Made by a program: the position numbers and the translations under genes | The notes under the pieces: model-generated | Told to the model about the DNA's origin: nothing | Database searches by the model: none | Seen by the model: the letters and a program-made list of their open reading frames with translations, nothing else | DNA from: Saxibacter everestensis | Lineage (GTDB): Bacteria; Actinomycetota; Actinomycetes; Actinomycetales; Brevibacteriaceae | Length of the DNA: 64,000 bases | Direction of reading: 5' to 3' | Assembly: GCF_025787225.1 (NCBI RefSeq) | Contig: NZ_CP090958.1 | Location: 3,396,550 to 3,460,549, forward strand | Shown here: piece by piece, positions 1 to 64,000 of the stretch | Position numbering within the stretch: position 1 is the stretch's first letter | How the letters are laid out: every line of letters begins with the position of its first letter

Positions 1-633
1 CGGATTCTGCTCGTTGATTGCGGCCATGATGCTTAAGCCCGCATCGAGCATCTGCCCCTTGTTTGCCCGATCGAAGCCGATGCCCAGGTCCTCGAGCTTG
101 ACGAAGGCGTAGAAGTTCCCGCCGTAGGCGATGTCGTAACCGACCGAACCGAATCCATCGACGTCTACCCGCTGGTCGAGCGTGTAGACGAACGAGGGCA
201 CGTTCCGGATAGTGACCGACTTCGCAGCGCCATTCTCGACCCGCACCCGGGCCTCGACCAGGCCGGCCGGGGTATCGAGCCGGATCAGCGTCTCCGGTTC
301 CCGCACCTCGACCATCCCGGTCTCCACCAGCACGGTTGCCACGCCGATCGTTCCGTGGCCGCACATCGGCAGACATCCCGACACCTCGATGTACAGCACG
401 CCGAAATCGGCGTCCGGCCTGGTTGGCGGCTGCAGGATCGCACCCGACATCGAGGAGTGGCCCCGGGGTTCGTACATCAGCAGCGTGCGAAGGTGATCAG
501 AGTCGGCGAGGAAGTTCTGCCGCTTCTCGGACATCGACGCACCCGGCAAAACCCCGACACCGCCCGTGATCACCCGGGTGGGCATTCCTTCGGTGTGCGA
601 ATCCACCGCGTGATAAACGACTTGGGAGCGCAT
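1..633 (-). CDS. lhpA: 4-hydroxyproline 2-epimerase (proline racemase family), 3' end cut by window edge
   Basis: The first 211 codons are present; the C-terminal part lies left of the window. The protein starts MRSQVVYHAVDSHTEGMPTR and carries the catalytic motif MCGHGT with Cys at about residue 91, the first of the two cysteines of proline racemase/hydroxyproline epimerase enzymes. The second cysteine would lie outside the window. The family interconverts trans-4-hydroxy-L-proline and cis-4-hydroxy-D-proline in the cytoplasm. It starts 6 nt after the deaminase stop and so reads as the last visible gene of a deaminase-epimerase unit. The neighbouring deaminase, D-hydroxyproline dehydrogenase and semialdehyde dehydrogenase make hydroxyproline a much better substrate guess than proline. 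Confidence 0.88.
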   Translation of the reverse strand, partial: MRSQVVYHAVDSHTEGMPTRVITGGVGVLPGASMSEKRQNFLADSDHLRTLLMYEPRGHSSMSGAILQPPTRPDADFGVLYIEVSGCLPMCGHGTIGVATVLVETGMVEVREPETLIRLDTPAGLVEARVRVENGAAKSVTIRNVPSFVYTLDQRVDVDGFGSVGYDIAYGGNFYAFVKLEDLGIGFDRANKGQMLDAGLSIMAAINEQNP

Positions 634-639
634 GGCAGG

Positions 640-1533
640 TTAGTTTAGCCCTGCGTCGATGCAGGCCTGAGTGGCCTCGCGGACGATCTTCTCGGTTTCG
701 GCAGTCAGCGGCTGGCGAGGCGGGCGGCAGACACCGGCGAAGTGACCGATCATTTCCTGTCCAAGCTTGATCGCCTGGATGAATTCGGTCTTCGAATCCC
801 AGCGCAGCACCGGATGCATCTGGCGGTACAGCGGCAAGGCCTTCTCCAGATCACCAGCTATCGCGGCATTGTAGAGTTCGATGCTTGCCTTCGGGAACAC
901 CTGCGGGTAGCCGGAGACCCAGCCCTTGGCGCCGGCTATGGCGACCTCGAGCACGGTGTCGTCGGTGCCGATCATCAGGTCGAGTTCGGGAGCGAGCTCG
1001 CTGACTTCGTAGCAGCGGCGTACATCTCCGGAGAACTCCTTGACCCCGACGATGAATCCCTCGTGCGCCAGCTTGGCGAGCAACTGCGGAGTCAGGTCGA
1101 CCTTGGTGTCGATCGGGTTGTTGTAGGCGGTCACCGCAAGGCCGACGCTTGCGATCAGCTCGAAGTGCTGCAGGATCGACCGCTCGTCTGCACGGTAGGA
1201 GTTCGGCGGCAACGCCATCACGGCCTCGCAGCCGGCGTCCTTGGCGAACTGGGCGTGCCGCTTCGACTCGAGTCCACTGTAGGCGCCGACTCCCGGCATC
1301 ACCGAGAACCCAGCCGGCGCTGCTTCGACGGCGGTCCGCACGACCCGGTCACGCTCTTCGACGGTCAAGGACTGGTACTCGCCGAGCGAGCCGTTGGGCG
1401 TCACGCCGTCGCAACCCTGTTCAGCTAGCCAGGCGATGTTGTTGGAATATGCGTCGAAGTTGACGCTGAAATCTTCGTTGAACGGCAGGCTCGTCGCTAC
1501 CAGTACTCCGTGCCAGGGCTTCTTGTCCGCCAC
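640..1533 (-). CDS. lhpC: Dihydrodipicolinate synthase-family protein, probable 1-pyrroline-4-hydroxy-2-carboxylate deaminase
   Basis: A 297-residue TIM-barrel protein of the DapA family. Visible are the NGSLGEY loop, Tyr137 (AYNNP) and the Schiff-base Lys165 in GVKEFSGD. In hydroxyproline degradation this family deaminates 1-pyrroline-4-hydroxy-2-carboxylate to 2-oxoglutarate semialdehyde. The GTG start at 1533 is chosen because AAGGAG lies just upstream; a longer reading to an ATG at 1614 would translate the promoter/operator region. Context, not sequence alone, excludes lysine-biosynthetic DapA: the flanking genes supply its substrate and use its product. The promoter is probably internal, because a 107-nt gap with a putative operator separates it from the upstream dehydrogenase gene. 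Confidence 0.88.
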   Translation of the reverse strand: MADKKPWHGVLVATSLPFNEDFSVNFDAYSNNIAWLAEQGCDGVTPNGSLGEYQSLTVEERDRVVRTAVEAAPAGFSVMPGVGAYSGLESKRHAQFAKDAGCEAVMALPPNSYRADERSILQHFELIASVGLAVTAYNNPIDTKVDLTPQLLAKLAHEGFIVGVKEFSGDVRRCYEVSELAPELDLMIGTDDTVLEVAIAGAKGWVSGYPQVFPKASIELYNAAIAGDLEKALPLYRQMHPVLRWDSKTEFIQAIKLGQEMIGHFAGVCRPPRQPLTAETEKIVREATQACIDAGLN

Positions 1534-1595
1534 GCTATGCTCCTTCGGATAATCGGGTCTCAAGGCGGGAAAGCTGGGTTCACCTTCTCTCGCTT

Positions 1596-1610
1596 GTGCA
1601 ATATTACATA
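1596..1610. promoter_or_regulatory. Putative operator copy 1 of the hydroxyproline genes
   Basis: GTGCAATATTACATA contains the near-palindrome TGCAATATTACA. A second copy differing at one position lies at 4750-4764 in the divergent promoter region of the same pathway. This copy is about 65 nt upstream of the deaminase start. GntR/FadR-type regulators often control such pathways and bind palindromes of this size. No regulator gene of the pathway is in the window. Confidence 0.55.
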
Positions 1611-1639
1611 ACACTGTGCCAAAAGCGCCAGAAGTATTT

Positions 1640-3172
1640 TTACTCGGTTGCCGCCAGCGCTCCCAGCCGGACCGGCACCGCGACCGAACGCCCGGCAGCG
1701 GACGGCGTCATCGGCTCACCGTTGAGTTCGGCAGCCAGGCAGTCCGCAGCGAAACCGCAGATCCGGCCCTGGCACCACCCCATTCCGGCCCGGGTCAGCT
1801 GCTTGATCTGCCGGGAATCGCGGGCGCCGTGCGCTTCGCAGGCTGCCACCACGGCCGAATAGGGAACCTCTTCGCAGCGACAGATCGTGGTATCTGCCCG
1901 CAACGCCTGACTCCAGCCGGCCGGCACCGGATGTGCCGTATGCATGGCGACGGCGAACCGGCGCAGCCGCGCGATCTCTGCGCGGATCTGGCGCTCACGT
2001 CGCGTCGCCACCACCGGCGGCAGACCAAGGCTGCGGCACACGGCCTCGCCTGCCAGCTGACCCTCGCGCACCGCGAGCTGCGATCCGCCGACGCCGCACA
2101 GCTCACCGGCGGCGAAAACGACGGAAACACTGGTCATTTGCTCGGCATCCACACTGACAACCATCGAGCGGTCAATGTCGGCGCGCAGCTCACAGCCCAA
2201 CGCCACGGCAAGGTCGAGCTGCGGGGTGAATCCCCAGCCGACGCCGACCGCATCGACCGCAACCCTCCGTCTGCCTCCCGGCCGGATAGCGCCGCCGCGG
2301 CTGAGCCGGGCCACCGTGACCGCCTCAACTCGATCGGTGCCATGCGCTTCGACGATCATTGTTTGCGACCGGTAGGGCACCCGGTGCCGGACGAAACTCG
2401 CGGCATAGTGCGCGCCTTCGATGAGCTTGGCCGGATTCGAGGCCAGCTCGCGCAGGTGACGACTCCAGTTAGTGACCGGCGCGGATTCGAAGACGCCGAC
2501 GACGTCCGCACCGCGTTCGGCCAACCCCGCTGCGACCGGGAGCAGAAACGGCCCGGTTCCACCTATGGCGATCCGCGCTCCGGCGCTGACGGCGTTGGCC
2601 TTCAGCAGAGCCTGCAGGCCGCCGGCAGTCATCACGCCCGGCAGATCCCAGCCTGGAAACGGCAGCTGGCGATCGAAGGCGCCGGTGGCAAGGATGAGTC
2701 GGCGACTCAGAACGATCCGTTCGACATCGTTGCCCGGACCGGCCGAACGATCCACCATCCGGATACTGAGGATGCCGTCCCGGCTAATCGTCCAGACGTG
2801 ATGGTTCTGGAAGAGCGCGAGCTGCCCGGTGGCTTCGGCGGCGCGCAGCGTCGCGCGCAACTGGTGGAAGGTGTCCAGGTCATGGTGCAGCGAGGCGGTT
2901 TCCCGTTCCGTCAATGGCATGGCGCGAGTCGCCTTTTCGTGATCGGCGCCATCCGCCGGTCCGTTGCTGGCGCCATCCGCCGGTCGTTCCGCTTCGTCGT
3001 CCCGTCGCGGCCCGCCCGCGTCCACCGGCGCGGGTTGCCGCCAGAACTGGCCGCCGAGCGCCGAGCCGGCGTCGATGAGGGCGATCCGCAAGCCACCCCG
3101 AACCGCGGTGGCCGCCGCGGCCAATCCGGCGGGACCGGCACCGATCACGGCAAGATCAAACGGCTTGGTCAT
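1640..3172 (-). CDS. lhpE: FAD-dependent oxidoreductase, alpha-type subunit of D-hydroxyproline dehydrogenase
   Basis: 510 residues. An N-terminal FAD Rossmann motif (VIGAGPAGLAAAATAV) is followed by a second nucleotide-binding region (GARIAIGGTGPFLLPVAAG) and a C-terminal BFD-like iron-sulfur region with CRCEE and later GWCQGRICG cysteines. This layout matches the alpha subunit of heteromeric D-hydroxyproline dehydrogenases and hydrogen-cyanide-synthase/sarcosine-oxidase-like flavoenzymes. The start MTKPFDLAVIGAG at 3172 overlaps the upstream ferredoxin-like gene by 17 nt and has AGGAAGGA before it. The 3425-3156 and 4687-3422 genes encode the other two subunits. Confidence 0.85.
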   Translation of the reverse strand: MTKPFDLAVIGAGPAGLAAAATAVRGGLRIALIDAGSALGGQFWRQPAPVDAGGPRRDDEAERPADGASNGPADGADHEKATRAMPLTERETASLHHDLDTFHQLRATLRAAEATGQLALFQNHHVWTISRDGILSIRMVDRSAGPGNDVERIVLSRRLILATGAFDRQLPFPGWDLPGVMTAGGLQALLKANAVSAGARIAIGGTGPFLLPVAAGLAERGADVVGVFESAPVTNWSRHLRELASNPAKLIEGAHYAASFVRHRVPYRSQTMIVEAHGTDRVEAVTVARLSRGGAIRPGGRRRVAVDAVGVGWGFTPQLDLAVALGCELRADIDRSMVVSVDAEQMTSVSVVFAAGELCGVGGSQLAVREGQLAGEAVCRSLGLPPVVATRRERQIRAEIARLRRFAVAMHTAHPVPAGWSQALRADTTICRCEEVPYSAVVAACEAHGARDSRQIKQLTRAGMGWCQGRICGFAADCLAAELNGEPMTPSAAGRSVAVPVRLGALAATE

Positions 3173-3425
3173 CGCGGCCGGTTCCTTCCTGACTCTGCAC
3201 AGACATCCCGTTGCGGGCCGGCACAAGGCAGGCGCGCTCATTCGGTTGGCCGTCAACGATCAGCAGGCAGTCGAAGCACACCCCGATGCCGCAGAAGAGT
3301 CCCCTGGGTTTCCCGGCATTCCGGGTTGAACGCCAGCTGACCGTGCCATCGGCCATCAACGCACCGCCAATTGTCTGACCGGGTCGGAACGGCACGTCCC
3401 TGTCGTCGAAGCTGAATGTAGTCAC
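3156..3425 (-). CDS. lhpF: Small (2Fe-2S)-binding subunit of D-hydroxyproline dehydrogenase
   Basis: An 89-residue ferredoxin-like protein. The cysteines in GLFCGIGVCFDC plus a later ERAC fit the plant-type 2Fe-2S pattern C-x4-C-x2-C-x(n)-C. It begins with GTG overlapping the TGA of the upstream oxidase gene (GTGA), with AAGGAGG as ribosome site inside that gene. It presumably passes electrons between the two flavoprotein subunits. The tight overlaps on both sides suggest translational coupling and a fixed subunit ratio. Confidence 0.85.
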   Translation of the reverse strand: MTTFSFDDRDVPFRPGQTIGGALMADGTVSWRSTRNAGKPRGLFCGIGVCFDCLLIVDGQPNERACLVPARNGMSVQSQEGTGRDDQAV

Positions 3426-4687
3426 TGATTAGCCTCCTTGGCTTGGCCGGCTGTGATCGTCTGCGCGATTGCGGCAGCAGTTGGAGCGTCCGGAAGCAGC
3501 GGAGCCTCCGCCTGCGCCGTCGCGACAGCAGTCTCCGGATCGAACCGATCCGGTCGGAACGCCACATAATCAACTCCCGACTCCCGAGCGCTCTGCTGAT
3601 GTGCACCACCGAGAATCTGCTGGGTAATCGCATACCCGGTTGCCGGAGCCAGGCCAATTCCGGCACCCTCGTGCCCACAGGCGTGATAAACGCCCGGCGT
3701 GCGGAGGTCGGCGCCGATAACGGGAAGGTGGTCCGGGCAATAGGGCCGGAATCCGTGGTAGACCCGCAACAGGTTGATCTGCGCGAGCATCGGGAACAGT
3801 GCTATTGCCTGCCGGGAGAGGGTAGCCACGATGTCGGCCCGAAGAGATGAGTCGAATCCCACCCGCTCCCGGCTGGCGCCGATCAGCACGGTGCCGCCCT
3901 GGGTTCCTTCGACCACGCATGATGTCTGCAACCCTGCTGTCGACGCGGCGACATTGGCGACGTAGTCCGCCGAATAGACCTTGTGGTTGACCACCTTCGG
4001 CAAGGGCTCGGTGATGAGCACGAACCCGCGCCTCGGCAACACCGGAACGGGAGCGCCCAGCGCCTCGGACACGGTACCGCCCCAGGTCCCGGCGGCATTG
4101 ACGACAATGTCGGCAGCTATGTCGCCACGATTCGTGCGAACCGCGGCAACCGCGCCGGAGCCATCGGTCTTCACTCCGAGCATTTCAGTCGCACCGAGGT
4201 AGCGGACGCCGCGATTGCGGGCGGCAGCAAGCATCTGGTTCGCCGCCAGCACCGGCTGAACCTGCATGTCTTCGGGATAGAACACGCCGCCCGGCAGCTC
4301 GGGATTCAGATGCGGCTCGAGGTCGAGCATGCTGGTTCGCGGCTCGACGGCGATCCCGGCTCGGGACTGCGCCTGGGCGAATTCGTTCAGCGGATCGAGC
4401 GAGGCGGCAGAAGTCGCCACGACCAGGCCGCCCTTCTCTTCCAGCTCGATCGTTTCGCGGCCGAGTTCGGCGCCGATTTCGAGCCATAGCGAGCGACTGA
4501 GCTTCATCAGCTCGAGTTCGGCGCCCGCACCCTTGTCGGAGACCAGCAAGTTGCCCTCGCAGCGACTGGTCGTGCCGGAGCCAGGCTGCCCACGGTCGAT
4601 CACCGTGACATCGAACCGTTCTTTCGACAAGTAATAGGCACAGGCGGCACCAATAATGCCGGCGCCGACGATGACGATCTTTGTCAC
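3422..4687 (-). CDS. lhpB: D-amino-acid-oxidase-like flavoprotein, catalytic subunit of D-hydroxyproline dehydrogenase
   Basis: 421 residues of the DadA/glycine oxidase (DAO) family. The N-terminal FAD motif is VIVGAGIIGAACAYYLS, and the C-terminal FAD region includes YHGFRPYCPDHLPVIG and HACGHEGAGIGLAPATG. It would oxidise cis-4-hydroxy-D-proline to 1-pyrroline-4-hydroxy-2-carboxylate. The GTG start at 4687 follows a strong GAGGAGG; a longer in-frame reading to 4786 would run through the operator at 4750-4764. It is the first gene of the leftward dehydrogenase operon, divergent from the semialdehyde dehydrogenase. Confidence 0.85.
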   Translation of the reverse strand: MTKIVIVGAGIIGAACAYYLSKERFDVTVIDRGQPGSGTTSRCEGNLLVSDKGAGAELELMKLSRSLWLEIGAELGRETIELEEKGGLVVATSAASLDPLNEFAQAQSRAGIAVEPRTSMLDLEPHLNPELPGGVFYPEDMQVQPVLAANQMLAAARNRGVRYLGATEMLGVKTDGSGAVAAVRTNRGDIAADIVVNAAGTWGGTVSEALGAPVPVLPRRGFVLITEPLPKVVNHKVYSADYVANVAASTAGLQTSCVVEGTQGGTVLIGASRERVGFDSSLRADIVATLSRQAIALFPMLAQINLLRVYHGFRPYCPDHLPVIGADLRTPGVYHACGHEGAGIGLAPATGYAITQQILGGAHQQSARESGVDYVAFRPDRFDPETAVATAQAEAPLLPDAPTAAAIAQTITAGQAKEANQ

Positions 4688-4749
4688 CGAAACGTCCTCC
4701 TCATGCTGTGTCGCCGGTTCGAGTCCAGCGTGCTGAAAACCCGAGCGTA

Positions 4750-4764
4750 GTGCAATGTTACATA
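4750..4764. promoter_or_regulatory. Putative operator copy 2 in the divergent hydroxyproline promoter
   Basis: GTGCAATGTTACATA repeats 14 of 15 bases of the site at 1596-1610. It sits in the 140-nt divergent region between the oxidase (start 4687) and the aldehyde dehydrogenase (start 4828), where one bound regulator could control both directions. Confidence 0.55.
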
Positions 4765-4827
4765 GCGCAGTTTCGATGTGAAACACTCATCGGGTACCTC
4801 ATCATCGTCGATTTGAAGGAAGTACCC

Positions 4828-6408
4828 ATGACAATCAACGGTCATTCACTCATCGCCGGTCAGTCAGTTCCCGGCACTGAGGGCTCGACGCAGGCGGTCG
4901 ACCCCGCCACCGGCAAGTCGCTCGACCCCGGTTTTTCTTTCATCTCCGCCGACCAGCTTGATGCCGCGGCCGCCGCGGCCGCAGAAGCTTTCGACAGCTA
5001 CCGAGCCACCACGCCCAAAGAACGCGCGGAGTTCCTGGAACGAATTGCCGACAACATCGAGGCCCGCGCGGAGCAGATCACCGAACGCGGCGTCGCCGAG
5101 ACCGGCCTGCCAGCCGCCCGGCTCGAGGGCGAGCGCGGGCGCACCACCGGCCAACTGCGCCTCTTCGCCCAGACCGTCCGAGCCGGTGACCATCAGGAGG
5201 TTCGGGTGGACCCCGCTCAGCCGGATCGTCAGCCGGCCCCCCGCCCCGACATCCGTCAGCGCCAGATTCCGGTCGGGCCGGTTGCCGTTTTCGGTGCCTC
5301 GAACTTTCCGTTGGCGTTTTCAACCGCCGGTGGCGATACCGCATCCGCACTTGCCGCCGGGTGCCCCGTGATCGTCAAGGCTCATAACGCACATCCCGGC
5401 ACGGCCGAACTCGTGGGCCAGGCGATAACGGAGGCAGTTCAGGCGAGCGGTCTGCCGGCCGGCACCTTCTCGCTGATCTATGGTTCCGGCAAGACCGTCG
5501 GCCAGGCACTGGTATCCGATCCGCGGATCAAGGCGGTCGGCTTCACCGGCTCACAGGCCGGCGGCACCGCGCTGATGAAAACCGCCGCCGCCAGACCGGA
5601 GCCGATTCCGGTGTATGCCGAGATGTCGTCGATCAATCCGGTCTTCCTGCTGTCCGGCGCGCTAGCCTCCGATGCCGAAAAACTTGGCGCGGATTTCGTC
5701 GGATCACTCACCATGGGGTCGGGCCAGTTCTGCACCAATCCCGGCCTGGTATTCGTGCCGAATGGCGCGGATGGCGACCGCTTCGTTTCCGCGGCAGTCT
5801 CAACCGTTGGAGTGACTGCGGGCCAGACCATGTTGACGCCCGGAATCGCCGCCGCTTGCGCAGCGGGGATCGATCGACTTGGCGGAATCAATGGTGTCTC
5901 ACTGATTGCCGAAGGCACGCCGGGCGATACCGAGAACGCGCCAAGTCCAACCTTGTTCGAGACTGAGCTCGATGTGTTCGCCAACGAAATCGAACTACAG
6001 GAGGAGGTATTCGGCTCGGCGTCGCTCATCGTGCGCTACGACTCCGTGGACGAACTGGTGACCGCAGTTTCGGCGATCCAGGGCCAGCTCACCGCCACCC
6101 TGCACGTCACGGACCAGGATGCAGCCATCGCCGAGCGGCTACTGCCCGTGCTCGAACGTCGAGTCGGCCGCATCCTGTTCAATGGCTGGCCGACCGGAGT
6201 CGAGGTGAATCATGCCATGGTGCACGGCGGGCCTTTCCCCGCCACCTCTGATCCACGGACCACCTCCGTCGGCACGCTGGCAATCTATCGGTTCCAGCGT
6301 CCGGTCGCCTACCAGAACATGCCGGCATCGCTGATGCCGCCGGCCGTCTCTGACCAGAACCCGTGGGGTCTCCGACGCCGGGTCGATGGGGAGCCCCGCC
6401 AGGACTAA
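4828..6408 (+). CDS. lhpG: 2-oxoglutarate-semialdehyde (2,5-dioxovalerate) dehydrogenase
   Basis: 526-residue aldehyde dehydrogenase. Catalytic Cys302 is in GSGQFCTNPG and general-base Glu265 in YAEMSSINPVF; the MSSINPV variant and the length are typical of the KGSADH branch. It oxidises 2-oxoglutarate semialdehyde to 2-oxoglutarate with NAD(P)+, the last step of hydroxyproline degradation. The ATG at 4828 has GAAGGAAG six bases upstream; the longer frame from 4681 overlaps the divergent oxidase start and the operator and is rejected. It stands alone on the plus strand and ends just before a 19-bp inverted repeat. Confidence 0.9.
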   Translation: MTINGHSLIAGQSVPGTEGSTQAVDPATGKSLDPGFSFISADQLDAAAAAAAEAFDSYRATTPKERAEFLERIADNIEARAEQITERGVAETGLPAARLEGERGRTTGQLRLFAQTVRAGDHQEVRVDPAQPDRQPAPRPDIRQRQIPVGPVAVFGASNFPLAFSTAGGDTASALAAGCPVIVKAHNAHPGTAELVGQAITEAVQASGLPAGTFSLIYGSGKTVGQALVSDPRIKAVGFTGSQAGGTALMKTAAARPEPIPVYAEMSSINPVFLLSGALASDAEKLGADFVGSLTMGSGQFCTNPGLVFVPNGADGDRFVSAAVSTVGVTAGQTMLTPGIAAACAAGIDRLGGINGVSLIAEGTPGDTENAPSPTLFETELDVFANEIELQEEVFGSASLIVRYDSVDELVTAVSAIQGQLTATLHVTDQDAAIAERLLPVLERRVGRILFNGWPTGVEVNHAMVHGGPFPATSDPRTTSVGTLAIYRFQRPVAYQNMPASLMPPAVSDQNPWGLRRRVDGEPRQD

Positions 6409-6417
6409 GCGCCACCG

Positions 6418-6490
6418 GCGAAACGGTCCGCTTTCTGCTTTATTCCGTCCGCTTTTCCAGCTGCCGGAGCGAGAAAGCGGACCGTTTCGC
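6418..6490. terminator. Perfect 19-bp inverted repeat between convergent genes, probable bidirectional terminator
   Basis: Arms 6418-6436 (GCGAAACGGTCCGCTTTCT) and 6472-6490 are exact reverse complements, separated by 35 nt that contain a second partial CGTCCGCTTTT copy. It lies between the convergent ends of the aldehyde dehydrogenase and the oxidoreductase at 6523. There is no clear U-tract, and the spacer is long for a classical terminator. Confidence 0.6.
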
Positions 6491-6522
6491 GTTTACCCGG
6501 CCGGCTCGCCGCATTTGCCCGG

Positions 6523-7431
6523 CTAGCTCACCGTGAGGATGTACTTGCCGAGCACATGCCCTTCTTCACTTTTGGCATGCGCGGTCTGAGTGTCTTCGAG
6601 CGGGAAAGTTTCTGCGACCGGCAGCGTGAACTTTCCTTGCTCGAAGAGCGCCGCGGCATCTGCCCGTCCCTCGGGCGCTCGTCCCTCTCCACCGGAGGTG
6701 AACCGCACGCCGTGCCTGGCCGCATCCGCGTCGGCGATGGTGATCACCGCATCGGGACTCCCGGTGATCTGGATAAGCTCGGGGAGAGTTCCGGAGCCGA
6801 CAGCGTCGAAGGCGACATCGACACCCCGTGGTGCGATCTCATTCACCCGATCGACCAGCCCTTCGCCGTAGCTGACCGGTATTGCGCCAAGGGACCGAAG
6901 GAACTCATGATTCCGCTCGCTCGCCGTTCCGATCACCATGAGCCCATCGGCCAGCGCGAACTGCACGGCGGCCAGGCCGACCCCGCCTGCGGCACCGTTG
7001 ACGATCAGAGTCTGACCGGAACGGGCCGGCAGCAGATTCAATGCGCGGCGCGCCGTTTCGGCCGGCATCGGAAAGCCTGCCGCTTCCTCGAATGAGAGTC
7101 CGGCGGGTTTTTCCACCCAGTCCGAAAGAACGGCAAACTCGGCCGCTGCGCCGGAAACAGCGTGGCCGAAAACCTCATCGCCAGGGACAACGGAGTCGAC
7201 GCCATCACCGATTTCATCGACGACGCCGGCGGCATCCATCCCGACTCCGGCCGGTGTCTCAAGCGGATGGCCGGCCGCCATCACGCCGGAGCGTATCTTC
7301 CAGTCGATGGGATTGACCCCGGCGGCGCGCACCGCGATTCGGACCTGCCCGGCCGCAGGATGCGGTTCCTCTGTCTCGACGACCTTCAGGACCTCCGGTC
7401 CCCCGTACTGAGCAAACTTGACTGCCTTCAT
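6523..7431 (-). CDS. NADP-dependent MDR oxidoreductase (quinone oxidoreductase-like)
   Basis: 302 residues of the zinc-independent MDR/quinone oxidoreductase family. There is an N-terminal GroES-like domain (VRIAVRAAGVNPIDWK) and a Rossmann domain with the NADP motif NGAAGGVGLAAVQ near residue 150. The start MKAVKFAQYGGPEVL follows GGAGAATG. Substrate unknown. A paralogue sits at 54603-55532 with the same start pattern (MKAV...) and layout. The stop of the upstream Lrp-like regulator is 55 nt away on the same strand, so cotranscription is possible. Confidence 0.85.
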   Translation of the reverse strand: MKAVKFAQYGGPEVLKVVETEEPHPAAGQVRIAVRAAGVNPIDWKIRSGVMAAGHPLETPAGVGMDAAGVVDEIGDGVDSVVPGDEVFGHAVSGAAAEFAVLSDWVEKPAGLSFEEAAGFPMPAETARRALNLLPARSGQTLIVNGAAGGVGLAAVQFALADGLMVIGTASERNHEFLRSLGAIPVSYGEGLVDRVNEIAPRGVDVAFDAVGSGTLPELIQITGSPDAVITIADADAARHGVRFTSGGEGRAPEGRADAAALFEQGKFTLPVAETFPLEDTQTAHAKSEEGHVLGKYILTVS

Positions 7432-7486
7432 CACATTCTCCTCGCCGGTGCTTCTGCTGATCTGCGGTACGCGCGATCTATCCGAA

Positions 7487-8593
7487 TCAACTGGACGAGC
7501 TGCGGCCGTATTCCGGGAAGCCCGGCGAGGGCGGTGGGCGTTCGTTTTTGTCAGGTCTGCCGCGGTCGACAGGGACAGACCAGCCGTCTGACCCAGCCCA
7601 GGGATCGACCGGTATGGCGCGCTCACAGCGGCCAAGTTGATCAAGAATCCGTCCATACACCTTGACCTGCCGGGTAATCAGTCGACGGTCCAGGATGGAA
7701 GCGGATGGATACCTGGTCCGCACCCGGCGGAAGACCGTCTGCAGATGTTCCATTGACCGGACACCGACGATAAGCAGCAGATTCGCCGGGCTCGTCACCT
7801 CTGCACAAAAACGGGTTTCCTTCCACCCGCCGATGGCCGAACCTATGGAAGCGATCTCGTCGTCCGGAACCTGGAGCTGAACTACAGCACCCAGCGGATA
7901 CCCGAAGACCGGGCGAGCGATATCGCACCGGAACCCGATTTCGCCTGCGCGGGAGAGACGATTGATCCTACGTTTGATCGCGTACTCAGATTTGCCAAGC
8001 GATGCGGCGAGTTCGGTGAATGATCGTCTGCCATCCAGAGCCAACGCCAGAAACACTGCTCGATCTTCTATTCCGAGCAATGGCGTCGCTGCCCGCAATT
8101 GGTCGGCATCATCCTTTACGTACCTGGTCATCTGTGGCGAGATCACGCCCTCGCGCCAAAGGACACCGCCCAACATGCTTCCGAAAGCGTGCACCCGCGA
8201 ACGGAGAATGCGAGGGTCGTCGGGTATCGCCCGAGCCAGGGCATTATGTATCGAGGCCAGATCAGTGGTCAGCAGTATGCCGTGCACCTTGAATTCGCCG
8301 GTTGAGACGCCGACCGTGATGACCTCCGGCCGTTCGGCCAGCAGCATCGCAATCGCTTCCTCACTGCCGTGGCTGCATTCGAGCTCGATCACCGCGCCCT
8401 GCGAAGCCTGTGCAGTCAGCGAGATACTCGACCATGCCAGCCGATCATTGGTCAGACGTTCCCACCTCCGCGCCAGCGTCACGGTGGAGGCATCGACGAC
8501 GCGCGCGACGACGGACCAGCTGGCCCTGGCATTGAGCTGCAGGGCATCCACCAGTTCGATGTCTCTCTCGTCGGGATGTGTGGATTGCAACAT
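7487..8593 (-). CDS. Double-domain Lrp/AsnC-family transcriptional regulator
   Basis: 368 residues with two AsnC-type winged helices (DERDIELVDALQLNARASW near the N-terminus and DRAVFLALALDGRRSFTELA near residue 178), each followed by a RAM-like ligand-binding region. The C-terminus ends in a Pro/Ser-rich tail of about 30 residues. It is divergent from the MFS-M81 pair at 8735-11599 and probably controls it. No Shine-Dalgarno is visible; a TAAGTT -10-like hexamer lies six bases before the ATG, so the transcript may be leaderless. Confidence 0.85.
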   Translation of the reverse strand: MLQSTHPDERDIELVDALQLNARASWSVVARVVDASTVTLARRWERLTNDRLAWSSISLTAQASQGAVIELECSHGSEEAIAMLLAERPEVITVGVSTGEFKVHGILLTTDLASIHNALARAIPDDPRILRSRVHAFGSMLGGVLWREGVISPQMTRYVKDDADQLRAATPLLGIEDRAVFLALALDGRRSFTELAASLGKSEYAIKRRINRLSRAGEIGFRCDIARPVFGYPLGAVVQLQVPDDEIASIGSAIGGWKETRFCAEVTSPANLLLIVGVRSMEHLQTVFRRVRTRYPSASILDRRLITRQVKVYGRILDQLGRCERAIPVDPWAGSDGWSVPVDRGRPDKNERPPPSPGFPEYGRSSSS

Positions 8594-8734
8594 AGCTACA
8601 ACTTAGGCTAATTCACCCTGTTTTTGTCCTAGATTTCTCGGTTGGTACGCCATTTTCCTGCATTTAGCCGACACTTCGTCAAACCGATCATAGGGTCATA
8701 CCAGGTTTCACACGACGAGGCATAAGGGCGCCAG
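8594..8734. promoter_or_regulatory. Divergent regulator/transporter promoter region
   Basis: AT-rich 141-nt interval between the Lrp-like gene and the MFS gene. It holds the -10-like TAAGTT (minus strand, 8605-8600) for the regulator and an AAGGGCG ribosome site for the transporter. I see no clear long palindrome. Confidence 0.4.
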
Positions 8735-10039
8735 ATGACAATCGACAAAGCTGTCAAAGGAACGAACGCAGCAACCGAGCGACTGTACCGAAAGGTGACT
8801 CGGCGAATTCTGCCGCTGTTGCTGATCTGCTACATCTTTGCGTACCTCGACCGGGTCAACATCGGATTCGCCAAGCTCGAGATGGCGAAAGACATCGGCC
8901 TGTCCGAGGCGGCCTACGGCCTGGGAGCCGGACTGTTCTTCCTCGGCTATGTCATCTTCGAGGTGCCCAGCAACCTGCTGCTGCAGAAGATCGGGACGAA
9001 GAAGACAATTTTCCGGATCATGATCCTGTGGGGCGCGACGTCTGCATCGATGATGTTCGTGAAGAACGAGACTGCTTTCTACATTGTCCGTTTCCTGCTG
9101 GGCATCTTCGAAGCCGGCTTCGCACCCGGCATCATCTTCTACTTGACCTACTGGTATTCGACCAAGAAGATGGCCGGCGCCATGGCTATCATCATGCTGG
9201 CCGGTCCGATCGGTTCGATGTTCGGCGGCCCCGTTTCCGGCTTCATCATCGGTCGCCTGCACGTCGTCGGTGGCCTCGCGGGCTGGCAATGGATGTTCCT
9301 CCTCGAAGGGATCCCCTGCATCATCCTGGCATTCCTGGTCTGGAAGTTCCTCGATGACGGTCCCGACAAGGCGACATGGCTAACGCCAGAGGAGAAGCAG
9401 ATCATCGCTGCCGAGGTCCGCAGCAAAGACGCTGAAGGCAGCCACAGTTTCGCCGCGGCGCTTCGCGATCCCGTGATCTACCTGATGGCGATCGGCTATT
9501 TTTCGTTGATCAGCGGCATCTACGCGGTGAGCTTCTGGTTGCCGACCATACTGTCTGAGAATGGCGTCACTGACATCACCACCATCGGACTGTACTCGGC
9601 GGTCCCGTACATCTTCGCCATCATCTTCATGATCTGGATTGCCAAGCGATCAGATGCAAAAGGCGAACGTACATGGCACGTGATCATCCCCGCTATCCTC
9701 GCCGGTCTCGGCCTGACTGCCGCTGCCCTCCTACACGACCAGTTCTTTGTCTCCTTCGCCGCGATCATCCTGGCCACAACCGGTCTGTGGGTTTCCTACA
9801 CAGTGTTCTGGGCCATGCCGTCCGAGCGGCTCAAGGGGACTGCCGCAGCCGGCGGCATCGCCCTGATCAACAGCATTGGCCTGCTGGGAGGCTTCGTCAG
9901 CCCCTACGTGATCGGACTGATCAAGGAATCTACCGGCAGCACCCAGGCGGGCCTGATGACGATGGTCGGCTTCCTGCTAATCGGCGTGATTTCCCTGTTC
10001 ATATCGCAGCTACCAGCGCTGAAACACCGGATATCGTGA
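8735..10039 (+). CDS. MFS transporter, anion:cation symporter (ACS) type
   Basis: 434 residues with about 12 membrane segments. The start region RRILPLLLICYIFAYLDRVN followed by IGFAKLEM is the hallmark of ACS-family transporters for sugar acids, phthalate or similar organic anions. GGPVSGFIIG and the segment near residue 120 (FLLGIFEAGFAPGIIFYLTY) fit too. The substrate cannot be named; the next gene, an M81 metallopeptidase 57 nt downstream on the same strand, suggests a peptide-like or amide-containing organic acid. Confidence 0.85.
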   Translation: MTIDKAVKGTNAATERLYRKVTRRILPLLLICYIFAYLDRVNIGFAKLEMAKDIGLSEAAYGLGAGLFFLGYVIFEVPSNLLLQKIGTKKTIFRIMILWGATSASMMFVKNETAFYIVRFLLGIFEAGFAPGIIFYLTYWYSTKKMAGAMAIIMLAGPIGSMFGGPVSGFIIGRLHVVGGLAGWQWMFLLEGIPCIILAFLVWKFLDDGPDKATWLTPEEKQIIAAEVRSKDAEGSHSFAAALRDPVIYLMAIGYFSLISGIYAVSFWLPTILSENGVTDITTIGLYSAVPYIFAIIFMIWIAKRSDAKGERTWHVIIPAILAGLGLTAAALLHDQFFVSFAAIILATTGLWVSYTVFWAMPSERLKGTAAAGGIALINSIGLLGGFVSPYVIGLIKESTGSTQAGLMTMVGFLLIGVISLFISQLPALKHRIS

Positions 10040-10096
10040 TTCCGGCCTGGCAGGCGACACCAGCAGCACCGAAGACCCCTGAAAGGCCTTAAAACC

Positions 10097-11599
10097 ATGC
10101 GCATTCTGATCGCGGGATTCCTGCACGAGACGAACACCTTTGCCCAACGACCTGCTGACTACGAGAACTTCGTCAACGGCGAAGGGTTTCCGGCCCTGCG
10201 TCGAGGCGAGGAGCTCTTTGAACTGGCGGCGGTCAACATCCCGCTCGGCGGGTTCATCAAGGCGATGGACGAGAGATCGCACGAGCTGATCCCGGTCTTG
10301 TGGTGCGCGGCATCTCCTTCGGCGCCAGTCACCTCAAGGGCCTTCGAGCTACTGGTCGGCGAAATCACCCAGGGGTGCCGGGACCACGCGCCGGACGCCG
10401 TGTACCTGGACCTGCATGGCGCAATGGTGACCGACGACTACGACGATGCGGAGGGCGAGGTTCTTCGACGGGTTAGGAGCATTGTCGGTCCCGATGTCCC
10501 GATCGTCGTGAGCCTGGATCTGCACGCAAACATGAGCAGCACGATGTTCGAGATAGCCGACGCGATGACGGCCTACCGCACCTATCCGCATGTGGACATG
10601 GCTGAGACAGGCAAAAGAAGCGTTGAGCTGCTGGAACGGTTACATCGTGGCGAAGAACTGCACTGCGCATGGCGTCGAATTCCCTTCCTGATCCCGATTA
10701 ACGCCGGAAGCACAAACTTGGAACCAGCACGAGGCATCTATGCAACACTGGACGGCCCGCTGACCGACGGATACGACCTGTCGTTCGGCGCGGGGTTCCC
10801 GGCCGCCGATATCCCGGATTGCTCACCGGTCGTCTGGGGATACGGTCCAGACGCTCAACGATTGGACGCCTTCGTAGACGAACTTGCTGCGCGGGTGGCA
10901 CGCCACGAGGGCGACTTTGTGCCTGAACTCCTGAGCCCGGATGGCGCCATGCAGCGCGCAAGCGAGTTGCTTGCTTCCGGAACTCGGCCGATCGTGATCG
11001 CCGATACTCAGGATAATCCCGGCGCCGGCGGTGAGGCGACAACCACCGGGATGCTCAGATCCCTCTTGAAACACAACATCGCAAAATCGGTACTCGGGGC
11101 AATCTGCGATCCCACGGTGGCAGCACATGCGCACGAGGTTGGGGTCGGCGCGACGATGACGGCGCGCTTCCCCGGTTCGCCGTATAGCGGGGACGCGCCC
11201 CTGGAACACGAGTTCACCGTAGCCGAACTCTCGGACGGGTACTGCCGGTTCGACGGTCCTATGATGCACGGAAACGAGCTGCACCTGGGCCCAAGCGCGC
11301 TATTGCTCAGCCGAGAGGTTGGCGTTGTCGTGACGACGCGGAAGGCGCAAATCATGGACCGCAATCAGTTCGCAATGGTCGGCGTTTCGCCCGAAGCGCA
11401 GAACGTTGTGGTGGTCAAGAGCTCCGTGCATTTCCGCGGCGACTTCCAACCTATTGCCGGAGCCGTGCTGGTTGCCCAGGCTCCCGGTCCGATGGCGGCG
11501 AACCCGGCCGATTTGAGCTGGACACGACTGGCTGAGGGAGTCCGGGTCGGGCCACTCGGGCAAGAGTTCCACCGGTCGGTCGAACTGAGCGGTTCATAA
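10097..11599 (+). CDS. M81-family metallopeptidase (MlrC-like)
   Basis: 500 residues matching the MlrC/M81 family. The start MRILIAGFLHETNTFA supplies His/Glu, followed by LDLHGAM with the acidic DDYDDAEG, SLDLHANM and YPHVDMAETG; these are the conserved metal-binding stretches. MlrC is known for cleaving linear microcystin fragments, but most homologues in soil bacteria are uncharacterised. Together with the ACS transporter and the divergent Lrp-like regulator it forms a small uptake-hydrolysis module. Cytoplasmic; no signal peptide. Confidence 0.85.
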   Translation: MRILIAGFLHETNTFAQRPADYENFVNGEGFPALRRGEELFELAAVNIPLGGFIKAMDERSHELIPVLWCAASPSAPVTSRAFELLVGEITQGCRDHAPDAVYLDLHGAMVTDDYDDAEGEVLRRVRSIVGPDVPIVVSLDLHANMSSTMFEIADAMTAYRTYPHVDMAETGKRSVELLERLHRGEELHCAWRRIPFLIPINAGSTNLEPARGIYATLDGPLTDGYDLSFGAGFPAADIPDCSPVVWGYGPDAQRLDAFVDELAARVARHEGDFVPELLSPDGAMQRASELLASGTRPIVIADTQDNPGAGGEATTTGMLRSLLKHNIAKSVLGAICDPTVAAHAHEVGVGATMTARFPGSPYSGDAPLEHEFTVAELSDGYCRFDGPMMHGNELHLGPSALLLSREVGVVVTTRKAQIMDRNQFAMVGVSPEAQNVVVVKSSVHFRGDFQPIAGAVLVAQAPGPMAANPADLSWTRLAEGVRVGPLGQEFHRSVELSGS

Positions 11600-11657
11600 G
11601 CAAAGTTCTGCCGCTCCGGCGGAGCTCACGATCGCGAATTCCCCGCCGGCGCTGAGT

Positions 11658-12095
11658 TCACTCCTGCACTCGCTCCCAGCTGGAGACCGGGCCAGGGATT
11701 GTGGTGAAAAGCGGATGCGGGGCCGGGCTGGCTTCGTCGACCCAGCGCCTGGCGACGTCGGGGCTCCGCGTGTTGAGCTTGGCCAGAAGATGGGACCATT
11801 CATAGCCCAGTTGGCCTGAGGTAACCGGGATCAGCGGGCCAGGTTGCGGTTGCCGATTGATCTTCCCGCGGTCGAAACGATAGCCGCGGCTGTCCGCCTC
11901 ATCTGCGATGCCGGCTAAATAGCTCGCGACGGCGGCGGCCGGCTCGGCCTGAGCCCTGAACCGTTCCAGCTGCGGGTGGTTGCTGTAACCGCCTGCCGGC
12001 TTCGCGAGCACCGATTGCGCAAGCAGTGCCTCCCGCCAGCATGCGGTGAGTGCCTGGCGATCGAAGTAGCGGGGATGTACGGACCAAAGCCTCAT
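11658..12095 (-). CDS. Pyrimidine dimer DNA glycosylase-like protein
   Basis: 145 residues beginning MRLWSVHPRYFDRQALTACW, followed by REALLAQSVL and HPQLERFR. This matches the Pyr_excise family related to T4 endonuclease V, which repairs UV-induced pyrimidine dimers. The start at 12095 is preferred over an upstream ATG at 12149 because the family begins at MRLW. Monocistronic on the minus strand, 84 nt after the SRPBCC gene. Confidence 0.75.
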   Translation of the reverse strand: MRLWSVHPRYFDRQALTACWREALLAQSVLAKPAGGYSNHPQLERFRAQAEPAAAVASYLAGIADEADSRGYRFDRGKINRQPQPGPLIPVTSGQLGYEWSHLLAKLNTRSPDVARRWVDEASPAPHPLFTTIPGPVSSWERVQE

Positions 12096-12179
12096 GATCG
12101 CGATCCAGCCTGGCCCGCGGAGCGGGATGCGGTGAGGGCCGCGGACCACCGGCCCGCGACCCTCACCATAGGAAAGCCA

Positions 12180-12632
12180 CTAGCCAACGTGGCCGCGCCA
12201 TCCACCATTTTGATTGGCTGGATCCTCGACGAAGTCCTTAAAACTGGCAAGGTCCTTCTTAATCGCGCGATCGTCGACTCCGAAGGCGGCACCCAGCTTT
12301 TCCAGCGCGCCTTCCGCCGCCCAGTCGAGCTGCACGGTCACCCTGGTCGTTGCATCACTGAGCTTGTGAAATGTCACGACACCGGCGTGGTTCTCTTCGC
12401 CGCCGATGCTGTTCCAGGCAACGCGCTCGTCGGGGTTCTGCTCGGTTATCTCAGCATCGAACTCACGCTCGGCGCCTGCGATTTTCACCTTCCAGTGTGT
12501 GTGCGTGTCGTCGATCTGGGTGACCGATTCAACGAAGTTGAGAAAGTGGGGAAATGATTCGAACTGGGTCCACTGGTTGTAGGCAACGCTGACCGGGACG
12601 TCAACGTCGATTGTTTCGATGACTTGTGTCAT
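12180..12632 (-). CDS. SRPBCC-family protein (cyclase/dehydrase-like)
   Basis: 150-residue START/Bet v1-like protein. The pattern VDVPVSVAYNQWTQFESFPHF followed by NPDERVAWNSIGG is typical of the polyketide cyclase/dehydrase group often annotated as coenzyme Q-binding or stress proteins. The ATG at 12632 has GAAAGGA upstream. It overlaps the end of the MarR gene by 32 nt, so the two are cotranscribed. Biochemical role unknown. Confidence 0.82.
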   Translation of the reverse strand: MTQVIETIDVDVPVSVAYNQWTQFESFPHFLNFVESVTQIDDTHTHWKVKIAGAEREFDAEITEQNPDERVAWNSIGGEENHAGVVTFHKLSDATTRVTVQLDWAAEGALEKLGAAFGVDDRAIKKDLASFKDFVEDPANQNGGWRGHVG

Positions 12633-13209
12633 TTCGTGTTCCTTTCGATCCGGGCGATTCCGTGCCAAGCGGCACGGTCGGGGGCAGCGTGCCGGGCGCT
12701 GCTACCTCTTTGGGAGCGTCAACTGCGGCGCTCAACAGATTCAGGAAGTTGATCACGGTTTCCTGCTGGTCACGGGTCAGGTTCTCCGCGACGGCAAGCA
12801 TCCGTTCATGCATGGAGCTGAGGGTTTTCCGCACCTCGAGATGGGCGGCCGGCGTGACGTGCAGCAGCTGCGCCCGATGATCATTGGGGTTAACTTCGCG
12901 GCGAAGGTGCCCCGAGCCAACCAGACGCGCAAGTAGCTTCGCGGTAGCCGCAGACGAAATTCCAAGTAAGCGTGCCAGGTCCTTTGGAGCGATTGCACGT
13001 CCGCTCGGTTCGGCCGAGATCAGGTGACGCAGAGCGCGCAGGTCGCTTTCATTCATGTCCATCTCGACTCTGAGACGTTCACGCATTGCGGAGTCGGCAG
13101 CGTGGAAGCGGCGCAATGCCCGGAGCACCAAGACGGCAGGTTCGGCGGCGCCGTCCCTATCGGCATACCAATAGCTGGTCGGCACCCGATCGCTCTCCCT
13201 GGCAACCAT
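12601..13209 (-). CDS. MarR-family transcriptional regulator
   Basis: 202 residues with a winged helix of MarR type (DLARLLGISSAATAKLLARLVGSGHL, ending with the wing EVNPNDHRAQLLHVTP near residue 105). A basic, low-complexity C-terminal tail of roughly 35 residues overlaps the next gene. An 11-bp-arm perfect palindrome lies immediately upstream at 13228-13252, so it is probably autoregulated. A TACCAT -10-like hexamer six bases before the ATG suggests a leaderless mRNA. Confidence 0.88.
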   Translation of the reverse strand: MVARESDRVPTSYWYADRDGAAEPAVLVLRALRRFHAADSAMRERLRVEMDMNESDLRALRHLISAEPSGRAIAPKDLARLLGISSAATAKLLARLVGSGHLRREVNPNDHRAQLLHVTPAAHLEVRKTLSSMHERMLAVAENLTRDQQETVINFLNLLSAAVDAPKEVAAPGTLPPTVPLGTESPGSKGTRNDTSHRNNRR

Positions 13210-13227
13210 GGCTCGATGGTATCGCAG

Positions 13228-13252
13228 ATTTAGCTAACTCGGTTAGCTAAAT
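13228..13252. promoter_or_regulatory. Perfect palindromic operator of the MarR-SRPBCC operon
   Basis: ATTTAGCTAAC-TCG-GTTAGCTAAAT: 11-bp arms, 3-bp centre, no mismatch. It is just upstream of the predicted -10 of the MarR gene, where binding would block transcription. TTAGCTAA occurs in each arm. Confidence 0.8.
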
Positions 13253-13525
13253 CATCGTCCAGGCTGTCAGATGCCGAGACGAAGGCTGCGCAGCTTGCGA
13301 TTCTGAGCCGGCCTGGACGGCGGGAGCTGAAAACCCCGGGCTACGACGCGGCAGAAGTTGAACAGCCGTCCCGGCCAGGCTCCCGTAAAGCAGAGTCCGA
13401 ATGTCCCCGCCTTATAGCCGGGGGCCGCGGCGAAGAGCTGACTTCGAAGACAAGCTGTAACTGTCAATCGCTGCTTGAGTCGCAGCCATCGAGTGACTGT
13501 CAGTGCTGGGTGGGAGCATGGGGTT
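13253..13525. other. Intergenic stretch with no gene recognised
   Basis: This 273-nt GC-rich stretch lies between the divergent MarR and HNH genes. I see no supported ORF, tRNA or repeat. A minus-strand open frame continues from the HNH gene into it and looks like a shadow. Confidence 0.5.
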
Positions 13526-15328
13526 ATGGAAAGCAATGGTGCTTCGCATAACCGCAGGGATGACAGTCGTCCGGCGGTTGATGGCGTCGGCTCGGCGCCG
13601 CTCGGCGTTGCTGCCAGTGATGTCACCGTTGATGAGTGTTGGTTGCTGGTCGAGGGTGCGGTGGCTGAGGCCGTGTCTGGGGTGGTGAGCGCGGATTCGC
13701 TGAGACTGTTGCGGAGCGTGTTGGACCGCTCCCTGGCCTGTGACTTCGGTGAGTACGTCGTCTTGTTGGAGCGGCTCGATGAGGCGGAGGACCTGCCGGA
13801 GGAACTCCGGGTCGACGTGATCCGGGCCTGGGAACGCGTGTCCGCCAGCGCCCGGGCCCGCCAGGACGACCAGCTGGCGGACCACCGGGCGAACGCCGCT
13901 GCTGCCGCGGCCCGGGTGTACCGCGCCCAACCGGCAGGGAGTACCCGGCCTGGGGTGGAGGAGTTGGAGCGGTTCGCCCGGATGGAAGTCACCGCCGCCC
14001 TGAAATGGACCGATGGGCACGCTAAACGCCGGATCGATCAGGCGTCCCGGGTGATCGACCGGCTGCCGAGTACGCACGTCCTGCACCGTGCCGCGGTGCT
14101 CAGTTCAAGCCAGGTCGCGGTGCTGGATGAGAACTCGAAAGACTTCGACGCCTATCAGGCGTCGGCGTTCGAGATGTGGCTGCTACCGAAAATCCCGGAA
14201 CTCACCGTAGCGAAAACCCGGCGCCTCGCGGCACGGTATTGCGCGAATCTGTGCCCGGAGATCCTCAGCGACCGACACGAACAGGCCCTCACGAGACGGT
14301 GCGTGAAGAAGCAGGCGTGTCCGGACGGGATGGCGATCCTGGAAGCCTATTTGCCCGCGGATGCCGCGGAAATCGTGTACAACTGCCTGACCACATTCGC
14401 CCACACCGGCCCGCCGGAGACCACAGTGTCGCAACGGCGTGCCGATGCCCTGGTCGACCTCGCCCTGGCCGGTCTCGCCGGCTACACCGAACCCGCCGGC
14501 AGAGCACTAACCACCACCTTGAACGTCACCATCCCCGCCACCCTGCTAGCCCAAACCCTGGACGACCTCGCCGCCCGCGAAGGTGGCGATAGGACAGGTG
14601 TTGGCTCTGGCGGGGCTGGAAGTGGCGACGATCAGAAGGGTGCCGTGGGAGGTCGGCCGGACGACGGCATGACGGGCAGCGGCAATGACGCGCATTCAAC
14701 TGCGGGAGGCGCGACCGCCAGCGGCAGCGCAGCCGGTGCGAGTGGTACCTCTAGCAGCAGCTCGGATGTTCCTGCCGGCGATTTTACTGGGGCTGACGCT
14801 TCCAGGAACGCAATCTCGACCGGCCCACCCACCGGGGAGCGGCCGGCTAGTGACGAGGAACCAGCCGGTGCGGCGATCCTGGCCGGATACGGCGTGATCC
14901 CACCAATACTCGCAGTCAGACTCGCTGCGGACGCCACCTGGCGGCGGATCATCACCGACCCCATCAACGGAACCGTCCTCCACATCGACAGCAGCGAGTA
15001 CCGTCCGCCCGAAGAACTCAAACGCTACGTGATCGCCCGCAGCCAACACTGCATCTTCATCGGCTGCACCGTCCCGGCACACAAATGCGACCTGGACCAT
15101 ACTGTTCCGTTTCCGGTGGGCCGGACCACCGCAGCGAACATGGGCCCGCTCTCGCGCGGGCATCACCGGCTAAAAACATTCGGACAATGGAAACTCGAAC
15201 AGCCAGACAACGGTGTCTTCCGCTGGACCGACCCACACCACCGGCAATACTGGGTCACCCCAGAACCACTGGAAAGCGAACCCCTCCACGACCTCAACCT
15301 CGCGCTGCCAGACGTCCCACCCTTCTGA
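13526..15328 (+). CDS. DUF222 domain-containing HNH endonuclease
   Basis: 600 residues. An N-terminal DUF222 region (about 50-350) is followed by a low-complexity Gly/Ser/Ala/Asp linker of roughly 90 residues and a C-terminal HNH nuclease with CIFIGCTVPAHKCDLDHTVP and later NMGPLSRGHHRLKT. These proteins (13E12 repeat family) are common and multicopy in actinobacterial genomes; their role is not established, and mobile or nucleic-acid-related functions have been proposed. I prefer the ATG at 13526 with GGGAG upstream; a GTG at 13475 is possible. It appears intact, and I see no flanking target duplications. Confidence 0.85.
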   Translation: MESNGASHNRRDDSRPAVDGVGSAPLGVAASDVTVDECWLLVEGAVAEAVSGVVSADSLRLLRSVLDRSLACDFGEYVVLLERLDEAEDLPEELRVDVIRAWERVSASARARQDDQLADHRANAAAAAARVYRAQPAGSTRPGVEELERFARMEVTAALKWTDGHAKRRIDQASRVIDRLPSTHVLHRAAVLSSSQVAVLDENSKDFDAYQASAFEMWLLPKIPELTVAKTRRLAARYCANLCPEILSDRHEQALTRRCVKKQACPDGMAILEAYLPADAAEIVYNCLTTFAHTGPPETTVSQRRADALVDLALAGLAGYTEPAGRALTTTLNVTIPATLLAQTLDDLAAREGGDRTGVGSGGAGSGDDQKGAVGGRPDDGMTGSGNDAHSTAGGATASGSAAGASGTSSSSSDVPAGDFTGADASRNAISTGPPTGERPASDEEPAGAAILAGYGVIPPILAVRLAADATWRRIITDPINGTVLHIDSSEYRPPEELKRYVIARSQHCIFIGCTVPAHKCDLDHTVPFPVGRTTAANMGPLSRGHHRLKTFGQWKLEQPDNGVFRWTDPHHRQYWVTPEPLESEPLHDLNLALPDVPPF

Positions 15329-15491
15329 CAACCGAAACCGAGACGCGCCCCGATCTGATAACCGAAAACGAGGCCGCAAGGCGATTCAATCGATCGAATC
15401 AGCACCTTGATCAGGTAGGTGTCGGACCGGCTACCGTAGAGAGTCCTAACGGCGCGGTCAACGCTCCGGCTACCCGAGATCGTGAGGACGA

Positions 15492-15722
15492 GTGCTGGGA
15501 TTCAACACCATCGAAGTGCTGCTGACGATCTTGTGGGCTCTCGGCGCTGTGGCCGCCCTCGCCAGCCTCTTCAAGGGCAGCTCGCGCTGGACAAATATTG
15601 GCACGGTCCTGATCGCCTTTGTCGTCCCAGTCCTGGGGTCGCTCTGGGCCATCAGCTACGCGGTCACGGTCTTCGCGCGAACCCGACGCTCACGGGAATT
15701 GAAGCGCCCGCAGACCCACTAG
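15492..15722 (+). CDS. Small two-pass membrane protein
   Basis: 76 residues starting at GTG (15492) with GAGGAC upstream. Two hydrophobic segments (IEVLLTILWALGAVAALASLF and NIGTVLIAFVVPVLGSLWAIS) are separated by a short charged loop, and the tail FARTRRSRELKR is basic and probably cytoplasmic. The layout resembles the PLDc_N-type small membrane proteins. Function unknown. Convergent with the ABC transporter genes at 15772. Confidence 0.65.
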   Translation: MLGFNTIEVLLTILWALGAVAALASLFKGSSRWTNIGTVLIAFVVPVLGSLWAISYAVTVFARTRRSRELKRPQTH

Positions 15723-15771
15723 TAAGGCAATGCCACTCGTCGGGAAAGGCTGCTCCCCGGACCGTCTCCCC

Positions 15772-16578
15772 TCACCGCGAGTCCGCCGGAAACAGCGGCA
15801 CGCCAATCTGCGGCACCGCCGCCAATAGTCGCTTGGTGTACTCGTGCTGTGGATCTTCCAGCACGTCCAGCACGTGGCCCTCTTCGACGATTTCGCCATG
15901 CAGCATCACGGCCACCCGTTCACAGACATGCCGCACGACGGCCAGGTTATGGCTGATGAACAGCACCGTCAGTTGCAGCGCTTCCTGCAGCTCCCTGAGC
16001 AGATTCAGCACCGAACCCTGCACCGAGACATCGAGCGCCGACGTAATCTCATCCGCCAGCAGGACATCAGGGCCAGCCGCCAATGCGCGGGCGATAGCCA
16101 CCCGTTGCCGCTGGCCGCCGGAAAGAGCTCCCGGGAGGCGGTGGGCGTAGTCAGGGTCGAGGTTGACCGTTTCCAGCAGCCGGGCGATCTCGGTGTCGCG
16201 GTCTACGACAGGCCGCGGCCGCTGTCTCCGCCGGCGGTCCAGGGCGGTTAACGACTCATCAACGGACTGGCCGACTGTTCGCCTTGGGTCAAGGCATGAC
16301 TGCGGATCCTGAAAGATCATTTGGATACGCTGGCGCTGGCGGGCAGCAACGCCTCGCGCATGGGTGACCGGCGATCCGTCGAGCAGGATGTCGCCACTGC
16401 TTGGCTCCACCAGCCCGACTGCCGCACGGGCGAGCGTCGACTTCCCCGAGCCAGACTCGCCAACCAGGCCAAGGATCCCACCCTCAGGCACCACCAGGCT
16501 CACCCGCCGGACGGCGTCAAATGAACTGGAACCGTGTCCGAAGGTGACGGTCACATCGCTGAACTCCAGGCTGCTCAC
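15772..16578 (-). CDS. Oligopeptide-type ABC transporter ATP-binding protein (DppF/OppF-like)
   Basis: 268 residues with Walker A GESGSGKS, Q-loop QMIFQDPQSCLDP, signature LSGGQRQR and Walker B VLLADEITSALD; the C-terminal oligopeptide-binding extension ends HEYTKRLLAAVP. It is the second ATPase of the importer and the last gene of the transporter operon. The GTG start overlaps the stop of the permease-ATPase fusion (GTGA), so translation is coupled. Confidence 0.9.
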   Translation of the reverse strand: MSSLEFSDVTVTFGHGSSSFDAVRRVSLVVPEGGILGLVGESGSGKSTLARAAVGLVEPSSGDILLDGSPVTHARGVAARQRQRIQMIFQDPQSCLDPRRTVGQSVDESLTALDRRRRQRPRPVVDRDTEIARLLETVNLDPDYAHRLPGALSGGQRQRVAIARALAAGPDVLLADEITSALDVSVQGSVLNLLRELQEALQLTVLFISHNLAVVRHVCERVAVMLHGEIVEEGHVLDVLEDPQHEYTKRLLAAVPQIGVPLFPADSR

Positions 16579-18572
16579 GAAACCACCCGCTCCGAAGTCG
16601 TCGCCGAGGGAGACGTCCCGTCAGCCGCCGAGTTCCCGTCTGCCGCCGAGGGCGCGTCCGAGGACGGCGGCGAGGTCTCGCCCGATATAGCGTCCGGGCT
16701 CGAATCGTCGCCGAACGACTGGCCTTCCGGTATCGTCATCAGCGGTCGGCTGCGATCGCTGTCCATCGCCGGAACCGACGCGAGCAGCGCCTGGGTATAT
16801 GGATGCCGCGCCTTGCCGGCAACGAGATCGGCCACCAAAATGGTTTCAACGATCCGGCCCCGGTACATCACCAGGACCCGCGAGCACAGCGCCGTGACCA
16901 CCGCGATGTCGTGCGAGATCAGTAACACGGCGGTGTCGTTGTCGTCCCGGATCACCTTGAGCAGTCTCAGGACCTCCTTTTGAACCGTCACGTCAAGGGC
17001 CGTAGTGGGCTCGTCGGCAATCACCAGCGCAGGGTTCCCCATCAACCCCATCGCGATCATTGCTCGCTGCCGCATGCCGCCAGAAAACTCGTGCGGGTAC
17101 TGGCCGGCCCGCCGCTCCGAATCGGGGATCCGAACCGCCGCAAGCCGATCCTGGGCTCGTTGCATCGCGGACTTCCGGCTCAGGTCTTCGTGCAGCACTC
17201 CGATTTCCGCGACCTGACTGCCCACTTTCAGCGCCGGGTTGAGCGACGACATCGGGTCCTGGAACACCATGGCAAGCCTGGTGCCGAGTTGCCGGGCGAG
17301 CTTCCGATTCTTGGCCGGTATTCGCAATTTGCCATTCCGGACCAGCTCCGTGCCATCGAAGCGAATCTGATCGGCGGTGACCTCCAGCGGTTCCTCAACC
17401 AGCCCGGCGACCGACATCACGCTCAGGCTCTTGCCCGAGCCCGATTCCCCCACCAACCCGACAATCTCGCCACGGTCGACATGGAATGAAATGCCCTTGA
17501 CCGGGTAGTGCCAGGCGCCCTTCTCCGGAGCGGCAACTCTGAGATTTCGCACCCGGAGCACGGCCTGCTCGGCTTCTGCCGCAGCGCCGAGGCCGTCTGT
17601 CGAAACACCACCCACATCGCCGCCCCCGGCAGTGCCACCCGCGACGCTACCGCTCTGGCCGCCCCCATCCCCGGCATCGCCCAGTCTGCGACCGCCACGG
17701 CGGCTCCGGCCAAGAACCGACCGGGAACTTGCCCCGGTCAGCGACTTGGCCAGCACCTCGCCGAGCAGGGTGAAGATCAGACCGGACACGATGATGGCGA
17801 TGCCGGGCACCAGCGCGGACGTGGGGCTGACAAAGATCCGGTCCACTCCCTCACTCAGCATTCGGCCCCAGTCGTAGCCGGGCACCTGTACGCCGAGGCC
17901 GAGGAACGATAATCCTGCGAACGACACCAGGCAGACACCAGCGCTGATACTCGCATTGACGATCAGCGGATCGCGGATGTTCGGCAGGATGTGGCGCAGC
18001 ATAATCGACGGCCGGGACACGCCAAGCACCTTGGCCGCGGCAATGAAGTCCCGACCGGATACCGAGGCGCTGAGCGTGTAGGTAAGCCGGGCGTAGTTGG
18101 GCACCATCGCGAATCCGATGGCGAGCACCGCACCGATGGCGCTCTGACCGAGAATGACCGAGAGTCCGATGGCGAGCAGCAAAGCGGGAAACGCCACCGC
18201 GATATTGATCAGCGAGACGACCAGCCGGCCTAACCGCGGACGCAGCAATGTCGGCAGGCAGCCGAGGAAAATACCCGCGGTCACCCCGATCGCCGTCGCC
18301 GCCAACGCCATCGATACCGACAGCCGGGTGGCGACAAGGGTACGTAGCAGAATGTCGCGCCCGCCGGCATCCGTGCCGAAGATATGTTGCGCACTGGGCC
18401 CCTGCGAAATCTGGATTGGGTCCGAGTGCGATGCCGCCGCACCCCACAACGGCGGGGCGGCGATGGCAAGCGCGAGCAGCGCCAGGAAGCTGACCGCCGT
18501 CAGGAGTCCGAGCGGGGTTCGCAGCGCCAGCAGCAATCGTTGCCGTGTCGTCAGGGTCCGGGTCACGCTCAT
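16575..18572 (-). CDS. Fused peptide ABC permease and ATP-binding protein (DppC-DppD type)
   Basis: 665 residues. Residues 1-275 are a DppC-like permease with five or six membrane segments and an EAA-type loop around 182-198. Residues 280-335 are a Gly/Ser-rich linker. Residues 340-620 are an ABC ATPase with Walker A GESGSGKS (375-382), signature FSGGMRQR and Walker B LVIADEPTTALD. The C-terminal tail is rich in Ser/Asp/Pro. Such fusions are known in actinobacterial peptide transporters. The ATG overlaps the upstream permease stop (ATGA), but AAGGAGG touches it; a GTG two codons later is better spaced. Confidence 0.9.
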   Translation of the reverse strand: MSVTRTLTTRQRLLLALRTPLGLLTAVSFLALLALAIAAPPLWGAAASHSDPIQISQGPSAQHIFGTDAGGRDILLRTLVATRLSVSMALAATAIGVTAGIFLGCLPTLLRPRLGRLVVSLINIAVAFPALLLAIGLSVILGQSAIGAVLAIGFAMVPNYARLTYTLSASVSGRDFIAAAKVLGVSRPSIMLRHILPNIRDPLIVNASISAGVCLVSFAGLSFLGLGVQVPGYDWGRMLSEGVDRIFVSPTSALVPGIAIIVSGLIFTLLGEVLAKSLTGASSRSVLGRSRRGGRRLGDAGDGGGQSGSVAGGTAGGGDVGGVSTDGLGAAAEAEQAVLRVRNLRVAAPEKGAWHYPVKGISFHVDRGEIVGLVGESGSGKSLSVMSVAGLVEEPLEVTADQIRFDGTELVRNGKLRIPAKNRKLARQLGTRLAMVFQDPMSSLNPALKVGSQVAEIGVLHEDLSRKSAMQRAQDRLAAVRIPDSERRAGQYPHEFSGGMRQRAMIAMGLMGNPALVIADEPTTALDVTVQKEVLRLLKVIRDDNDTAVLLISHDIAVVTALCSRVLVMYRGRIVETILVADLVAGKARHPYTQALLASVPAMDSDRSRPLMTIPEGQSFGDDSSPDAISGETSPPSSDAPSAADGNSAADGTSPSATTSERVVS

Positions 18573-19582
18573 CCCTCCTTCAGCGCCGAGCGAGGATCGA
18601 TCAGAATCAGGATGATGTCGATCAGCAGGTTGATCAGCAGGATCACCGCGCCGTAGAAGATCACGATCACCTGGACCAGCGGATAGTCCTTGCCCTGGAT
18701 CGACTGCACGATCGTCATGCCGAGGCCCGGCCAGGCAAAGATGTTCTCGACCAGCACCGTTCCGGCGATCATTCCGCCGAGCAGCAAACCGGCGATCGTC
18801 AAGGTCGAGGTCATCAGATTGGGCAGCACGTGTTTCAGGTAGAGCCGCCAGGCCGGCATCCGCTTCGCTCTCGCCGTCCGGACATAATCGTTATCCAGCA
18901 CGGTCAGGGTTTCCGCCCGGACAATTCTGGACAGCGCCGCGGCGCTCCCGATTGCCAGAGCAGCTACCGGCAGAACGTACGAAGCCGGCCCGCTCCGTCC
19001 GGCGACCGGAAGCAGCTGGGACGAGACCGAGAACAGATACACCAGCACGACGCCGAGCAGGAATTCCGGTATCACGGCCAGAACCCCGGTGGACGAGGTG
19101 TAGGCGAGCTCGACACCGCGCCGACGTCCTCCGCGGGTCAGCGCGCCGGCGATAAGTCCGGACGGAATTGCGACAACCAGGACCACGCCGACCGCCAACC
19201 CCGCAAGTTCGAGAGTTGCCGGCAGCCGGCTCGCCATCACGTCGGTCACCGGAATGCGCAAGGCGATCGATTCACCCAAATCGCCCGTGAAGAGACCACG
19301 CCAGAACTGCAGGTACTGCAGCCAGAGCGGGAGGTTCAGCCCGAGTTCCTCCCGCCGCTGCTCAACAAGTTCGGCCGGAGCATTCGGACCGGCCGATGCC
19401 TGGGCAGGATCACCTGGAATCAGCTGAACCATCAGGAAGGCGGCCGTCACCAGCACGATGACCGAGACAACGAAGTGCCCCAGCCGGCGCCCGGCGTACG
19501 CGAACCATGGGTTCCGGGTCAACGGCTTGGATCCGGCGGGCTTCGGCGGCACGGGCCGTGCCGCCAGGATCGGATTGGTCAT
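18569..19582 (-). CDS. Peptide ABC transporter permease (DppB-like)
   Basis: 337 residues. The first membrane helix (VVSVIVLVTAAFLMVQLIPGDP) has the LIPGDP motif usual for DppB/OppB, and the EAA loop is near RTARAKRMPAWRLYLKHVLPN. About six membrane segments. A cytoplasmic N-terminal extension of 30 residues is Pro/Lys-rich. It begins 15 nt after the binding-protein gene and overlaps the next permease by 4 nt. Forms the membrane channel with the fused permease. Confidence 0.92.
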   Translation of the reverse strand: MTNPILAARPVPPKPAGSKPLTRNPWFAYAGRRLGHFVVSVIVLVTAAFLMVQLIPGDPAQASAGPNAPAELVEQRREELGLNLPLWLQYLQFWRGLFTGDLGESIALRIPVTDVMASRLPATLELAGLAVGVVLVVAIPSGLIAGALTRGGRRRGVELAYTSSTGVLAVIPEFLLGVVLVYLFSVSSQLLPVAGRSGPASYVLPVAALAIGSAAALSRIVRAETLTVLDNDYVRTARAKRMPAWRLYLKHVLPNLMTSTLTIAGLLLGGMIAGTVLVENIFAWPGLGMTIVQSIQGKDYPLVQVIVIFYGAVILLINLLIDIILILIDPRSALKEG

Positions 19583-19597
19583 CTGATCCGCTGCCCC

Positions 19598-21190
19598 TTA
19601 TTCCCTGACCCGCACGGAGATCCCGCCAATGTGGTTCTTCAGGGCGAGCTCCGCGCCGTTGAAATACGTCACCTGATCCTGCGCGGCGTAGGGGATAGTG
19701 TCCGCCTTCTCGTACAGGGCCTGTTCGGCCGCCTGCCAGGTGTCGCAGGAGGCCTCGCCGGCAATCTTCCCGGCCTCGGCGATCTTGGCGTTGTAGACCT
19801 TGTTATCGATCCCACCGGCATTACGGCCACCGGGCGGCAGATCGCCGGTGTTCCACGGGATCATAATGCTGGGCAGCCAGGCGTTGACGGTGGATGACGC
19901 CAGATCGAAGCTACCGAGATTCTCCTTGGTGTACAGGTGGTCGAGCAGGTAGTTGCTGTCGCCGCCGTCCAGCTTGATGTTGACGCCGATCTCCTTGAGC
20001 TGCTGTTTGACCAGTTCCATCGCGGCCGACTTCGCATCGGAATCCTCGCTGTACAGCAGGGTCAAATCGAGCGACTTTCCGTCCTTCTCCCGCACGCCGT
20101 TCGATCCGACGGTCCAGCCGGCATCATCGAGTAGCGCCTTCGCGGCATCGACGTCGTGGGCGGGAACGGCATCCTTCGTGGCGTCGTACTCGCACGGGTT
20201 CGGCCGCATCGTGGCCAGACGCTCTGCCCGGTAGCCCTTGCCCGCGGTGATCACCTTGGTGAGGGCATCGAGGTCAAGGGCTTTCGTCAGGGCGACGCGC
20301 ACCCGCTGGTCAGCCGTCGGCTTGTCCTTGAGCTGGCTGAAGTAGAACTGACCGATGATCAGCGACAGGGTCCGCTCGGCGGTTGTCTTCTCGGCAACCC
20401 GGTCCTCGTCCGGCCCCTTGACCGTTGCGGCGTTCAGTTCGCCGGACAACAGCAGGTTTGCCGAGGTGCTGACGTTTTCGACAACCCGCACCACCACCTC
20501 TTTGGGAGCACCCTCAGTTGTGGAGGAATTACCCCCTTCGGGCGCCCAGGTGTAGCCGTCGCGCCGGGTCAGCGTGTAGTGATCGTTTGGCACCGCCTCG
20601 GTCAGTTCGTACATTCCGGTTCCGTTCGAAGCCTTCGCCACGCTGTCGGGATCGTCGAGCGCCGACTGGCACAGGATCTCCAGCGCACCGGTCTGGGTTA
20701 GCAGGAAGGACGTCGGTTCCTTGACGCTGACCGTGACGGTTCCGGCCTGATCATCGAATTCGGCAGTGGCATCGGGTGGTACCAGCACGCCGTTGATCGC
20801 TGACTTGTTCTGCGGATCGGTTATCCAGTTGAAGTTGTTCGCCACAATTTCCGGCGTGAGCTTCGAGCCGTCCTGACAGGTCACGCCGTCCTTCAGCGTG
20901 TATTTCACCGAGGTAGGCGTCACTTCCCAGGATTCGGCCAGCCAGGACTTCGGCTCGCCCGTCTCGCCATCGAAGTACACAAGATTGTCGTACAGGAACG
21001 GAGTAATTTCCCGGGCGGCGTCGGAAGTGGTCATGAACGGGCTGAGCGTACCCGGATCGGCATCGAGGCCGTATGTGAAAACACCGTCGGTGGCGTACGG
21101 CGCAGCGGCTCCACTGCCGCCACCGCCTGAACATCCGGAAAGCACCAGAACGCCTGCGGTCGCGATTGCTGCAATCTTCTTGAGTTCCAT
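19598..21190 (-). CDS. ABC transporter substrate-binding lipoprotein (SBP_bac_5, peptide type)
   Basis: 530 residues. The signal peptide with lipobox LVLSGC makes Cys20 the lipidation site, followed by a Gly/Ser linker. The body shows the DppA/OppA-type features (PATPE-like start of the mature region, LKDGVTCQDG, LTKALDLDALTK). It captures the substrate, probably a peptide, outside the membrane. GGGAGAA lies before the ATG. A 185-nt gap to the M55 gene upstream holds no gene and may contain a separate promoter, so the transporter may be expressed both with and without the enzyme genes. Confidence 0.9.
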   Translation of the reverse strand: MELKKIAAIATAGVLVLSGCSGGGGSGAAAPYATDGVFTYGLDADPGTLSPFMTTSDAAREITPFLYDNLVYFDGETGEPKSWLAESWEVTPTSVKYTLKDGVTCQDGSKLTPEIVANNFNWITDPQNKSAINGVLVPPDATAEFDDQAGTVTVSVKEPTSFLLTQTGALEILCQSALDDPDSVAKASNGTGMYELTEAVPNDHYTLTRRDGYTWAPEGGNSSTTEGAPKEVVVRVVENVSTSANLLLSGELNAATVKGPDEDRVAEKTTAERTLSLIIGQFYFSQLKDKPTADQRVRVALTKALDLDALTKVITAGKGYRAERLATMRPNPCEYDATKDAVPAHDVDAAKALLDDAGWTVGSNGVREKDGKSLDLTLLYSEDSDAKSAAMELVKQQLKEIGVNIKLDGGDSNYLLDHLYTKENLGSFDLASSTVNAWLPSIMIPWNTGDLPPGGRNAGGIDNKVYNAKIAEAGKIAGEASCDTWQAAEQALYEKADTIPYAAQDQVTYFNGAELALKNHIGGISVRVRE

Positions 21191-21375
21191 CAGTTCTCCC
21201 GATACTTGATGTCGTCCCAGGCTTTGCGGGCCATGCCCGGCCCAATCTCAGCTTCACATCCGACAGGAATGAAAAGCATTGGCACGTTCAACCAAACATC
21301 GATGCACCTATTGGCCTAACCGACAATCCAGGTAATCGACGTACCCCTTCGCTGAACGGACGCCTCGGCAAGCCC

Positions 21376-22221
21376 TCACCTCCTGGTGATCATCGACTGT
21401 CGGGCGGCGACTGCCGAAGCCGACAGCTGGTACAAGACAGTAATCATGCCCAGCAGCTCCGCCGGATCAGACACTTCCCGTCGGATCGTGCGGATGGCGG
21501 TTCGCTCTGCGCCGGGAATGGCTTCCGCCAGCTCGGCTGCCGTCTCGTTCGGTAGATCCACCTCGAGCACAAGCCAATCAGGCAGCGTCGGAGGGGTCAG
21601 CTCCTCTGCGTTCCGAACCGCCTCGGCGGCAGCGGCCGTGATCAGTGCCCGCGCCTGCCCGGGAGACACGGAATTCGCCGCAGACCAGCCCAGGGAATGT
21701 TTGACAACTACCGTGCCGGTGCCCGGGAACTCCCGATGAACAAGGCTCGCGGTGACGTCGTCGCCCACGACTAGGCCGAGCGGGACGCCGACGGCCGCGA
21801 GCTGTAAGGCGTTCACCTCGGCTTCGGAGACCTGCCGCCCGTTGACCCTGACCTGGCCAAAATGTGCCGAAAAAGTGTGGGCCAGCACACCCGGACCGCC
21901 GGCCGGAGCGTGGTAACCGATGAATAGCGCGACGTCATGATCGGCGGTGATGCCCTCGGCCATACAGTCCAGCTTCGGTGTACCGAAGATCAGTCGCGCC
22001 CTGGCATCCAGCCGCTCATGCAACAGGTTGTCCATCGTGCCGTGACTGTCATTCACCAGCACCTCGGTGGCACCAGCGTCGAACGCTCCCTGGATGGCGG
22101 CATTCGCCTCTGCCGTCATCAGCTCCTGAGCCCTTGGATAGCCGAATCCACCGCGGGCGATCTGATCCAGCGTGGCCACCCCGGCAACGCCTTCCATGTC
22201 CACCGAAATGTATACCTTCAC
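21376..22221 (-). CDS. M55-family D-aminopeptidase (DppA-like)
   Basis: 281 residues. Asp8 and Glu10 (SVDMEG), His60 (NDSHGTMDN), His104 (IGYHA), His115 (AHTFSAHF) and Glu133 (SEAE) fall at the positions I remember for the zinc and catalytic residues of Bacillus subtilis DppA. That enzyme removes N-terminal D-amino acids, for example from D-Ala-D-Ala, and assembles as a cytoplasmic decamer. The GTG start overlaps the stop of the serine hydrolase gene by 4 nt. With the peptide importer downstream, it suggests uptake and cleavage of D-amino-acid peptides such as cell-wall fragments. Confidence 0.92.
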   Translation of the reverse strand: MKVYISVDMEGVAGVATLDQIARGGFGYPRAQELMTAEANAAIQGAFDAGATEVLVNDSHGTMDNLLHERLDARARLIFGTPKLDCMAEGITADHDVALFIGYHAPAGGPGVLAHTFSAHFGQVRVNGRQVSEAEVNALQLAAVGVPLGLVVGDDVTASLVHREFPGTGTVVVKHSLGWSAANSVSPGQARALITAAAAEAVRNAEELTPPTLPDWLVLEVDLPNETAAELAEAIPGAERTAIRTIRREVSDPAELLGMITVLYQLSASAVAARQSMITRR

Positions 22222-23117
22222 GACTCACCTCGGAGCTGGTCCACGGCTGCTCGGCCAAGTTGGCCGATGGCGGCATCCGCACGGGGATTTCGTGGCTCTT
22301 CACTTGCCTCCCGCAGAAAGACCGCAACCGCGTACCGGCCGCCATCCGGATACTCGACGACTCCGGCCTCGTTGCGAACGTAGGTCAGCGTCCCGGTCTT
22401 GCCGCTGACTGTTATTCGTGAATCCGGAAACCCGGACCTCAGCCGGTGTGGCCAGACCTGCAGTCCGAGGATCCTGCGCACCTCAGCGCACGCCTCCGGC
22501 CGCAGCACCTGGTTGCGCCAGATCGCGGACAGCAACTGCGTCGTCTCTCGCGGCGTCGTCCGGTTCGTTGCCTCGGGGGTCACAACGCTCATGCTCTGCA
22601 AACGTTCACGCAGCGCCTCGCCGGGATGTGCCCATGCCGGATCGCCAACCGGCACCCCGGTCTCGTCCAGCATGCTCTGGAACAGCCCGGCGCAGTCGGC
22701 GACCAGAACGGTTTTCGACAGGCCGAACCCGCAGGTCGTCGCGTTGATCGCGTCGATTCCCACCATCCGCATCAGGATGTCCGTTGCCCGGTTGTCGCTG
22801 ACCGACATCATCAGATACGCCAGGTCGCGAAGTGACACCGAGATGTCGTCGCGCATGACTGAAAGCCCGGCGTCGCCATCGGTCCGCATGAAGTCGCCCG
22901 CGATATGCACGCTCTGCGTCGCGCTGAGCGAACCATCGGCGATTCGCCGGCAGACTTCGATCAGCACCGGCAACTTGAATATGCTGGCCGCGACTACCAG
23001 TTCATCGGACCTGTTTCCGCAGTCGGCGCCGGTATCGATGTCGACCGCGTGCACGTACCCGGTGACTCCTGCCTCCGCCTCGATGGCACTGGATCTGTCC
23101 CGAAAGCTGTCCGACAT
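22218..23117 (-). CDS. Class A beta-lactamase-fold serine hydrolase, apparently cytoplasmic
   Basis: 299 residues from MSDSFRDRSS. It has the three active-site motifs of the class A/DD-peptidase fold: S45-I-F-K48, S107-D108-N109 and K240-T241-G242. No clear ExxLN omega-loop glutamate is seen where class A beta-lactamases have Glu166, and there is no signal peptide. A longer reading to 23270 would add a basic, unrelated leader overlapping the upstream gene. Position between an amidohydrolase (8-nt gap) and the M55 peptidase (4-nt overlap) suggests a catabolic peptidase, amidase or lactam hydrolase rather than secreted antibiotic resistance. Confidence 0.8.
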   Translation of the reverse strand: MSDSFRDRSSAIEAEAGVTGYVHAVDIDTGADCGNRSDELVVAASIFKLPVLIEVCRRIADGSLSATQSVHIAGDFMRTDGDAGLSVMRDDISVSLRDLAYLMMSVSDNRATDILMRMVGIDAINATTCGFGLSKTVLVADCAGLFQSMLDETGVPVGDPAWAHPGEALRERLQSMSVVTPEATNRTTPRETTQLLSAIWRNQVLRPEACAEVRRILGLQVWPHRLRSGFPDSRITVSGKTGTLTYVRNEAGVVEYPDGGRYAVAVFLREASEEPRNPRADAAIGQLGRAAVDQLRGES

Positions 23118-23125
23118 TCTTCCCC

Positions 23126-24544
23126 TCACGTGGCTGGTACTGGATAGGCAGGCGATGGTGATGGAGCCAAGCGTGCGCCCCGCGGAACTTCCAGGCCGCG
23201 CCCGGCCGAGGCCGTCACCGTGTCGTCGCTGAGCACCAGGTCGCCACGGCTGAGCACGAATCGCGGCCATCCTCGCGCCTCCCAGCCGTCGTACGGTGAA
23301 TAGCCTGCCTTCGAGTGCATCGTGCGACCGTCAATCACCCTGGTCTTCCCGGGATCGAGCACCACCAGGTCGGCATCCGCTCCCACCGAGATCGATCCCT
23401 TCTTCGGGTAAAGGCCGAAGAGCCTTGCGGCATTCGTGGCGGTCACTGCGACCATCCGCTCCAGCGATATCCGACCGGTGAGAACTCCGAAGGTGAACAG
23501 CATCGGCAGGAAGGTTTCCAGCTCGGGAACGCCCCTGGGCACCGTCGACACGGTGAGCCCCGGAGCGGTTTTCTGCTCAAGCGTCCATGGCGCATGATCG
23601 CTTCCAATGGTCTGGATAGAACCGTCGGCAAGCCCAGCCCATAAGGCGTCGACGTCCGCCTGCTTCTTCAGCGGAGGCATTCCGACGAACCTGCCGCCAT
23701 CCGGCTGGGAGTGCACCTCATCGGTGAGGTAGAGGTACATCGGTCTGGTCTCGACGTACACCGGAAGTCCGCGCAGCGTAGCGGAGCGGGTGACCGCGAG
23801 CGCGCTCGCCGATGAGAGGTGCACTATGTCCAGCTGTGCGCCGGTGAGTTCACAAATGGCGATGGCACGTTCTACCGCGGCTCGTTCGGTCACGTCCGGA
23901 CGGGACAGCGGATAATTCTCCACGCCGTCTCTGCCTTGCGCCTCCAGTCGAGCTGTGCAGAACCGGATCAGCGCCTCGTCTTCGCAATGCACCATGGTCA
24001 ACATTCCGGCATCCGCGGCCCGCTGCACCGCCTCCACCAGGTTTCGGGCACCCCAGTCGAAGGCGAGCATCGGCAGCTTCAGGCTCGAATAGCCCTCGCT
24101 CGCCAGCGCCGATATCTGCTCGAGGGTCTCGGCGCCCGCATCGGTAATGCCCGGATGCAGGAAGTAGTCCACCGCGGCTTCCTGTCCAGCTGCGCTCGCG
24201 TCCCGCGAAACCGCCGCCCGCAATGATTCATCGTCAGCGAACGGAAAGCTCATCTGTCCAATGGTCCCCACACCGCCGCCAATCGCGGCCAGCGAACCGG
24301 TATAGAAGTCGTCGACGAACTCAGGGGTTTCACTGGCCAGGACTTCCGGCGCACAGAGGTGAACGTGCGGATCCACCGCGGACGGCACGACGTAGGCGCC
24401 CCGGGCGTCAAGCGTGCTGCGGGTCGTCATCTCCCCGCCGAGCTGGCTAATCCGGCCATTGGCGATGCCGACATCGCATTCCGCCCGGCCATCGGCGGTG
24501 ACGACGGTGCCACCACGGATCACCACGTCCATGTGATTACCCAT
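23126..24544 (-). CDS. Dihydroorotase/hydantoinase-family amidohydrolase
   Basis: 472 residues. All metal ligands of a two-metal amidohydrolase can be seen: H60-V-H62, carboxylated Lys156 (SSLKLPM), His186 (VHCED), His242 (VHLSSA) and Asp316 (GSDHAPW). Length and motifs fit hydantoinase, dihydropyrimidinase or allantoinase rather than pyrimidine-biosynthetic PyrC. GGAG stands eight bases before the ATG at 24544. First gene of the leftward operon, divergent from PucR. A cyclic amide such as a hydantoin, diketopiperazine-like or imide compound is a plausible substrate; this is inference. Confidence 0.82.
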   Translation of the reverse strand: MGNHMDVVIRGGTVVTADGRAECDVGIANGRISQLGGEMTTRSTLDARGAYVVPSAVDPHVHLCAPEVLASETPEFVDDFYTGSLAAIGGGVGTIGQMSFPFADDESLRAAVSRDASAAGQEAAVDYFLHPGITDAGAETLEQISALASEGYSSLKLPMLAFDWGARNLVEAVQRAADAGMLTMVHCEDEALIRFCTARLEAQGRDGVENYPLSRPDVTERAAVERAIAICELTGAQLDIVHLSSASALAVTRSATLRGLPVYVETRPMYLYLTDEVHSQPDGGRFVGMPPLKKQADVDALWAGLADGSIQTIGSDHAPWTLEQKTAPGLTVSTVPRGVPELETFLPMLFTFGVLTGRISLERMVAVTATNAARLFGLYPKKGSISVGADADLVVLDPGKTRVIDGRTMHSKAGYSPYDGWEARGWPRFVLSRGDLVLSDDTVTASAGRGLEVPRGARLAPSPSPAYPVPAT

Positions 24545-24668
24545 CCGGCTACACTCCTTCACAACGCGGGCGTTAATCGCAAGTGTGTCCTACCTGCGCG
24601 GGGCAGGCATCGTTTGGAGTTCCAATAGCCACAACTCATTATTGTTTGATCGGACGAAGGAGTCGGGT
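24545..24668. promoter_or_regulatory. Divergent amidohydrolase/PucR promoter region
   Basis: 124-nt interval. An AT-rich core holds the interrupted inverted repeat CAATA (24623-24627) N12 TATTG (24640-24644), a candidate regulator site. AAGGAG at 24657-24662 serves the TTG start of the PucR gene. Confidence 0.4.
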
Positions 24669-26381
24669 TTGGCATTAACCATCGGCAGCGTTCTGGAACG
24701 GCTGAGCTTTGCCCTGCTGACCTATTCTGCCGGCCACTACGATCCGGACGCACCGATACTCTCGGTCACCACGAGCGACAGCCTTGATCAGGGGGAGCAG
24801 GATGCAGGCGCTCTGGTGCTCGGCATCGGCCTGCACGAAAGCGCCGATATCGTCGCGGCCATCCAGCACGGCGGAGCGGTAAAGGCCACAGCGCTCGTTG
24901 TACGTTCACCGATTGAGACAGATCCTGAGATCACCGCGGCGCTGATTGCAAGCAACCTGGTACTGCTCTGCCTCAGCCCGGGGGTTTCCTGGATCCGGCT
25001 GGCAACGATCATCAACTCCGACATCGAGCATCTGTACAGCCGGGGCGAACAGATGGATCTGGTCGGGGACGGCGACGCGGATCTTTTCGACGTCGCCAAT
25101 TCGCTTTCGAGCCTGCTCGGCGGGCCGGTCACCGTCGAGGACATGTCTTCCCGGATTCTGGCGTTCTCCTCCGACCATGACAAGGCCGACGAGCCGCGGA
25201 AGCAAAGCATCCTCGGCCGCCAGGTTTCCAAGCGGCACAACGAGAAACTTGAGCAGGCCGGGGTGTTCAAGAGCGTTTTCGCCTCGGCCCGGCCGGTCTT
25301 CGTGCTGCCCGACGTGGAAGGCAGTCGGCCCCGAGCCGTGATGCGGATCCGCACCGGCGAAGAAACCCTGGGCACAATCTGGGCCATCGTGGACGGACCG
25401 CTCTCTGCCGCTCAGGAGCAGGGGTTCGTTGAAGGATCGAACGTCGTTGCGCTCACCATGATGCACGGCAAGCTCGCCGAAGACGCCGGCATCCGGCTGC
25501 GGTCATCGTTGGTGTCCCGGCTGGTCGAAGGCGGCTCCCCGGCGATAGAAGCCGCACAGCAACTGGGAATCGCAGGCTCACGCTGTTTCGTGATGGCCAT
25601 CTCGCGAACCGGGACGGACACGGCAGGAGGCAGGGAAGACACGGCGCTCCGATCGCTCGCAAAGCTGCTGTCCACATTCATCAGCTCGGTGAGTCCCAAG
25701 GCCGTTGTATCCCCGGTCGGCGGCACTCTCTACGCCGTCATTCCGTCGGCCGCCGGACCCGGAAATGGCTTCGCCGCGGGTCGGGGAGCCTCCGCCGCGC
25801 ACCGGGGAGCCTCCGCGGGTCGGGGAGCTGCCGCCACCGAGCACCTCGAATCCGGACATGCCAACGATGCCCGGCGGATAGCCGCCGATCTGCTGCGCCG
25901 GGTCCCGGATGCCGGGCACCTCAGGATCGGCATCGGAGACCTGATGGCTGACGTCACCTCCCTGGCACGATCCCGCAAACAGGCGGACGCCGCCTGCCAT
26001 GTCCTTCAGCAGCCGAACACGGCAAGCGCAGTTCGCCAGGTCGCCTACTGGCGAGACGTGCAGGTGGATTCGCTCCTGCTCGAACTGGTTGATGCGATGG
26101 CGGCCCGGAACGAGCCGATCACTCATCCGCTGGACGCCCTGATCAGCGAAGATGCCAAGGGCATGGGCGAACTCGTCGGCACCCTCGGGGTGTATCTGGA
26201 GAAGTTCGGGGACGTTGCCACCGCTGCCGCCGCACTGCATGTGCACCCCAACACGTTTCGCTACCGGCTGCGCAAGATCGCTGCCATTGGTGGAATCGAC
26301 CTCTCAGATCCGGACACCCGCTTCGCGTTGATGCTGCAGCTTCGATTGCTGGAGTATCAGAAACGGCAACGACTCGGCTAG
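24669..26381 (+). CDS. PucR-family transcriptional regulator
   Basis: 570 residues from a TTG start at 24669 with AAGGAG six bases upstream; an ATG at 24585 would put the ribosome site inside the coding sequence. The N-terminal PucR-type sensor is followed by a GGDEF-like/CdaR middle region interrupted by a Gly/Ala/Arg insertion (about residues 385-410, RGAS repeats). The C-terminal helix-turn-helix is seen in GDVATAAAALHVHPNTFRYR. PucR/CdaR regulators often activate catabolic genes in response to their substrates. It faces the amidohydrolase-M55-transporter genes and is their likely activator. Confidence 0.85.
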   Translation: MALTIGSVLERLSFALLTYSAGHYDPDAPILSVTTSDSLDQGEQDAGALVLGIGLHESADIVAAIQHGGAVKATALVVRSPIETDPEITAALIASNLVLLCLSPGVSWIRLATIINSDIEHLYSRGEQMDLVGDGDADLFDVANSLSSLLGGPVTVEDMSSRILAFSSDHDKADEPRKQSILGRQVSKRHNEKLEQAGVFKSVFASARPVFVLPDVEGSRPRAVMRIRTGEETLGTIWAIVDGPLSAAQEQGFVEGSNVVALTMMHGKLAEDAGIRLRSSLVSRLVEGGSPAIEAAQQLGIAGSRCFVMAISRTGTDTAGGREDTALRSLAKLLSTFISSVSPKAVVSPVGGTLYAVIPSAAGPGNGFAAGRGASAAHRGASAGRGAAATEHLESGHANDARRIAADLLRRVPDAGHLRIGIGDLMADVTSLARSRKQADAACHVLQQPNTASAVRQVAYWRDVQVDSLLLELVDAMAARNEPITHPLDALISEDAKGMGELVGTLGVYLEKFGDVATAAAALHVHPNTFRYRLRKIAAIGGIDLSDPDTRFALMLQLRLLEYQKRQRLG

Positions 26382-26424
26382 CGGTTTGGGCTAAGCGGCC
26401 GTCGAGGTAATTGGTTTCGCGCCC

Positions 26425-26985
26425 TCAGCTCGCGGTGCGGTAGCGGAGGAAGATCACGCCGTTGCCGAAACGGCGTAGTTCCAGTAGGTCCAGCTCCAGC
26501 CGAACGCCATCGGGGAGGGCCCGCTTGCCTGCTCCGATAACGATGGGGGTGAGGAACAGGTGGTACTCGTCGACCAGTCCGGCCTCGATCGCCTGGGCTG
26601 CGAGGCCGGGACCGCCGATCAGGATGTCGCTGTCCGTTGTGGCTTTCAGCTGCCGGATAGCCTCAGGGTCGAAGGCTCGCTCGAGTCGGGTCCGCCCGGT
26701 CGATACCGATTGCAAACTGGAGGAATACACGATCTTGTCGGCAGCCTGCCACAACTCCGCGAAGTCACGAACGAACGGGGGCTCGTCGGCTAGAGTGTGC
26801 GCCGTCTCCCAATAGATCATCATCTCGTACATCCGGCGGCCGTACAGATACGTGCCAGCTGGGCGCTCAAGATCATTAACGAAGCGGTGCACCTCCTCGT
26901 CCGGCTCGCTCCAGTCGAAGTTTCCATCCTCATCGGCCACGTAGCCGTCGAGCGATTCGATTGCCGAGTAGATCAGCTTGGCCAT
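26425..26985 (-). CDS. Dihydrofolate reductase/RibD C-terminal-like protein
   Basis: 186 residues beginning MAKLIYSAIESLDGYVADED, with the NADPH-site pattern DILIGGPGLAAQAIEAGLVDE. It is the stand-alone RibD-C/DHFR-like family widespread in actinobacteria; the substrates are mostly unknown. The start at 26985 follows the family beginning, and a longer frame upstream has no support. Convergent with PucR; not clearly part of the peptide module. Confidence 0.85.
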   Translation of the reverse strand: MAKLIYSAIESLDGYVADEDGNFDWSEPDEEVHRFVNDLERPAGTYLYGRRMYEMMIYWETAHTLADEPPFVRDFAELWQAADKIVYSSSLQSVSTGRTRLERAFDPEAIRQLKATTDSDILIGGPGLAAQAIEAGLVDEYHLFLTPIVIGAGKRALPDGVRLELDLLELRRFGNGVIFLRYRTAS

Positions 26986-27226
26986 TTGAGCCTCCATCCG
27001 GATGTCGACTATAAGAACCGCCCGCCGCTCGCCGGCGTTCGGGGCCAGATTGCGGCTGGTCCTCGTCACGATGCTGCCAGACAGATCACCCTCGTAGGTC
27101 AGTACTGTCCAATGCCACAAGAACCAATCAGCAATTTGATTCAACTCGACGATGAGCTCGCTGGCGATGTCGGCAATTCTGTTCAGGAGCGGCTTTTCGC
27201 AGCAGGGCATCAAGAGACAGGACATC

Positions 27227-28117
27227 ATGACATCGACCGGGCAGTCGACGCGCGACGGGGTCGTCGTACGGGAGGTCGCAATCACCGCCCGCGAGGAGGC
27301 AACAGCGGCGGCAACGGCAACCGGGATCGAGATTCGTGAAGTTCGCACCGCCGACGGTGCACGCGAGATCATTGCCCTGCTCGACCGGGTCTGGGAAATC
27401 GGCGCCGGAAAGTCCCATCTGGACCAGGGCCTCGTGGTCGCGCTGGCCCATGCCGGAAACTACGTGTCGGTTGCTCTCGCCGATGGGGAGCCGGTGGGAG
27501 CGGGAATTGGCTTTTTCGGTGCTCCGCCCGGCCGTAACCTGCACTCGCACATTGTGGGGGTGCTGCCCGATGCTGCCAGCCGTGGAATCGGCAAAGCACT
27601 CAAACTGCATCAGAAAGCGTGGTGTCTCGATCGCGGAATCACCGAGATGACGTGGACCTTCGACCCCTTGGTCAGCCGAAATGCGTATTTCAATCTGCAT
27701 CAGCTCAGAGTTGAGGCCACGGCGTATTACGTGGATTTCTATGGCGAGATGAAAGACGGAATCAACTCCGGTCAGCCCTCGGACCGGATGCTGGTCACCT
27801 GGCGGCTAGACCGCACACCTCCCTCGCGCCCGGATAGCCAGCGGCAGGTCGATGTGCTCAGCGTAGGCTCCGGAGAGACACCGCGGCCCGCGCGAATTGC
27901 CGTTGCCGATGCCTTTCCCGATGCCGATGCCGATGCCGGCAGCACCGCACGGGTTGAGCTGCCCCGGGACATCGAGGCGATCCGAAAGGCCGATCCGGAC
28001 CTGGCCCGACAATGGCGTATCGCTCTTCGCGACGCTTTGACCGGGCTGCTCGACGAGGGATGGCGCATTGTCGACTTCGAGAAAAACGGAACCTACCTTT
28101 TGGAACGGAAGGCATGA
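27227..28117 (+). CDS. GNAT-family acyltransferase of the COG3375 type, probable D-amino acid N-acyltransferase
   Basis: 296 residues. An N-acetyltransferase core has the acyl-CoA motif HIVGVLPDAASRGIGKALK and later DRGITEMTWTFDPLVSRNAYFN, diagnostic of the predicted GNAT group of COG3375. The C-terminal part includes an acidic DADADA run. Its stop overlaps the racemase start by ATGA. In Geobacillus and relatives this pair (succinyl-CoA:D-amino acid N-succinyltransferase and N-succinylamino acid racemase) converts D- to L-amino acids together with a desuccinylase. No desuccinylase is in this window. The start at 27227 has AGGA; an ATG at 27152 is an alternative. Confidence 0.75.
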   Translation: MTSTGQSTRDGVVVREVAITAREEATAAATATGIEIREVRTADGAREIIALLDRVWEIGAGKSHLDQGLVVALAHAGNYVSVALADGEPVGAGIGFFGAPPGRNLHSHIVGVLPDAASRGIGKALKLHQKAWCLDRGITEMTWTFDPLVSRNAYFNLHQLRVEATAYYVDFYGEMKDGINSGQPSDRMLVTWRLDRTPPSRPDSQRQVDVLSVGSGETPRPARIAVADAFPDADADAGSTARVELPRDIEAIRKADPDLARQWRIALRDALTGLLDEGWRIVDFEKNGTYLLERKA

Positions 28118-29232
28118 AACTCACCAAACTGACCCTGCATCGGATCGAGATGCCCCTGGTGTCACCGTTCACCACGTCGTTTTCGACCCAGACCGCGCGC
28201 AACGCTCTGCTGCTGGAAGCCGAATGCCGGGTGGACGACGAGCTGGTGACCGGCTGGGGCGAGTGTGTCGCGATGGCCGAACCGCTGTATTCCTCCGAGT
28301 ACCTCGAGGGAGCCGCACACGTGATCAGGAAGTGGCTGGCGCCTCGTCTGTTTGCCGAAGCGGATGTGACGGCTGAAACAGTGGCCGGTCTGCTTGCGCC
28401 AATTGTCGGGCATCGGATGGCTAAATCTGCGCTGGAGATGGCCATCCTCGACGCGCAGCTACGGTCGCGGCGTCAGTCATTTGCCGGCTACCTCGGCACG
28501 GCACGGAAGACGATCCCCTCGGGAGTATCGGTGGGTATTCAGGACTCAGTCCCGGCCATGGTGAAAACGGTGGGCGGCTACCTGGACGAGGGATACGCGC
28601 GAATCAAGCTGAAGATCAAGCCCGGCATCGACCTGGAACCGGTCGCGGCAGTGCGCAGGGAATTCGGCGATGACCTCCTGCTTCAGGTCGACGCGAACGC
28701 CGCCTACACCCTCGCCGATGCCGCACACCTGAAGCGGCTGGATGAGTTCAACCTGTTGCTGATCGAGCAACCGCTGGGAGAGGAGGACCTGCGTCAGCAC
28801 GCCGAGCTGGCCCGGATCATGACCACCCCGATGTGCCTGGACGAATCAATCGTCTCCGCTCAGACGGCGGCGGACGCCATCGTCATCGGAGCCGCCGCGG
28901 TGATCAACATCAAACCCGGGCGGGTCGGTGGTTACCTGGAGGCGCGCAGGATTCATGATCTGGCCCAGGCGCACGGAGTCGCGGTGTGGTGTGGCGGGAT
29001 GCTGGAAACCGGAATAGGCCGGGCGGCCAATGCGGCACTCGCCGGCCTGCCTGGGTTCACGCTTCCCGGCGACATCTCGGGTTCGGACCGGTTTTATGCC
29101 GAAGACATCAGCGAGCCGATCGTGATGAGCGACGGCGAGGTCGCCGTGCCTACCGGTCCCGGCTTCGGGGTCGACGTGCTGCCCGAACGACTGGAAAAGT
29201 TCCGGATCGAGTTCGAGGAGCTCCGCGGCTGA
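28114..29232 (+). CDS. N-acylamino acid racemase / o-succinylbenzoate synthase family enzyme (enolase superfamily)
   Basis: 372 residues with the enolase-superfamily active site: Lys165-x-Lys167 (RIKLKIKPG), Asp193 (QVDAN), Glu218 (LIEQP), Asp243 (CLDES) and Lys267 (INIKPGRVGG). MenC (o-succinylbenzoate synthase) and N-succinyl- or N-acylamino acid racemase cannot be told apart from sequence alone, but the overlapped GNAT gene and absence of other menaquinone genes favour the racemase role. The nearby D-aminopeptidase would release D-amino acids, so the two modules fit one pathway. The ATG overlaps the GNAT stop. Confidence 0.8.
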   Translation: MKLTKLTLHRIEMPLVSPFTTSFSTQTARNALLLEAECRVDDELVTGWGECVAMAEPLYSSEYLEGAAHVIRKWLAPRLFAEADVTAETVAGLLAPIVGHRMAKSALEMAILDAQLRSRRQSFAGYLGTARKTIPSGVSVGIQDSVPAMVKTVGGYLDEGYARIKLKIKPGIDLEPVAAVRREFGDDLLLQVDANAAYTLADAAHLKRLDEFNLLLIEQPLGEEDLRQHAELARIMTTPMCLDESIVSAQTAADAIVIGAAAVINIKPGRVGGYLEARRIHDLAQAHGVAVWCGGMLETGIGRAANAALAGLPGFTLPGDISGSDRFYAEDISEPIVMSDGEVAVPTGPGFGVDVLPERLEKFRIEFEELRG

Positions 29233-29238
29233 GTGTCG

Positions 29239-29249
29239 TACAATTTGTA
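29239..29249 (+). promoter_or_regulatory. -10 element within a palindrome, promoter-operator of the toxin-antitoxin operon
   Basis: TACAATTTGTA is an 11-bp palindrome around one central base whose first six bases, TACAAT, are a near-consensus -10. It ends two bases before the antitoxin ATG, so the transcript would start at or next to the start codon. Binding of antitoxin here would give classical autorepression. Confidence 0.6.
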
Positions 29250-29251
29250 AT

Positions 29252-29482
29252 ATGAGTACGCTTACGATTCGCACTGACTCTGCGGTCGAACGAGCACTGG
29301 AGGAACTGACCCGGGAGGGGATGTCCCGTTCGGAGGCCGCGCGCGCGGCAATCCTGGAGGCCGAGCGGGCACACCGGCGAGCGCGGCTTCGCGCCGAAGC
29401 CGAAGCGCTGAGAGACGACCCTGAGGATTCCGCCGCCGCCCGCGCACTGGCGGCAGAGATGGATGACGTCCGTGCGTGGTGA
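29252..29482 (+). CDS. Type II antitoxin, ribbon-helix-helix type
   Basis: 76 residues. An N-terminal beta strand and helix of RHH type (TLTIRTDSAVERALEELTRE, then SRSEAARAAILEAE) are followed by an Arg/Glu/Ala-rich helix that likely wraps the toxin. No Shine-Dalgarno is visible; the -10 at 29239-29244 suggests a leaderless message. Overlaps the toxin gene by about 20 nt (or 11 if the toxin starts at the GTG). Confidence 0.8.
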   Translation: MSTLTIRTDSAVERALEELTREGMSRSEAARAAILEAERAHRRARLRAEAEALRDDPEDSAAARALAAEMDDVRAW

Positions 29483-29789
29483 CCTCTACCGACTCAAAGC
29501 GCCGAGAGACGCGCGCGGGCACGAACAAACCGGTGCCCGTTTCGCGGTAGTGGTTCAGTCCGACGACCTTCCCCTATCTACGTGGCTTGTCGCGCCGACC
29601 TCCACCGGACGGCGCGAAGCCTCGTTTCGACCTGAGGTCGAGATCGATGGTGTGAAGACCAGGGTCATGGTCGAGCAACTGTCGGTAGTCGACCCTCAGG
29701 TCCGGTTGGGCGAATTCGCCGGCAGGTTGAACGCCTCTGAGCTCCGCGCCGTCGACGCAGCGCTAGTGGCGGTGCTCGGCCTGGACTGA
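29463..29789 (+). CDS. MazF/PemK-type endoribonuclease toxin
   Basis: 108 residues with the PemK/MazF fold pattern: RGDLYRLKAPRD at the start, RFAVVVQSDD, TWLVAPTST, then VMVEQLSVVDPQVRLGEFAG. The family cleaves mRNA at short sequences. A GTG at 29472 giving MRGDLYRLK is an alternative and closer to the usual family start. It follows the antitoxin directly; together they form a complete pair, probably acquired or maintained independently of the racemase operon that it follows by 20 nt. Confidence 0.82.
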   Translation: MTSVRGDLYRLKAPRDARGHEQTGARFAVVVQSDDLPLSTWLVAPTSTGRREASFRPEVEIDGVKTRVMVEQLSVVDPQVRLGEFAGRLNASELRAVDAALVAVLGLD

Positions 29790-29817
29790 CCCAGCCGGAT
29801 AGCCCACTTTCCAGGAT

Positions 29818-30222
29818 TCAGTTCACCGTGAACTGGGTCACGGTCGAATGCCGTGGTGGATTTTGAAGCACCAGTGCTTCGACAATCACCCGGCCGTCAG
29901 CTTTCACGTCGTAGAAGAAGTTCGATCCCTCGTGAAACGACTCCTCAACGACGAGTTCCTTCCCGTCACTGTCAGCAAGGAGGCGCTCCAGCGCCGCCAA
30001 CTCACTGTCAGGGAAGGGTGCCTGGCACTGCGAGTATCGTTCAGCGTTGCCGTAACCCGGCCGCTGGGCTTCTTTCATCAGTCCCTCGATAGCTCCCGCA
30101 GGTGAGAGAGAGCCAAAGCCGCAGTGGCTGGAAAGATGCCTATAGATCCCGAACCCAGCACCGCCAACGACGAGCACAACGGCCATCACAGCTGCAAGGG
30201 TTATCGGGCGACGAAGTTTAAT
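29818..30222 (-). CDS. Small membrane-anchored protein of unknown function, possible ATT start
   Basis: About 134 residues if read from the ATT at 30222 (reading MKLRRPITLAAVMAVVLVV), or 123 from a GTG at 30189. A basic stretch is followed by one hydrophobic helix (ITLAAVMAVVLVVGGAGFGIY) and an extracytoplasmic domain with two cysteines (SHCGFG, YSQCQAPFP) that could form a disulfide. No SD is clear at either start. The ATT overlaps the TAA stop of the aldo/keto reductase gene. A longer frame extends into that gene but only as a shadow. I do not recognise a family. Confidence 0.5.
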   Translation of the reverse strand: MKLRRPITLAAVMAVVLVVGGAGFGIYRHLSSHCGFGSLSPAGAIEGLMKEAQRPGYGNAERYSQCQAPFPDSELAALERLLADSDGKELVVEESFHEGSNFFYDVKADGRVIVEALVLQNPPRHSTVTQFTVN

Positions 30223-31165
30223 TACCGAGCTCTGCCGACAGCTGGTCGAGGCGGCCAAGCTCCTCATCGGTGAGCTCGAGAGTCGCCGACGCGAGTATGG
30301 CATCGAGCTGGTCAACCTTGCTGACGCTGGCAAGCGGCGCGGCGATCGTCGACTGCGCCCGTAGCCAGGCCAGGGCAACGGTAGCCAACTCGACACTGTG
30401 ACCAGCCGCAATCTCGGCAAGCTCATCGACCACCCTGAGGCCCTGTTCATTCAGGTAAGCCGCTGCCCCGCTCTTCCGGGCGGAGCCTTCGAGATCGTCA
30501 GCTGTTCGGTACTTTCCGGTCAGGAAGCCGCTGGCAAGGGCGTAATACGGAACGACGCCAAGGTTGTGCTTCTCCGCCACCGGCCGCAGGGTCGATTCGA
30601 ACTCGGCCCGGTTCACCAGATTGTAGTTCGGCTGCAGCGCCACCGGGAGATCGAAGCCGTTACCGCGCGCGATCGAGATCCACTCGTCGATCCGCTCCGC
30701 ACTGTAGTTGGAGAGAGCGACGTAGCGGATCTTTCCGGCGGAGACCAGGTTCTGGAAGGCTGCGACCGTTTCGGTCAGCGGCGTGTCCTGGTCATCGAAA
30801 TGTGCGTAGTACACATCGATGTAGTCGGTCTTCAATCGTGCCAGGGAGGCATCCGCCGCGGCCTGGATATTGCCGGCTCCCAGGCCGCGAAATTGCGGAT
30901 GTGCGCTGACCTTGGTGCCAAGAATGACGTCGTCCCGTCGGCCACGGGCAGCAAACCAGTCGCCGATAATGCTCTCGGACTCTCCGCCGGAGTTTCCGTC
31001 CACCCAGGCGGAGTAGACGTCGGCGGTGTCGATGAAATTGCCGCCACCGGCGACGAACGCATCGAGGATGCCGTGCGAGGTCACCGGATCCGCCGTCCAG
31101 CCGAACGGGTTCCCGCCAAGTGCGAGCGGAAAAATATCGAGATCTGAGCCGCCAAGCCTTGTCAT
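30218..31165 (-). CDS. Aldo/keto reductase
   Basis: 315 residues of the AKR superfamily TIM barrel. The catalytic tetrad can be placed in DTADVYSAW (Asp and Tyr), ILGTKVS (Lys) and VYYAHFDD (His), with the NADPH-binding end near ASVSKVDQLD. Such enzymes reduce aldehydes and ketones; the substrate here is unknown. Monocistronic apart from the small membrane protein that begins at its stop. Confidence 0.87.
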   Translation of the reverse strand: MTRLGGSDLDIFPLALGGNPFGWTADPVTSHGILDAFVAGGGNFIDTADVYSAWVDGNSGGESESIIGDWFAARGRRDDVILGTKVSAHPQFRGLGAGNIQAAADASLARLKTDYIDVYYAHFDDQDTPLTETVAAFQNLVSAGKIRYVALSNYSAERIDEWISIARGNGFDLPVALQPNYNLVNRAEFESTLRPVAEKHNLGVVPYYALASGFLTGKYRTADDLEGSARKSGAAAYLNEQGLRVVDELAEIAAGHSVELATVALAWLRAQSTIAAPLASVSKVDQLDAILASATLELTDEELGRLDQLSAELGN

Positions 31166-31263
31166 GCAACACTCCTCTGATCGGTTCGAACCACTATCAA
31201 CAACCTACTGGGCGGTACCGACAGCCAACTCAGTGGCCGGCGCCGAACCCGCCGCTCAGCCGT

Positions 31264-32775
31264 TCAGCCGTTCAGCCGTTCACGCATCAGAGTGCTCGCA
31301 TCATTGAGCCCGACGATCTCCACGGCCTTGCCGTACTGGTGATACTTCTCGGTAATACTGTCGAGCGCCGCAATCGTGGAGGCATCCCAGAGGTGCGAGT
31401 CGTGCATGTCGATGACGACGGTCGTCGGATCTGCGGCGTACTCGAACTGGGTGTACAGGTCGTTCGAGGACGCGAAGAACAATTCTCCATTCACTACGTA
31501 CGTAGCGCGCTCTTCGCCATCAACAGCCGAAAGGCTGCGATCCACCGTGACGAAGTGCGCAACCCGCCTGGCGAAGGCCACCATTGCCACAATCACCCCG
31601 ACGATCACCCCGATGGCGAGGTTGTGCGTGGCGACGACAACCACGACGGTGGACACCATCACCGCGGTCTCACTCTTGGGCATCGACTTCACTGTTCCTG
31701 GCCGGATCGAGTGCCAGTCAAAGGTAGCGATCGACACAAATATCATCACCGCGACCAGTGCAGCCATCGGGATCAGGGCGACAATGTCGCCGAGGACGAC
31801 GACCAGGACCAACAGAAGGACGCCGGCCAGGAAGGTCGAGATTCGGGTCCGGGCTCCGGAGGCCTTGACGTTGATCATCGTCTGCCCGATCATCGCGCAG
31901 CCACCCATCCCGCCGAAGAAGCCGGTGATAATGTTCGCCACGCCCTGCCCCCACGCCTCACGGGTCTTGTGCGAACGAGTATCGGTGATGTCGTCGACGA
32001 GTTTGGCGGTCATCAACGATTCGAGCAGTCCAACCAGGGCCATGGCCAGCGAGAACGGGGCAATGATCTGCAGAGTCTCGAAGCTGAAGGGAACGTCCGG
32101 CACAAAGAACTGCGGGAAATTTTCGGGCAGCTGGCCCTTGTCGCCTACCGTCGGCACCGACACAGAGGCGAAGACGGTGATCAGGGTCAGCACGATGATG
32201 GCGACCAACGGTGCCGGAACCACTCTCGTGAACCGTGGAAGCCCGAAGACGATGGCAAGCGCTAGCGCAACCAACGGATAGACGAGCCAGGGAACGCCGA
32301 GCAGTTCGGGAACCTGGGCGAGAAAGATCAGGATGGCGAGCGCGTTGACAAAGCCGACCATCACCGAGCGCGGAATGAAGCGCATCAGTTTCGCCACGCC
32401 CACCAACCCCAGCACCACCTGGAACAAGCCGGCCAGGATAACGGCAGCGATCAGGTAGTCGAGGCCATGGCTTTTCATCAGCGGCGCAATTACCAGGGCG
32501 ACGGCACCGGTGGCGGCGGAGATCATCGCCGGCCGCCCACCAAGGAAAGAGATCGAAACAGCCATCGTGAAGGCGGCGAACAAACCGATCCGCGGGTCGA
32601 CCCCGGCAATGATCGAAAAGGCGATGGCCTCCGGGATGAGTGCCAGGGCGACGACAAGCCCGGCAAGGAACTCGGTTTTGAGGAGCCGGGGCGAACGCAG
32701 CGCCACCCAGACGGATTGCCGTTGCTCCGGAGTCAATTGCTCGGACGCAACAGTAGGGTCGGCAGCGGGCGCCAT
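31264..32775 (-). CDS. SulP-family anion transporter with STAS domain
   Basis: 503 residues. A membrane part of 10-14 helices with the SulP pattern (AGLVVALALIPEAIAFSIIA, then MGGCAMIGQTMINVKASG) is followed by a C-terminal STAS domain (TVVIDMHDSHLWDAS). SulP proteins carry sulfate, bicarbonate or dicarboxylates; the sequence does not tell which. The start at 32775 has AGGAG. Divergent from a MerR regulator across a perfect palindrome that includes a -10-like TAGGGT facing this gene, so it is probably MerR-controlled. Confidence 0.88.
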   Translation of the reverse strand: MAPAADPTVASEQLTPEQRQSVWVALRSPRLLKTEFLAGLVVALALIPEAIAFSIIAGVDPRIGLFAAFTMAVSISFLGGRPAMISAATGAVALVIAPLMKSHGLDYLIAAVILAGLFQVVLGLVGVAKLMRFIPRSVMVGFVNALAILIFLAQVPELLGVPWLVYPLVALALAIVFGLPRFTRVVPAPLVAIIVLTLITVFASVSVPTVGDKGQLPENFPQFFVPDVPFSFETLQIIAPFSLAMALVGLLESLMTAKLVDDITDTRSHKTREAWGQGVANIITGFFGGMGGCAMIGQTMINVKASGARTRISTFLAGVLLLVLVVVLGDIVALIPMAALVAVMIFVSIATFDWHSIRPGTVKSMPKSETAVMVSTVVVVVATHNLAIGVIVGVIVAMVAFARRVAHFVTVDRSLSAVDGEERATYVVNGELFFASSNDLYTQFEYAADPTTVVIDMHDSHLWDASTIAALDSITEKYHQYGKAVEIVGLNDASTLMRERLNG

Positions 32776-32820
32776 CAGGCTCCTATCGAGATCGGGCAGG
32801 GCATCGGCCCATTGACCCCG

Positions 32821-32850
32821 CAACCCTACCCTAACGTCAGGGTAGGGTTG
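32821..32850. promoter_or_regulatory. Symmetric MerR-SulP promoter-operator palindrome
   Basis: CAACCCTACCCT-AACGTC-AGGGTAGGGTTG: 12-bp perfect arms around a 6-bp centre. Each arm contains an outward-facing TAGGGT that matches a -10 (TAnnnT): 32843-32848 for MerR, seven bases before its ATG, and 32828-32823 for SulP. A MerR dimer bound at the centre would touch both promoters. Confidence 0.8.
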
Positions 32851-32855
32851 AAGTC

Positions 32856-33254
32856 ATGACGAAGGACGGGATGACGGAGAATCTGCGGGACAGGACCACT
32901 ATGCATATCGGCGAGGTCGCCGAGCGCACCGGTCTTTCGCTGCGCACAATCCGGCACTACGACGAAATCGGGCTGCTTCCGGCCAGCGCACGCACCGACG
33001 GGGGTTTCCGCGTCTACACCAGCTCCGACCTGAACCGGCTGATGGTCATCCGCCGAATGAAGCCGCTCGGTTTCACCCTCGACCAGATGGCGGAGTTGCT
33101 GAATTTGGTCGATCGGCTCGCGGTTGCCGAGGCAGAGCCAGCCGCCCGTGCCCGGCTCGGCGAGTACATAGCCATGGCGGAAGAGAAGCGGGACGAACTC
33201 GAACTGAATCTTGCCCGGGCTGATGAGTTCATCACCGTGCTTCGAAGCCGGTAG
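32856..33254 (+). CDS. MerR-family transcriptional regulator
   Basis: 132 residues. The MerR HTH is plain (HIGEVAERTGLSLRTIRHYD followed by EIGLLPASARTDGGFRVY), with a coiled dimerisation helix afterwards and no cysteine metal-binding motif at the C-terminus. Probably leaderless from the ATG at 32856; an ATG at 32871 preceded by GAAGGA is an alternative. Divergent from and likely controlling the SulP gene and itself. Confidence 0.88.
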   Translation: MTKDGMTENLRDRTTMHIGEVAERTGLSLRTIRHYDEIGLLPASARTDGGFRVYTSSDLNRLMVIRRMKPLGFTLDQMAELLNLVDRLAVAEAEPAARARLGEYIAMAEEKRDELELNLARADEFITVLRSR

Positions 33255-33293
33255 CCGGCCAGATGAAACCGCTCGGATTCGCCCGTTGGTGAG

Positions 33294-33905
33294 CTATTCC
33301 GGCGGGTTAACCGGTTCGCCCAACGACAGCATCAGCCGATTGGCCCAATTGAAGAACGATGCGCCGTTGATCACGTCCACGATCTCGAGATCACTCAGTC
33401 CGGCCTCGCTCAACTCGTCGATATTGGCGCCATCAAACTCCACCGGCGTTTTCGTCAATGCCGACGAGGCCGTTCTCACGGCATTCCAGCGGACATCGAT
33501 ATCGCTGTCGACGTCTTCGAGCAGGCGTTGCACGTCTGCCGAGCGCTTCGAGAAGCTGCTCGCGAACCGGGCATGCACCGAGGCGCAGAAGACACATCCG
33601 TTGACCCGGGATGTCACCGCTGCCGACAGCTCCCGCTCGGCGCGCGGCAACCCGTCCGCCGTGTTGTGGAAAATGTCATTGTCGGTTTTCGTCCGGGCTT
33701 CCAGAACGTGCGGATCACGCACCAGGAGCCTGAAATAGGGCGACCCAGCTCGCCCTCTCTGCACCAGAGCAGCGTAATGGACGTCTGTCAGCTCTGCTTC
33801 CGGAATGGGCTCGAGCCAAGGTACCCAGTCGAGATTTGCCTGGGTGAATTGCTCGGGCCGATCCAGCTCCTGATAGGAGATCAGCTGATCCGCTGTTGTC
33901 GTCAT
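33294..33905 (-). CDS. Alkylhydroperoxidase-domain protein (Avi_7169/TIGR04030-like)
   Basis: 203 residues of the carboxymuconolactone decarboxylase/AhpD fold with the redox motif NGCVFCASVHARF (CxxC plus His). Peroxidase activity through the CxxC is known for AhpD, but not shown for this subfamily. It is the last gene of a seven-gene leftward operon (luciferase-like enzyme, two CMD proteins, ABC importer); its ATG overlaps the preceding CMD gene by 4 nt. From memory the set matches the co-occurring TIGR04027-04030 families, which have no assigned substrate. Confidence 0.78.
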   Translation of the reverse strand: MTTTADQLISYQELDRPEQFTQANLDWVPWLEPIPEAELTDVHYAALVQRGRAGSPYFRLLVRDPHVLEARTKTDNDIFHNTADGLPRAERELSAAVTSRVNGCVFCASVHARFASSFSKRSADVQRLLEDVDSDIDVRWNAVRTASSALTKTPVEFDGANIDELSEAGLSDLEIVDVINGASFFNWANRLMLSLGEPVNPPE

Positions 33906-34513
33906 ACCGCGCTCACTTTCCGCTTGTCCGCAAGTTGTCTCAGGCCGTGAACGACCCGGATCTGGAAGGTCAGGAAGGCGACTTCCTGTGACAGGGTGAC
34001 GATCTGGGTCGTTGTCCACCCAGCCCGCAACAACTGGTCAAGCAGCTCCGGCCGGGAATCACGCGGGTGGAAAACCAGATGATGGGCGTGCTCCAGCCCT
34101 GCAGAGATCCGGTCACCAAAGGTCTGGCGCCCCGGATCAGAGATCCGGAACGCGGGGCCGGGCCGGCTTTCCTGCGCCAGGCCGGGTTCGCGGTAGGTTC
34201 CGTAGGGTCCCGATGTGCTGCCTCGATCGATTTCGCTGCCGATGGCTTCCGTAGTCTCCGCCGTGGCCCGAGCGCCGAGTTCGGCTCGATAAAACTCGCT
34301 GGCCGCTGACTCGCCGTGCAGCCCAACAACGAAGGCGGCGATCAGGAAGCGTTCCGGGATGGAGAAGCCGGCGTCGTCATCCGGCTCGAACAGCGCAAGA
34401 TAACTTTGTTGCGCGTTGTCTCGAACGTCCAATCGGTGAGCGCGCAGTTCGTCCAGCACGCTTCCGGGAGTGATCCCAGCCAGCGCGTCGATAATGTCGG
34501 GTGTTCCAGTCAT
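33902..34513 (-). CDS. CMD-domain protein without CxxC (Avi_7170/TIGR04029-like)
   Basis: 203 residues. The AhpD-like helical core is recognisable in LEHAHHLVFHPRDSRPELL and ITLSQEVAFLTFQIR-like segments, but no cysteine of a CxxC motif is present, in contrast to its downstream partner. It may be a non-redox subunit paired with that protein; this is inference. ATGA overlaps with genes on both sides indicate strict coupling with the luciferase-like monooxygenase and the alkylhydroperoxidase-domain protein. Confidence 0.72.
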   Translation of the reverse strand: MTGTPDIIDALAGITPGSVLDELRAHRLDVRDNAQQSYLALFEPDDDAGFSIPERFLIAAFVVGLHGESAASEFYRAELGARATAETTEAIGSEIDRGSTSGPYGTYREPGLAQESRPGPAFRISDPGRQTFGDRISAGLEHAHHLVFHPRDSRPELLDQLLRAGWTTTQIVTLSQEVAFLTFQIRVVHGLRQLADKRKVSAV

Positions 34514-35556
34514 ACCCGGGCCTCCGTCTCGTCGAGGATTTGTTGACCGAGCGGTCGTTCGAGCCGCCAGCCGAAGTGCGGTGCCACCTTGTGAGCGATC
34601 AGCTCGATCGACCGAAGAATGTGTTCGTGCGGAGGATCCACCGAGTGCACCTGAAAAGTTATGTCCGTGACCCGGTCCAGCGAGCTGTCCGAGGAAAGCG
34701 ACTCGATTACGTCGTCCGGCGTGCCCACATGGGTATCGGTCGCGGCAATGATCTCGGCAAGTGGGGCATCCGCCAGCGAAGAGTCGAATGCCCCGACCGA
34801 GGCCACCGCGTTTCGTAGTCCGGCGTCGGCAAACCGAAGCGCTTCCGATCGGTCGTCCGCGACGAAGAGCGTTCGCGAGCTGAGGATCCGCGGGCTGACA
34901 CCAGGGGCCAGCGATTCCAGGTAGCGGTCGATCATCGGATTCTGGATGTCGACGAGGCTCAGCTCCTGATTGTCCTTCGGCCGGGGCTGGGTCCTGGAAA
35001 GCATCAACCCATCGCCCCGCTCGCCGGCTCGTGTGGCGCCGGATTCAGAGAACGTGGCCTGCCACAGACGCCGGGACAACGCAGAGGCCGCGGGGTAGAC
35101 CCTGGCCTCACCGGCACCGAAGTCGTTGCCATCCAGCGCGTCTGCCAAAACCTGAAGTTTGCCGGCGAAGATCTCCCTTCGGTCGTCAAAATTAAGACCG
35201 AACGTCTGAAACGACGCAGGTGTGCCACCGGAACCGAAGCCGAGTTCGAGCCGCCCGCCGGACAGGAGGTCGACAACCGACGCATCCTCGGCCACCCGAA
35301 TCGGGTCTTCCAGCGGCAGCGTGATGATGCCGGTGCCCAATCGGATCGACGTCGTTCTCGCGGCGACATGTGCGAGGAACACGAGCGGGGCGGGCAGCCC
35401 GCCTTCCGAACCCTTGAAGTGGTGCTGGGCTACCCAGGCAGAGGCGAAGCCATGACGTTCGGCCTGCTGAATCTGCTCGGTAGCGAACGTGTAGCGCCTC
35501 GACGGCGACACGTCATCGAGGAGTCGGCTGAAGAAGCCGATTCGAGGTTGCGACAT
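34510..35556 (-). CDS. FMN-dependent luciferase-like monooxygenase (KPN_01858/TIGR04027-like)
   Basis: 348 residues of the bacterial-luciferase TIM-barrel family: MSQPRIGFFSRLLDDVSPSR, LVFLAHVAARTTSIRLGTGI and SGGRLELGFGSGG. Such enzymes use FMNH2 and O2 to oxidise small organic molecules, often organosulfur compounds. An FMN reductase is not present in the operon. Between the ATPase gene (22 nt) and the CMD gene (4-nt overlap). It is presumably the enzyme acting on the compound brought in by the importer. Confidence 0.82.
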   Translation of the reverse strand: MSQPRIGFFSRLLDDVSPSRRYTFATEQIQQAERHGFASAWVAQHHFKGSEGGLPAPLVFLAHVAARTTSIRLGTGIITLPLEDPIRVAEDASVVDLLSGGRLELGFGSGGTPASFQTFGLNFDDRREIFAGKLQVLADALDGNDFGAGEARVYPAASALSRRLWQATFSESGATRAGERGDGLMLSRTQPRPKDNQELSLVDIQNPMIDRYLESLAPGVSPRILSSRTLFVADDRSEALRFADAGLRNAVASVGAFDSSLADAPLAEIIAATDTHVGTPDDVIESLSSDSSLDRVTDITFQVHSVDPPHEHILRSIELIAHKVAPHFGWRLERPLGQQILDETEARV

Positions 35557-35578
35557 TTTTTCTCCTATCGGGGTGCGG

Positions 35579-37267
35579 CTAGCTGATCGCGGCGGCGTTG
35601 AGGGTGATCCCTCTGCCGGGGATGGCGGCCAGCAGTTCCTTGGTGTATTCCGAGCGCGGCCGGTCGAAGATTTCTGCGGTGGCGCCGTGCTCTTCGGCCC
35701 GGCCTGCCCTCATGACTGACACCGTGTCCGAGATCTGGCGGACCACGGCGAGGTCGTGGGAGATGAACAGGTAGGTCAGTCCGAACTCGACCTGCAGCAT
35801 TTCCAATAGCTGCAGGATCTGTGCCTGCACCGTGACGTCGAGGGCGGAAACCGCTTCGTCAAGTACCACTACCTCGGGTTCGACGATCAGGGCTCTGGCG
35901 ATCGCGACCCGCTGCCGCTGTCCTCCGGAAAGTTCGCGCGGATGTCGCGCGGCTATTCCGGACGGTAACGCAACTCGGTCGATGAACTCGGCGACCTTCG
36001 CGGCGCGTTCACGTTTGGACCCGATCCGAAAGTTGACCAGTGGTTCGGCAATGATTCGGTCGATGGATTGTCGCGGATCCAGTGAGCTGAAGGGATTCTG
36101 GTAGACCAGCTGTGCCACGCGGCGAAAGCTGCGCAGGCTTTCGCCGCGCAGGGAAAGCACGTCGTGGCCGCCCACCTGGATGCTTCCGGAGGTTGCGCGC
36201 TGGAATCCGAGCACGGCACGGGCAAGCGTCGTCTTTCCTGATCCTGATTCCCCCACGATGGCGTGCGTTGTGCCCGATGCGACTGAAAACGACACATTGT
36301 CCACCGCGCGGAACGGCTGATCTTTTCGGCCTCGGGAAAACTCCTGCACGAGGTTCGTCACGGTCACAGCGGCAGGCGGAGCTTTGGCGGCGGTGTCGGC
36401 GGCGGCAACCGGGCCAGCGGCGGTGACCGGGCCGACATCGCGAGCAGGTGAGCCGACCGCGAATGACGGGACGTCGTCGATCAGCGTCCTGGTGTACTCG
36501 CTCTGCGGCCGGTTCAGGATTTCGGCGGCCACATTCTGTTCCTGGATCCGGCCATCCTTCATCACGATGATCCGGTTCGCACGTTCGGCGGCGACCGCGA
36601 GATCATGCGTGACGAACAACAGCGCGGTGCCGGACTCACGGCGCAGATCGTCGAGCAGGTCGAGTATCCGGCGCTGCACGGTGACGTCGAGGGCGCTGGT
36701 GGGCTCGTCGGCGATTATCAGCGCCGGCTGCAGCGCAACTGCACTGGCAATCAGCACGCGCTGCTTCATCCCGCCCGATAGCTGATGCGGGTATTGCCGG
36801 GCTCGCTCGTGCGGTTCGGGGATGCCGACGCGTTCCAGCAGCTCGATCACCCGGGCTTGGACCTGCTTCCGGTCGCCCCATTTGTGGATCCGCAACACCT
36901 CGGCAAGGCTTTCGCCGATCCGTTTCACCGGGTTCAGCGAATTGTTGGGATCCTGCGGAATCAGGCCGACCCGCGTTCCGCGTATCGCCTCCAGCCGCCG
37001 CGAGCTCCAGCCGGCGATGTCGGTGCCATCGAGGGCGATCGAGCCGCTGTCGGTTCGGCCGTTGTCGGCAAGCAGGCCGATGATCGCCTGCGCCGTTGTC
37101 GTCTTCCCCGACCCCGATTCGCCCACGACGGCCACGACCTCGCCGGGTTGAACCGAAAACGCCACATCGTGCACTACCCGGGTCGACTCGTACCTGCCGT
37201 GATAGGAAACTGACAAGTTCGCGACGTCCAGCAGGGGCGCGGGTAACTGATTTGTCACGAGTCTCAC
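35579..37267 (-). CDS. Double ATP-binding protein of a peptide/nickel-type ABC importer
   Basis: 562 residues with two complete ABC ATPases: Walker A GESGSGKT in each half, signatures LSGGMKQR and LSGGQRQR, and Walker B LIIADEPTSALD and VVVLDEAVSALD. An Ala/Pro-rich linker joins them near residue 290. This fused DppD-DppF form serves heterodimeric permeases. The first GTG (37267) directly follows the permease stop; a GTG three codons later is better spaced from AGGTGAG. Confidence 0.92.
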   Translation of the reverse strand: MRLVTNQLPAPLLDVANLSVSYHGRYESTRVVHDVAFSVQPGEVVAVVGESGSGKTTTAQAIIGLLADNGRTDSGSIALDGTDIAGWSSRRLEAIRGTRVGLIPQDPNNSLNPVKRIGESLAEVLRIHKWGDRKQVQARVIELLERVGIPEPHERARQYPHQLSGGMKQRVLIASAVALQPALIIADEPTSALDVTVQRRILDLLDDLRRESGTALLFVTHDLAVAAERANRIIVMKDGRIQEQNVAAEILNRPQSEYTRTLIDDVPSFAVGSPARDVGPVTAAGPVAAADTAAKAPPAAVTVTNLVQEFSRGRKDQPFRAVDNVSFSVASGTTHAIVGESGSGKTTLARAVLGFQRATSGSIQVGGHDVLSLRGESLRSFRRVAQLVYQNPFSSLDPRQSIDRIIAEPLVNFRIGSKRERAAKVAEFIDRVALPSGIAARHPRELSGGQRQRVAIARALIVEPEVVVLDEAVSALDVTVQAQILQLLEMLQVEFGLTYLFISHDLAVVRQISDTVSVMRAGRAEEHGATAEIFDRPRSEYTKELLAAIPGRGITLNAAAIS

Positions 37268-38176
37268 CTAACGGTTGGAAAGTGCGGAGCTGATTCGGTT
37301 TGCCGCCAGCACGACGGCGACGACGATGACGCCCGGCAGCGTCGTTAGCCACCAGGCCGTCGCGACGTAATTGCGTCCCTCGGCGATCATCAGCCCCCAT
37401 TCGGGTGTCGGAGGCGGAGCACCGTATCCGAGGAATCCGAGCGTGGAGATCTGCAGGATCGCACTGCCGAATTGAAGTGCGGCAAGCGCGATCACCGCGG
37501 TCAGCGAGTTAGGCAGAATGTGCCGCCACAACACGGTCGAGAACCTGCCGCCGCTGCCAAAAGCGGCCTCGACATAGTCGCTTCGGCGGACCCGGACCAC
37601 TTCGGAACGGGCAAGCCTGGCAAACGTCGCGATGCTGGTCACCCCGACCGCAAACGCTGCGTTCGCGGTGCCGAATCCGAGCAGAATGATGATGCTGAGC
37701 GAGAGCAGCAAACCTGGGATCGCCAGCAGCACATCGACAATTCGCATCAGCACGTCGTCGACGACCCTGCCGAGCGAGCCGGCCAGGACGCCGACAGCGG
37801 TACCGGCGACGAGCCCCACGGTAACCGCGATCAGCGCACCGAGCAGGGAATGCACGGCACCGTAGACGACACGGGAGTACACGTCGCGGCCCGTGGCATC
37901 CGTCCCGAACCAGTGCGCTGCATTCGGGACCTGCAATGCTTCCGCTGCAGATCCGGCAACCGGGTCGTACCGGGTGAAAATCCCGGGCAGAAGTGCCCAA
38001 AGAATCACGACGGCGATAACGAGGGCTGAAAGCACCAGTCCCGGCCTGAGTCGCCGCAGCCGCCTGCCAATCTTTGGTTTCCCGAGCGGCCGCCGAGGTT
38101 CCGCCGGCAGTCCGGTTTCGGCCAGGGCAGTTGCCGCGCCAGCAGTCGGTAAGTCCGTGCTGGTCTGGATGGTCAT
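37268..38176 (-). CDS. ABC importer permease (DppC-like)
   Basis: 302 residues: a cytoplasmic, Pro/Arg-rich N-terminus, then six membrane helices and an EAA loop (YVEAAFGSGGRFSTVLWRHI). The motif HWFGTDATGRDVYSR is typical of DppC/OppC. The ATG overlaps the stop of the upstream permease gene by 4 nt. Together with the DppB-like permease it forms the channel of the luciferase/CMD-linked importer. Confidence 0.92.
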   Translation of the reverse strand: MTIQTSTDLPTAGAATALAETGLPAEPRRPLGKPKIGRRLRRLRPGLVLSALVIAVVILWALLPGIFTRYDPVAGSAAEALQVPNAAHWFGTDATGRDVYSRVVYGAVHSLLGALIAVTVGLVAGTAVGVLAGSLGRVVDDVLMRIVDVLLAIPGLLLSLSIIILLGFGTANAAFAVGVTSIATFARLARSEVVRVRRSDYVEAAFGSGGRFSTVLWRHILPNSLTAVIALAALQFGSAILQISTLGFLGYGAPPPTPEWGLMIAEGRNYVATAWWLTTLPGVIVVAVVLAANRISSALSNR

Positions 38177-39114
38177 GTCGCGGCACCTACTTTCGTCTTC
38201 AACCGCGGATCAAGCAGTGGGTACAGAAGATCGACCGTGAGATTCACCAGGACGAATACCGACGCGGAGAGAATGACGATCGCCTGGAGCACGGGCGTGT
38301 CCTGACTCGCAACCGCCTGCTCGGTGAGCCGCCCGATGCCGGCCCGGCCGAACACCGTCTCCGTGACGACCGCCCCGGCAATGAGTTCGCCGAACAGGAC
38401 GCCGGCAATCGTGAGTGTCGGCAGGACGGCGTTTTTCGCCACGTTCCGCCATAGAATCCATCCGGGTGGCGCGCCTTTGGCCTGCACGACGGCAATGAAA
38501 GGTTGGGCGTTGATCTCGTCGATGCTGCGGGTGAGGACCTGAGCCAGTGGGGCGGCAATCGGTACGGCTAGCGTTGCCACCGGCAGGATCAGCGCCTGGG
38601 CCGGCCCGGCACCCACCGCCGGGATAAGCCCCAGCTTGAACGAAAAGATCTGGATCAGCATGATGCCGAGCCAGAAGACGGGCACGGAAATGAACAGCGA
38701 TGGAAGGTTGCGGAGGAACTTGCGCAGCCAGCCGAACCGGGAGAATGTCGATGCGAATGCGATCCCGACGGCAAGAAGCGCCGCTGCCAGGAAACCAAGC
38801 ACGGCCAGCCTGGCGGTCTGGGGCAGGACCTCGGCCAGGAGTGACCGCACCGCCGTTCCGCTGTTGATCGAGTACCCGAAGTCTCCGGTGATGAATCCGG
38901 CGAGCGTATGAACGTATTGAATGACGAGGGGCGTGTCGATTCCGTAGCTGAGCCGGATGTTCTGGATCTGGTCAGCCGACAACCCCAGTTCCGGGTTCTC
39001 GAACTTGATCATGATCGCGTCGCCCGGCAGCGCCTGCAGCAGGATGAAGGCGCCGGTGAAGGCTGCCAGCAGCACAATGACCGCCTGACCTACCCGCCTG
39101 AAAACGTAGCTCAT
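38173..39114 (-). CDS. ABC importer permease (DppB-like)
   Basis: 313 residues from MSYVFRRVGQAVIVLLAAFT with GAGGGGA upstream. LQALPGDAIMIKFENP is the DppB-like region after helix 1; six helices and an EAA loop near VQAKGAPPGWILWRNVAKN follow. The long upstream frame to 39186 overlaps the binding-protein stop region and is rejected. Second gene of the operon. Confidence 0.92.
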   Translation of the reverse strand: MSYVFRRVGQAVIVLLAAFTGAFILLQALPGDAIMIKFENPELGLSADQIQNIRLSYGIDTPLVIQYVHTLAGFITGDFGYSINSGTAVRSLLAEVLPQTARLAVLGFLAAALLAVGIAFASTFSRFGWLRKFLRNLPSLFISVPVFWLGIMLIQIFSFKLGLIPAVGAGPAQALILPVATLAVPIAAPLAQVLTRSIDEINAQPFIAVVQAKGAPPGWILWRNVAKNAVLPTLTIAGVLFGELIAGAVVTETVFGRAGIGRLTEQAVASQDTPVLQAIVILSASVFVLVNLTVDLLYPLLDPRLKTKVGAAT

Positions 39115-39170
39115 CGCTATCCCCTCTCTCTGCCGGGTCCGCGCACAGCGGACCCGGCAGTCCTGGCCCG

Positions 39171-40829
39171 CTACTTGTCGAGCCACACACCGTAGAACGA
39201 TGGGCGTGCGACTGATTCGAAGCCGAGCCCCTTGACATGGTTCGCGGCGCCGTAGACCTGCGGTTCTTCGAAGAGCGGAATCACATAGGACTGCTCGGCC
39301 AGGTAGTCCTGAACTGCCTGGTCGTTAGCGATCCGCTTCTTCTCGTCCGGTTCTCCAGCCACGCCCTCGAGCAACTTCTCGAGTTTCTTGTCCCCGACGC
39401 TGTTGGACTTGGCCTCGAAGTTGAGCAGCGTGTTGCGGTTCTTCGAGTAGAACTGGCTCTTGATCACGTCGGGATCTGCCCGGCCGACCATTGAGTGGTA
39501 AACCTGCACCTGGTCCTTGTCCAGGATCGCTTCGGCATAGGTTCCAGCGTCTGCCTTCAGAATTTTCAGATCGACGCCGATCTTCTTCCACTGCTGACTG
39601 ATCAGGGTCAAAGCCTCGAATGACCTGGGCTGGGGAGCCGCCTCGTTGACGACGAGGGTCAGTTTCTTGCCGTTCTTTTCGCGGATTCCGTCGCTCCCGG
39701 CTTTCCAGCCTGCGGCATCCAGAAGTTGGGCGGCCTTATCCGGGTCGTAGGCGAGATGTGCCGACTGGTCCTTGTATCCCTCGGCGGACTTGCTCAGTGC
39801 CGACGTTGCTAGCGGGTACTTCGGGCTGTAGATCGTGTCCACGACTTCTTGGCGGTTCGTGCCGGCGACAAGCGCCTGCCGCACCTTGAGGTCTGAAAGG
39901 AAGGGGTGCCGGAACCGCAGGTTGAGCGAATTGTTGACTCCCTTTGTCTGCGGCGCGTAGACCTCCAGCCCCTTGGCTTCGACCTGCTTTTCGTCCTGAG
40001 CTTCGACGTTTCTGACCACATCGGCCTGGCCCGCGACGAGCGACCCGACCCGCACACTGTCTTCCGGGGTGACGATCAGTTTGATGGTGTCGAGGTACGC
40101 CCGGCCCTGATGTTCAGCCGACGGCGGCGCCCAGTCGTAATCCTTCCGGGCAGCCAGGGTGAGTTCAGTGCCGACCTTTTCATCCGTGATGACGAAAGGA
40201 CCGGAGCCGATGATGTCCTTCGAGTTGCCCGCCCCGTAGTCCTCGAACTTCCGGTCGAGCGTTTTCGATGACAGCAGTCCGGAATTTATCGTGGAGGTAG
40301 CCTGCAGGAAGCCCGGCGATGGGCGAGTGAAGTGGAACTTGACGGTCGAACTGTCGACGACCTCGCTGCGGTCGTAGTTGTTGATCGCCTCCGACACGAT
40401 CAGCGCCCGCTTCGGATCTCCTGAGCCGTAGAGGTCAAAGTTCTTCGCAACAACCGTGGCGTCGAGCGGGCTGCCATCTGAGAATGTCACGCCGTCGCGC
40501 AGCTTGAAGGTGTACTCGGTGGCGTCGTCGTTGACCTTCCAGCTGGTCGCTATCCACGGCTCGAACTTGAGCGATTCCGGGTTCTGGTAGACCAAACGAT
40601 CCGTGATGTTATTGACCAGTCCGCCGTTGGGGTAGAACCCGGCAGTCGGCGGATACAGCCCGGTGTGCGGCTGATGCTCCAGGTAGGTGAGCGTGCCGCC
40701 GGTCTTCGGCTCGCCGGTGGATGCGCCATCCGATGACGCGGACGACGTGGAGCATCCGGCAACAAGCGATGCCGCCGCCACTATGGCGACGCCTGCTAGA
40801 AGGAACTTCGATCGCTTGGTTCGAGCCAT
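39171..40829 (-). CDS. ABC transporter substrate-binding lipoprotein (KPN_01854/TIGR04028-like)
   Basis: 552 residues. Signal peptide MARTKRSKFLLAGVAIVAAA and lipobox LVAGC place the lipidated Cys near residue 26. The SBP_bac_5 body starts after a Ser/Gly linker at KTGGTLTYLEHQPHTGLYPP. From memory this protein and the luciferase-like and CMD proteins belong to co-occurring uncharacterised families first named in Klebsiella and Agrobacterium; the ligand is not known. First gene of the leftward operon; AAAGGACG precedes the ATG at 40829. A LysR gene lies 159 nt upstream on the same strand. Confidence 0.88.
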   Translation of the reverse strand: MARTKRSKFLLAGVAIVAAASLVAGCSTSSASSDGASTGEPKTGGTLTYLEHQPHTGLYPPTAGFYPNGGLVNNITDRLVYQNPESLKFEPWIATSWKVNDDATEYTFKLRDGVTFSDGSPLDATVVAKNFDLYGSGDPKRALIVSEAINNYDRSEVVDSSTVKFHFTRPSPGFLQATSTINSGLLSSKTLDRKFEDYGAGNSKDIIGSGPFVITDEKVGTELTLAARKDYDWAPPSAEHQGRAYLDTIKLIVTPEDSVRVGSLVAGQADVVRNVEAQDEKQVEAKGLEVYAPQTKGVNNSLNLRFRHPFLSDLKVRQALVAGTNRQEVVDTIYSPKYPLATSALSKSAEGYKDQSAHLAYDPDKAAQLLDAAGWKAGSDGIREKNGKKLTLVVNEAAPQPRSFEALTLISQQWKKIGVDLKILKADAGTYAEAILDKDQVQVYHSMVGRADPDVIKSQFYSKNRNTLLNFEAKSNSVGDKKLEKLLEGVAGEPDEKKRIANDQAVQDYLAEQSYVIPLFEEPQVYGAANHVKGLGFESVARPSFYGVWLDK

Positions 40830-40988
40830 GACTCGTCCTTTCGGTAAGAAGGTGCAGGCCGCGTCGAACAGCTGCGTGCCTGTGGGACGAGCGTATGAGC
40901 ACCGTGGCCCCGCGCTGTGGGAATAGGTCACACAGCGTTAGGAAGCGTCACATTGCGCAATCAGTGCGGCGGGAAAGGAAATCGGCGA

Positions 40989-41903
40989 TCAGAACGTGGT
41001 CGCTTGCCCTCGTTGGCTCAGCTCCGAAACCTTGAACGCAAGCAGTCTGTTTTTGAGCCACAGTTCTGGCGCCCGAAGCTTGCGCGCCCGGCTCCACAGC
41101 AGGTCGACCCCGACCAGCCAATCAGTGTGCGGATATGCTTCCAGCTGCAGCTCGACCAGCTCGCCGGCCGCCAGCTCATCCAGGATGAGCTGCCGCGGGA
41201 TGGTGGCCCAGCCCAGACCTGCTTTGGTCATTTCGATCAGCGGTTGCTGCCCGTAGATCTGCCACGTCTGGGCACACCGCAGGTATTCCATTGTGGGAAA
41301 TGAATCCAACTGGGCCGAGTGAGCCAGACGCCTGTTTGCCCGCAGGTCAGCGAAGCTCACGGATTCCTGCTGGCACAAGCTGTGTCCCGGCGCCGCAACG
41401 TGGATCAGAATCAGCTTTCCCAGCTGTTTGAATTCCAGGGCCTTGTCATAGCGCGGCTCGGAGAATGACACGCCAAGGGCCGCCGAGCCGATCAGCACCG
41501 ACTCCGATATGCCGGTGTTCAGCGAACTCTGCACCGTGAGGTTAACGTACGGATACTTGCGCGCGAAGTCGTTGAAGACAGGCAGCAGAACCCGACCCGG
41601 CACATCGACGGAGATAGTCAGTTCCGTGGTTTCTTCCACGGACAAACTGTCAGCATGATTTTCAAATGCGATGCATCGGTCGATCACTGTCTGTGCTTCC
41701 AGCAGCAACCGCTCCCCCGCAGCGGTCAGCGTCGGCGCGCGGGTCGACCGGTCGAAAAGGTCGGTTCCGACGTCGATCTCCAGAGTCGCGATCGCATTGC
41801 TGATCGTCGATTGAGTCTTGTTCAGCCGGCGTGCAGCAGCGGAAAACGAGCCTGTCTGGGCAGAAGCCACGAACGCTTCCAGCCGCTCCAGTGAAATACG
41901 CAT
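40989..41903 (-). CDS. LysR-family transcriptional regulator
   Basis: 304 residues from MRISLERLEAFVASAQTGSF, with the winged HTH continuing SAAARRLNKTQSTISNAIAT and a C-terminal LysR effector domain. GGAG six bases upstream supports the ATG at 41903. It is divergent from the NCS2-deaminase fusion, with a CTATCG-N7-CGATAG dyad between them, which makes that gene the first candidate target; the binding-protein operon on its own strand downstream is a second candidate. Confidence 0.87.
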   Translation of the reverse strand: MRISLERLEAFVASAQTGSFSAAARRLNKTQSTISNAIATLEIDVGTDLFDRSTRAPTLTAAGERLLLEAQTVIDRCIAFENHADSLSVEETTELTISVDVPGRVLLPVFNDFARKYPYVNLTVQSSLNTGISESVLIGSAALGVSFSEPRYDKALEFKQLGKLILIHVAAPGHSLCQQESVSFADLRANRRLAHSAQLDSFPTMEYLRCAQTWQIYGQQPLIEMTKAGLGWATIPRQLILDELAAGELVELQLEAYPHTDWLVGVDLLWSRARKLRAPELWLKNRLLAFKVSELSQRGQATTF

Positions 41904-41915
41904 TGCTGACTCCAT

Positions 41916-41934
41916 CTATCGATTTTTGCGATAG
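41916..41934. promoter_or_regulatory. LysR-type binding dyad between LysR and NCS2-deaminase genes
   Basis: CTATCG-ATTTTTG-CGATAG, 6-bp perfect arms and a 7-bp AT-rich centre, has the size and T-N11-A style of LysR sites. It is 13 nt from the LysR start and 122 nt from the fusion start, in an AT-rich stretch. Confidence 0.6.
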
Positions 41935-42056
41935 TAACTCACTTTTTCCATCGAGAAACGCTTCGTAAGCTCGGGGGCACCCCAGTTCCTAAAGCACGGT
42001 CGTCACCACGAACCGAAATGGCAACGATTTCCTTAACCGAAATACGGAGAACCATC

Positions 42057-43961
42057 ATGAGCTTTACGAAGACCCGAATGGGACTGAAACCTCCCGGTCA
42101 CGCCGCGCATCCAGTCGATGAAGTGCTTCCGGTACGGCGGCTTGTCACGCTGGGACTGCAACACGTCCTGGTTATGTACGCCGGCGCCGTTGCCGTGCCG
42201 TTGATTCTGGGCTCGACCCTCGGGCTCGACCAGAGCGCTGTGATCCTGCTGATCAACGCAAACCTGATCACCTCAGGAGTGGCGACACTGATTCAGACAA
42301 TTGGGGTGTGGAAGTTCGGCGCCCGGATGCCCTTCATTCAGGGAACGTCATTCATTGCGCTCTCGCCGATGCTGCTGATCGGCCAGCAGTACGGCTTGCC
42401 TTTCGTCTTCGGGTCCGTCATCGCCGCCGGCCTGATCACCATTGGCCTCGCTCCCATATTCAGCCGGCTGTTGCGGTACTTCTCCCCGGTCGTGATCGGC
42501 AGCCTGATCACCATCGTGGGCATCGCCCTGATGCCCGCTGCCGCAGGCTGGCTCGGCGGAGGCGTGGGCGCTGCGGATTTCGGCAGCCCGCGCAACCTTA
42601 CACTCGGGCTGCTCACCGTGGTGGTCACCATTTTCGTCTCGGTCAAGTTCAAAGGATTCATCAGCAGCCTCTCGGTAATCTTCGGCCTGATCGTCGGAAC
42701 GGCCGTCGCCATCGCAATCGGCGCCACCGATTTCTCTTCAGTGGCAGAAGCTTCGTGGTTCGGTCTCAGCGCGCCGCTGGCATTGGGAATCCCTCAGTTT
42801 TCAGTTGTTCCAATCCTTGTTATGACACTGGCCATGCTGATCATCATGGCCGAGTCAACCGGGAACGTCCTTGCCCTCGGCAAGATGGTCGATATGAAGA
42901 TCGATCGCCGACGACTGACCAACGCACTGCGGGCCGACGGTCTTTCCACATTCCTGGGCGGCATGTACAACAGCTTCCCGTTGAACGTCTTCAGTCAGAA
43001 CACCGGACTGGTGGCTCTCACCCGGGTCCGGAGCCGCTACGTCGTCGCTGCTGCCGGCGTCATCATGATCCTGATGGGACTCTTTCCGAAGCTGGGGGCC
43101 ATCATCGCCGCCATCCCGCCGGCCGTGCTTGGCGGCAGTGCCATTGTCATGTTCGGCATGACCACGGCGGCCGGGATTCAGGAGCTTGCCCGGGTCAAGT
43201 ATGCGGGCACCCACAACGGCCTGATCGCGGCGGTCTCGATCAGCGTCGGTGTTCTGCCAGTCGCTTCCACCACCCTCTTTGAACAGGTTCGTGGACCGTT
43301 GCAGCTGGTACTCAGCAGCGGAATATTCCTCGGCGGAATCACCGCCGTGGCACTGAACGCGATCATCAATCGCAATGAAAAATCAACTCAGCTAGATGAT
43401 GTGGAGATCACAGATATGCCGGTGCAGCAAGAAGCAACACAGGACGCGAGCGGCCTGGGTTCGCCAGTCCAGACCGAGACAGAATTATCGTCGCGGGATC
43501 TGGAACTGATCAGAAAATCCATCGCCATGGCTCAGGAGGCCAAGGATCGCGGCCGCCATCCGTTCGCCTCGCTCGTGGCCGATCAGAACGGGCTGGTCGT
43601 CTCAGCCCGGGGCAACAACTCGATGCCTCCGGAGGGCGATCCCACCCAACACGCCGAGCTGACAGCGGCTGCGGAAGCAGCCACTAAGCTGACGCCGGAC
43701 CAGCTGGCTCAATCGACGCTGTACACCAGTGCAGAACCGTGCGCCATGTGTGCCGGTGCCATTTACTGGACCGGGATCGGACGCGTTGTCTACGCACTCT
43801 CCGAGCACGCACTGCTGAGATTGACCGGCGACAACCCGGAGAACCCCACGTTCGCCCTGCCATGCCGCGAGGTATTCGCCCGGGGCCAGCGCGAGATCGA
43901 GGTAGTTGGCCCGCTGCTGGAAGACGAAGCCGCCGAGGCCCATACCGGATTCTGGAAGTAG
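42057..43961 (+). CDS. Fusion of NCS2-type nucleobase permease and nucleoside/guanine deaminase domain
   Basis: 634 residues in one uninterrupted frame. Residues 25-440 are a nucleobase-cation symporter-2 (xanthine/uric acid permease) with 12-14 helices and the signature FSQNTGLVALTRVRSR. A 40-residue hydrophilic linker leads to a cytidine-deaminase-fold domain with zinc ligands His532 and catalytic Glu534 (QHAELTAA) and Cys562/Cys565 (EPCAMCAGAIYW). The second domain resembles guanine or tRNA-type nucleoside deaminases. Coupled uptake and deamination of a purine or pyrimidine base is a reasonable inference. ATG at 42057 has GGAG; nothing suggests a sequencing frameshift. Confidence 0.85.
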   Translation: MSFTKTRMGLKPPGHAAHPVDEVLPVRRLVTLGLQHVLVMYAGAVAVPLILGSTLGLDQSAVILLINANLITSGVATLIQTIGVWKFGARMPFIQGTSFIALSPMLLIGQQYGLPFVFGSVIAAGLITIGLAPIFSRLLRYFSPVVIGSLITIVGIALMPAAAGWLGGGVGAADFGSPRNLTLGLLTVVVTIFVSVKFKGFISSLSVIFGLIVGTAVAIAIGATDFSSVAEASWFGLSAPLALGIPQFSVVPILVMTLAMLIIMAESTGNVLALGKMVDMKIDRRRLTNALRADGLSTFLGGMYNSFPLNVFSQNTGLVALTRVRSRYVVAAAGVIMILMGLFPKLGAIIAAIPPAVLGGSAIVMFGMTTAAGIQELARVKYAGTHNGLIAAVSISVGVLPVASTTLFEQVRGPLQLVLSSGIFLGGITAVALNAIINRNEKSTQLDDVEITDMPVQQEATQDASGLGSPVQTETELSSRDLELIRKSIAMAQEAKDRGRHPFASLVADQNGLVVSARGNNSMPPEGDPTQHAELTAAAEAATKLTPDQLAQSTLYTSAEPCAMCAGAIYWTGIGRVVYALSEHALLRLTGDNPENPTFALPCREVFARGQREIEVVGPLLEDEAAEAHTGFWK

Positions 43962-43971
43962 CCGGGAAATG

Positions 43972-44018
43972 CCCTCCCTCCGCGCGCGGGGGGAGGGCGC
44001 CTACCCGCGGAGGGAGGC
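43972..44018. terminator. Convergent-gene terminator with two alternative hairpins
   Basis: GCCCTCCC (43972-43979) pairs with GGGAGGGC (43992-43999), and the overlapping CCTCCCTCCGCG (43974-43985) pairs perfectly over 12 bp with 44007-44018. The two stems exclude each other. Located between the fusion gene and the nucleoside hydrolase, both ending here. Confidence 0.6.
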
Positions 44019-44046
44019 CTCGTCCATTACGACCCCGACGACCCGT

Positions 44047-45057
44047 CTAACCGGCAGCCAGCGCAAGCTCTTCCGGTTCACGGCCGCTCTGCGCCCAGCC
44101 TGACCGCAGTGTGTCCACCAGATGCGGCGGGAATTCCTCTGCGAGGCTGAGCACGACACGGCAGCGAGCGCCAGGCTGTTCCGGATACCCCATGTAGCGG
44201 CCGCGCATATCGCAGATCGTCTGACCCCGGCCAGGTCCCGACGTCGCATCGACCTCGACGTGAACCACGGGCGCGGTGTCCACCTGAATACCGCCGACCG
44301 CGATGGCGGCCGCAAGTGGATCGTGGAGCGCGGAGCAAGCCCGGCCGAACTGGTTCAGGTAGAACTGGAAGTAGTAGCCGAGCATATCGCCGAGCGCCTT
44401 GGGGAAGGGATGCTCTTCGGACAGCAACTCTTGCCGCTGACTTTCCTCCAGCACGTTGGTCATCGTGACGTCCAGAGGCACCAGGGTCACGTTCCATTCC
44501 GCGGCGAAAACGTCTGCCGCCGCCTCTGGATCATTGGCGATGTTGGCCTCGGCCACCGTCGTGATGTTCCCTGGCGCCAGCGCGGCGCCTCCCATAATGG
44601 TGATGTCTTCGACCAGCCGGGGTAGTTCCGGTTCCAGGCGCAGCGCTTCAGCGATATTGGTCAGCGGCCCAACCGCAAGGACTCTCAGCCGACCGGGATT
44701 CTCGTGTGCCAGGCGAATCAGTAGTTCCGCCGCCGTCTCCGGTGCAAGCTCGGCCTTCGAGGCGGGCAGCTCGACGTCACCCACACCATTGCGCCCGTGA
44801 ACGTGCGGAGCACCTCCGCCGAAGGACCCGGCTTGCGGATCGTGCGCGCCGAGGGCGACCGGAATGCCGGAGTGCCCGGCGAGTTCAAGCAGGTCAAGGG
44901 TGTTCCTGGCGCCATCCGCGGCACTCACATTGCCGCTGACCGTGCCGATACCGATCAGGTCTGCTTCCGGCGATGCAAGCATGTAGCCGAGGGCAAGAGC
45001 GTCATCTATGCCGGTGTCGCAATCGAGATAGAAGGGCGGGGCAGTCTGTTCAGTCAT
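44047..45057 (-). CDS. Nucleoside hydrolase
   Basis: 336 residues with the calcium-binding DCDTGIDDA motif (Asp12, Asp14, Asp18/19) and later IMGGAALAPGN and SALHDPLAAAIAVG. It splits a ribonucleoside into base and ribose. Located 77 nt downstream of an MFS gene and divergent from GntR/ribokinase. From memory the same set (regulator, ribokinase, transporter, hydrolase) makes up the Corynebacterium glutamicum uridine locus (uriR-rbsK1-uriT-uriH). The start at 45057 is the family start MTEQTAPPFYLDCDTG; an upstream in-frame start lacks support. Confidence 0.88.
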   Translation of the reverse strand: MTEQTAPPFYLDCDTGIDDALALGYMLASPEADLIGIGTVSGNVSAADGARNTLDLLELAGHSGIPVALGAHDPQAGSFGGGAPHVHGRNGVGDVELPASKAELAPETAAELLIRLAHENPGRLRVLAVGPLTNIAEALRLEPELPRLVEDITIMGGAALAPGNITTVAEANIANDPEAAADVFAAEWNVTLVPLDVTMTNVLEESQRQELLSEEHPFPKALGDMLGYYFQFYLNQFGRACSALHDPLAAAIAVGGIQVDTAPVVHVEVDATSGPGRGQTICDMRGRYMGYPEQPGARCRVVLSLAEEFPPHLVDTLRSGWAQSGREPEELALAAG

Positions 45058-45134
45058 GTTGATTTCTCTCGTTTCGGTGGATAACGCCGGATGCCGGGCA
45101 GGTTTACGGCTCACGATTTCGGCCCGCGCCGGGA

Positions 45135-46568
45135 TTAGACCCGTTCACCCTTCGGCGCCGCGACGAAGAGGCTGACGATGAAGGCGATGGCGGTGATGCC
45201 GACTGAGATCCACAGCGCCGCGACGTACCCACCGGACGTTCCAAGGCCTGCGAACGGTGCGACGATCACCACGCCGAGGCTGGCGCCGATGCCGAAGGAT
45301 GCTCCGTTGATTCCGGGCAATGTGCCGGGGGCGTCTTTGGGGGAAAGCAGCACGGAAAGCCCATTGATCGCGGTTAGGAAGAATCCGTTGTAGAAGATGC
45401 CGAGGAACGCGATCGCGGCGAAGACGGCCCACTGGTTATCGGCGAACAGGGCCGCCGCCGCTGCGCCGGCCAGGCTCAGTGCTGTCCCTACCCGCAGTGT
45501 CCCGATCCAGCCTCGACGATCCGCGATCCAGCCGGCCAGCGGCGCGGCAAAGACTCCGATCAGGGCGGCCGGTGTCAGGAACAGCAGGGCCGAGATGGAT
45601 GAGCTCAGGCCGAACCCGTTGGTGTCGTCCTGGCTGAGCAGCACCACGGTGAAGTTGATGATCGCGAAAATTCCGGCGAGGGTCAGCACTGTGGTCGCAA
45701 TCACCGGCCATACCTGGCGCGAGCGCAGGTGGTGGACGGCGATCAGCGGATGGCTGCGCTTCTTCTCAATCAGCCAGAACGCCGCGAACGAGGCGGCCGC
45801 AGCGGCCAGCAGCGCGAGCGTGCCGGGATCCGCCCAACCGGCCGTGGAGCCCCGGGAGACGAAGTAGGTGATTGCCACCAGGAACAGGGACAGCGCACCG
45901 GCTCCCCACCAGTCCATCCCGCCGCGCGAGCCGCTCGGCCGGCCGCCGGGAACGACTTTGATCACGCAGCCGACCGCAATTGCGGTCAGGATCAGCACTA
46001 CCACGAAGATCGACCGGAATCCGAACGTTTCGGCCATCAGGCCACCGAAGTAGCCATCGACACCGCCAACTCCCCCGTTGACGGCGGCGAGGATGCCGAC
46101 CGAGGTGCCGAAGATCCCGGCATTCAGGTTCTCGTTGAGCACAATGTAGGCCAGGGCAAAGACGGCGCTTGATACTCCCTGAAGGAACCTGCCTGCCACC
46201 AGCAGCGGCAATGTTGGCGCGGCAATGCACAAAATGGTTCCGGCGGCCATCACGGCCAGCACCAGCAGTAACGCTGTGCGCCGGCCGATGAAGTCACTCC
46301 ACCGACCCATGATCGGCCCGGAGATGGCTCCGGCAAGGAAGAACATCGACTGGACCTGTCCCACGCTTCCCGCGTTCGCGCCGAAATACTCGCCGATCTG
46401 CGGAAGCGCTGGTGTGATCATGCTGGCATTGAGCTGGAAGGACAGCACAGCCACTACCAGCGCGGTGATCAGCAGCGCGGCACGAGAGCCGGAAAGCCGC
46501 GGCTGCTGCGCAGCGGCAGGCTTTGCGTCCGGCGTTACGGCCGAATTCGCGGTGCTCTGGGTGTTCAC
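45135..46568 (-). CDS. MFS transporter of the DHA2/UriT-like type
   Basis: 477 residues, about 14 membrane helices with motif A as GRWSDFIGRRTALLL. GTG start with AAGGAG six bases upstream. The N-terminal 25 residues are hydrophilic and Ala/Gln-rich. Immediately upstream of the nucleoside hydrolase and divergent from GntR. By analogy with the corynebacterial uridine locus it probably imports a nucleoside, though the fold alone would also fit a drug exporter. Confidence 0.78.
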   Translation of the reverse strand: MNTQSTANSAVTPDAKPAAAQQPRLSGSRAALLITALVVAVLSFQLNASMITPALPQIGEYFGANAGSVGQVQSMFFLAGAISGPIMGRWSDFIGRRTALLLVLAVMAAGTILCIAAPTLPLLVAGRFLQGVSSAVFALAYIVLNENLNAGIFGTSVGILAAVNGGVGGVDGYFGGLMAETFGFRSIFVVVLILTAIAVGCVIKVVPGGRPSGSRGGMDWWGAGALSLFLVAITYFVSRGSTAGWADPGTLALLAAAAASFAAFWLIEKKRSHPLIAVHHLRSRQVWPVIATTVLTLAGIFAIINFTVVLLSQDDTNGFGLSSSISALLFLTPAALIGVFAAPLAGWIADRRGWIGTLRVGTALSLAGAAAAALFADNQWAVFAAIAFLGIFYNGFFLTAINGLSVLLSPKDAPGTLPGINGASFGIGASLGVVIVAPFAGLGTSGGYVAALWISVGITAIAFIVSLFVAAPKGERV

Positions 46569-46614
46569 ATCAAACTCCTTTGTTCAACCGCACCCTGCGA
46601 TGCCGTGACGTGAG

Positions 46615-46625
46615 TTGTTATACAA
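46615..46625. promoter_or_regulatory. Candidate GntR operator in the divergent nucleoside promoter
   Basis: TTGT-TAT-ACAA, a short perfect dyad, lies in the 125-nt region between the MFS gene and the GntR gene, followed by further TG-AC-rich half sites up to about 46650. GntR-type regulators often bind dyads of this form. Confidence 0.45.
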
Positions 46626-46693
46626 GCAGGTATTACACGCATGTGCAACCCGTAGGATAGAGTAGCGGTACCGATCTTGAGTGAGGCCCTTAA

Positions 46694-47458
46694 GTGAATG
46701 ACAATGCCGTCCCTTTCCTCTCCTCCCCCATCAACCCGCAGCCCGGGCTTCCGTTGCGGGTGGCGGCGTATTCACGAATCGCAGAAGCCATCCGCACCAA
46801 TCTGCTGCCCCCCGGTTCGCTGCTGCCGACTGAGACCGAGCTCGGCGCGATGATGGAGGTGAGCCGGACGGTGATCCGGGAGGCGCTTATGCTCCTCGAA
46901 GAGGACGGACTGACCAGGACCCGGCGCGGGGTGGGACGATTCGTTGCGGATTCACTGCCCCGGATCGGTATCGAGCGAATTCGCCCCTTCGACCGGCTAC
47001 TCAGCGGAACCGGCCAACAGCTCGACGTGAAGCGGGTTTCGACAGTGCTTCAGCCGGCGTCTGAATTCGTCGCTCCCGGTGTCGGAATCCAGCCCGGCGC
47101 CGACTGCTGGATGTGGGAGACGGTTCTTCTCAGGGACGGCGAGCCGATTGCCCACCTGCAGGAACATATCTCCGCACACCACGAGGTCACTTCCTTCGAT
47201 CCCGGCACGGACGACGGATCCACACTGCTTTCCGCCCTGCTTGGACGATCGGCATCTGCACTCGGCCCGGGTGAGTGCGACATCGGCCTGAGCACGGTCG
47301 GGCCGAGCCGCGCGAAGCTCCTGGCGCTTCGGGCGACCGACCCGGTCCTGGTGATGACCCAGTACGTACGTCGTGGCGGGCACCCGTTCTATCTGGCCAA
47401 GTGCCTGGTCGCCGCGAGGGCCGGTCATCTGGCCGTCATCCAGTCCGTACAAGCCTGA
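46694..47458 (+). CDS. GntR-family regulator with UTRA-like domain
   Basis: 254 residues from a GTG. The N-terminal winged helix is typical (LPTETELGAMMEVSRTVIREA), with the wing GLTRTRRGVGRFVA, and the C-terminus looks like a UTRA ligand-binding domain. Likely controls the divergent MFS-nucleoside hydrolase genes and the downstream ribokinase. The ribose or nucleoside product could be the effector (inference). Confidence 0.86.
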   Translation: MNDNAVPFLSSPINPQPGLPLRVAAYSRIAEAIRTNLLPPGSLLPTETELGAMMEVSRTVIREALMLLEEDGLTRTRRGVGRFVADSLPRIGIERIRPFDRLLSGTGQQLDVKRVSTVLQPASEFVAPGVGIQPGADCWMWETVLLRDGEPIAHLQEHISAHHEVTSFDPGTDDGSTLLSALLGRSASALGPGECDIGLSTVGPSRAKLLALRATDPVLVMTQYVRRGGHPFYLAKCLVAARAGHLAVIQSVQA

Positions 47459-47499
47459 CCCGACGTCGGCGAACAAACTTTTAGAAAATGAGGAACCTC

Positions 47500-48387
47500 A
47501 TGAACGATTCACCGCGCCATGCCCTCACGGTTGTCGGCAGCATCAACCTCGACATCACGGCAACCGGCGCCCGCCTGCCGAGCCCCGGGGAAACCATCGG
47601 CGACGCCGTCCTTCGCCACCAACCCGGCGGGAAGGGCGCTAATCAGGCCGTCGCCGCCGCGCGGCTCGCCGGCGGCTCGCGGATGATCGGAGCGGTTGGC
47701 GATGACGACAGCGGCCGAGCGCTTCTGCAGGCACTCGGCGATGCGGGCGTCGATACCGGGGATGTCGCCTCGGTGGACGCACCCACCGGAACCGCCCTCG
47801 TCCTGGTGGACAGCCATGGCGAGAACCAGATAGTCGTCTGCCCCGGCGCCAATCAGGAAGTGTCGCTGCAAGGCGTCGACTTCGCGGCCGACGAGGCAAT
47901 CCTCTGCCAGCTCGAGGTGGGTCTCGCCGTGGTGCTGGAAGCAGCGCGGCGCGCGCCAGGCTACTTCGCCTTGAACGCTGCACCGGCGATGTCCTTGCCC
48001 ACCGAACTCCTGGACAGATGCGACCTGGTCATCGTGAATGAGACCGAGTACGCCATGATCCCGGAACTTGCGCATGCCCGCCTGGTGGCGGTGACGTACG
48101 GGAAGAACGGCTCGGCAATCTACGAGCGCGGCCAGCAGCTGGCGAGCGCAGCGGCGCTGCCGGTGCCCGTGGCCAACACGGTCGGCGCCGGAGACGCGTT
48201 CTGCGCCGCGTTGGTGCTAGCGCTCCGGCAGGGGCTGGCATATGAGCATGCGCTGGCGGTTGCCAGCGCCGTGGGCGCCGATGCGGTCGGCGATCCGTCA
48301 TCCCAGCCGGCATTCGCTCCGTTGGCGAGCTATGTCGAAGCCACCCGCGCCGAGTCGCAGGCACCGGTCAGGGCGGGACGCTCGTGA
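47500..48387 (+). CDS. rbsK: Ribokinase (PfkB family)
   Basis: 295 residues. Both PfkB signatures are present: GGKGANQAVAAARLAGG near residue 45 and NTVGAGDAFCAALVLAL near residue 225, the latter with the catalytic Asp. It phosphorylates ribose freed by the nucleoside hydrolase. The ATG at 47500 has GAGGA five bases upstream; an ATG at 47488 is less well placed. Overlaps the downstream GNAT gene by GTGA, so the two are cotranscribed. Confidence 0.87.
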   Translation: MNDSPRHALTVVGSINLDITATGARLPSPGETIGDAVLRHQPGGKGANQAVAAARLAGGSRMIGAVGDDDSGRALLQALGDAGVDTGDVASVDAPTGTALVLVDSHGENQIVVCPGANQEVSLQGVDFAADEAILCQLEVGLAVVLEAARRAPGYFALNAAPAMSLPTELLDRCDLVIVNETEYAMIPELAHARLVAVTYGKNGSAIYERGQQLASAAALPVPVANTVGAGDAFCAALVLALRQGLAYEHALAVASAVGADAVGDPSSQPAFAPLASYVEATRAESQAPVRAGRS

Positions 48388-48878
48388 GCATCAGCATCAG
48401 GCCGGCTACAGCCGCGGACTACGCACAAGTCAGGAGGATCACCCGGGATGCCTACGTGAAGGCGGGGTACTTCGAGTCGGATCACCCGTACCTGCACGTG
48501 CTTGAAGACGTGGAGCACCGAGGACAGCATGCGGTTGTCTGGGTCGCTGAATCACTCGACACAATCGTCGCCTCGGTTACCCTGACGTTCGCCGGCCAGC
48601 CCTACTCAGATATCGCTGCCGACGGCGAGCTGGAGTTCCGGATGCTTGCTGTCGATCCTGCCTTACAGCGCGGCGGCGTCGGCCGGACTCTGGTTAAAGA
48701 AATCATCGCGTACGCGCGGTCCCTCGACGGCATCGAGGCTGTCAGTCTGACCAGTGCCACGAACATGACCCGGGCACACACGCTTTACAGTTCGCTCGGG
48801 TTCGTCCGCGTTCCGGAAAGAGACTGGTACGTCGCGGATGAAGACATCCTGCTCTGGGTATTTCGGCTACCGCTCTAG
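48384..48878 (+). CDS. GNAT-family N-acetyltransferase
   Basis: 164 residues with the N-terminal SIRPATAADYAQVRRITRDA and acetyl-CoA loop VDPALQRGGVGRTLVKEI. The C-terminal strand pattern TLYSSLGFVRVP is usual for the family. Starts with GTG overlapping the ribokinase stop. Substrate unknown; it overlaps the convergent methyltransferase gene by 12 nt at its end. Confidence 0.85.
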   Translation: MSISIRPATAADYAQVRRITRDAYVKAGYFESDHPYLHVLEDVEHRGQHAVVWVAESLDTIVASVTLTFAGQPYSDIAADGELEFRMLAVDPALQRGGVGRTLVKEIIAYARSLDGIEAVSLTSATNMTRAHTLYSSLGFVRVPERDWYVADEDILLWVFRLPL

Positions 48879-49529
48879 GTTCGCGATCAGGTAGGCCTGG
48901 CGGTTCTTCTCCGGGGCGATCGGCTCCCGCTCGGTGGCCGACGCGGTCTTGAACCCGGCCTCGGAAAGAAGGTCGGAGATGCGTTCCGGCGATAGCCGGT
49001 AAGCATCGAGTGAGAGCGGATGGCCGTACCCCTGCTCCAGGTGCACCACCTCGTTGCCGACCTGGAACGCCAGAATGATCGGACCACCTGGGACGAGGAT
49101 CCGCGCGAATTCGGCGAATACGCCCGGCAGCTCATCTGGCGGCAGATGGATGATCGAGTACCACGCGACGATGCCGGAAACCGAGCTGTCGGCGATATCG
49201 AGGGCTGTCATCGTTCCGACCTCGAACCGCAGGCCGGGATGATCGCGTGTCGCTGCGGCGATCATCCCCGGCGACAGATCGATGCCGAATACTTCCGCAC
49301 CCAATGAGTTCAGGTATCCGGCTACCCGGCCTGGACCGCAACCCAGATCCGCAATTGGGTGCTCCGGTGACGGACCTGCCAACTCGATGAAAGCGGAAAG
49401 CAGTGACCGGTCGAGCGGCTTTTGGGCAAGCTCCGTACGCAGCAGCTGCGCATAGTCGTCTGCCACCTGGTCATATGCCTTGCGGGTCTGCTCCGCCCAG
49501 CCTTTATCGGTCACTTCTGTGTTGGTCAT
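48867..49529 (-). CDS. Class I SAM-dependent methyltransferase
   Basis: 220 residues. Motif I IADLGCGPGRVAGYL, motif post-I FGIDLSP, and ARILVPGGPIILAFQVG all fit a UbiE/Mtase_11-type methyltransferase. The N-terminal KAYDQVADDYAQLL is the usual lead helix. Substrate unknown. Monocistronic, convergent with the GNAT gene. Confidence 0.87.
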   Translation of the reverse strand: MTNTEVTDKGWAEQTRKAYDQVADDYAQLLRTELAQKPLDRSLLSAFIELAGPSPEHPIADLGCGPGRVAGYLNSLGAEVFGIDLSPGMIAAATRDHPGLRFEVGTMTALDIADSSVSGIVAWYSIIHLPPDELPGVFAEFARILVPGGPIILAFQVGNEVVHLEQGYGHPLSLDAYRLSPERISDLLSEAGFKTASATEREPIAPEKNRQAYLIANLER

Positions 49530-49685
49530 CGCATTTAGGCTAAAACATCAGCTTCACCGATCGGGGTTACGACACCTACGACAATTTTGCGGAAGCGGTA
49601 GAAACTGCACCCAGCCGGAACACTCCAGGGAGCGTTCGCTGATCGACGCATCCGAGTAGGGCGCAAGACTACGGCGAAGCGGTCG

Positions 49686-50387
49686 CTAACCGTCGACGAA
49701 CACGCAGAACTCGTTGCCATCCGGATCGGCCATCACGGTCCAGTCGATGTCGTCATCCTGCTGACGCACCATTGCCGCTCCCTTCCTGGCGAGGGTTTCG
49801 ATCGCCCCGGCGTCGTCGACCAGCACGTCCCAGTGGATTCGGTTCTTGGCCCTCTTTGGCTCGGCTACCTGGCCGAAAACGAAAGAGCCAAAAGGCGCAC
49901 CAGGAATGTCGCTGACGGCGGGCTCACCATCGGAATCCCTAGTGATGGTCGCGTCGAACACCCCTGCCCACCATGCGGCGATCGGCTCTGGATTCAGGCT
50001 GTCCACACTCAGTTCGTAGAGCCGGTAGCCAGGCACGTGTTCACGCTCGAACAGGCAGTATTCCCCGCCTTCCGGGTCCGCCATCACAGTCCACGAGAAA
50101 GGTCCCCAGCCGGGCAACACCCTGGCGCCGAGGGTCTCCTGCTCGGCAACGGAAGCACCATGCACATCGATGTGCACCCGTTGCTTCACAGTTCGAGGCT
50201 CGGGCACGGTATTGATCCACACGCCGTGCTGTGGCGTCGGTCCCCGCAGCAGGACAGGCGAGCCATCCGCACCGCGCGCCTGATCCGAGGTGCGCGGGGT
50301 CAACCCGAGCGCGGCCGACCAGAATACGGTCATCCGGCGACTGTCGTTGACATCGATGCAGAGATCCTTGAAGCGCGCCAGAGCCAT
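49686..50387 (-). CDS. VOC-superfamily protein with two glyoxalase-like domains
   Basis: 233 residues made of two homologous beta-alpha-beta halves; each ends with a similar stretch (WTVMADPEGGEYCLFER and WTVMADPDGNEFCVFVD). The repeat near residues 95 and 220 shows the internal duplication. Starts at MALARFKDLCIDV. These proteins bind metal or small ligands and are often of unknown function, sometimes in bleomycin or fosfomycin resistance. No operon partner. Confidence 0.83.
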   Translation of the reverse strand: MALARFKDLCIDVNDSRRMTVFWSAALGLTPRTSDQARGADGSPVLLRGPTPQHGVWINTVPEPRTVKQRVHIDVHGASVAEQETLGARVLPGWGPFSWTVMADPEGGEYCLFEREHVPGYRLYELSVDSLNPEPIAAWWAGVFDATITRDSDGEPAVSDIPGAPFGSFVFGQVAEPKRAKNRIHWDVLVDDAGAIETLARKGAAMVRQQDDDIDWTVMADPDGNEFCVFVDG

Positions 50388-50441
50388 GTGATTCAGCCTA
50401 ATCGGAGGTATCTGCAATAGTGCGGAATATTACGCCTGGCT

Positions 50442-50470
50442 TTGACATCGCATTCGCCGCTGATCACACT
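50442..50470 (+). promoter_or_regulatory. Promoter of the thiosulfate leader/transporter transcript
   Basis: Consensus -35 TTGACA (50442-50447) with a 17-bp spacer to a weak -10 CACACT (50465-50470). A start near 50477 would leave about 25 nt before the leader GTG. Confidence 0.5.
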
Positions 50471-50501
50471 TGATGTTGGTCGAACTATTCAGGAGGTAAG
50501 C

Positions 50502-50594
50502 GTGCGACATCCACGGCACACTTCCCGTACCCTCCTGCTGTTCGCGCGTCATCATATCGACTTGATGCGCACCTGCACCGCAATCTGTCGGTAA
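50502..50594 (+). CDS. 30-codon leader peptide upstream of the thiosulfate transporter
   Basis: GTG at 50502 follows a perfect AGGAGG with a 5-nt spacer. The peptide ends with the block HHIDLMRTCTAICR. The pattern R/H-H-x-D-L-x-R-x(4-6)-C-R at the end of a very short peptide is one I remember from actinobacterial leader peptides placed before sulfur-uptake genes. Two Cys codons (25 and 29) fall at the end, where ribosome stalling during cysteine shortage could set which RNA hairpin forms. It is too short and Arg/His-rich to be a folded protein. About 140 nt separate it from the transporter. Confidence 0.8.
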   Translation: MRHPRHTSRTLLLFARHHIDLMRTCTAICR

Positions 50595-50734
50595 CTCCCT
50601 GACTCCGCGCGACTCTCGCGCCATCCGCGTCGCTGCGACGCATTCGCCAGCTCTACCAATTCCTCGCGTTTACCGCCACTGGACATCCAGCGGTCACCGC
50701 TGCCCGCTCCCAGATTTTAGACAAAGGCCATACC
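50595..50734 (+). promoter_or_regulatory. Putative attenuator hairpins between leader and thiosulfate transporter
   Basis: The untranslated stretch can form GCGTCGC-T-GCGACGC (50627-50641), the stem CCACTGGACATCCAGCGG (50676-50693), and GCGCGA-CTC-TCGCGC at 50607-50621. No U-run typical of an intrinsic terminator follows. The transporter begins with TTG at 50735 after AAAGGCC. Confidence 0.5.
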
Positions 50735-51793
50735 TTGCTCATTTCAGGACTCATCGTCGGCACCGTACTAGGCTTCGTCCTTCAACGCGGTCGCTTTTGC
50801 GTAACCGGTGCTTTCCGCGACCTGTGGACCACCCGGAATTCCCGTTGGTTCACCGCGTTCCTCGTTATCGTCGCCGTGCACAGCGTGGGACTCTTCGCCT
50901 TGCAGGCACTGGGTGTCATCACCCTGGAAGCCGAGGCGTTCCCCTGGCTGGCGACAATCGTCGGCGGCTTCATCTTCGGTTTCGCAATCATCCTTGCCGG
51001 CGGCTGCGCCACGGGGACCTACTACCGCGCCGGTGAAGGCCTGGTCGGCAGCTGGTTCGCCCTGATCATGTACGCGCTGTTCTCCGCAATCATGAAGACA
51101 GGGCCGCTGTCCGGATTCAACACATCGATGCGCGGCATAACCATCGACGCCAGCACAATTTACGGTTCGCTGGGCATTTCGCCGTGGGTGCTCGTCGCCG
51201 TTCTGGTCGTAGCGGTCGGACTGGCTGTGCGGCACCACCTGAGCAAGCCAAAGGTCAAGATCGCCACACTGCCGGCGTCCAAGTCGGGCTTGGCGCATGT
51301 GCTCTTCGAGAAGCCGTGGGGAGCCTTCGGAACCGCCGCCATCATCGGCGTCATCGCGACCGTGGCCTGGCCGCTCAGCGCGGCGACAGGTCGCAACGAT
51401 GGCCTGGGAATTACGACGCCGTCATCGAAGCTCGTATCGTTCCTGGTCACCGGCGATCCGGAACTTGTCGATTGGGGCGTACTGCTCGTCGTCGGGATCC
51501 TGCTTGGATCGTTCATCGCGGCAAAGGGCAGCGGCGAATTCCGGATCCGGGTTCCAGACGCCACCACAATCATCAAGAGCATCGGCGGGGGCGCGCTGAT
51601 GGGAATCGGCGCCGCGCTGGCCGGAGGCTGCACGATCGGTAACGCGATGGTTCAGACGGCACAGTTCAGCTTCCAGGGCTGGACGGCGCTCGGCTTCATG
51701 ATTCTCGGCACGGGAGTCGCTGCGAAGCTGACCCTGATGCGCAAGCGTCCGGCGTCCACTCCGACCTCCTCCACCTCGGGCGTCTCGGTCTGA
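50735..51793 (+). CDS. tsuA: YeeE/YedE-type thiosulfate transporter (TsuA)
   Basis: 352 residues, about nine membrane helices. Cys22 (RGRFCVTGA), Cys91 (AGGCATGTYYRAGEG) and Cys299 (AGGCTIGNA) occupy the places of the cysteines that relay thiosulfate in characterised TsuA/YeeE proteins. TTG start at 50735. The next gene, tusA, encodes the cytoplasmic partner (TsuB/TusA). Supplies sulfur for cysteine synthesis; a cysteine-rich leader peptide precedes it. Confidence 0.88.
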   Translation: MLISGLIVGTVLGFVLQRGRFCVTGAFRDLWTTRNSRWFTAFLVIVAVHSVGLFALQALGVITLEAEAFPWLATIVGGFIFGFAIILAGGCATGTYYRAGEGLVGSWFALIMYALFSAIMKTGPLSGFNTSMRGITIDASTIYGSLGISPWVLVAVLVVAVGLAVRHHLSKPKVKIATLPASKSGLAHVLFEKPWGAFGTAAIIGVIATVAWPLSAATGRNDGLGITTPSSKLVSFLVTGDPELVDWGVLLVVGILLGSFIAAKGSGEFRIRVPDATTIIKSIGGGALMGIGAALAGGCTIGNAMVQTAQFSFQGWTALGFMILGTGVAAKLTLMRKRPASTPTSSTSGVSV

Positions 51794-51831
51794 GCCACCC
51801 AACTGTCATAGCTACTGATAAGGAAACAACC

Positions 51832-52056
51832 ATGCAGGTAAAGCTCGAGACCGACGGCCAGGTCTGCCCATTTCCGCTGATCGAGGCCAAGTCTGCGATT
51901 GACGACCTCGCGATCGGCGATGAACTCGTGATCAACTTCGATTGCACACAGGCCACCGAGGCCATTCCGCGCTGGGCGGCCGAAAGCGGCTACCCGGTGA
52001 CCAACTTCGCCAAGGCCGGCGATGCCTCCTGGACGATCACGGTCCAGAAGCAGTAG
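51832..52056 (+). CDS. tusA: TusA-family sulfurtransferase (TsuB-like)
   Basis: 74 residues with the family motif CPFPL, its active cysteine being Cys12. AAGGA precedes the ATG. It accepts or relays sulfane sulfur; adjacent to YeeE-type transporters it is the usual partner in thiosulfate use. 38 nt after tsuA, same transcript expected. Confidence 0.9.
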   Translation: MQVKLETDGQVCPFPLIEAKSAIDDLAIGDELVINFDCTQATEAIPRWAAESGYPVTNFAKAGDASWTITVQKQ

Positions 52057-52139
52057 GGGTTCGGCTTGCTGATTGACCGCACCTGACTGCGGTCTAGTCG
52101 ACATCGGCTCTTTCGAATCCGCGACCGGACTGCGGGCGC

Positions 52140-52469
52140 TCAGTCGACGCTGAGTTCACCCATCCGGGACCAGCTATCGCCATCGACCGTGGTGTTGATG
52201 ATCCGAGGAGTCTCGGCGAGCGCCGGGAGCATCTCGCGCATCGCCGTCTGGAAGTGCGCACTGTTCACGTGTGCCTCGGCAGCATCATCCCGGAACGCCT
52301 CGACCAGAACGAACTCACTCGGGTCGTCGATACTCCTCGACCAGTCGAACCACAGGTTGCCGGGTTCGTCTCTGGTGGCTTCGGTGAAGTCGTGGACCAG
52401 GTCCAGCCAACGCTCAGACCAGTCTGGCTTCGTCTTGAACCTGACGACTATGAAAATCACTTGAGGCAC
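52140..52469 (-). CDS. ABM-domain quinol monooxygenase-like protein
   Basis: 109 residues of the antibiotic biosynthesis monooxygenase (ABM, YgiN-like) fold: VIFIVVRFKTKPDWSERWLD, TRDEPGNLWFDWSRS and FVLVEAFRDDAAEAHVNSAHF. Small dimeric proteins of this kind oxidise quinols or bind polyketides; cofactors are often absent. GTG start with a weak ribosome site. Followed by 248 nt without a recognised gene. Confidence 0.75.
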   Translation of the reverse strand: MPQVIFIVVRFKTKPDWSERWLDLVHDFTEATRDEPGNLWFDWSRSIDDPSEFVLVEAFRDDAAEAHVNSAHFQTAMREMLPALAETPRIINTTVDGDSWSRMGELSVD

Positions 52470-52717
52470 CTGCCGATCTTGAATGGACTATCCCGGTATC
52501 TGCCGGTTCACTGCCTTGAAGATTCTCACATCCTCATCGACGGCGCCGCGCACCTGGCACACCGATTGTGCCGTATCCGGAAATCTAGCGCCGGGGCTAT
52601 AGGCGATGAGAGAGCACGATCGGCGTGCCGAACTCACGGCATCGGATGGCGGAACGGCTCGCCAGCCAATTCACCGCGGCCATCGCATGCGCTATCGCGA
52701 CACCGGCATTGATTCAG

Positions 52718-52987
52718 TTACATCGGCGGCGGCTGCACCGGCTGTGGTTCCGGCTCACCTGGGGATGGCCCCGGCCCCGGGCTGGGCTCAGGCGGGACAC
52801 CTCCCGGCGCCGGTGGACCAGGGCTGGGCTCGGGCGGGGTCGGGGCTGGGCCCGGCTCCGGTGAGCCAGGGCTGGGTTCGGGCGGGGTCGGACCGGGTCC
52901 CGGCGGTGTTGGAGCAGGACCCGGATTTGGGACCGGATCGGGACCAGGGAATGGCCCGGGCTGCGGTTCTGCGGGTGGAAAAGACAT
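52718..52987 (-). CDS. Proline-rich miniprotein with imperfect internal repeats
   Basis: 89 residues from an ATG at 52987 with AGGAGG eight bases upstream. Nearly half of the residues are Pro, in units like PTPPEPSPG repeated with variation; there is no signal peptide or membrane helix. At the DNA level the unit GGGCTGGGCTCGGGCGGGG recurs. The strong ribosome site makes it a more likely real gene than a chance frame; however, low complexity makes both its function and its exact end uncertain. The flanks 52470-52717 and 52988-53249 hold nothing else I can support. Confidence 0.55.
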   Translation of the reverse strand: MSFPPAEPQPGPFPGPDPVPNPGPAPTPPGPGPTPPEPSPGSPEPGPAPTPPEPSPGPPAPGGVPPEPSPGPGPSPGEPEPQPVQPPPM

Positions 52988-53249
52988 CTGCGGTTCCTCC
53001 TCCGACACAAATCGTGCTGCTGGCTCCGGTTGGCGCCACAGCCTCGACTGCTGGTTCCCATGCTCGTCGCTCGGGGTGCGCCGGTCAAGGAAAGCGTCAG
53101 GTTTCGGCACAGCCGGCGACGTTGGTGATCGCACCCTGCGGCACGAGTCGGATGGCCCAGACCACCGCCGAACCTGTATCGTCGTAACTGGTGAGCCGGG
53201 AAGTCTGGTCGGCATTCGATAACGTCTGTCTACGCAACAAGGACTCTTT

Positions 53250-54593
53250 ATGCCCGATCTACCCGCTGGACCGCCGGCCGCGGCCCTCACCCAAGTCTTC
53301 CGTCGGGGCAGCTACCCGGAATACCTCCGACTGACGGCGATTCTGCGTAAGGAAACCGTCGGCGGCGCCCTGTTACTTGCCGCCACGGTGCTTGCTCTCG
53401 TGTGTGCGAATTCTCCAGCGTCGGAAGTCTATTTCTCGCTCAGAGACTTTGCCGTCGGTTTTGAGCCATGGCACCTGAAACTCAGCCTCGGCACCTGGGC
53501 GGCCGATGGACTGCTGGCGATCTTCTTCTTCCTCGCCGGCCTGGAGCTGAAACGCGAGTTCGTTGCCGGCGATTTACGCATGTTCAACCGCGCAATAGTT
53601 CCGGTAGCGGCAGCCGTGGGTGGCGTCATCGTTCCCGCGGCGATCTACACCGTAATCAACCTCGGTAGCGGATCGGAAGCTCTGCGCGGCTGGGCCGTCC
53701 CCACCGCCACCGATATCGCATTCGCGGTAGCGGTGCTTGCGGTAATCGGATCACACCTGCCAAGCGCTTTGCGGATCTTCCTGCTCACCCTTGCGGTTGT
53801 TGACGACCTGCTCGCGATAGCCATCATCGCTGTCTTCTACTCGAGCGACATCCAGGTCACTCCATTGCTTTTGGCCTTGATTCCGCTGGCGCTGTACGCT
53901 TTCCTCGCGCAAAGATGCGCGCACTTCTTCGGCACGCATCCGGCCGCCGCGTGGATAGTCCTGCTGCCGATCGGCGTCGTGGTCTGGGCTCTCGTACACA
54001 CCTCAGGCATTCATGCCACGGTTGCCGGAGTTCTGCTCGGCTTCGCCATCCCGGTCCTGCGCAGCAAAAAGGGCGGCGGCCCGAATGCCGGTCCCGGCCT
54101 CGCTGAAATATTCGAGCACCGGTTCCGGCCGATATCCGCAGGCATCGCAGTACCGATCTTCGCCTTCTTCTCGGCCGGCGTTGCGATCGGCGGTTCGGCC
54201 GGATTCATCAGCGCCCTCAGGGACCCGATCTCGATCGGAATCATCGTCGCTCTAGTCGTCGGAAAACCGGTGGGCATACTCCTCGCCACCTGGATAGTCA
54301 CCACCTCAACCAAGGCCCGGCTCGATCCGGACCTGTCATGGATAGACGTGCTGGGCGTCGCTATGCTGGCCGGCGTCGGGTTCACCGTCTCATTGCTGAT
54401 CAGCGAGCTCGGTTTCGGCCATGGCACCCCGCTTGATGACCACGCCAAGGTGGCCATTCTGTCCGGTTCGCTGCTGGCCGCGCTGCTTGCAACCGTCGTG
54501 TTACGGATCAGGAATCGCCACTACCGTCGGGTCGAAGAGAAGGAACGCATCGACGCCGACGATAACGGCATTCCCGACGTCTACGACGTCTGA
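53250..54593 (+). CDS. nhaA: Na+/H+ antiporter NhaA
   Basis: 447 residues. The paired aspartates of the ion site are visible in [13 protein letters not shown], with [14 protein letters not shown] and [14 protein letters not shown] as family blocks. About 12 helices. After the last helix the tail reads [12 protein letters not shown], a DxDxNGxxDxxD pattern like a calcium-binding loop, which could be a cytoplasmic sensing segment. AAGGA precedes the ATG. Exports sodium for pH and salt homeostasis. Confidence 0.93.
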
Positions 54594-54602
54594 GTCAGCG
54601 CT

Positions 54603-55532
54603 TTACTCACTCACCGTGATGGCAATCTTTCCGCGGGTATGACCTTCCATGCTCTTGCGATAGGCGGCCGCAGCCTCGCTCAGCGGGAAGGATTCGGCCA
54701 CCTCGATCCGCAGATCTCCTGCCTCCACCAGCTCTGTGAGCGCGGTCAGGTCCGAAGCATCTGGCCGGACGAAGACATAGTTGCCGCCGTACTGCTTCAC
54801 CTGCGGGTCGGCAATCGACGCGACCCGTCCGCCATCGGCGAGCAGTCTGGGCGTGAGTGAGAGCGTATCGCCGCCGATCAGATCGAAAATGGCGTCGACA
54901 CCCACCGGCGCTTTGCCGCGGACGTTGTCGACGAGGTCCGCACCGTACTCGACAGGTTCGGCACCGAGGGAGCGCAGGAACTCGTGGTTCGCTGCTGAGG
55001 CAGTGCCGATGACCCGGGCTCCCCGTGTCGCGGCGATCTGCACGGCGAGTGAGCCCACGCCCCCGGCGGCGGCGTGGATCAGAACGGTGTCTCCCTCGGC
55101 GACCTTGAGGGCGTGGACCAGAACCTGATAGGCGGTCAAACCGGCCAGGGGCAAAGCGGCGGCCTGCTCCCAGGAGAGATTGCGCGGCTTCCGGGCCAGG
55201 GTGCGCACCGGCGCCGCTACCTTCTCGGCCAGGGTGCCACCCTGAACATAGTCCTTGCGTACATAGCCAATCACTTCATCGCCGATCGCGAACTCAGTGA
55301 CGGCAGGTCCCGGCTGCTCAACGACTCCGGCCACGTCCCAGGCAGGAATCACCGGAAAGAACACATCGATGACACCATCCAAGTTGCCCGCCATGACTTT
55401 CCAGTCCACCGGATTGATCGACGCCGCCCGTACCGCGACTTTGACAGAATCGGGACCGAGCTTTGGTTCGTCGACATCGGTGACGCCAAGCACGTCGGGG
55501 TTTCCGTAGCGGTGGTAGGTAACGGCCTTCAT
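54603..55532 (-). CDS. NADP-dependent MDR oxidoreductase
   Basis: 309 residues. Starts MKAVTYHRYGNPDVLGV, then VRAASINPVDWK and a Rossmann motif HAAAGGVGSLAVQIA. A paralogue of the protein at 6523-7431, with the same architecture and C-terminal end motif (HTRGKIAITVSE versus HVLGKYILTVS). Two ATGs are adjacent at the start; AAGGAG suits the second (55532). Quinone-oxidoreductase family, substrate unknown. Confidence 0.87.
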   Translation of the reverse strand: MKAVTYHRYGNPDVLGVTDVDEPKLGPDSVKVAVRAASINPVDWKVMAGNLDGVIDVFFPVIPAWDVAGVVEQPGPAVTEFAIGDEVIGYVRKDYVQGGTLAEKVAAPVRTLARKPRNLSWEQAAALPLAGLTAYQVLVHALKVAEGDTVLIHAAAGGVGSLAVQIAATRGARVIGTASAANHEFLRSLGAEPVEYGADLVDNVRGKAPVGVDAIFDLIGGDTLSLTPRLLADGGRVASIADPQVKQYGGNYVFVRPDASDLTALTELVEAGDLRIEVAESFPLSEAAAAYRKSMEGHTRGKIAITVSE

Positions 55533-55590
55533 CATCTGACTCCTTTGGACGATTGCTTCTAGTTCAACGCCTGCATAACCCCGGCGACAG

Positions 55591-55628
55591 CCGGATTGAT
55601 TCCAAGGGACCGGATTGATTCCGAGGGA
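55591..55628. repeat. Tandem duplication, two 19-bp copies
   Basis: CCGGATTGATTCCAAGGGA followed directly by CCGGATTGATTCCGAGGGA: one mismatch in 19. In the 182-nt intergenic region between the MDR and DHFR-like genes, near the degraded genes at 56.3-56.6 kb. Confidence 0.8.
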
Positions 55629-55714
55629 CGTCGAAGGCCGGAGCATCCGCGCGATCAGCGCATGCTGGCTTCCCTCGGCACTCGCCGGCAACAGCGTCCG
55701 TTCTGCGGTCGAGG

Positions 55715-56311
55715 CTAGCGAACGGGCCGGTACGTCAAGTGCGTAACAATGTCGGTCTGGCGCGCCGTAATTTGCTCGTAGTCGGTACTGCCTATCCCCT
55801 CGAACAGCCGTTCGCCGGCGCCGAGCGTGACCGGGGCGAGGTGCAATCTCAATTCGTCGATCAGCCCCGCAGCGAGGAACTGATTAATCGTCGCGGCCCC
55901 TCCGGCGATCGCCACGTCCTTGCCGTCGGCGGCGTCCCGGGCCTTCTGCAGCGCCGAATCAATACCGTCAGTGATGAAGTTGAATGTAGTCCCTCCCTGC
56001 ATCGGCAGGGGGTCCCGAGCATGATGCGTGAGGACGAAAACCGGCGCATGGTACGGCGGGTCATCTCCCCACCAGCCTCGCCAGCCCTGATCCCATTCAC
56101 CACGACCTGGGCTGAACATATTGCGTCCCATGATGTAGGCGCCCGCCGAGGTTATCGCTTTCAGTTCCGCCTCGTTGCCTTCGGGTTGTTCAAACATCCA
56201 CCGATGCAGGCGATCTTCTGCGCCTTCCCCGAGGGGTGCCTCCAGGCTCTGGTTGGGACCCGCCACGAATCCGTCGAGCGAGATGGCGATATCGCAGGTA
56301 ACCGCGGTCAT
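55715..56311 (-). CDS. Dihydrofolate reductase/RibD C-terminal-like protein
   Basis: 198 residues. ITCDIAISLD-type start (MTAVTCDIAISLDGFVAGPN), GAYIMGRNMFSPGRGEWD, VAIAGGAATINQFLAAGLID and VTLGAGERLFEG are the RibD-C pattern. It starts at an ATG that overlaps the stop of an upstream 30-codon alpha/beta-hydrolase-like remnant (ATGA), with AGGAAAGG upstream. A second paralogue of the family lies at 26425-26985. Probable NADPH-dependent reductase, substrate unknown. Confidence 0.87.
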   Translation of the reverse strand: MTAVTCDIAISLDGFVAGPNQSLEAPLGEGAEDRLHRWMFEQPEGNEAELKAITSAGAYIMGRNMFSPGRGEWDQGWRGWWGDDPPYHAPVFVLTHHARDPLPMQGGTTFNFITDGIDSALQKARDAADGKDVAIAGGAATINQFLAAGLIDELRLHLAPVTLGAGERLFEGIGSTDYEQITARQTDIVTHLTYRPVR

Positions 56312-56400
56312 GGCTGGCCTTTCCTGGTGGAAGGGCGCCCCGTGGCCTGCCTGTCGAACGCGATCTGGGCGCCGCTGGCGGATGTCACAAAGTCAGTCAT
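56308..56400 (-). pseudogene. Remnant of an alpha/beta hydrolase gene, N-terminal fragment
   Basis: A 30-codon frame with AAAGGA before the ATG at 56400. It begins MTDFVTSASGAQIAFDRQA, the typical N-terminal strand of alpha/beta hydrolases (MTxFVTSxDGTxIAFxRxG), but breaks off into RKGQP and stops. The stop overlaps the DHFR-like start as in a functional operon, which suggests an internal deletion removed most of the gene. Possibly translated only to couple the next gene. Confidence 0.5.
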
Positions 56401-56429
56401 GTTCGGATCCTTTCGGGAATCTAGAGGTA

Positions 56430-56567
56430 TCAATCCGGAACCGGGGTTTGCTGGTAGAGCGCGAGGTTCCAGCCCGCACCGTTGCGGACATAGACACTGG
56501 ACATCAGTTCAAGGTCGAGCAGCTCATTCAGGACGTCCCGGTCAGCCATGCTCACCACCGTACGCAT
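56430..56567 (-). pseudogene. Internally deleted DUF4440/NTF2-like gene remnant
   Basis: A 45-codon frame from an ATG at 56567 (or 39 codons from 56549). It joins an N-terminal MADRDVLNELLDLE-like stretch directly to LMSSVYVRNGAGWNLALYQQ followed by TPVPD, which resembles the end of DUF4440 proteins (SSVWVRxxGxWxLxxHQQTPLP). The middle 70-80 residues are missing, so the gene appears internally deleted. It would have preceded the hydrolase remnant and the DHFR-like gene in one operon. Confidence 0.5.
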
Positions 56568-56673
56568 CAGCTGGTTGCTGGGAAAGGGCCTCTGCATTTT
56601 TGGCACTCGAACACTACTGTCAGTGCGAGCGGGCAGAATCGCCTACATGACCAACATCGCTACGCACACCCAT

Positions 56674-56721
56674 CTTTTGATGCATAGCACTTTGCATACT
56701 AAAAGATCTAAACTGTATGGC
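56674..56721 (+). promoter_or_regulatory. AT-rich promoter-operator of the VapBC operon
   Basis: AT-rich 48-nt segment with two direct TGCATA copies (56681-56686, 56693-56698), CATAC-N15-GTATG inverted ends, and a -10-like TAAACT at 56709-56714 seven bases before the antitoxin ATG, suggesting a leaderless, autoregulated transcript. Confidence 0.5.
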
Positions 56722-56976
56722 ATGGGTTCACTTTTGCAGATCAGGAATGTCCCGGACGAAACCCGCCGGGCACTGAAAGCGCATGCTGCCAGCCGCGGCG
56801 AGTCTCTCAACACCTATCTCTTGGATCTCATCTCCCGGGAGGCCGCACGGCCAACAGTCGGCGAAGTGCTGGAGCGAGCCGCTCGCCGGACAGAGCGTGC
56901 AACGGTATCGGCGGTTCAGGTGCTTGATGCGGCCCGGTCGGAACGGGATGACCAGTTGCCACGGGCCAGCACATGA
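56722..56976 (+). CDS. vapB: Antitoxin of a VapBC pair (FitA/VapB ribbon-helix-helix type)
   Basis: 84 residues. The N-terminal SLLQIRNVPDETRRALKAHA and ASRGESLNTYLLDLISRE is the FitA-like ribbon-helix-helix, and the C-terminal helix RTERATVSAVQVLDAARS probably occupies the toxin active site. The ATG at 56722 fits the family start and the leaderless promoter; a longer frame upstream has none. Its stop overlaps the toxin ATG (ATGA). Confidence 0.85.
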   Translation: MGSLLQIRNVPDETRRALKAHAASRGESLNTYLLDLISREAARPTVGEVLERAARRTERATVSAVQVLDAARSERDDQLPRAST

Positions 56977-57362
56977 TGGTCGTCGACTGTGCGGCAGTCG
57001 TCGACGCCCTGACGGCGGCACCGGGTACCGACGAATTACGCGCCTGCCTCGCGACCGGGGACCTGCACGCGCCGAGCCTGGTCGACTTCGAAGTCGTTTC
57101 CGCGCTAAGAGGACTCACCCTTGGCGGACACCTCAGCGCGAGCAGGGCGGAGGATTTTCTCACCGACTTCGACGACCTGTTAATTCAGCGCTGGCCGGCC
57201 GCTGACGTGCTTCGACGTCGCGCATTCCAGCTCCGGGACAACGTCTCTGCCTACGATGCCGCGTACGTCGCTCTGGCCGAAGCGCTCGATTGCCCACTAC
57301 TGACCCGCGACTCACGACTCAGTCGCTCAAGCGGGCACGGTGCGCGCATCGAAGTTCGCTAG
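56973..57362 (+). CDS. vapC: VapC toxin, PIN-domain ribonuclease
   Basis: 129 residues. The four acidic residues of the PIN active site can be placed: Asp5 (VVDCAA), Glu40 (VDFEVVSALRG), Asp95 (SAYDAAYVALAE) and Asp113 (LLTRDSRLS). It cleaves RNA, usually tRNA or rRNA, when not held by VapB. Its end overlaps the end of the convergent LysR gene by 4 nt. The pair lies next to degraded genes, a place where a selfish module may have inserted. Confidence 0.9.
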   Translation: MMVVDCAAVVDALTAAPGTDELRACLATGDLHAPSLVDFEVVSALRGLTLGGHLSASRAEDFLTDFDDLLIQRWPAADVLRRRAFQLRDNVSAYDAAYVALAEALDCPLLTRDSRLSRSSGHGARIEVR

Positions 57363-58261
57363 CCCTCCTCGGGCCACGAGCCGAATGACTTGATCAGTTC
57401 GGCGAATGCGCTCTCCGCGGGGGACAGCACGCGATCCGCCTTGCGTACGAGTGAGACAGGCCGAGAGGGCGGCCCCGGCGTTATCTCAAGCTTTGCCAGC
57501 AGTCCGTTGCTCAATTCAAGTTGCGCGGCGTGCTCTGACATCAGGGCCAGACCAAGGCCTGCTCGGACGGACTCCTTGAGCGTGTCCGGCCCCCACATCG
57601 TCCAGCATTCGACGTGGTCCAGGTTCCACCGGGCGAGAGCGTCCTCCTGGAGATGCCTGGTCGCTGAGCCGATTTCCCGCATCAGGAACCTTTCCCGCAG
57701 CAGATCCGGCGGCGTCAGCCGTCTATCGGCCAGCGGCGATGCCGGGGCCGCCACCAGAATCAGGGAGTCATCGAAAACCGGTGTGGAGACCAGATGTTCG
57801 GCGTCTGGCTCACCGGCGAAAATCCCGAGGCCGACTTCGCCTTTCAGTAACCAGGACACCACGGTTTCCTCATTGCCCACCCGGAGCTCGGGCCGGATGC
57901 CCGGCGCCGTTGCGCTGAAGATGGCGAACGCCCTGGGCAGCAGGTAGGTGCCGATCGTTGTCGTGCCGGCAACCGCGAGGCGACCGGTCTTCAGCCCCTG
58001 CTCGGTGCCCACCTCCTCCTCGATCCTGTCCAGAAGCTCGAAGATTTCGCGGGCGTGCCCGGCGACTATTTCTCCTGCCGCCGTTGGCGTGGCGCCCGAC
58101 GACGACCGGTTGAGCAAGTTGGCATTCAGCGAACTTTCCAGCCCCCGCACCTGGTTGGAAACCGACGGCTGACTCATGTACAGCTTCTTGGCCGCCGCCG
58201 AAATACTGCCAGACCGGATCACCTCCAGGAAGATCCCCAGTCGGTGAATGCTCAATTCCAT
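57359..58261 (-). CDS. LysR-family transcriptional regulator of the phosphonate genes
   Basis: 300 residues. N-terminal winged HTH (LGIFLEVIRSGSISAAAKKL, MSQPSVSNQVRGLE), followed by a CysB/CbbR-type effector domain. It is the last gene of the leftward phosphonate cluster, 23 nt after the aldehyde dehydrogenase. LysR regulators next to AEP-degradation genes commonly respond to 2-aminoethylphosphonate; that link is family knowledge, not visible here. No Shine-Dalgarno is seen. Confidence 0.83.
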   Translation of the reverse strand: MELSIHRLGIFLEVIRSGSISAAAKKLYMSQPSVSNQVRGLESSLNANLLNRSSSGATPTAAGEIVAGHAREIFELLDRIEEEVGTEQGLKTGRLAVAGTTTIGTYLLPRAFAIFSATAPGIRPELRVGNEETVVSWLLKGEVGLGIFAGEPDAEHLVSTPVFDDSLILVAAPASPLADRRLTPPDLLRERFLMREIGSATRHLQEDALARWNLDHVECWTMWGPDTLKESVRAGLGLALMSEHAAQLELSNGLLAKLEITPGPPSRPVSLVRKADRVLSPAESAFAELIKSFGSWPEEG

Positions 58262-58284
58262 GAGGAAACTATGTCACGGACGGC

Positions 58285-59751
58285 TCACTGCTCGGGGAAG
58301 GCAATGCAGGCGGAACGCCACTCCAGATAGAACTCCCACACTTCCGGTGAGCATTCCGGAGCTCCGTACTGGGATAGCTTCGCTCCCATATGCGGCATAT
58401 GCGGCCACGCCCCGACCCCTGGCCGGTTAACGTGCAGCATCCCGGCCTCGAACCGATCCAGCGCATCGAAGACGTGTGCCCGGTTCTCGGTGAAGATGGT
58501 TCCCGACATTCCGTACTTCACCGAGTTCGAGATCCGCATCGCATCGTCAAATCCGTCGGCATCGATAACCGCAAGCACCGGGCCGAAGACCTCCTCCTGC
58601 GCCAATTCGCTGTCCGCCGCGACATCGGAAATGACGGTCGCCGCCACGTAGTAGCCATCAGGCAGCCCATCCTGGACCCGGTGTCCGCCCACCCGGATCC
58701 TTCCGCCGTCGGCAGCCGCCTGATCGATGGCTTGAAGGCAGGCATCCAGTCGCTCCTGATTGACCACCGGGCCCAGCCCGGTTCTGGCATCGTCGGGCCG
58801 GCCCACCCTGAGCTGACCCGCACGCTGGATCAGCCGCTCGATCAGGTCCTCGCGGACGGATCGGTCGACGACGACGCGACTTGTCGCGCTGCATCGCTGC
58901 CCGGCCTGACCGAAGGCGCCGTGCACGATGGCGTCCGCGGCAAGATCCAGATCGGCGTCGGCGAGCACAATCGCCGCATTCTTGCCGCCCAGTTCCAGCT
59001 GGGTTCGCGCCAGCCGGGGCGCCACGGCCTGCTGGATGGCGAGGCCCACCGGAAGCGAACCGGTAAACGAGATGCCGCGCACCTCCGGATGGGCCACAAT
59101 CGCCTCGCCCGCCTCGCGGTCGCCCTGCACCAGGTTGAGCACGCCACCGGGGACCCCGCCATCGATAAACGCCTGAGCAAGAAGCGCAGAGGTCCACGGC
59201 GTCAGCGGCGACGGTTTCAGCACCGCAGCGCAACCGGAAAGCAGCGCGGGCGCGACCTTCCACATCGGAATGGCCAGCGGAAAGTTCCACGGCGTGATCA
59301 GGCCGACGACGCCGATCGGCTTCCGCCAAGTCATTGCGATAACCCGAGACTGTTCGGCCGGCAACGTCGAACCGTTCAGCCGACGACCCTCTCCCGCGGT
59401 GAAACGCAGGATATCGAGCGCCCGCTTCGCCTCGCCGCGGGCCTCGTTCAGGGATTTGCCCTGCTCACGGCTAACCGCGACTGCGAACTCCTCGATCCGG
59501 GACGCGAACACCTCCGCCACGTCGAACAGCACGTCACCACGCGCCACCGGCCCGATCCGATCCCAACCGGGCTGACCGGCCACCGCCGCTTCCACTGCCG
59601 CAACTGCATCGTCCCGGGTCGAGTCGGCGAACTCACCGATCACGTCGTGCACGTCGGCAGGATTGACATCGCGGAACACTCGGGCAGATTGGGACGCCTT
59701 CCAGGCGCCGTCGATGTAATTGAGCAGATGATCGGAAAGTATCTCGGTCAT
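58285..59751 (-). CDS. phnY: Aldehyde dehydrogenase, probable phosphonoacetaldehyde dehydrogenase (PhnY)
   Basis: 488 residues. Glu in LELGGKNAAIV and catalytic Cys in GQRCSAT are in place, plus the NAD-binding GFSITFTGS-like block (ISFTGSLPVG). CAGGAG precedes the ATG at 59751. Phosphonoacetaldehyde dehydrogenase fits because PhnA for the next step lies in the same operon: PhnY makes phosphonoacetate and PhnA splits it. The ALDH fold alone could also serve another aldehyde. A longer frame upstream contains a repeated KPLRT-type stretch and is not supported. Confidence 0.75.
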   Translation of the reverse strand: MTEILSDHLLNYIDGAWKASQSARVFRDVNPADVHDVIGEFADSTRDDAVAAVEAAVAGQPGWDRIGPVARGDVLFDVAEVFASRIEEFAVAVSREQGKSLNEARGEAKRALDILRFTAGEGRRLNGSTLPAEQSRVIAMTWRKPIGVVGLITPWNFPLAIPMWKVAPALLSGCAAVLKPSPLTPWTSALLAQAFIDGGVPGGVLNLVQGDREAGEAIVAHPEVRGISFTGSLPVGLAIQQAVAPRLARTQLELGGKNAAIVLADADLDLAADAIVHGAFGQAGQRCSATSRVVVDRSVREDLIERLIQRAGQLRVGRPDDARTGLGPVVNQERLDACLQAIDQAAADGGRIRVGGHRVQDGLPDGYYVAATVISDVAADSELAQEEVFGPVLAVIDADGFDDAMRISNSVKYGMSGTIFTENRAHVFDALDRFEAGMLHVNRPGVGAWPHMPHMGAKLSQYGAPECSPEVWEFYLEWRSACIAFPEQ

Positions 59752-59839
59752 TGTTTTCTCCTGGAGCTTGGGCGGCCTCGGGCTTGATCCGGCCTGGCGT
59801 GACTGTGGCTCGGTGCGAAGAGGCTTGGTTCGAAGGGGC

Positions 59840-61033
59840 TTAATGCGAAGGGGCGGCGGCCAGCTCCCCATGCGGGGTCGTCACGGCGAGGTTGCCGGCC
59901 AGGTGGTCCTGTGCCAGGCCGAACGACATCGTCATTCCGGCTCCGCCCAGGCCATTGACGATGCTGACGCCGGGTTCGGGTTCGCTCAACAGGTAGCGTT
60001 TGCCGTCCGGCAGCGAGGGGTAGATGCCATGCCAGGTTTCGGCAATCTCCCGGCGTGGCACGGAGACGAACGTATCAAAGTAGTCCAGGATCGCGTCGAA
60101 AACGTCCTGCGTCTCGAACGGATCCTGGGTCAGGTCGTAGTGATGCGAATCGCCGATCGTGATCTGTCCGCCGGCCGTCTGGGATACCAGCACATGGATG
60201 CCGTTCGCCCGATGAAAGGGTAGCTCCGCGTCGAGCCGCTCCCGCAGCGCAGGCAGGCTGCTCAGGGCCTTGAAGCTGTCGTAATGCAGCAGTGTCAGGC
60301 CGGCGCACAGTGCCGGACCAAGGTTCCAGCCCTCCGGTTGCGCTTGGGTGCGCATCATCTGCAGCTTGCAGCGACGGATAGCGGTGGCCTCGAACGCTTC
60401 AGGGTAGAGCTGCTGGAACTCATTGCCGCTGCAGATTATTACCCGCTCGGCGTTGATGACGCCGCGGGAGGTTTGGATCCGGGGCAGCTCGATTCCGAGA
60501 ACTGCGGTGCCCCAGAGGAACGACACTCCATGTTTCTGCTCGAGCCACCTGGCCACGGTCGGGATGGCGACGCGGGGGTCGACATTGACTTCGGTACTGG
60601 AGTGCATGCCGCCCAGTAGCCCGGCGGTTTTCACCCAGGGGCTCAGTTGCTCGATCTCGGCCGGGGTCAGCATCCGCGCGCCGTCGGCTGCGGCCTCCGG
60701 GGTGCTGGCGACGAACTCGTCGAGCACCGCCAGTTCGTCCGGAGCGTACGCCAGGTGCAGCGCCCCGTGATCGGAGAACCACATTCCGGTGTCCGCGGCG
60801 ACCTGTGTCCAGACCTGCTTACTGCGGCATCCTCGGTCGTAATCCTCGGCATTGCCGTCGACGAACTGGCCGATCGGCCAGACCAGCCCGAAGTTCCGAA
60901 CCGAGGCGCCGACTGCACGCTGATCCCGTTCGACGACTGTGACACTGTGGCCTGCCTTGCTGGCCGCGAGAGCATGGGCCAGACCGGCGATTCCGGCGCC
61001 AACGACGACGACATCAGAGTTTTGTGTGGGCAT
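59840..61033 (-). CDS. FAD-dependent oxidoreductase of the TIGR03364/PbfD type
   Basis: 397 residues with the DAO-like FAD motif VVVGAGIAGLAHALAASKAG and a C-terminal FAD region VNGLGGAGMTMSFGLA. This family is found next to phosphonate-degradation genes; recent work, as I remember it, shows oxidation of aminoethylphosphonate or N-methyl-AEP to phosphonoacetaldehyde. It would feed the aldehyde dehydrogenase and PhnA. Shine-Dalgarno GGAGGA upstream. The exact amine substrate is an inference. Confidence 0.77.
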   Translation of the reverse strand: MPTQNSDVVVVGAGIAGLAHALAASKAGHSVTVVERDQRAVGASVRNFGLVWPIGQFVDGNAEDYDRGCRSKQVWTQVAADTGMWFSDHGALHLAYAPDELAVLDEFVASTPEAAADGARMLTPAEIEQLSPWVKTAGLLGGMHSSTEVNVDPRVAIPTVARWLEQKHGVSFLWGTAVLGIELPRIQTSRGVINAERVIICSGNEFQQLYPEAFEATAIRRCKLQMMRTQAQPEGWNLGPALCAGLTLLHYDSFKALSSLPALRERLDAELPFHRANGIHVLVSQTAGGQITIGDSHHYDLTQDPFETQDVFDAILDYFDTFVSVPRREIAETWHGIYPSLPDGKRYLLSEPEPGVSIVNGLGGAGMTMSFGLAQDHLAGNLAVTTPHGELAAAPSH

Positions 61034-61083
61034 GGTTCGTTCCTCCAGGAGTATTTCGGACAGTTAGCAGCCGCCAGGCGTCA

Positions 61084-62436
61084 TCATTGGCTGACCGGCC
61101 TGCGATTCCAACTCGGGATCAGGATTACCGCCGCCACCGCCGCTGTCGCAGCGAATGTGTAGAAGATGGTGGTGCCTGAGAAGAACCCGGGAAGCAGACC
61201 ACCGAGGATGGCGCCAACAGATCCGCAGCCATTGATGAAGCCGGCCGCGCCGGCGGCATACTTCGACGTGCCGAAGTCGACCGCCGCGACGCCGGAGACC
61301 ATCGAGTCGGCGCCGTAGGCTGCCAGTCCGATCGCTGCAAGTAATACGACGATCAGCAGCAGCGACCCGGTAGCGGTCACCGGCTGCCACAAGCAGAGCA
61401 CTACTACCAGGCCGGCCAGGGAGATCACGCTGGGCGGCACCCGCCGACCCTTGAAGATGGTGTCGGAGAGCCAGCCAAACGCTACCGGCGCCACAACCCC
61501 GGCAACTCCGAACGAGATGGGTACGAACACCGCAGTCAGGACGTCAATTCCGGGCATCGCCTCGATCACGAGCACCGGTCCCCACAACAACACCGCGTAT
61601 CGGGCGGGCTTGAGCAGGAAGTATACGATGCCGAGCCGCAGCACCATCGAGTCATGCCGGGCCGCGGCGAGTAGATCGCCCAGCTGCATTCTCGGCCGGG
61701 CAGCAGTGCTGCGGATCGGCTTCTGAGCCACCCGCACATGGTCTGCCTCCAGCAGCGCTGGATCCTCGTCGATACCGGGAAGCCCAACCTCCTGCGGGCT
61801 GTTGCGCTGGAAGATCAGAAACAGCACCAGGGCGAAAACCATTACCGTTGCGCCAGAGATGAAGGCATAACGCCAGCTGTCGAAGATGGAATAGGCAACC
61901 CAACCGGTGAACGGCGCACCGACTAAACCGCCGAAAGCGTAACTCGTGGCGAAGAATCCCATCGCCCGGCCTCGCGCCTTGATGGTAAAGAACGTCGCGA
62001 TGTTCTTGCTAAGTGCCGCCCACCCGGTCGATTGGCTCAAACCCTGCACGATCATCAGCGGCAGGAAAAGCCAGAGCGCGGTGCCGATGCCCATGAAGAA
62101 GGCGGCCACCGTCGCCATGATCATGCCTCCGGCGACAACAACCCTGGTTCCCCACCGCTCCGCGCATGCTCCCCAGACGAACTGGCCCAGGGCGTATGCC
62201 GCCAGGTAGGCGGAGTCCAGCAGGCCGAGGGACTGCCGCGAGATGATGCCCTCGTCCAGGATGCCCACCTTGGCAGCTGAGAAGGCCGACCGAGGGAAGT
62301 AGAAGGCAGCATAGGCAAGCCAGCTGAGGGCGAAGATGCGGAACTGCCACTTCCGCAACTCCTGCCGTTTGGTACGGCAGCTGCTCGTTGCCTCAGCTGT
62401 GACCATGGAATCCGGGGCTTTCTGCTGTTCGAACAC
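61084..62436 (-). CDS. MFS transporter of the OPA (GlpT-like) family
   Basis: 450 residues, 12 helices. FALSWLAYAAFYFPRSAFSA, GFFATSYAFGGLVGAPFTGW and VDFGTSKYAAGAAGFINGCG are typical of organophosphate:phosphate antiporters of the GlpT/UhpT kind. Likely phosphonate importer of the cluster, since no Phn or AEP ABC transporter is in view. GTG start at 62436 follows AGAGG; a longer frame from 62508 lacks such a site. Between PhnA and the FAD oxidoreductase, same strand. Confidence 0.82.
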   Translation of the reverse strand: MFEQQKAPDSMVTAEATSSCRTKRQELRKWQFRIFALSWLAYAAFYFPRSAFSAAKVGILDEGIISRQSLGLLDSAYLAAYALGQFVWGACAERWGTRVVVAGGMIMATVAAFFMGIGTALWLFLPLMIVQGLSQSTGWAALSKNIATFFTIKARGRAMGFFATSYAFGGLVGAPFTGWVAYSIFDSWRYAFISGATVMVFALVLFLIFQRNSPQEVGLPGIDEDPALLEADHVRVAQKPIRSTAARPRMQLGDLLAAARHDSMVLRLGIVYFLLKPARYAVLLWGPVLVIEAMPGIDVLTAVFVPISFGVAGVVAPVAFGWLSDTIFKGRRVPPSVISLAGLVVVLCLWQPVTATGSLLLIVVLLAAIGLAAYGADSMVSGVAAVDFGTSKYAAGAAGFINGCGSVGAILGGLLPGFFSGTTIFYTFAATAAVAAVILIPSWNRRPVSQ

Positions 62437-62539
62437 GTGAACACCTCTGGAAGTTGGACGTCGACCGGTTGAGGAATCCTTCCGCCGGTGGCGGCTGGAC
62501 TGGTGCATGAGGATCCTGGTGCTGACTTCTGATGGTGCG

Positions 62540-62569
62540 GTTTCTGGTGCTGCTGTTTCTGGTGCTGCG
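62540..62569. repeat. Tandem duplication, two 15-bp copies
   Basis: GTTTCTGGTGCTGCT followed by GTTTCTGGTGCTGCG between the transporter and PhnA. Short, direct, one mismatch. A similar short tandem (GCGAAGAGGCTTGGTTCGAAGG-like) lies just upstream of the aldehyde dehydrogenase start. Confidence 0.6.
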
Positions 62570-62602
62570 ATGGAACGGACGGTTCAGTTAAGGCCGGTTC
62601 GG

Positions 62603-63973
62603 CTAGACGGCAGCCTCGCTCGGTATTGCTGAACGCACCAGGTGAGTCGTGGCCACCCAGTACGCGTCGTAGTTGTGCACGGCGGCGTTCTCGCCGCCGA
62701 TTGAGGTCGCTTCGGTCTCTGCCGGAACCGGCAGCCGCCGATTGATGATGAACGGAATCCGCAGTTCGCCCAGGCCTCCGTGCGAACGCAGCGGCACTTC
62801 AAGGTTGCTCAGATCGTGCCAGGCCGCGTAGCGTCCCAGCGCAGTGTTCTTGTCGGCGAGGACGAGAATGTCGCCGACCCGGTCATCCGGCAGCTCGAGC
62901 AGCGGGGCGCCCTCTTCCGCGGTGAAGACCCGGTGCACGCCGGGCAAGCTCCTGAGTCGCTCAAGCACGGAGTCCCGGTCGCTGTCTTCGGGTAGGTACA
63001 CGCTGGCAAAAGACCCCAGCGCGCCGTGGTGAACCGTGTAGGGATCGGTGATTGGCAGGATGACTCGTGCACCGTCGCCGTTTTCGCCTTTGCCGCTTTC
63101 GCCGTCCAGGCCCAGCACCGCGTTGACCTCGTCCTCCACGTAGATCACCCGGGGCGTTCCATCGTCATGATGTTTGGCACTCATGCCGTGATCCGCAGTG
63201 ATCACCACGACGGCGCCGAGCTCATCCAGTGCCTGCGCGTAGGAGTCGATCATGGCGTAGAAGTCGTTGGCAGTTTCGGTGCCCGGCGCGTTCTTGTGCT
63301 GGATGTAGTCGGTAAGCGACAAGTACATCAGGTCGGGCTTCCGTTCCTGCATAATCCTGACCCCGGCCGCCAGCGCGAATTCGCTGAGTTCCGCCGAGTA
63401 GACGCTCGGCAGCGGTAGGCCGACCAGATCCAGTACGTTGTCGATACCGTTTGCGGACAGCTTTGCCTCGTCCGCCTTCTCCGCCGAGAAGCAGATCCCG
63501 GTGTTCGCCGGCTCGACCAGCTCGCCGGAACCTTTGACATTCAGACCGACTTCGACAAGGCCGGCCCCGAGCAGCCGGCGCAGCTTGTCCTTTGCCGTCA
63601 CGACGGCAACGCTCAGGCCGGCATCCGCTGCCGCGGCGAAAATGGTGGGGGCGCGCAGGAACTTCGCATCGTTCATCAGCACCTCTTCGCCGCTGTCCCG
63701 GTCGAAAAAGTAGTTTCCGCTGATGCCGTGCACCCTGGGCGGCCGGCCGGTGGCGATCGACATATTGTTCGGATTTGTCAGGGTCGGAACTGCGCAGTGC
63801 GCATCCCACGACGCCCCGGTTCCGTCCAGCACCTTGGCCAGCCACGGCATCCGACCCGCCGCAACAGCGGCTTCGTGGTATTCAGGCTCACTGCCATCGA
63901 TGCAGATAACCACCACGGGACCGTCTGGAGCGGTGTAGGTACGGCCGTTCACCTGGAAGCTTGCTGCGGTCAT
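62603..63973 (-). CDS. phnA: Phosphonoacetate hydrolase (PhnA, alkaline phosphatase superfamily)
   Basis: 456 residues. Metal and catalytic residues of the superfamily can be placed: Asp26 (VVICIDGSEPEY), Thr64/Thr66 near TLTNPNNMSIATG, Asp222 and His226 (TDYIQH), Asp261-His262 (TADHGMS) and His398 (RSHGGLGELR). Cleaves phosphonoacetate to acetate and phosphate. AAGGAG seven bases before the ATG. First visible gene of the leftward operon; the window ends 27 nt upstream, so a transaminase or further genes could follow to the right. Confidence 0.9.
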   Translation of the reverse strand: MTAASFQVNGRTYTAPDGPVVVICIDGSEPEYHEAAVAAGRMPWLAKVLDGTGASWDAHCAVPTLTNPNNMSIATGRPPRVHGISGNYFFDRDSGEEVLMNDAKFLRAPTIFAAAADAGLSVAVVTAKDKLRRLLGAGLVEVGLNVKGSGELVEPANTGICFSAEKADEAKLSANGIDNVLDLVGLPLPSVYSAELSEFALAAGVRIMQERKPDLMYLSLTDYIQHKNAPGTETANDFYAMIDSYAQALDELGAVVVITADHGMSAKHHDDGTPRVIYVEDEVNAVLGLDGESGKGENGDGARVILPITDPYTVHHGALGSFASVYLPEDSDRDSVLERLRSLPGVHRVFTAEEGAPLLELPDDRVGDILVLADKNTALGRYAAWHDLSNLEVPLRSHGGLGELRIPFIINRRLPVPAETEATSIGGENAAVHNYDAYWVATTHLVRSAIPSEAAV

Positions 63974-64000
63974 TTTGCACTCCTTGCTAGCACTGTGATC

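Follow-up and report, generated by a model that had tools for sequence, protein, structure and literature searches.

What does a frame of 30 codons do immediately ahead of a pair of thiosulfate import genes? The window analysed here, a stretch of 64,000 nucleotides from Saxibacter everestensis, contains such a frame on the same strand as a transporter gene, tsuA, which begins 140 nt past its end. The answer I favour, at a probability of about three in four, is that the frame encodes a cis-acting, cysteine-responsive leader peptide for tsuAB, and that a ribosome stalling at one UGU codon when Cys-tRNA is scarce would turn tsuAB on. Thiosulfate uptake would then stand under the same kind of cysteine-sensing leader as other actinobacterial sulfur genes.

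The locus

The features on which the argument draws are as follows.

50442-50447, plus strand: TTGACA, candidate -35 element, without a convincing -10 partner
50491-50496, plus strand: AGGAGG, Shine-Dalgarno sequence of the leader, pairing in the predicted fold with CCUCCUG inside the leader frame
50502-50594, plus strand: leader peptide frame, MRHPRHTSRTLLLFARHHIDLMRTCTAICR followed by stop, with a GTG start; assigned from matches to NF042936 and NF042934, the score against its own profile, and related tsuA leaders
50547-50570, plus strand: R-H-H-I-D-L-M-R, the conserved RxxHxDLxR block (Arg16 to Arg23), compared with 162 family members
50574-50576, plus strand: Cys25 codon TGC, at +5 from Asp20, common to the other three tsuA leaders
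50586-50588, plus strand: Cys29 codon TGT, at +9 from Asp20; the family-invariant UGU (155/155, and 4/4 tsuA leaders) and proposed sensor codon
50595-50734, plus strand: untranslated spacer of 140 nt with two short GC hairpins and without a U-tract (C 59, G 29); possible Rho-loading region
50720-50737, plus strand: ACAAAGG ribosome-binding site and TTG start of tsuA, read from the sequence
50735-51793, plus strand: tsuA, thiosulfate importer (TsuA/YeeE, PF04143), from Pfam and NCBIfam models
51832-52056, plus strand: tsuB, TusA-like sulfurtransferase (TsuB/YeeD), from Pfam and NCBIfam models

A preliminary description of this DNA had pointed to a perfect AGGAGG before a 30-codon frame with a Cys-containing end, and reading the sequence confirms it: the frame opens with GTG at 50502 and closes with TAA at 50592-50594, 5 nt separate AGGAGG from GTG, and the C-terminal end, HHIDLMRTCTAICR, contains both Cys codons. 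These two codons have three others between them and form no Cys run of the kind seen in mycobacterial polycysteine leaders. The consensus -35 named in the same description is present as TTGACA, but a consensus scan found no sigma-70-type promoter near the leader and no acceptable -10 to go with it. Because the Shine-Dalgarno sequence, as CAGGAGG (50490-50496), is complementary to CCUCCUG (50538-50544) within the leader's own frame, initiation of the leader may itself be controlled.

The genes downstream are the thiosulfate transporter and TusA-like partner that had been proposed, with TsuA/YeeE and TsuB/YeeD models matching the two products. The tsuA product matches Sulf_transp (PF04143) at 358.8 bits, with TsuA/YeeE as its closest models, and its TTG start at 50735 falls at the residue where homologues have ATG. 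In the published system, YeeD works with YeeE to take up thiosulfate (PMC11073785). In the TsuA tree the window protein groups with Arthrobacter sequences (support 98/97), away from those of its own family; its identity to Arthrobacter TsuA is 78%, and to TsuA of its own family about 67%. From this placement the history of the window tsuA would appear to involve transfer or loss, and the grouping suggests either horizontal transfer or hidden paralogy.

Homology of the leader

That the frame belongs with HxDLxR/Cys leaders found before actinobacterial sulfur genes had been suggested at the outset, and both model matches and the family survey bear this out. The best-scoring known family is NF042936 (Ms4527A family Cys-rich leader) at 21.4 bits, under the curated cut-off of 45, followed by NF042934 (putative leader peptide) at 18.4 bits, or 16.8 in the genome search, under the curated cut-off of 27; with both scores below their cut-offs, the window leader is a relative of these families rather than a member of either as they are cut. 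A full profile of the other leaders, from which the window leader had been left out, gave it 18.0 bits, and on a reversed background of 0.9 Mb in six frames the maximum for that profile was 8.7 bits. With a profile lacking the terminal Cys it ranks second in the 4.05-Mb genome (E = 0.088), and the next match has E = 1.66. It also shares the traits of the wider HxDLxR/UGU family, namely a short ORF with RxxHxDLxR scoring above background, UGU at +9 and a sulfur gene downstream on the same strand. Judged from these comparisons of sequence, the leader is real and is homologous, though divergent, to the actinobacterial leaders that NF042934 and NF042936 describe.

Conservation ahead of tsuA

All 42 TsuA-bearing genomes of the source family were examined, and the scan as a whole covered 85 TsuA loci together with their upstream sequence. 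Four of the 42 genomes (the source genome, G010, G020 and G040), which span two genera, have a leader of this subfamily signature ahead of tsuA, and it is absent from 38 of the 42 tsuA loci of the family. The preliminary description had staked its reading on conservation in relatives, and the leader is indeed kept before tsuA in G010 (MFRLHLFSRRVIDLMYVCTSSCRA), G020 (MFRLHLFSRRVIDLMYVCTCGCCS) and G040 (MAAKRNVLFSRRAVDFMYICTSSC). A pairing unique to the source genome, as a regular-expression scan had it, was ruled out when the profile scan found these three. Each of the four leaders has a Shine-Dalgarno sequence, and all of them have LF[AS]R, with Met at +2, Cys-Thr at +5/+6 and Cys at +9, a combination that sets them apart from the consensus of the family.

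In the three relatives the leader lies 193 to 316 nt from tsuA. Between G010 and G020, 68 of the 75 nucleotides of the leader ORF are identical (91%), as are 22 of 25 in its Shine-Dalgarno region, whereas the spacers share 69% identity, no better than the 67.5% of shuffled sequence, which argues that selection acts on the leader. The leader half and the spacer half of the region may evolve separately.

Other tsuA loci are preceded by other things. The upstream regions of Arthrobacter tsuA (L069 and L070, the closest relatives) contain no HxDLxR leader. Close to the tsuA promoter or short 5' region, most of the leader-less loci of the source family (L013-L036) share a conserved ATTGTTGAGCAAAAT element, a candidate operator, whose TGTTGAGC core resembles the leader-end repeat noted below among L132-L139, L141, L144 and L148. 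Cutibacterium tsuA (L072-L074, L129) has an unrelated poly-Cys leader, MMMCSMCR(Q/R/C)CC followed by stop, about 150-165 nt upstream, and in the three sequences read UGU is its predominant Cys codon.

One cysteine codon is UGU throughout the family

NF042934-type leaders occur in 110 of the 148 sampled genomes of the class, and the family sample comprised 175 leaders, 162 of them distinct, from about 50 genera. They precede genes for rhodanese/CysA2, DUF4395 proteins, sulfite reductase, CysM, APS kinase and sulfatases, as well as flavin-dependent monooxygenases, MetQ-type transporters, symporters and peptide-type binding proteins; the names of most of these downstream genes come from their sequences, and those of a few from a model. 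The first 106 leaders to be anchored all have Asp, and nearly all have Leu (+1), Arg (-4) and Arg (+3), a constancy that is partly ascertained since Asp and its neighbours belong to the search model. Synonymous codons are used at the invariant Arg, Asp and Leu of this set, which points to selection on the peptide at these residues.

The two Cys codons near the stop, on which the preliminary description had remarked, are both present, but the constraint falls on one codon, the UGU at 50586-50588, at a fixed distance from Asp. Counting from the Asp of HxDLxR, Cys is kept at +9 in 155 of the 162 distinct leaders, and its codon is TGT in all 155 and TGC in none, counts that are not independent events because the leader sequences are related, although the rule spans about 50 genera. 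The seven distinct exceptions have TGA (two), TAG (the source genome's second leader), GGG (two), AGC and ATG. Cys codons in the downstream genes number 267 TGC and 30 TGT (10% UGU), and the other Cys codons of the same leaders 183 TGC and 51 TGT (22% UGU). At +2 the Cys codon is TGC in 74 of 76 leaders, and where Cys stands at both +8 and +9 (15 leaders) the former is TGC in 14 and the latter TGT in every one. All four tsuA leaders, those of the window, G010, G020 and G040, have TGT at +9.

Two other sources of this pattern were ruled out. A second set, collected with a profile that ends before +9, has 64 TGT, no TGC, two GGG and one TGA at that position, which shows that the rule does not arise from the search and that UGU is no artefact of the search model. 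Neither does it reflect a general preference for a slow codon, the other Cys positions of the same peptides being mostly UGC. What is new, then, is that a single Cys codon, standing a set number of codons beyond the conserved peptide block, is invariably UGU, even though these genomes encode most of their Cys with UGC; its fixed position suggests where the ribosome stops. The rule was not found in the literature searched, and since this did not cover Canestrari et al. (2020) its novelty is provisional.

A proposed mechanism and its competitors

Translation of the leader, stalling, cysteine as the signal and a route from the stall to tsuA are inferred as follows. A ribosome would load at AGGAGG and translate the leader until it reached the UGU for Cys29, at which point RxxHxDLxR would occupy the stretch roughly 6 to 13 residues behind the peptidyl-transferase centre. 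Numbered from the P-site residue as 1, while UGU occupies the A site, Arg+3, Leu+1, Asp and His would be 6, 8, 9 and 11 residues back. This is the zone in which arrest peptides usually contact the tunnel, and the depth of the HxDLxR residues favours stalling at UGU with help from the nascent chain. If Cys-tRNA were scarce the ribosome would stall there, tsuAB would be expressed, and imported thiosulfate would restore cysteine; if it were plentiful the ribosome would finish at UAA and tsuAB would stay low. The only tRNA-Cys among those tRNAs of the genome that were read has anticodon GCA, which reads UGU through a G-U wobble, and UGU is thus the wobble-read codon here.

In mycobacteria, Cys leaders are reported to be cysteine-responsive (Canestrari 2020, as cited in PMC13236596 and PMC9094748), and such leaders were foreshadowed in PMC4633059 and PMC1262725. 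With experimental support for the mycobacterial homologues and sulfur genes downstream, cysteine-responsive attenuation, as first proposed for this locus, is the best explanation; the part of that proposal that found no support was the hairpins as its switch. Weighing against the explanation are a peptide with just two Cys codons and scores under both curated cut-offs, the many tsuA loci of the family that lack the leader, a tsuA ribosome-binding site whose predicted accessibility no ribosome placement alters, a C-rich spacer that is not conserved, and the few members of the leader family with a stop codon or another residue at +9. A stronger version, which I hold tentatively and put a little short of an even chance, takes the actinobacterial HxDLxR leaders to be nascent-chain-assisted arrest peptides that stall only at UGU, not at UGC, with the block held at a fixed tunnel depth, so that sensing cysteine would take both the peptide and the codon, the tsuA leaders extending this device to thiosulfate import.

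The competitor that survives best has the same signal and output, and differs in the roles of the peptide and of UGU. Under plain counting of Cys codons, on the trp pattern, the ribosome would stall at whichever Cys codon lies near the stop, and the peptide sequence would be incidental. Such counting suits Cys codons that lie close to the stop, the existence of poly-Cys versions within the family and the unrelated poly-Cys leader before Cutibacterium tsuA, but it does not predict that RxxHxDLxR is conserved while synonymous codons vary, that the UGU rule is confined to one position with the +2 Cys so consistently UGC, or that Asp and UGU keep a constant spacing, and I consider it unlikely. The UGU rule names a single base and a single peptide block, so that Cys-codon counters and arrest peptides can be tested against each other directly.

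Less likely again is a signal other than charged Cys-tRNA, with the peptide sensing a sulfur metabolite or UGU being decoded slowly through a sulfur-dependent tRNA modification (e.g. ms2i6A37). Conserved residues at what would be the typical tunnel distance of arrest peptides, the wobble reading of UGU by the one tRNA-Cys found, with anticodon GCA, and the stop codon at +9 in some members would all fit; however, 155 of 162 leaders retain Cys itself at +9, and the mycobacterial relatives respond to cysteine limitation according to the literature cited above. That the ORF serves only for ribosome loading or re-initiation at tsuA, with no sensory role, is improbable: genes often have a leader gene a short way upstream (PMC4833913), but 140 nt here, and 193 to 316 nt in the relatives, is too far for simple coupling, and both peptide and codon are conserved. 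Chance resemblance to the motif is scarcely credible, for although the scores fall under both curated cut-offs and the genome-wide E alone is only 0.04 to 0.09, the perfect Shine-Dalgarno sequence, the correct strand and place and the UGU at +9 speak against it, and it is contradicted by the related leaders that precede tsuA in three other genomes.

Possible routes from a proposed stall to tsuA

A ribosome stalled at UGU could act on tsuA in one of two ways, by shielding the transcript against Rho-dependent termination within the C-rich spacer or by exposing the tsuA ribosome-binding site. The spacer is possibly a Rho-loading RNA, being C-rich and G-poor like such RNA; its excess of C over G ranks at the 99.8th percentile within the window. 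The corresponding percentiles are 93 in G020, 95 in G010 and 44 in G040; C-richness is not conserved, and Rho acting through a C-rich spacer was rejected as a conserved feature, striking in the window and absent in G040. Ribosome-dependent opening of the tsuA ribosome-binding site had no effect to show in RNAfold, where the predicted accessibility of the site in the window was unchanged with a ribosome placed anywhere on the leader. In G040 alone the site is predicted to pair with the leader end, with a probability of about 0.5.

An intrinsic terminator/antiterminator attenuator was ruled out, the terminator scan having found no terminator-like site between leader and tsuA, where the longest T-run is the TTTT at 50715. 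The hairpins noted in the preliminary description do exist, but as a switch they are unsupported: besides the missing terminator and the unaltered ribosome-binding site, the 146-nt stretch that contains them folds no better than shuffled sequence (z = -0.91). An Rfam scan of the region returned nothing above the gathering score, with a weak cobalamin match inside tsuA.

Comparison with known systems

TnaC, from the tna operon of E. coli, is an arrest peptide that works with Rho and takes free tryptophan as its signal. The window leader is possibly alike in having a peptide in the tunnel and a stalled ribosome guarding the transcript against Rho, but its peptide is another one and its proposed signal is Cys-tRNA, not free tryptophan. 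NF042934, an actinobacterial model of type cis_reg_atten, shares with it R-x-x-H-[VI]-D-L-x-R, a UGU Cys at +9 and a short ORF before a sulfur gene; the window leader differs in having Met at +2 and Cys at +5, and in scoring 18.4 bits against a 27-bit cut-off. Its target, tsuAB, was not seen among the other leaders examined.

The NF042936 leaders and the mycobacterial polycysteine attenuators (Canestrari et al. 2020, as represented in papers citing it) likewise have terminal Cys codons in a short ORF before sulfur genes. Unlike them as so described, the window leader has no poly-Cys run, has a perfect Shine-Dalgarno sequence before its GTG and is probably not leaderless, and is not predicted to have a fold that sequesters a ribosome-binding site. 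The candidate cys-operon leaders of Mycobacterium and Propionibacterium acnes (Seliverstov 2005, PMC1262725) also have Cys near the stop and no conserved terminator, and Seliverstov et al. suggest Rho for the mycobacterial ones, noting that motifs are not conserved. They belong to different operons, and the passages covered mention no conserved UGU position. The uORFC-8-2 upstream of cysS in Rhodobacterales (PMC8632094) is similarly a Cys-codon uORF with proposed ribosome stalling, but it has tandem Cys codons, mostly UGC, an intrinsic terminator and no reported HxDLxR; with UGC dominant there, UGU is not general to cysteine leaders.

Variant leaders in the family

Several members of the family depart from the common form. 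The source genome has a second leader, at L008:2450-2540 (G000:C1:1411981-1412034), which ends in LLVRRLHVDLARVASAN before its stop, has no Cys and carries TAG at the UGU position. It precedes a dicarboxylate/amino-acid:cation symporter, and leaders with the Cys UGU stand before similar symporters elsewhere (L062, L171, L208). In L149 and L280 TGA falls exactly at the UGU position and the peptide ends just before it; these variants may be losses, or a form that pauses at termination.

The leaders of L132-L139, L141, L144 and L148 read WRR[LI]HIDLK..TSSNC before the stop and precede a peptide-type substrate-binding protein. Their last codons and stop read AATTGTTGAGC, and in L132 and L133 an inverted repeat, AATTGTTGA...TCAACAATT, is present. 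Those of L142, L143 and L147, WRRLHIDLMR[VF]TTV[IL]C followed by stop, precede a MetQ-type methionine ABC transporter operon.
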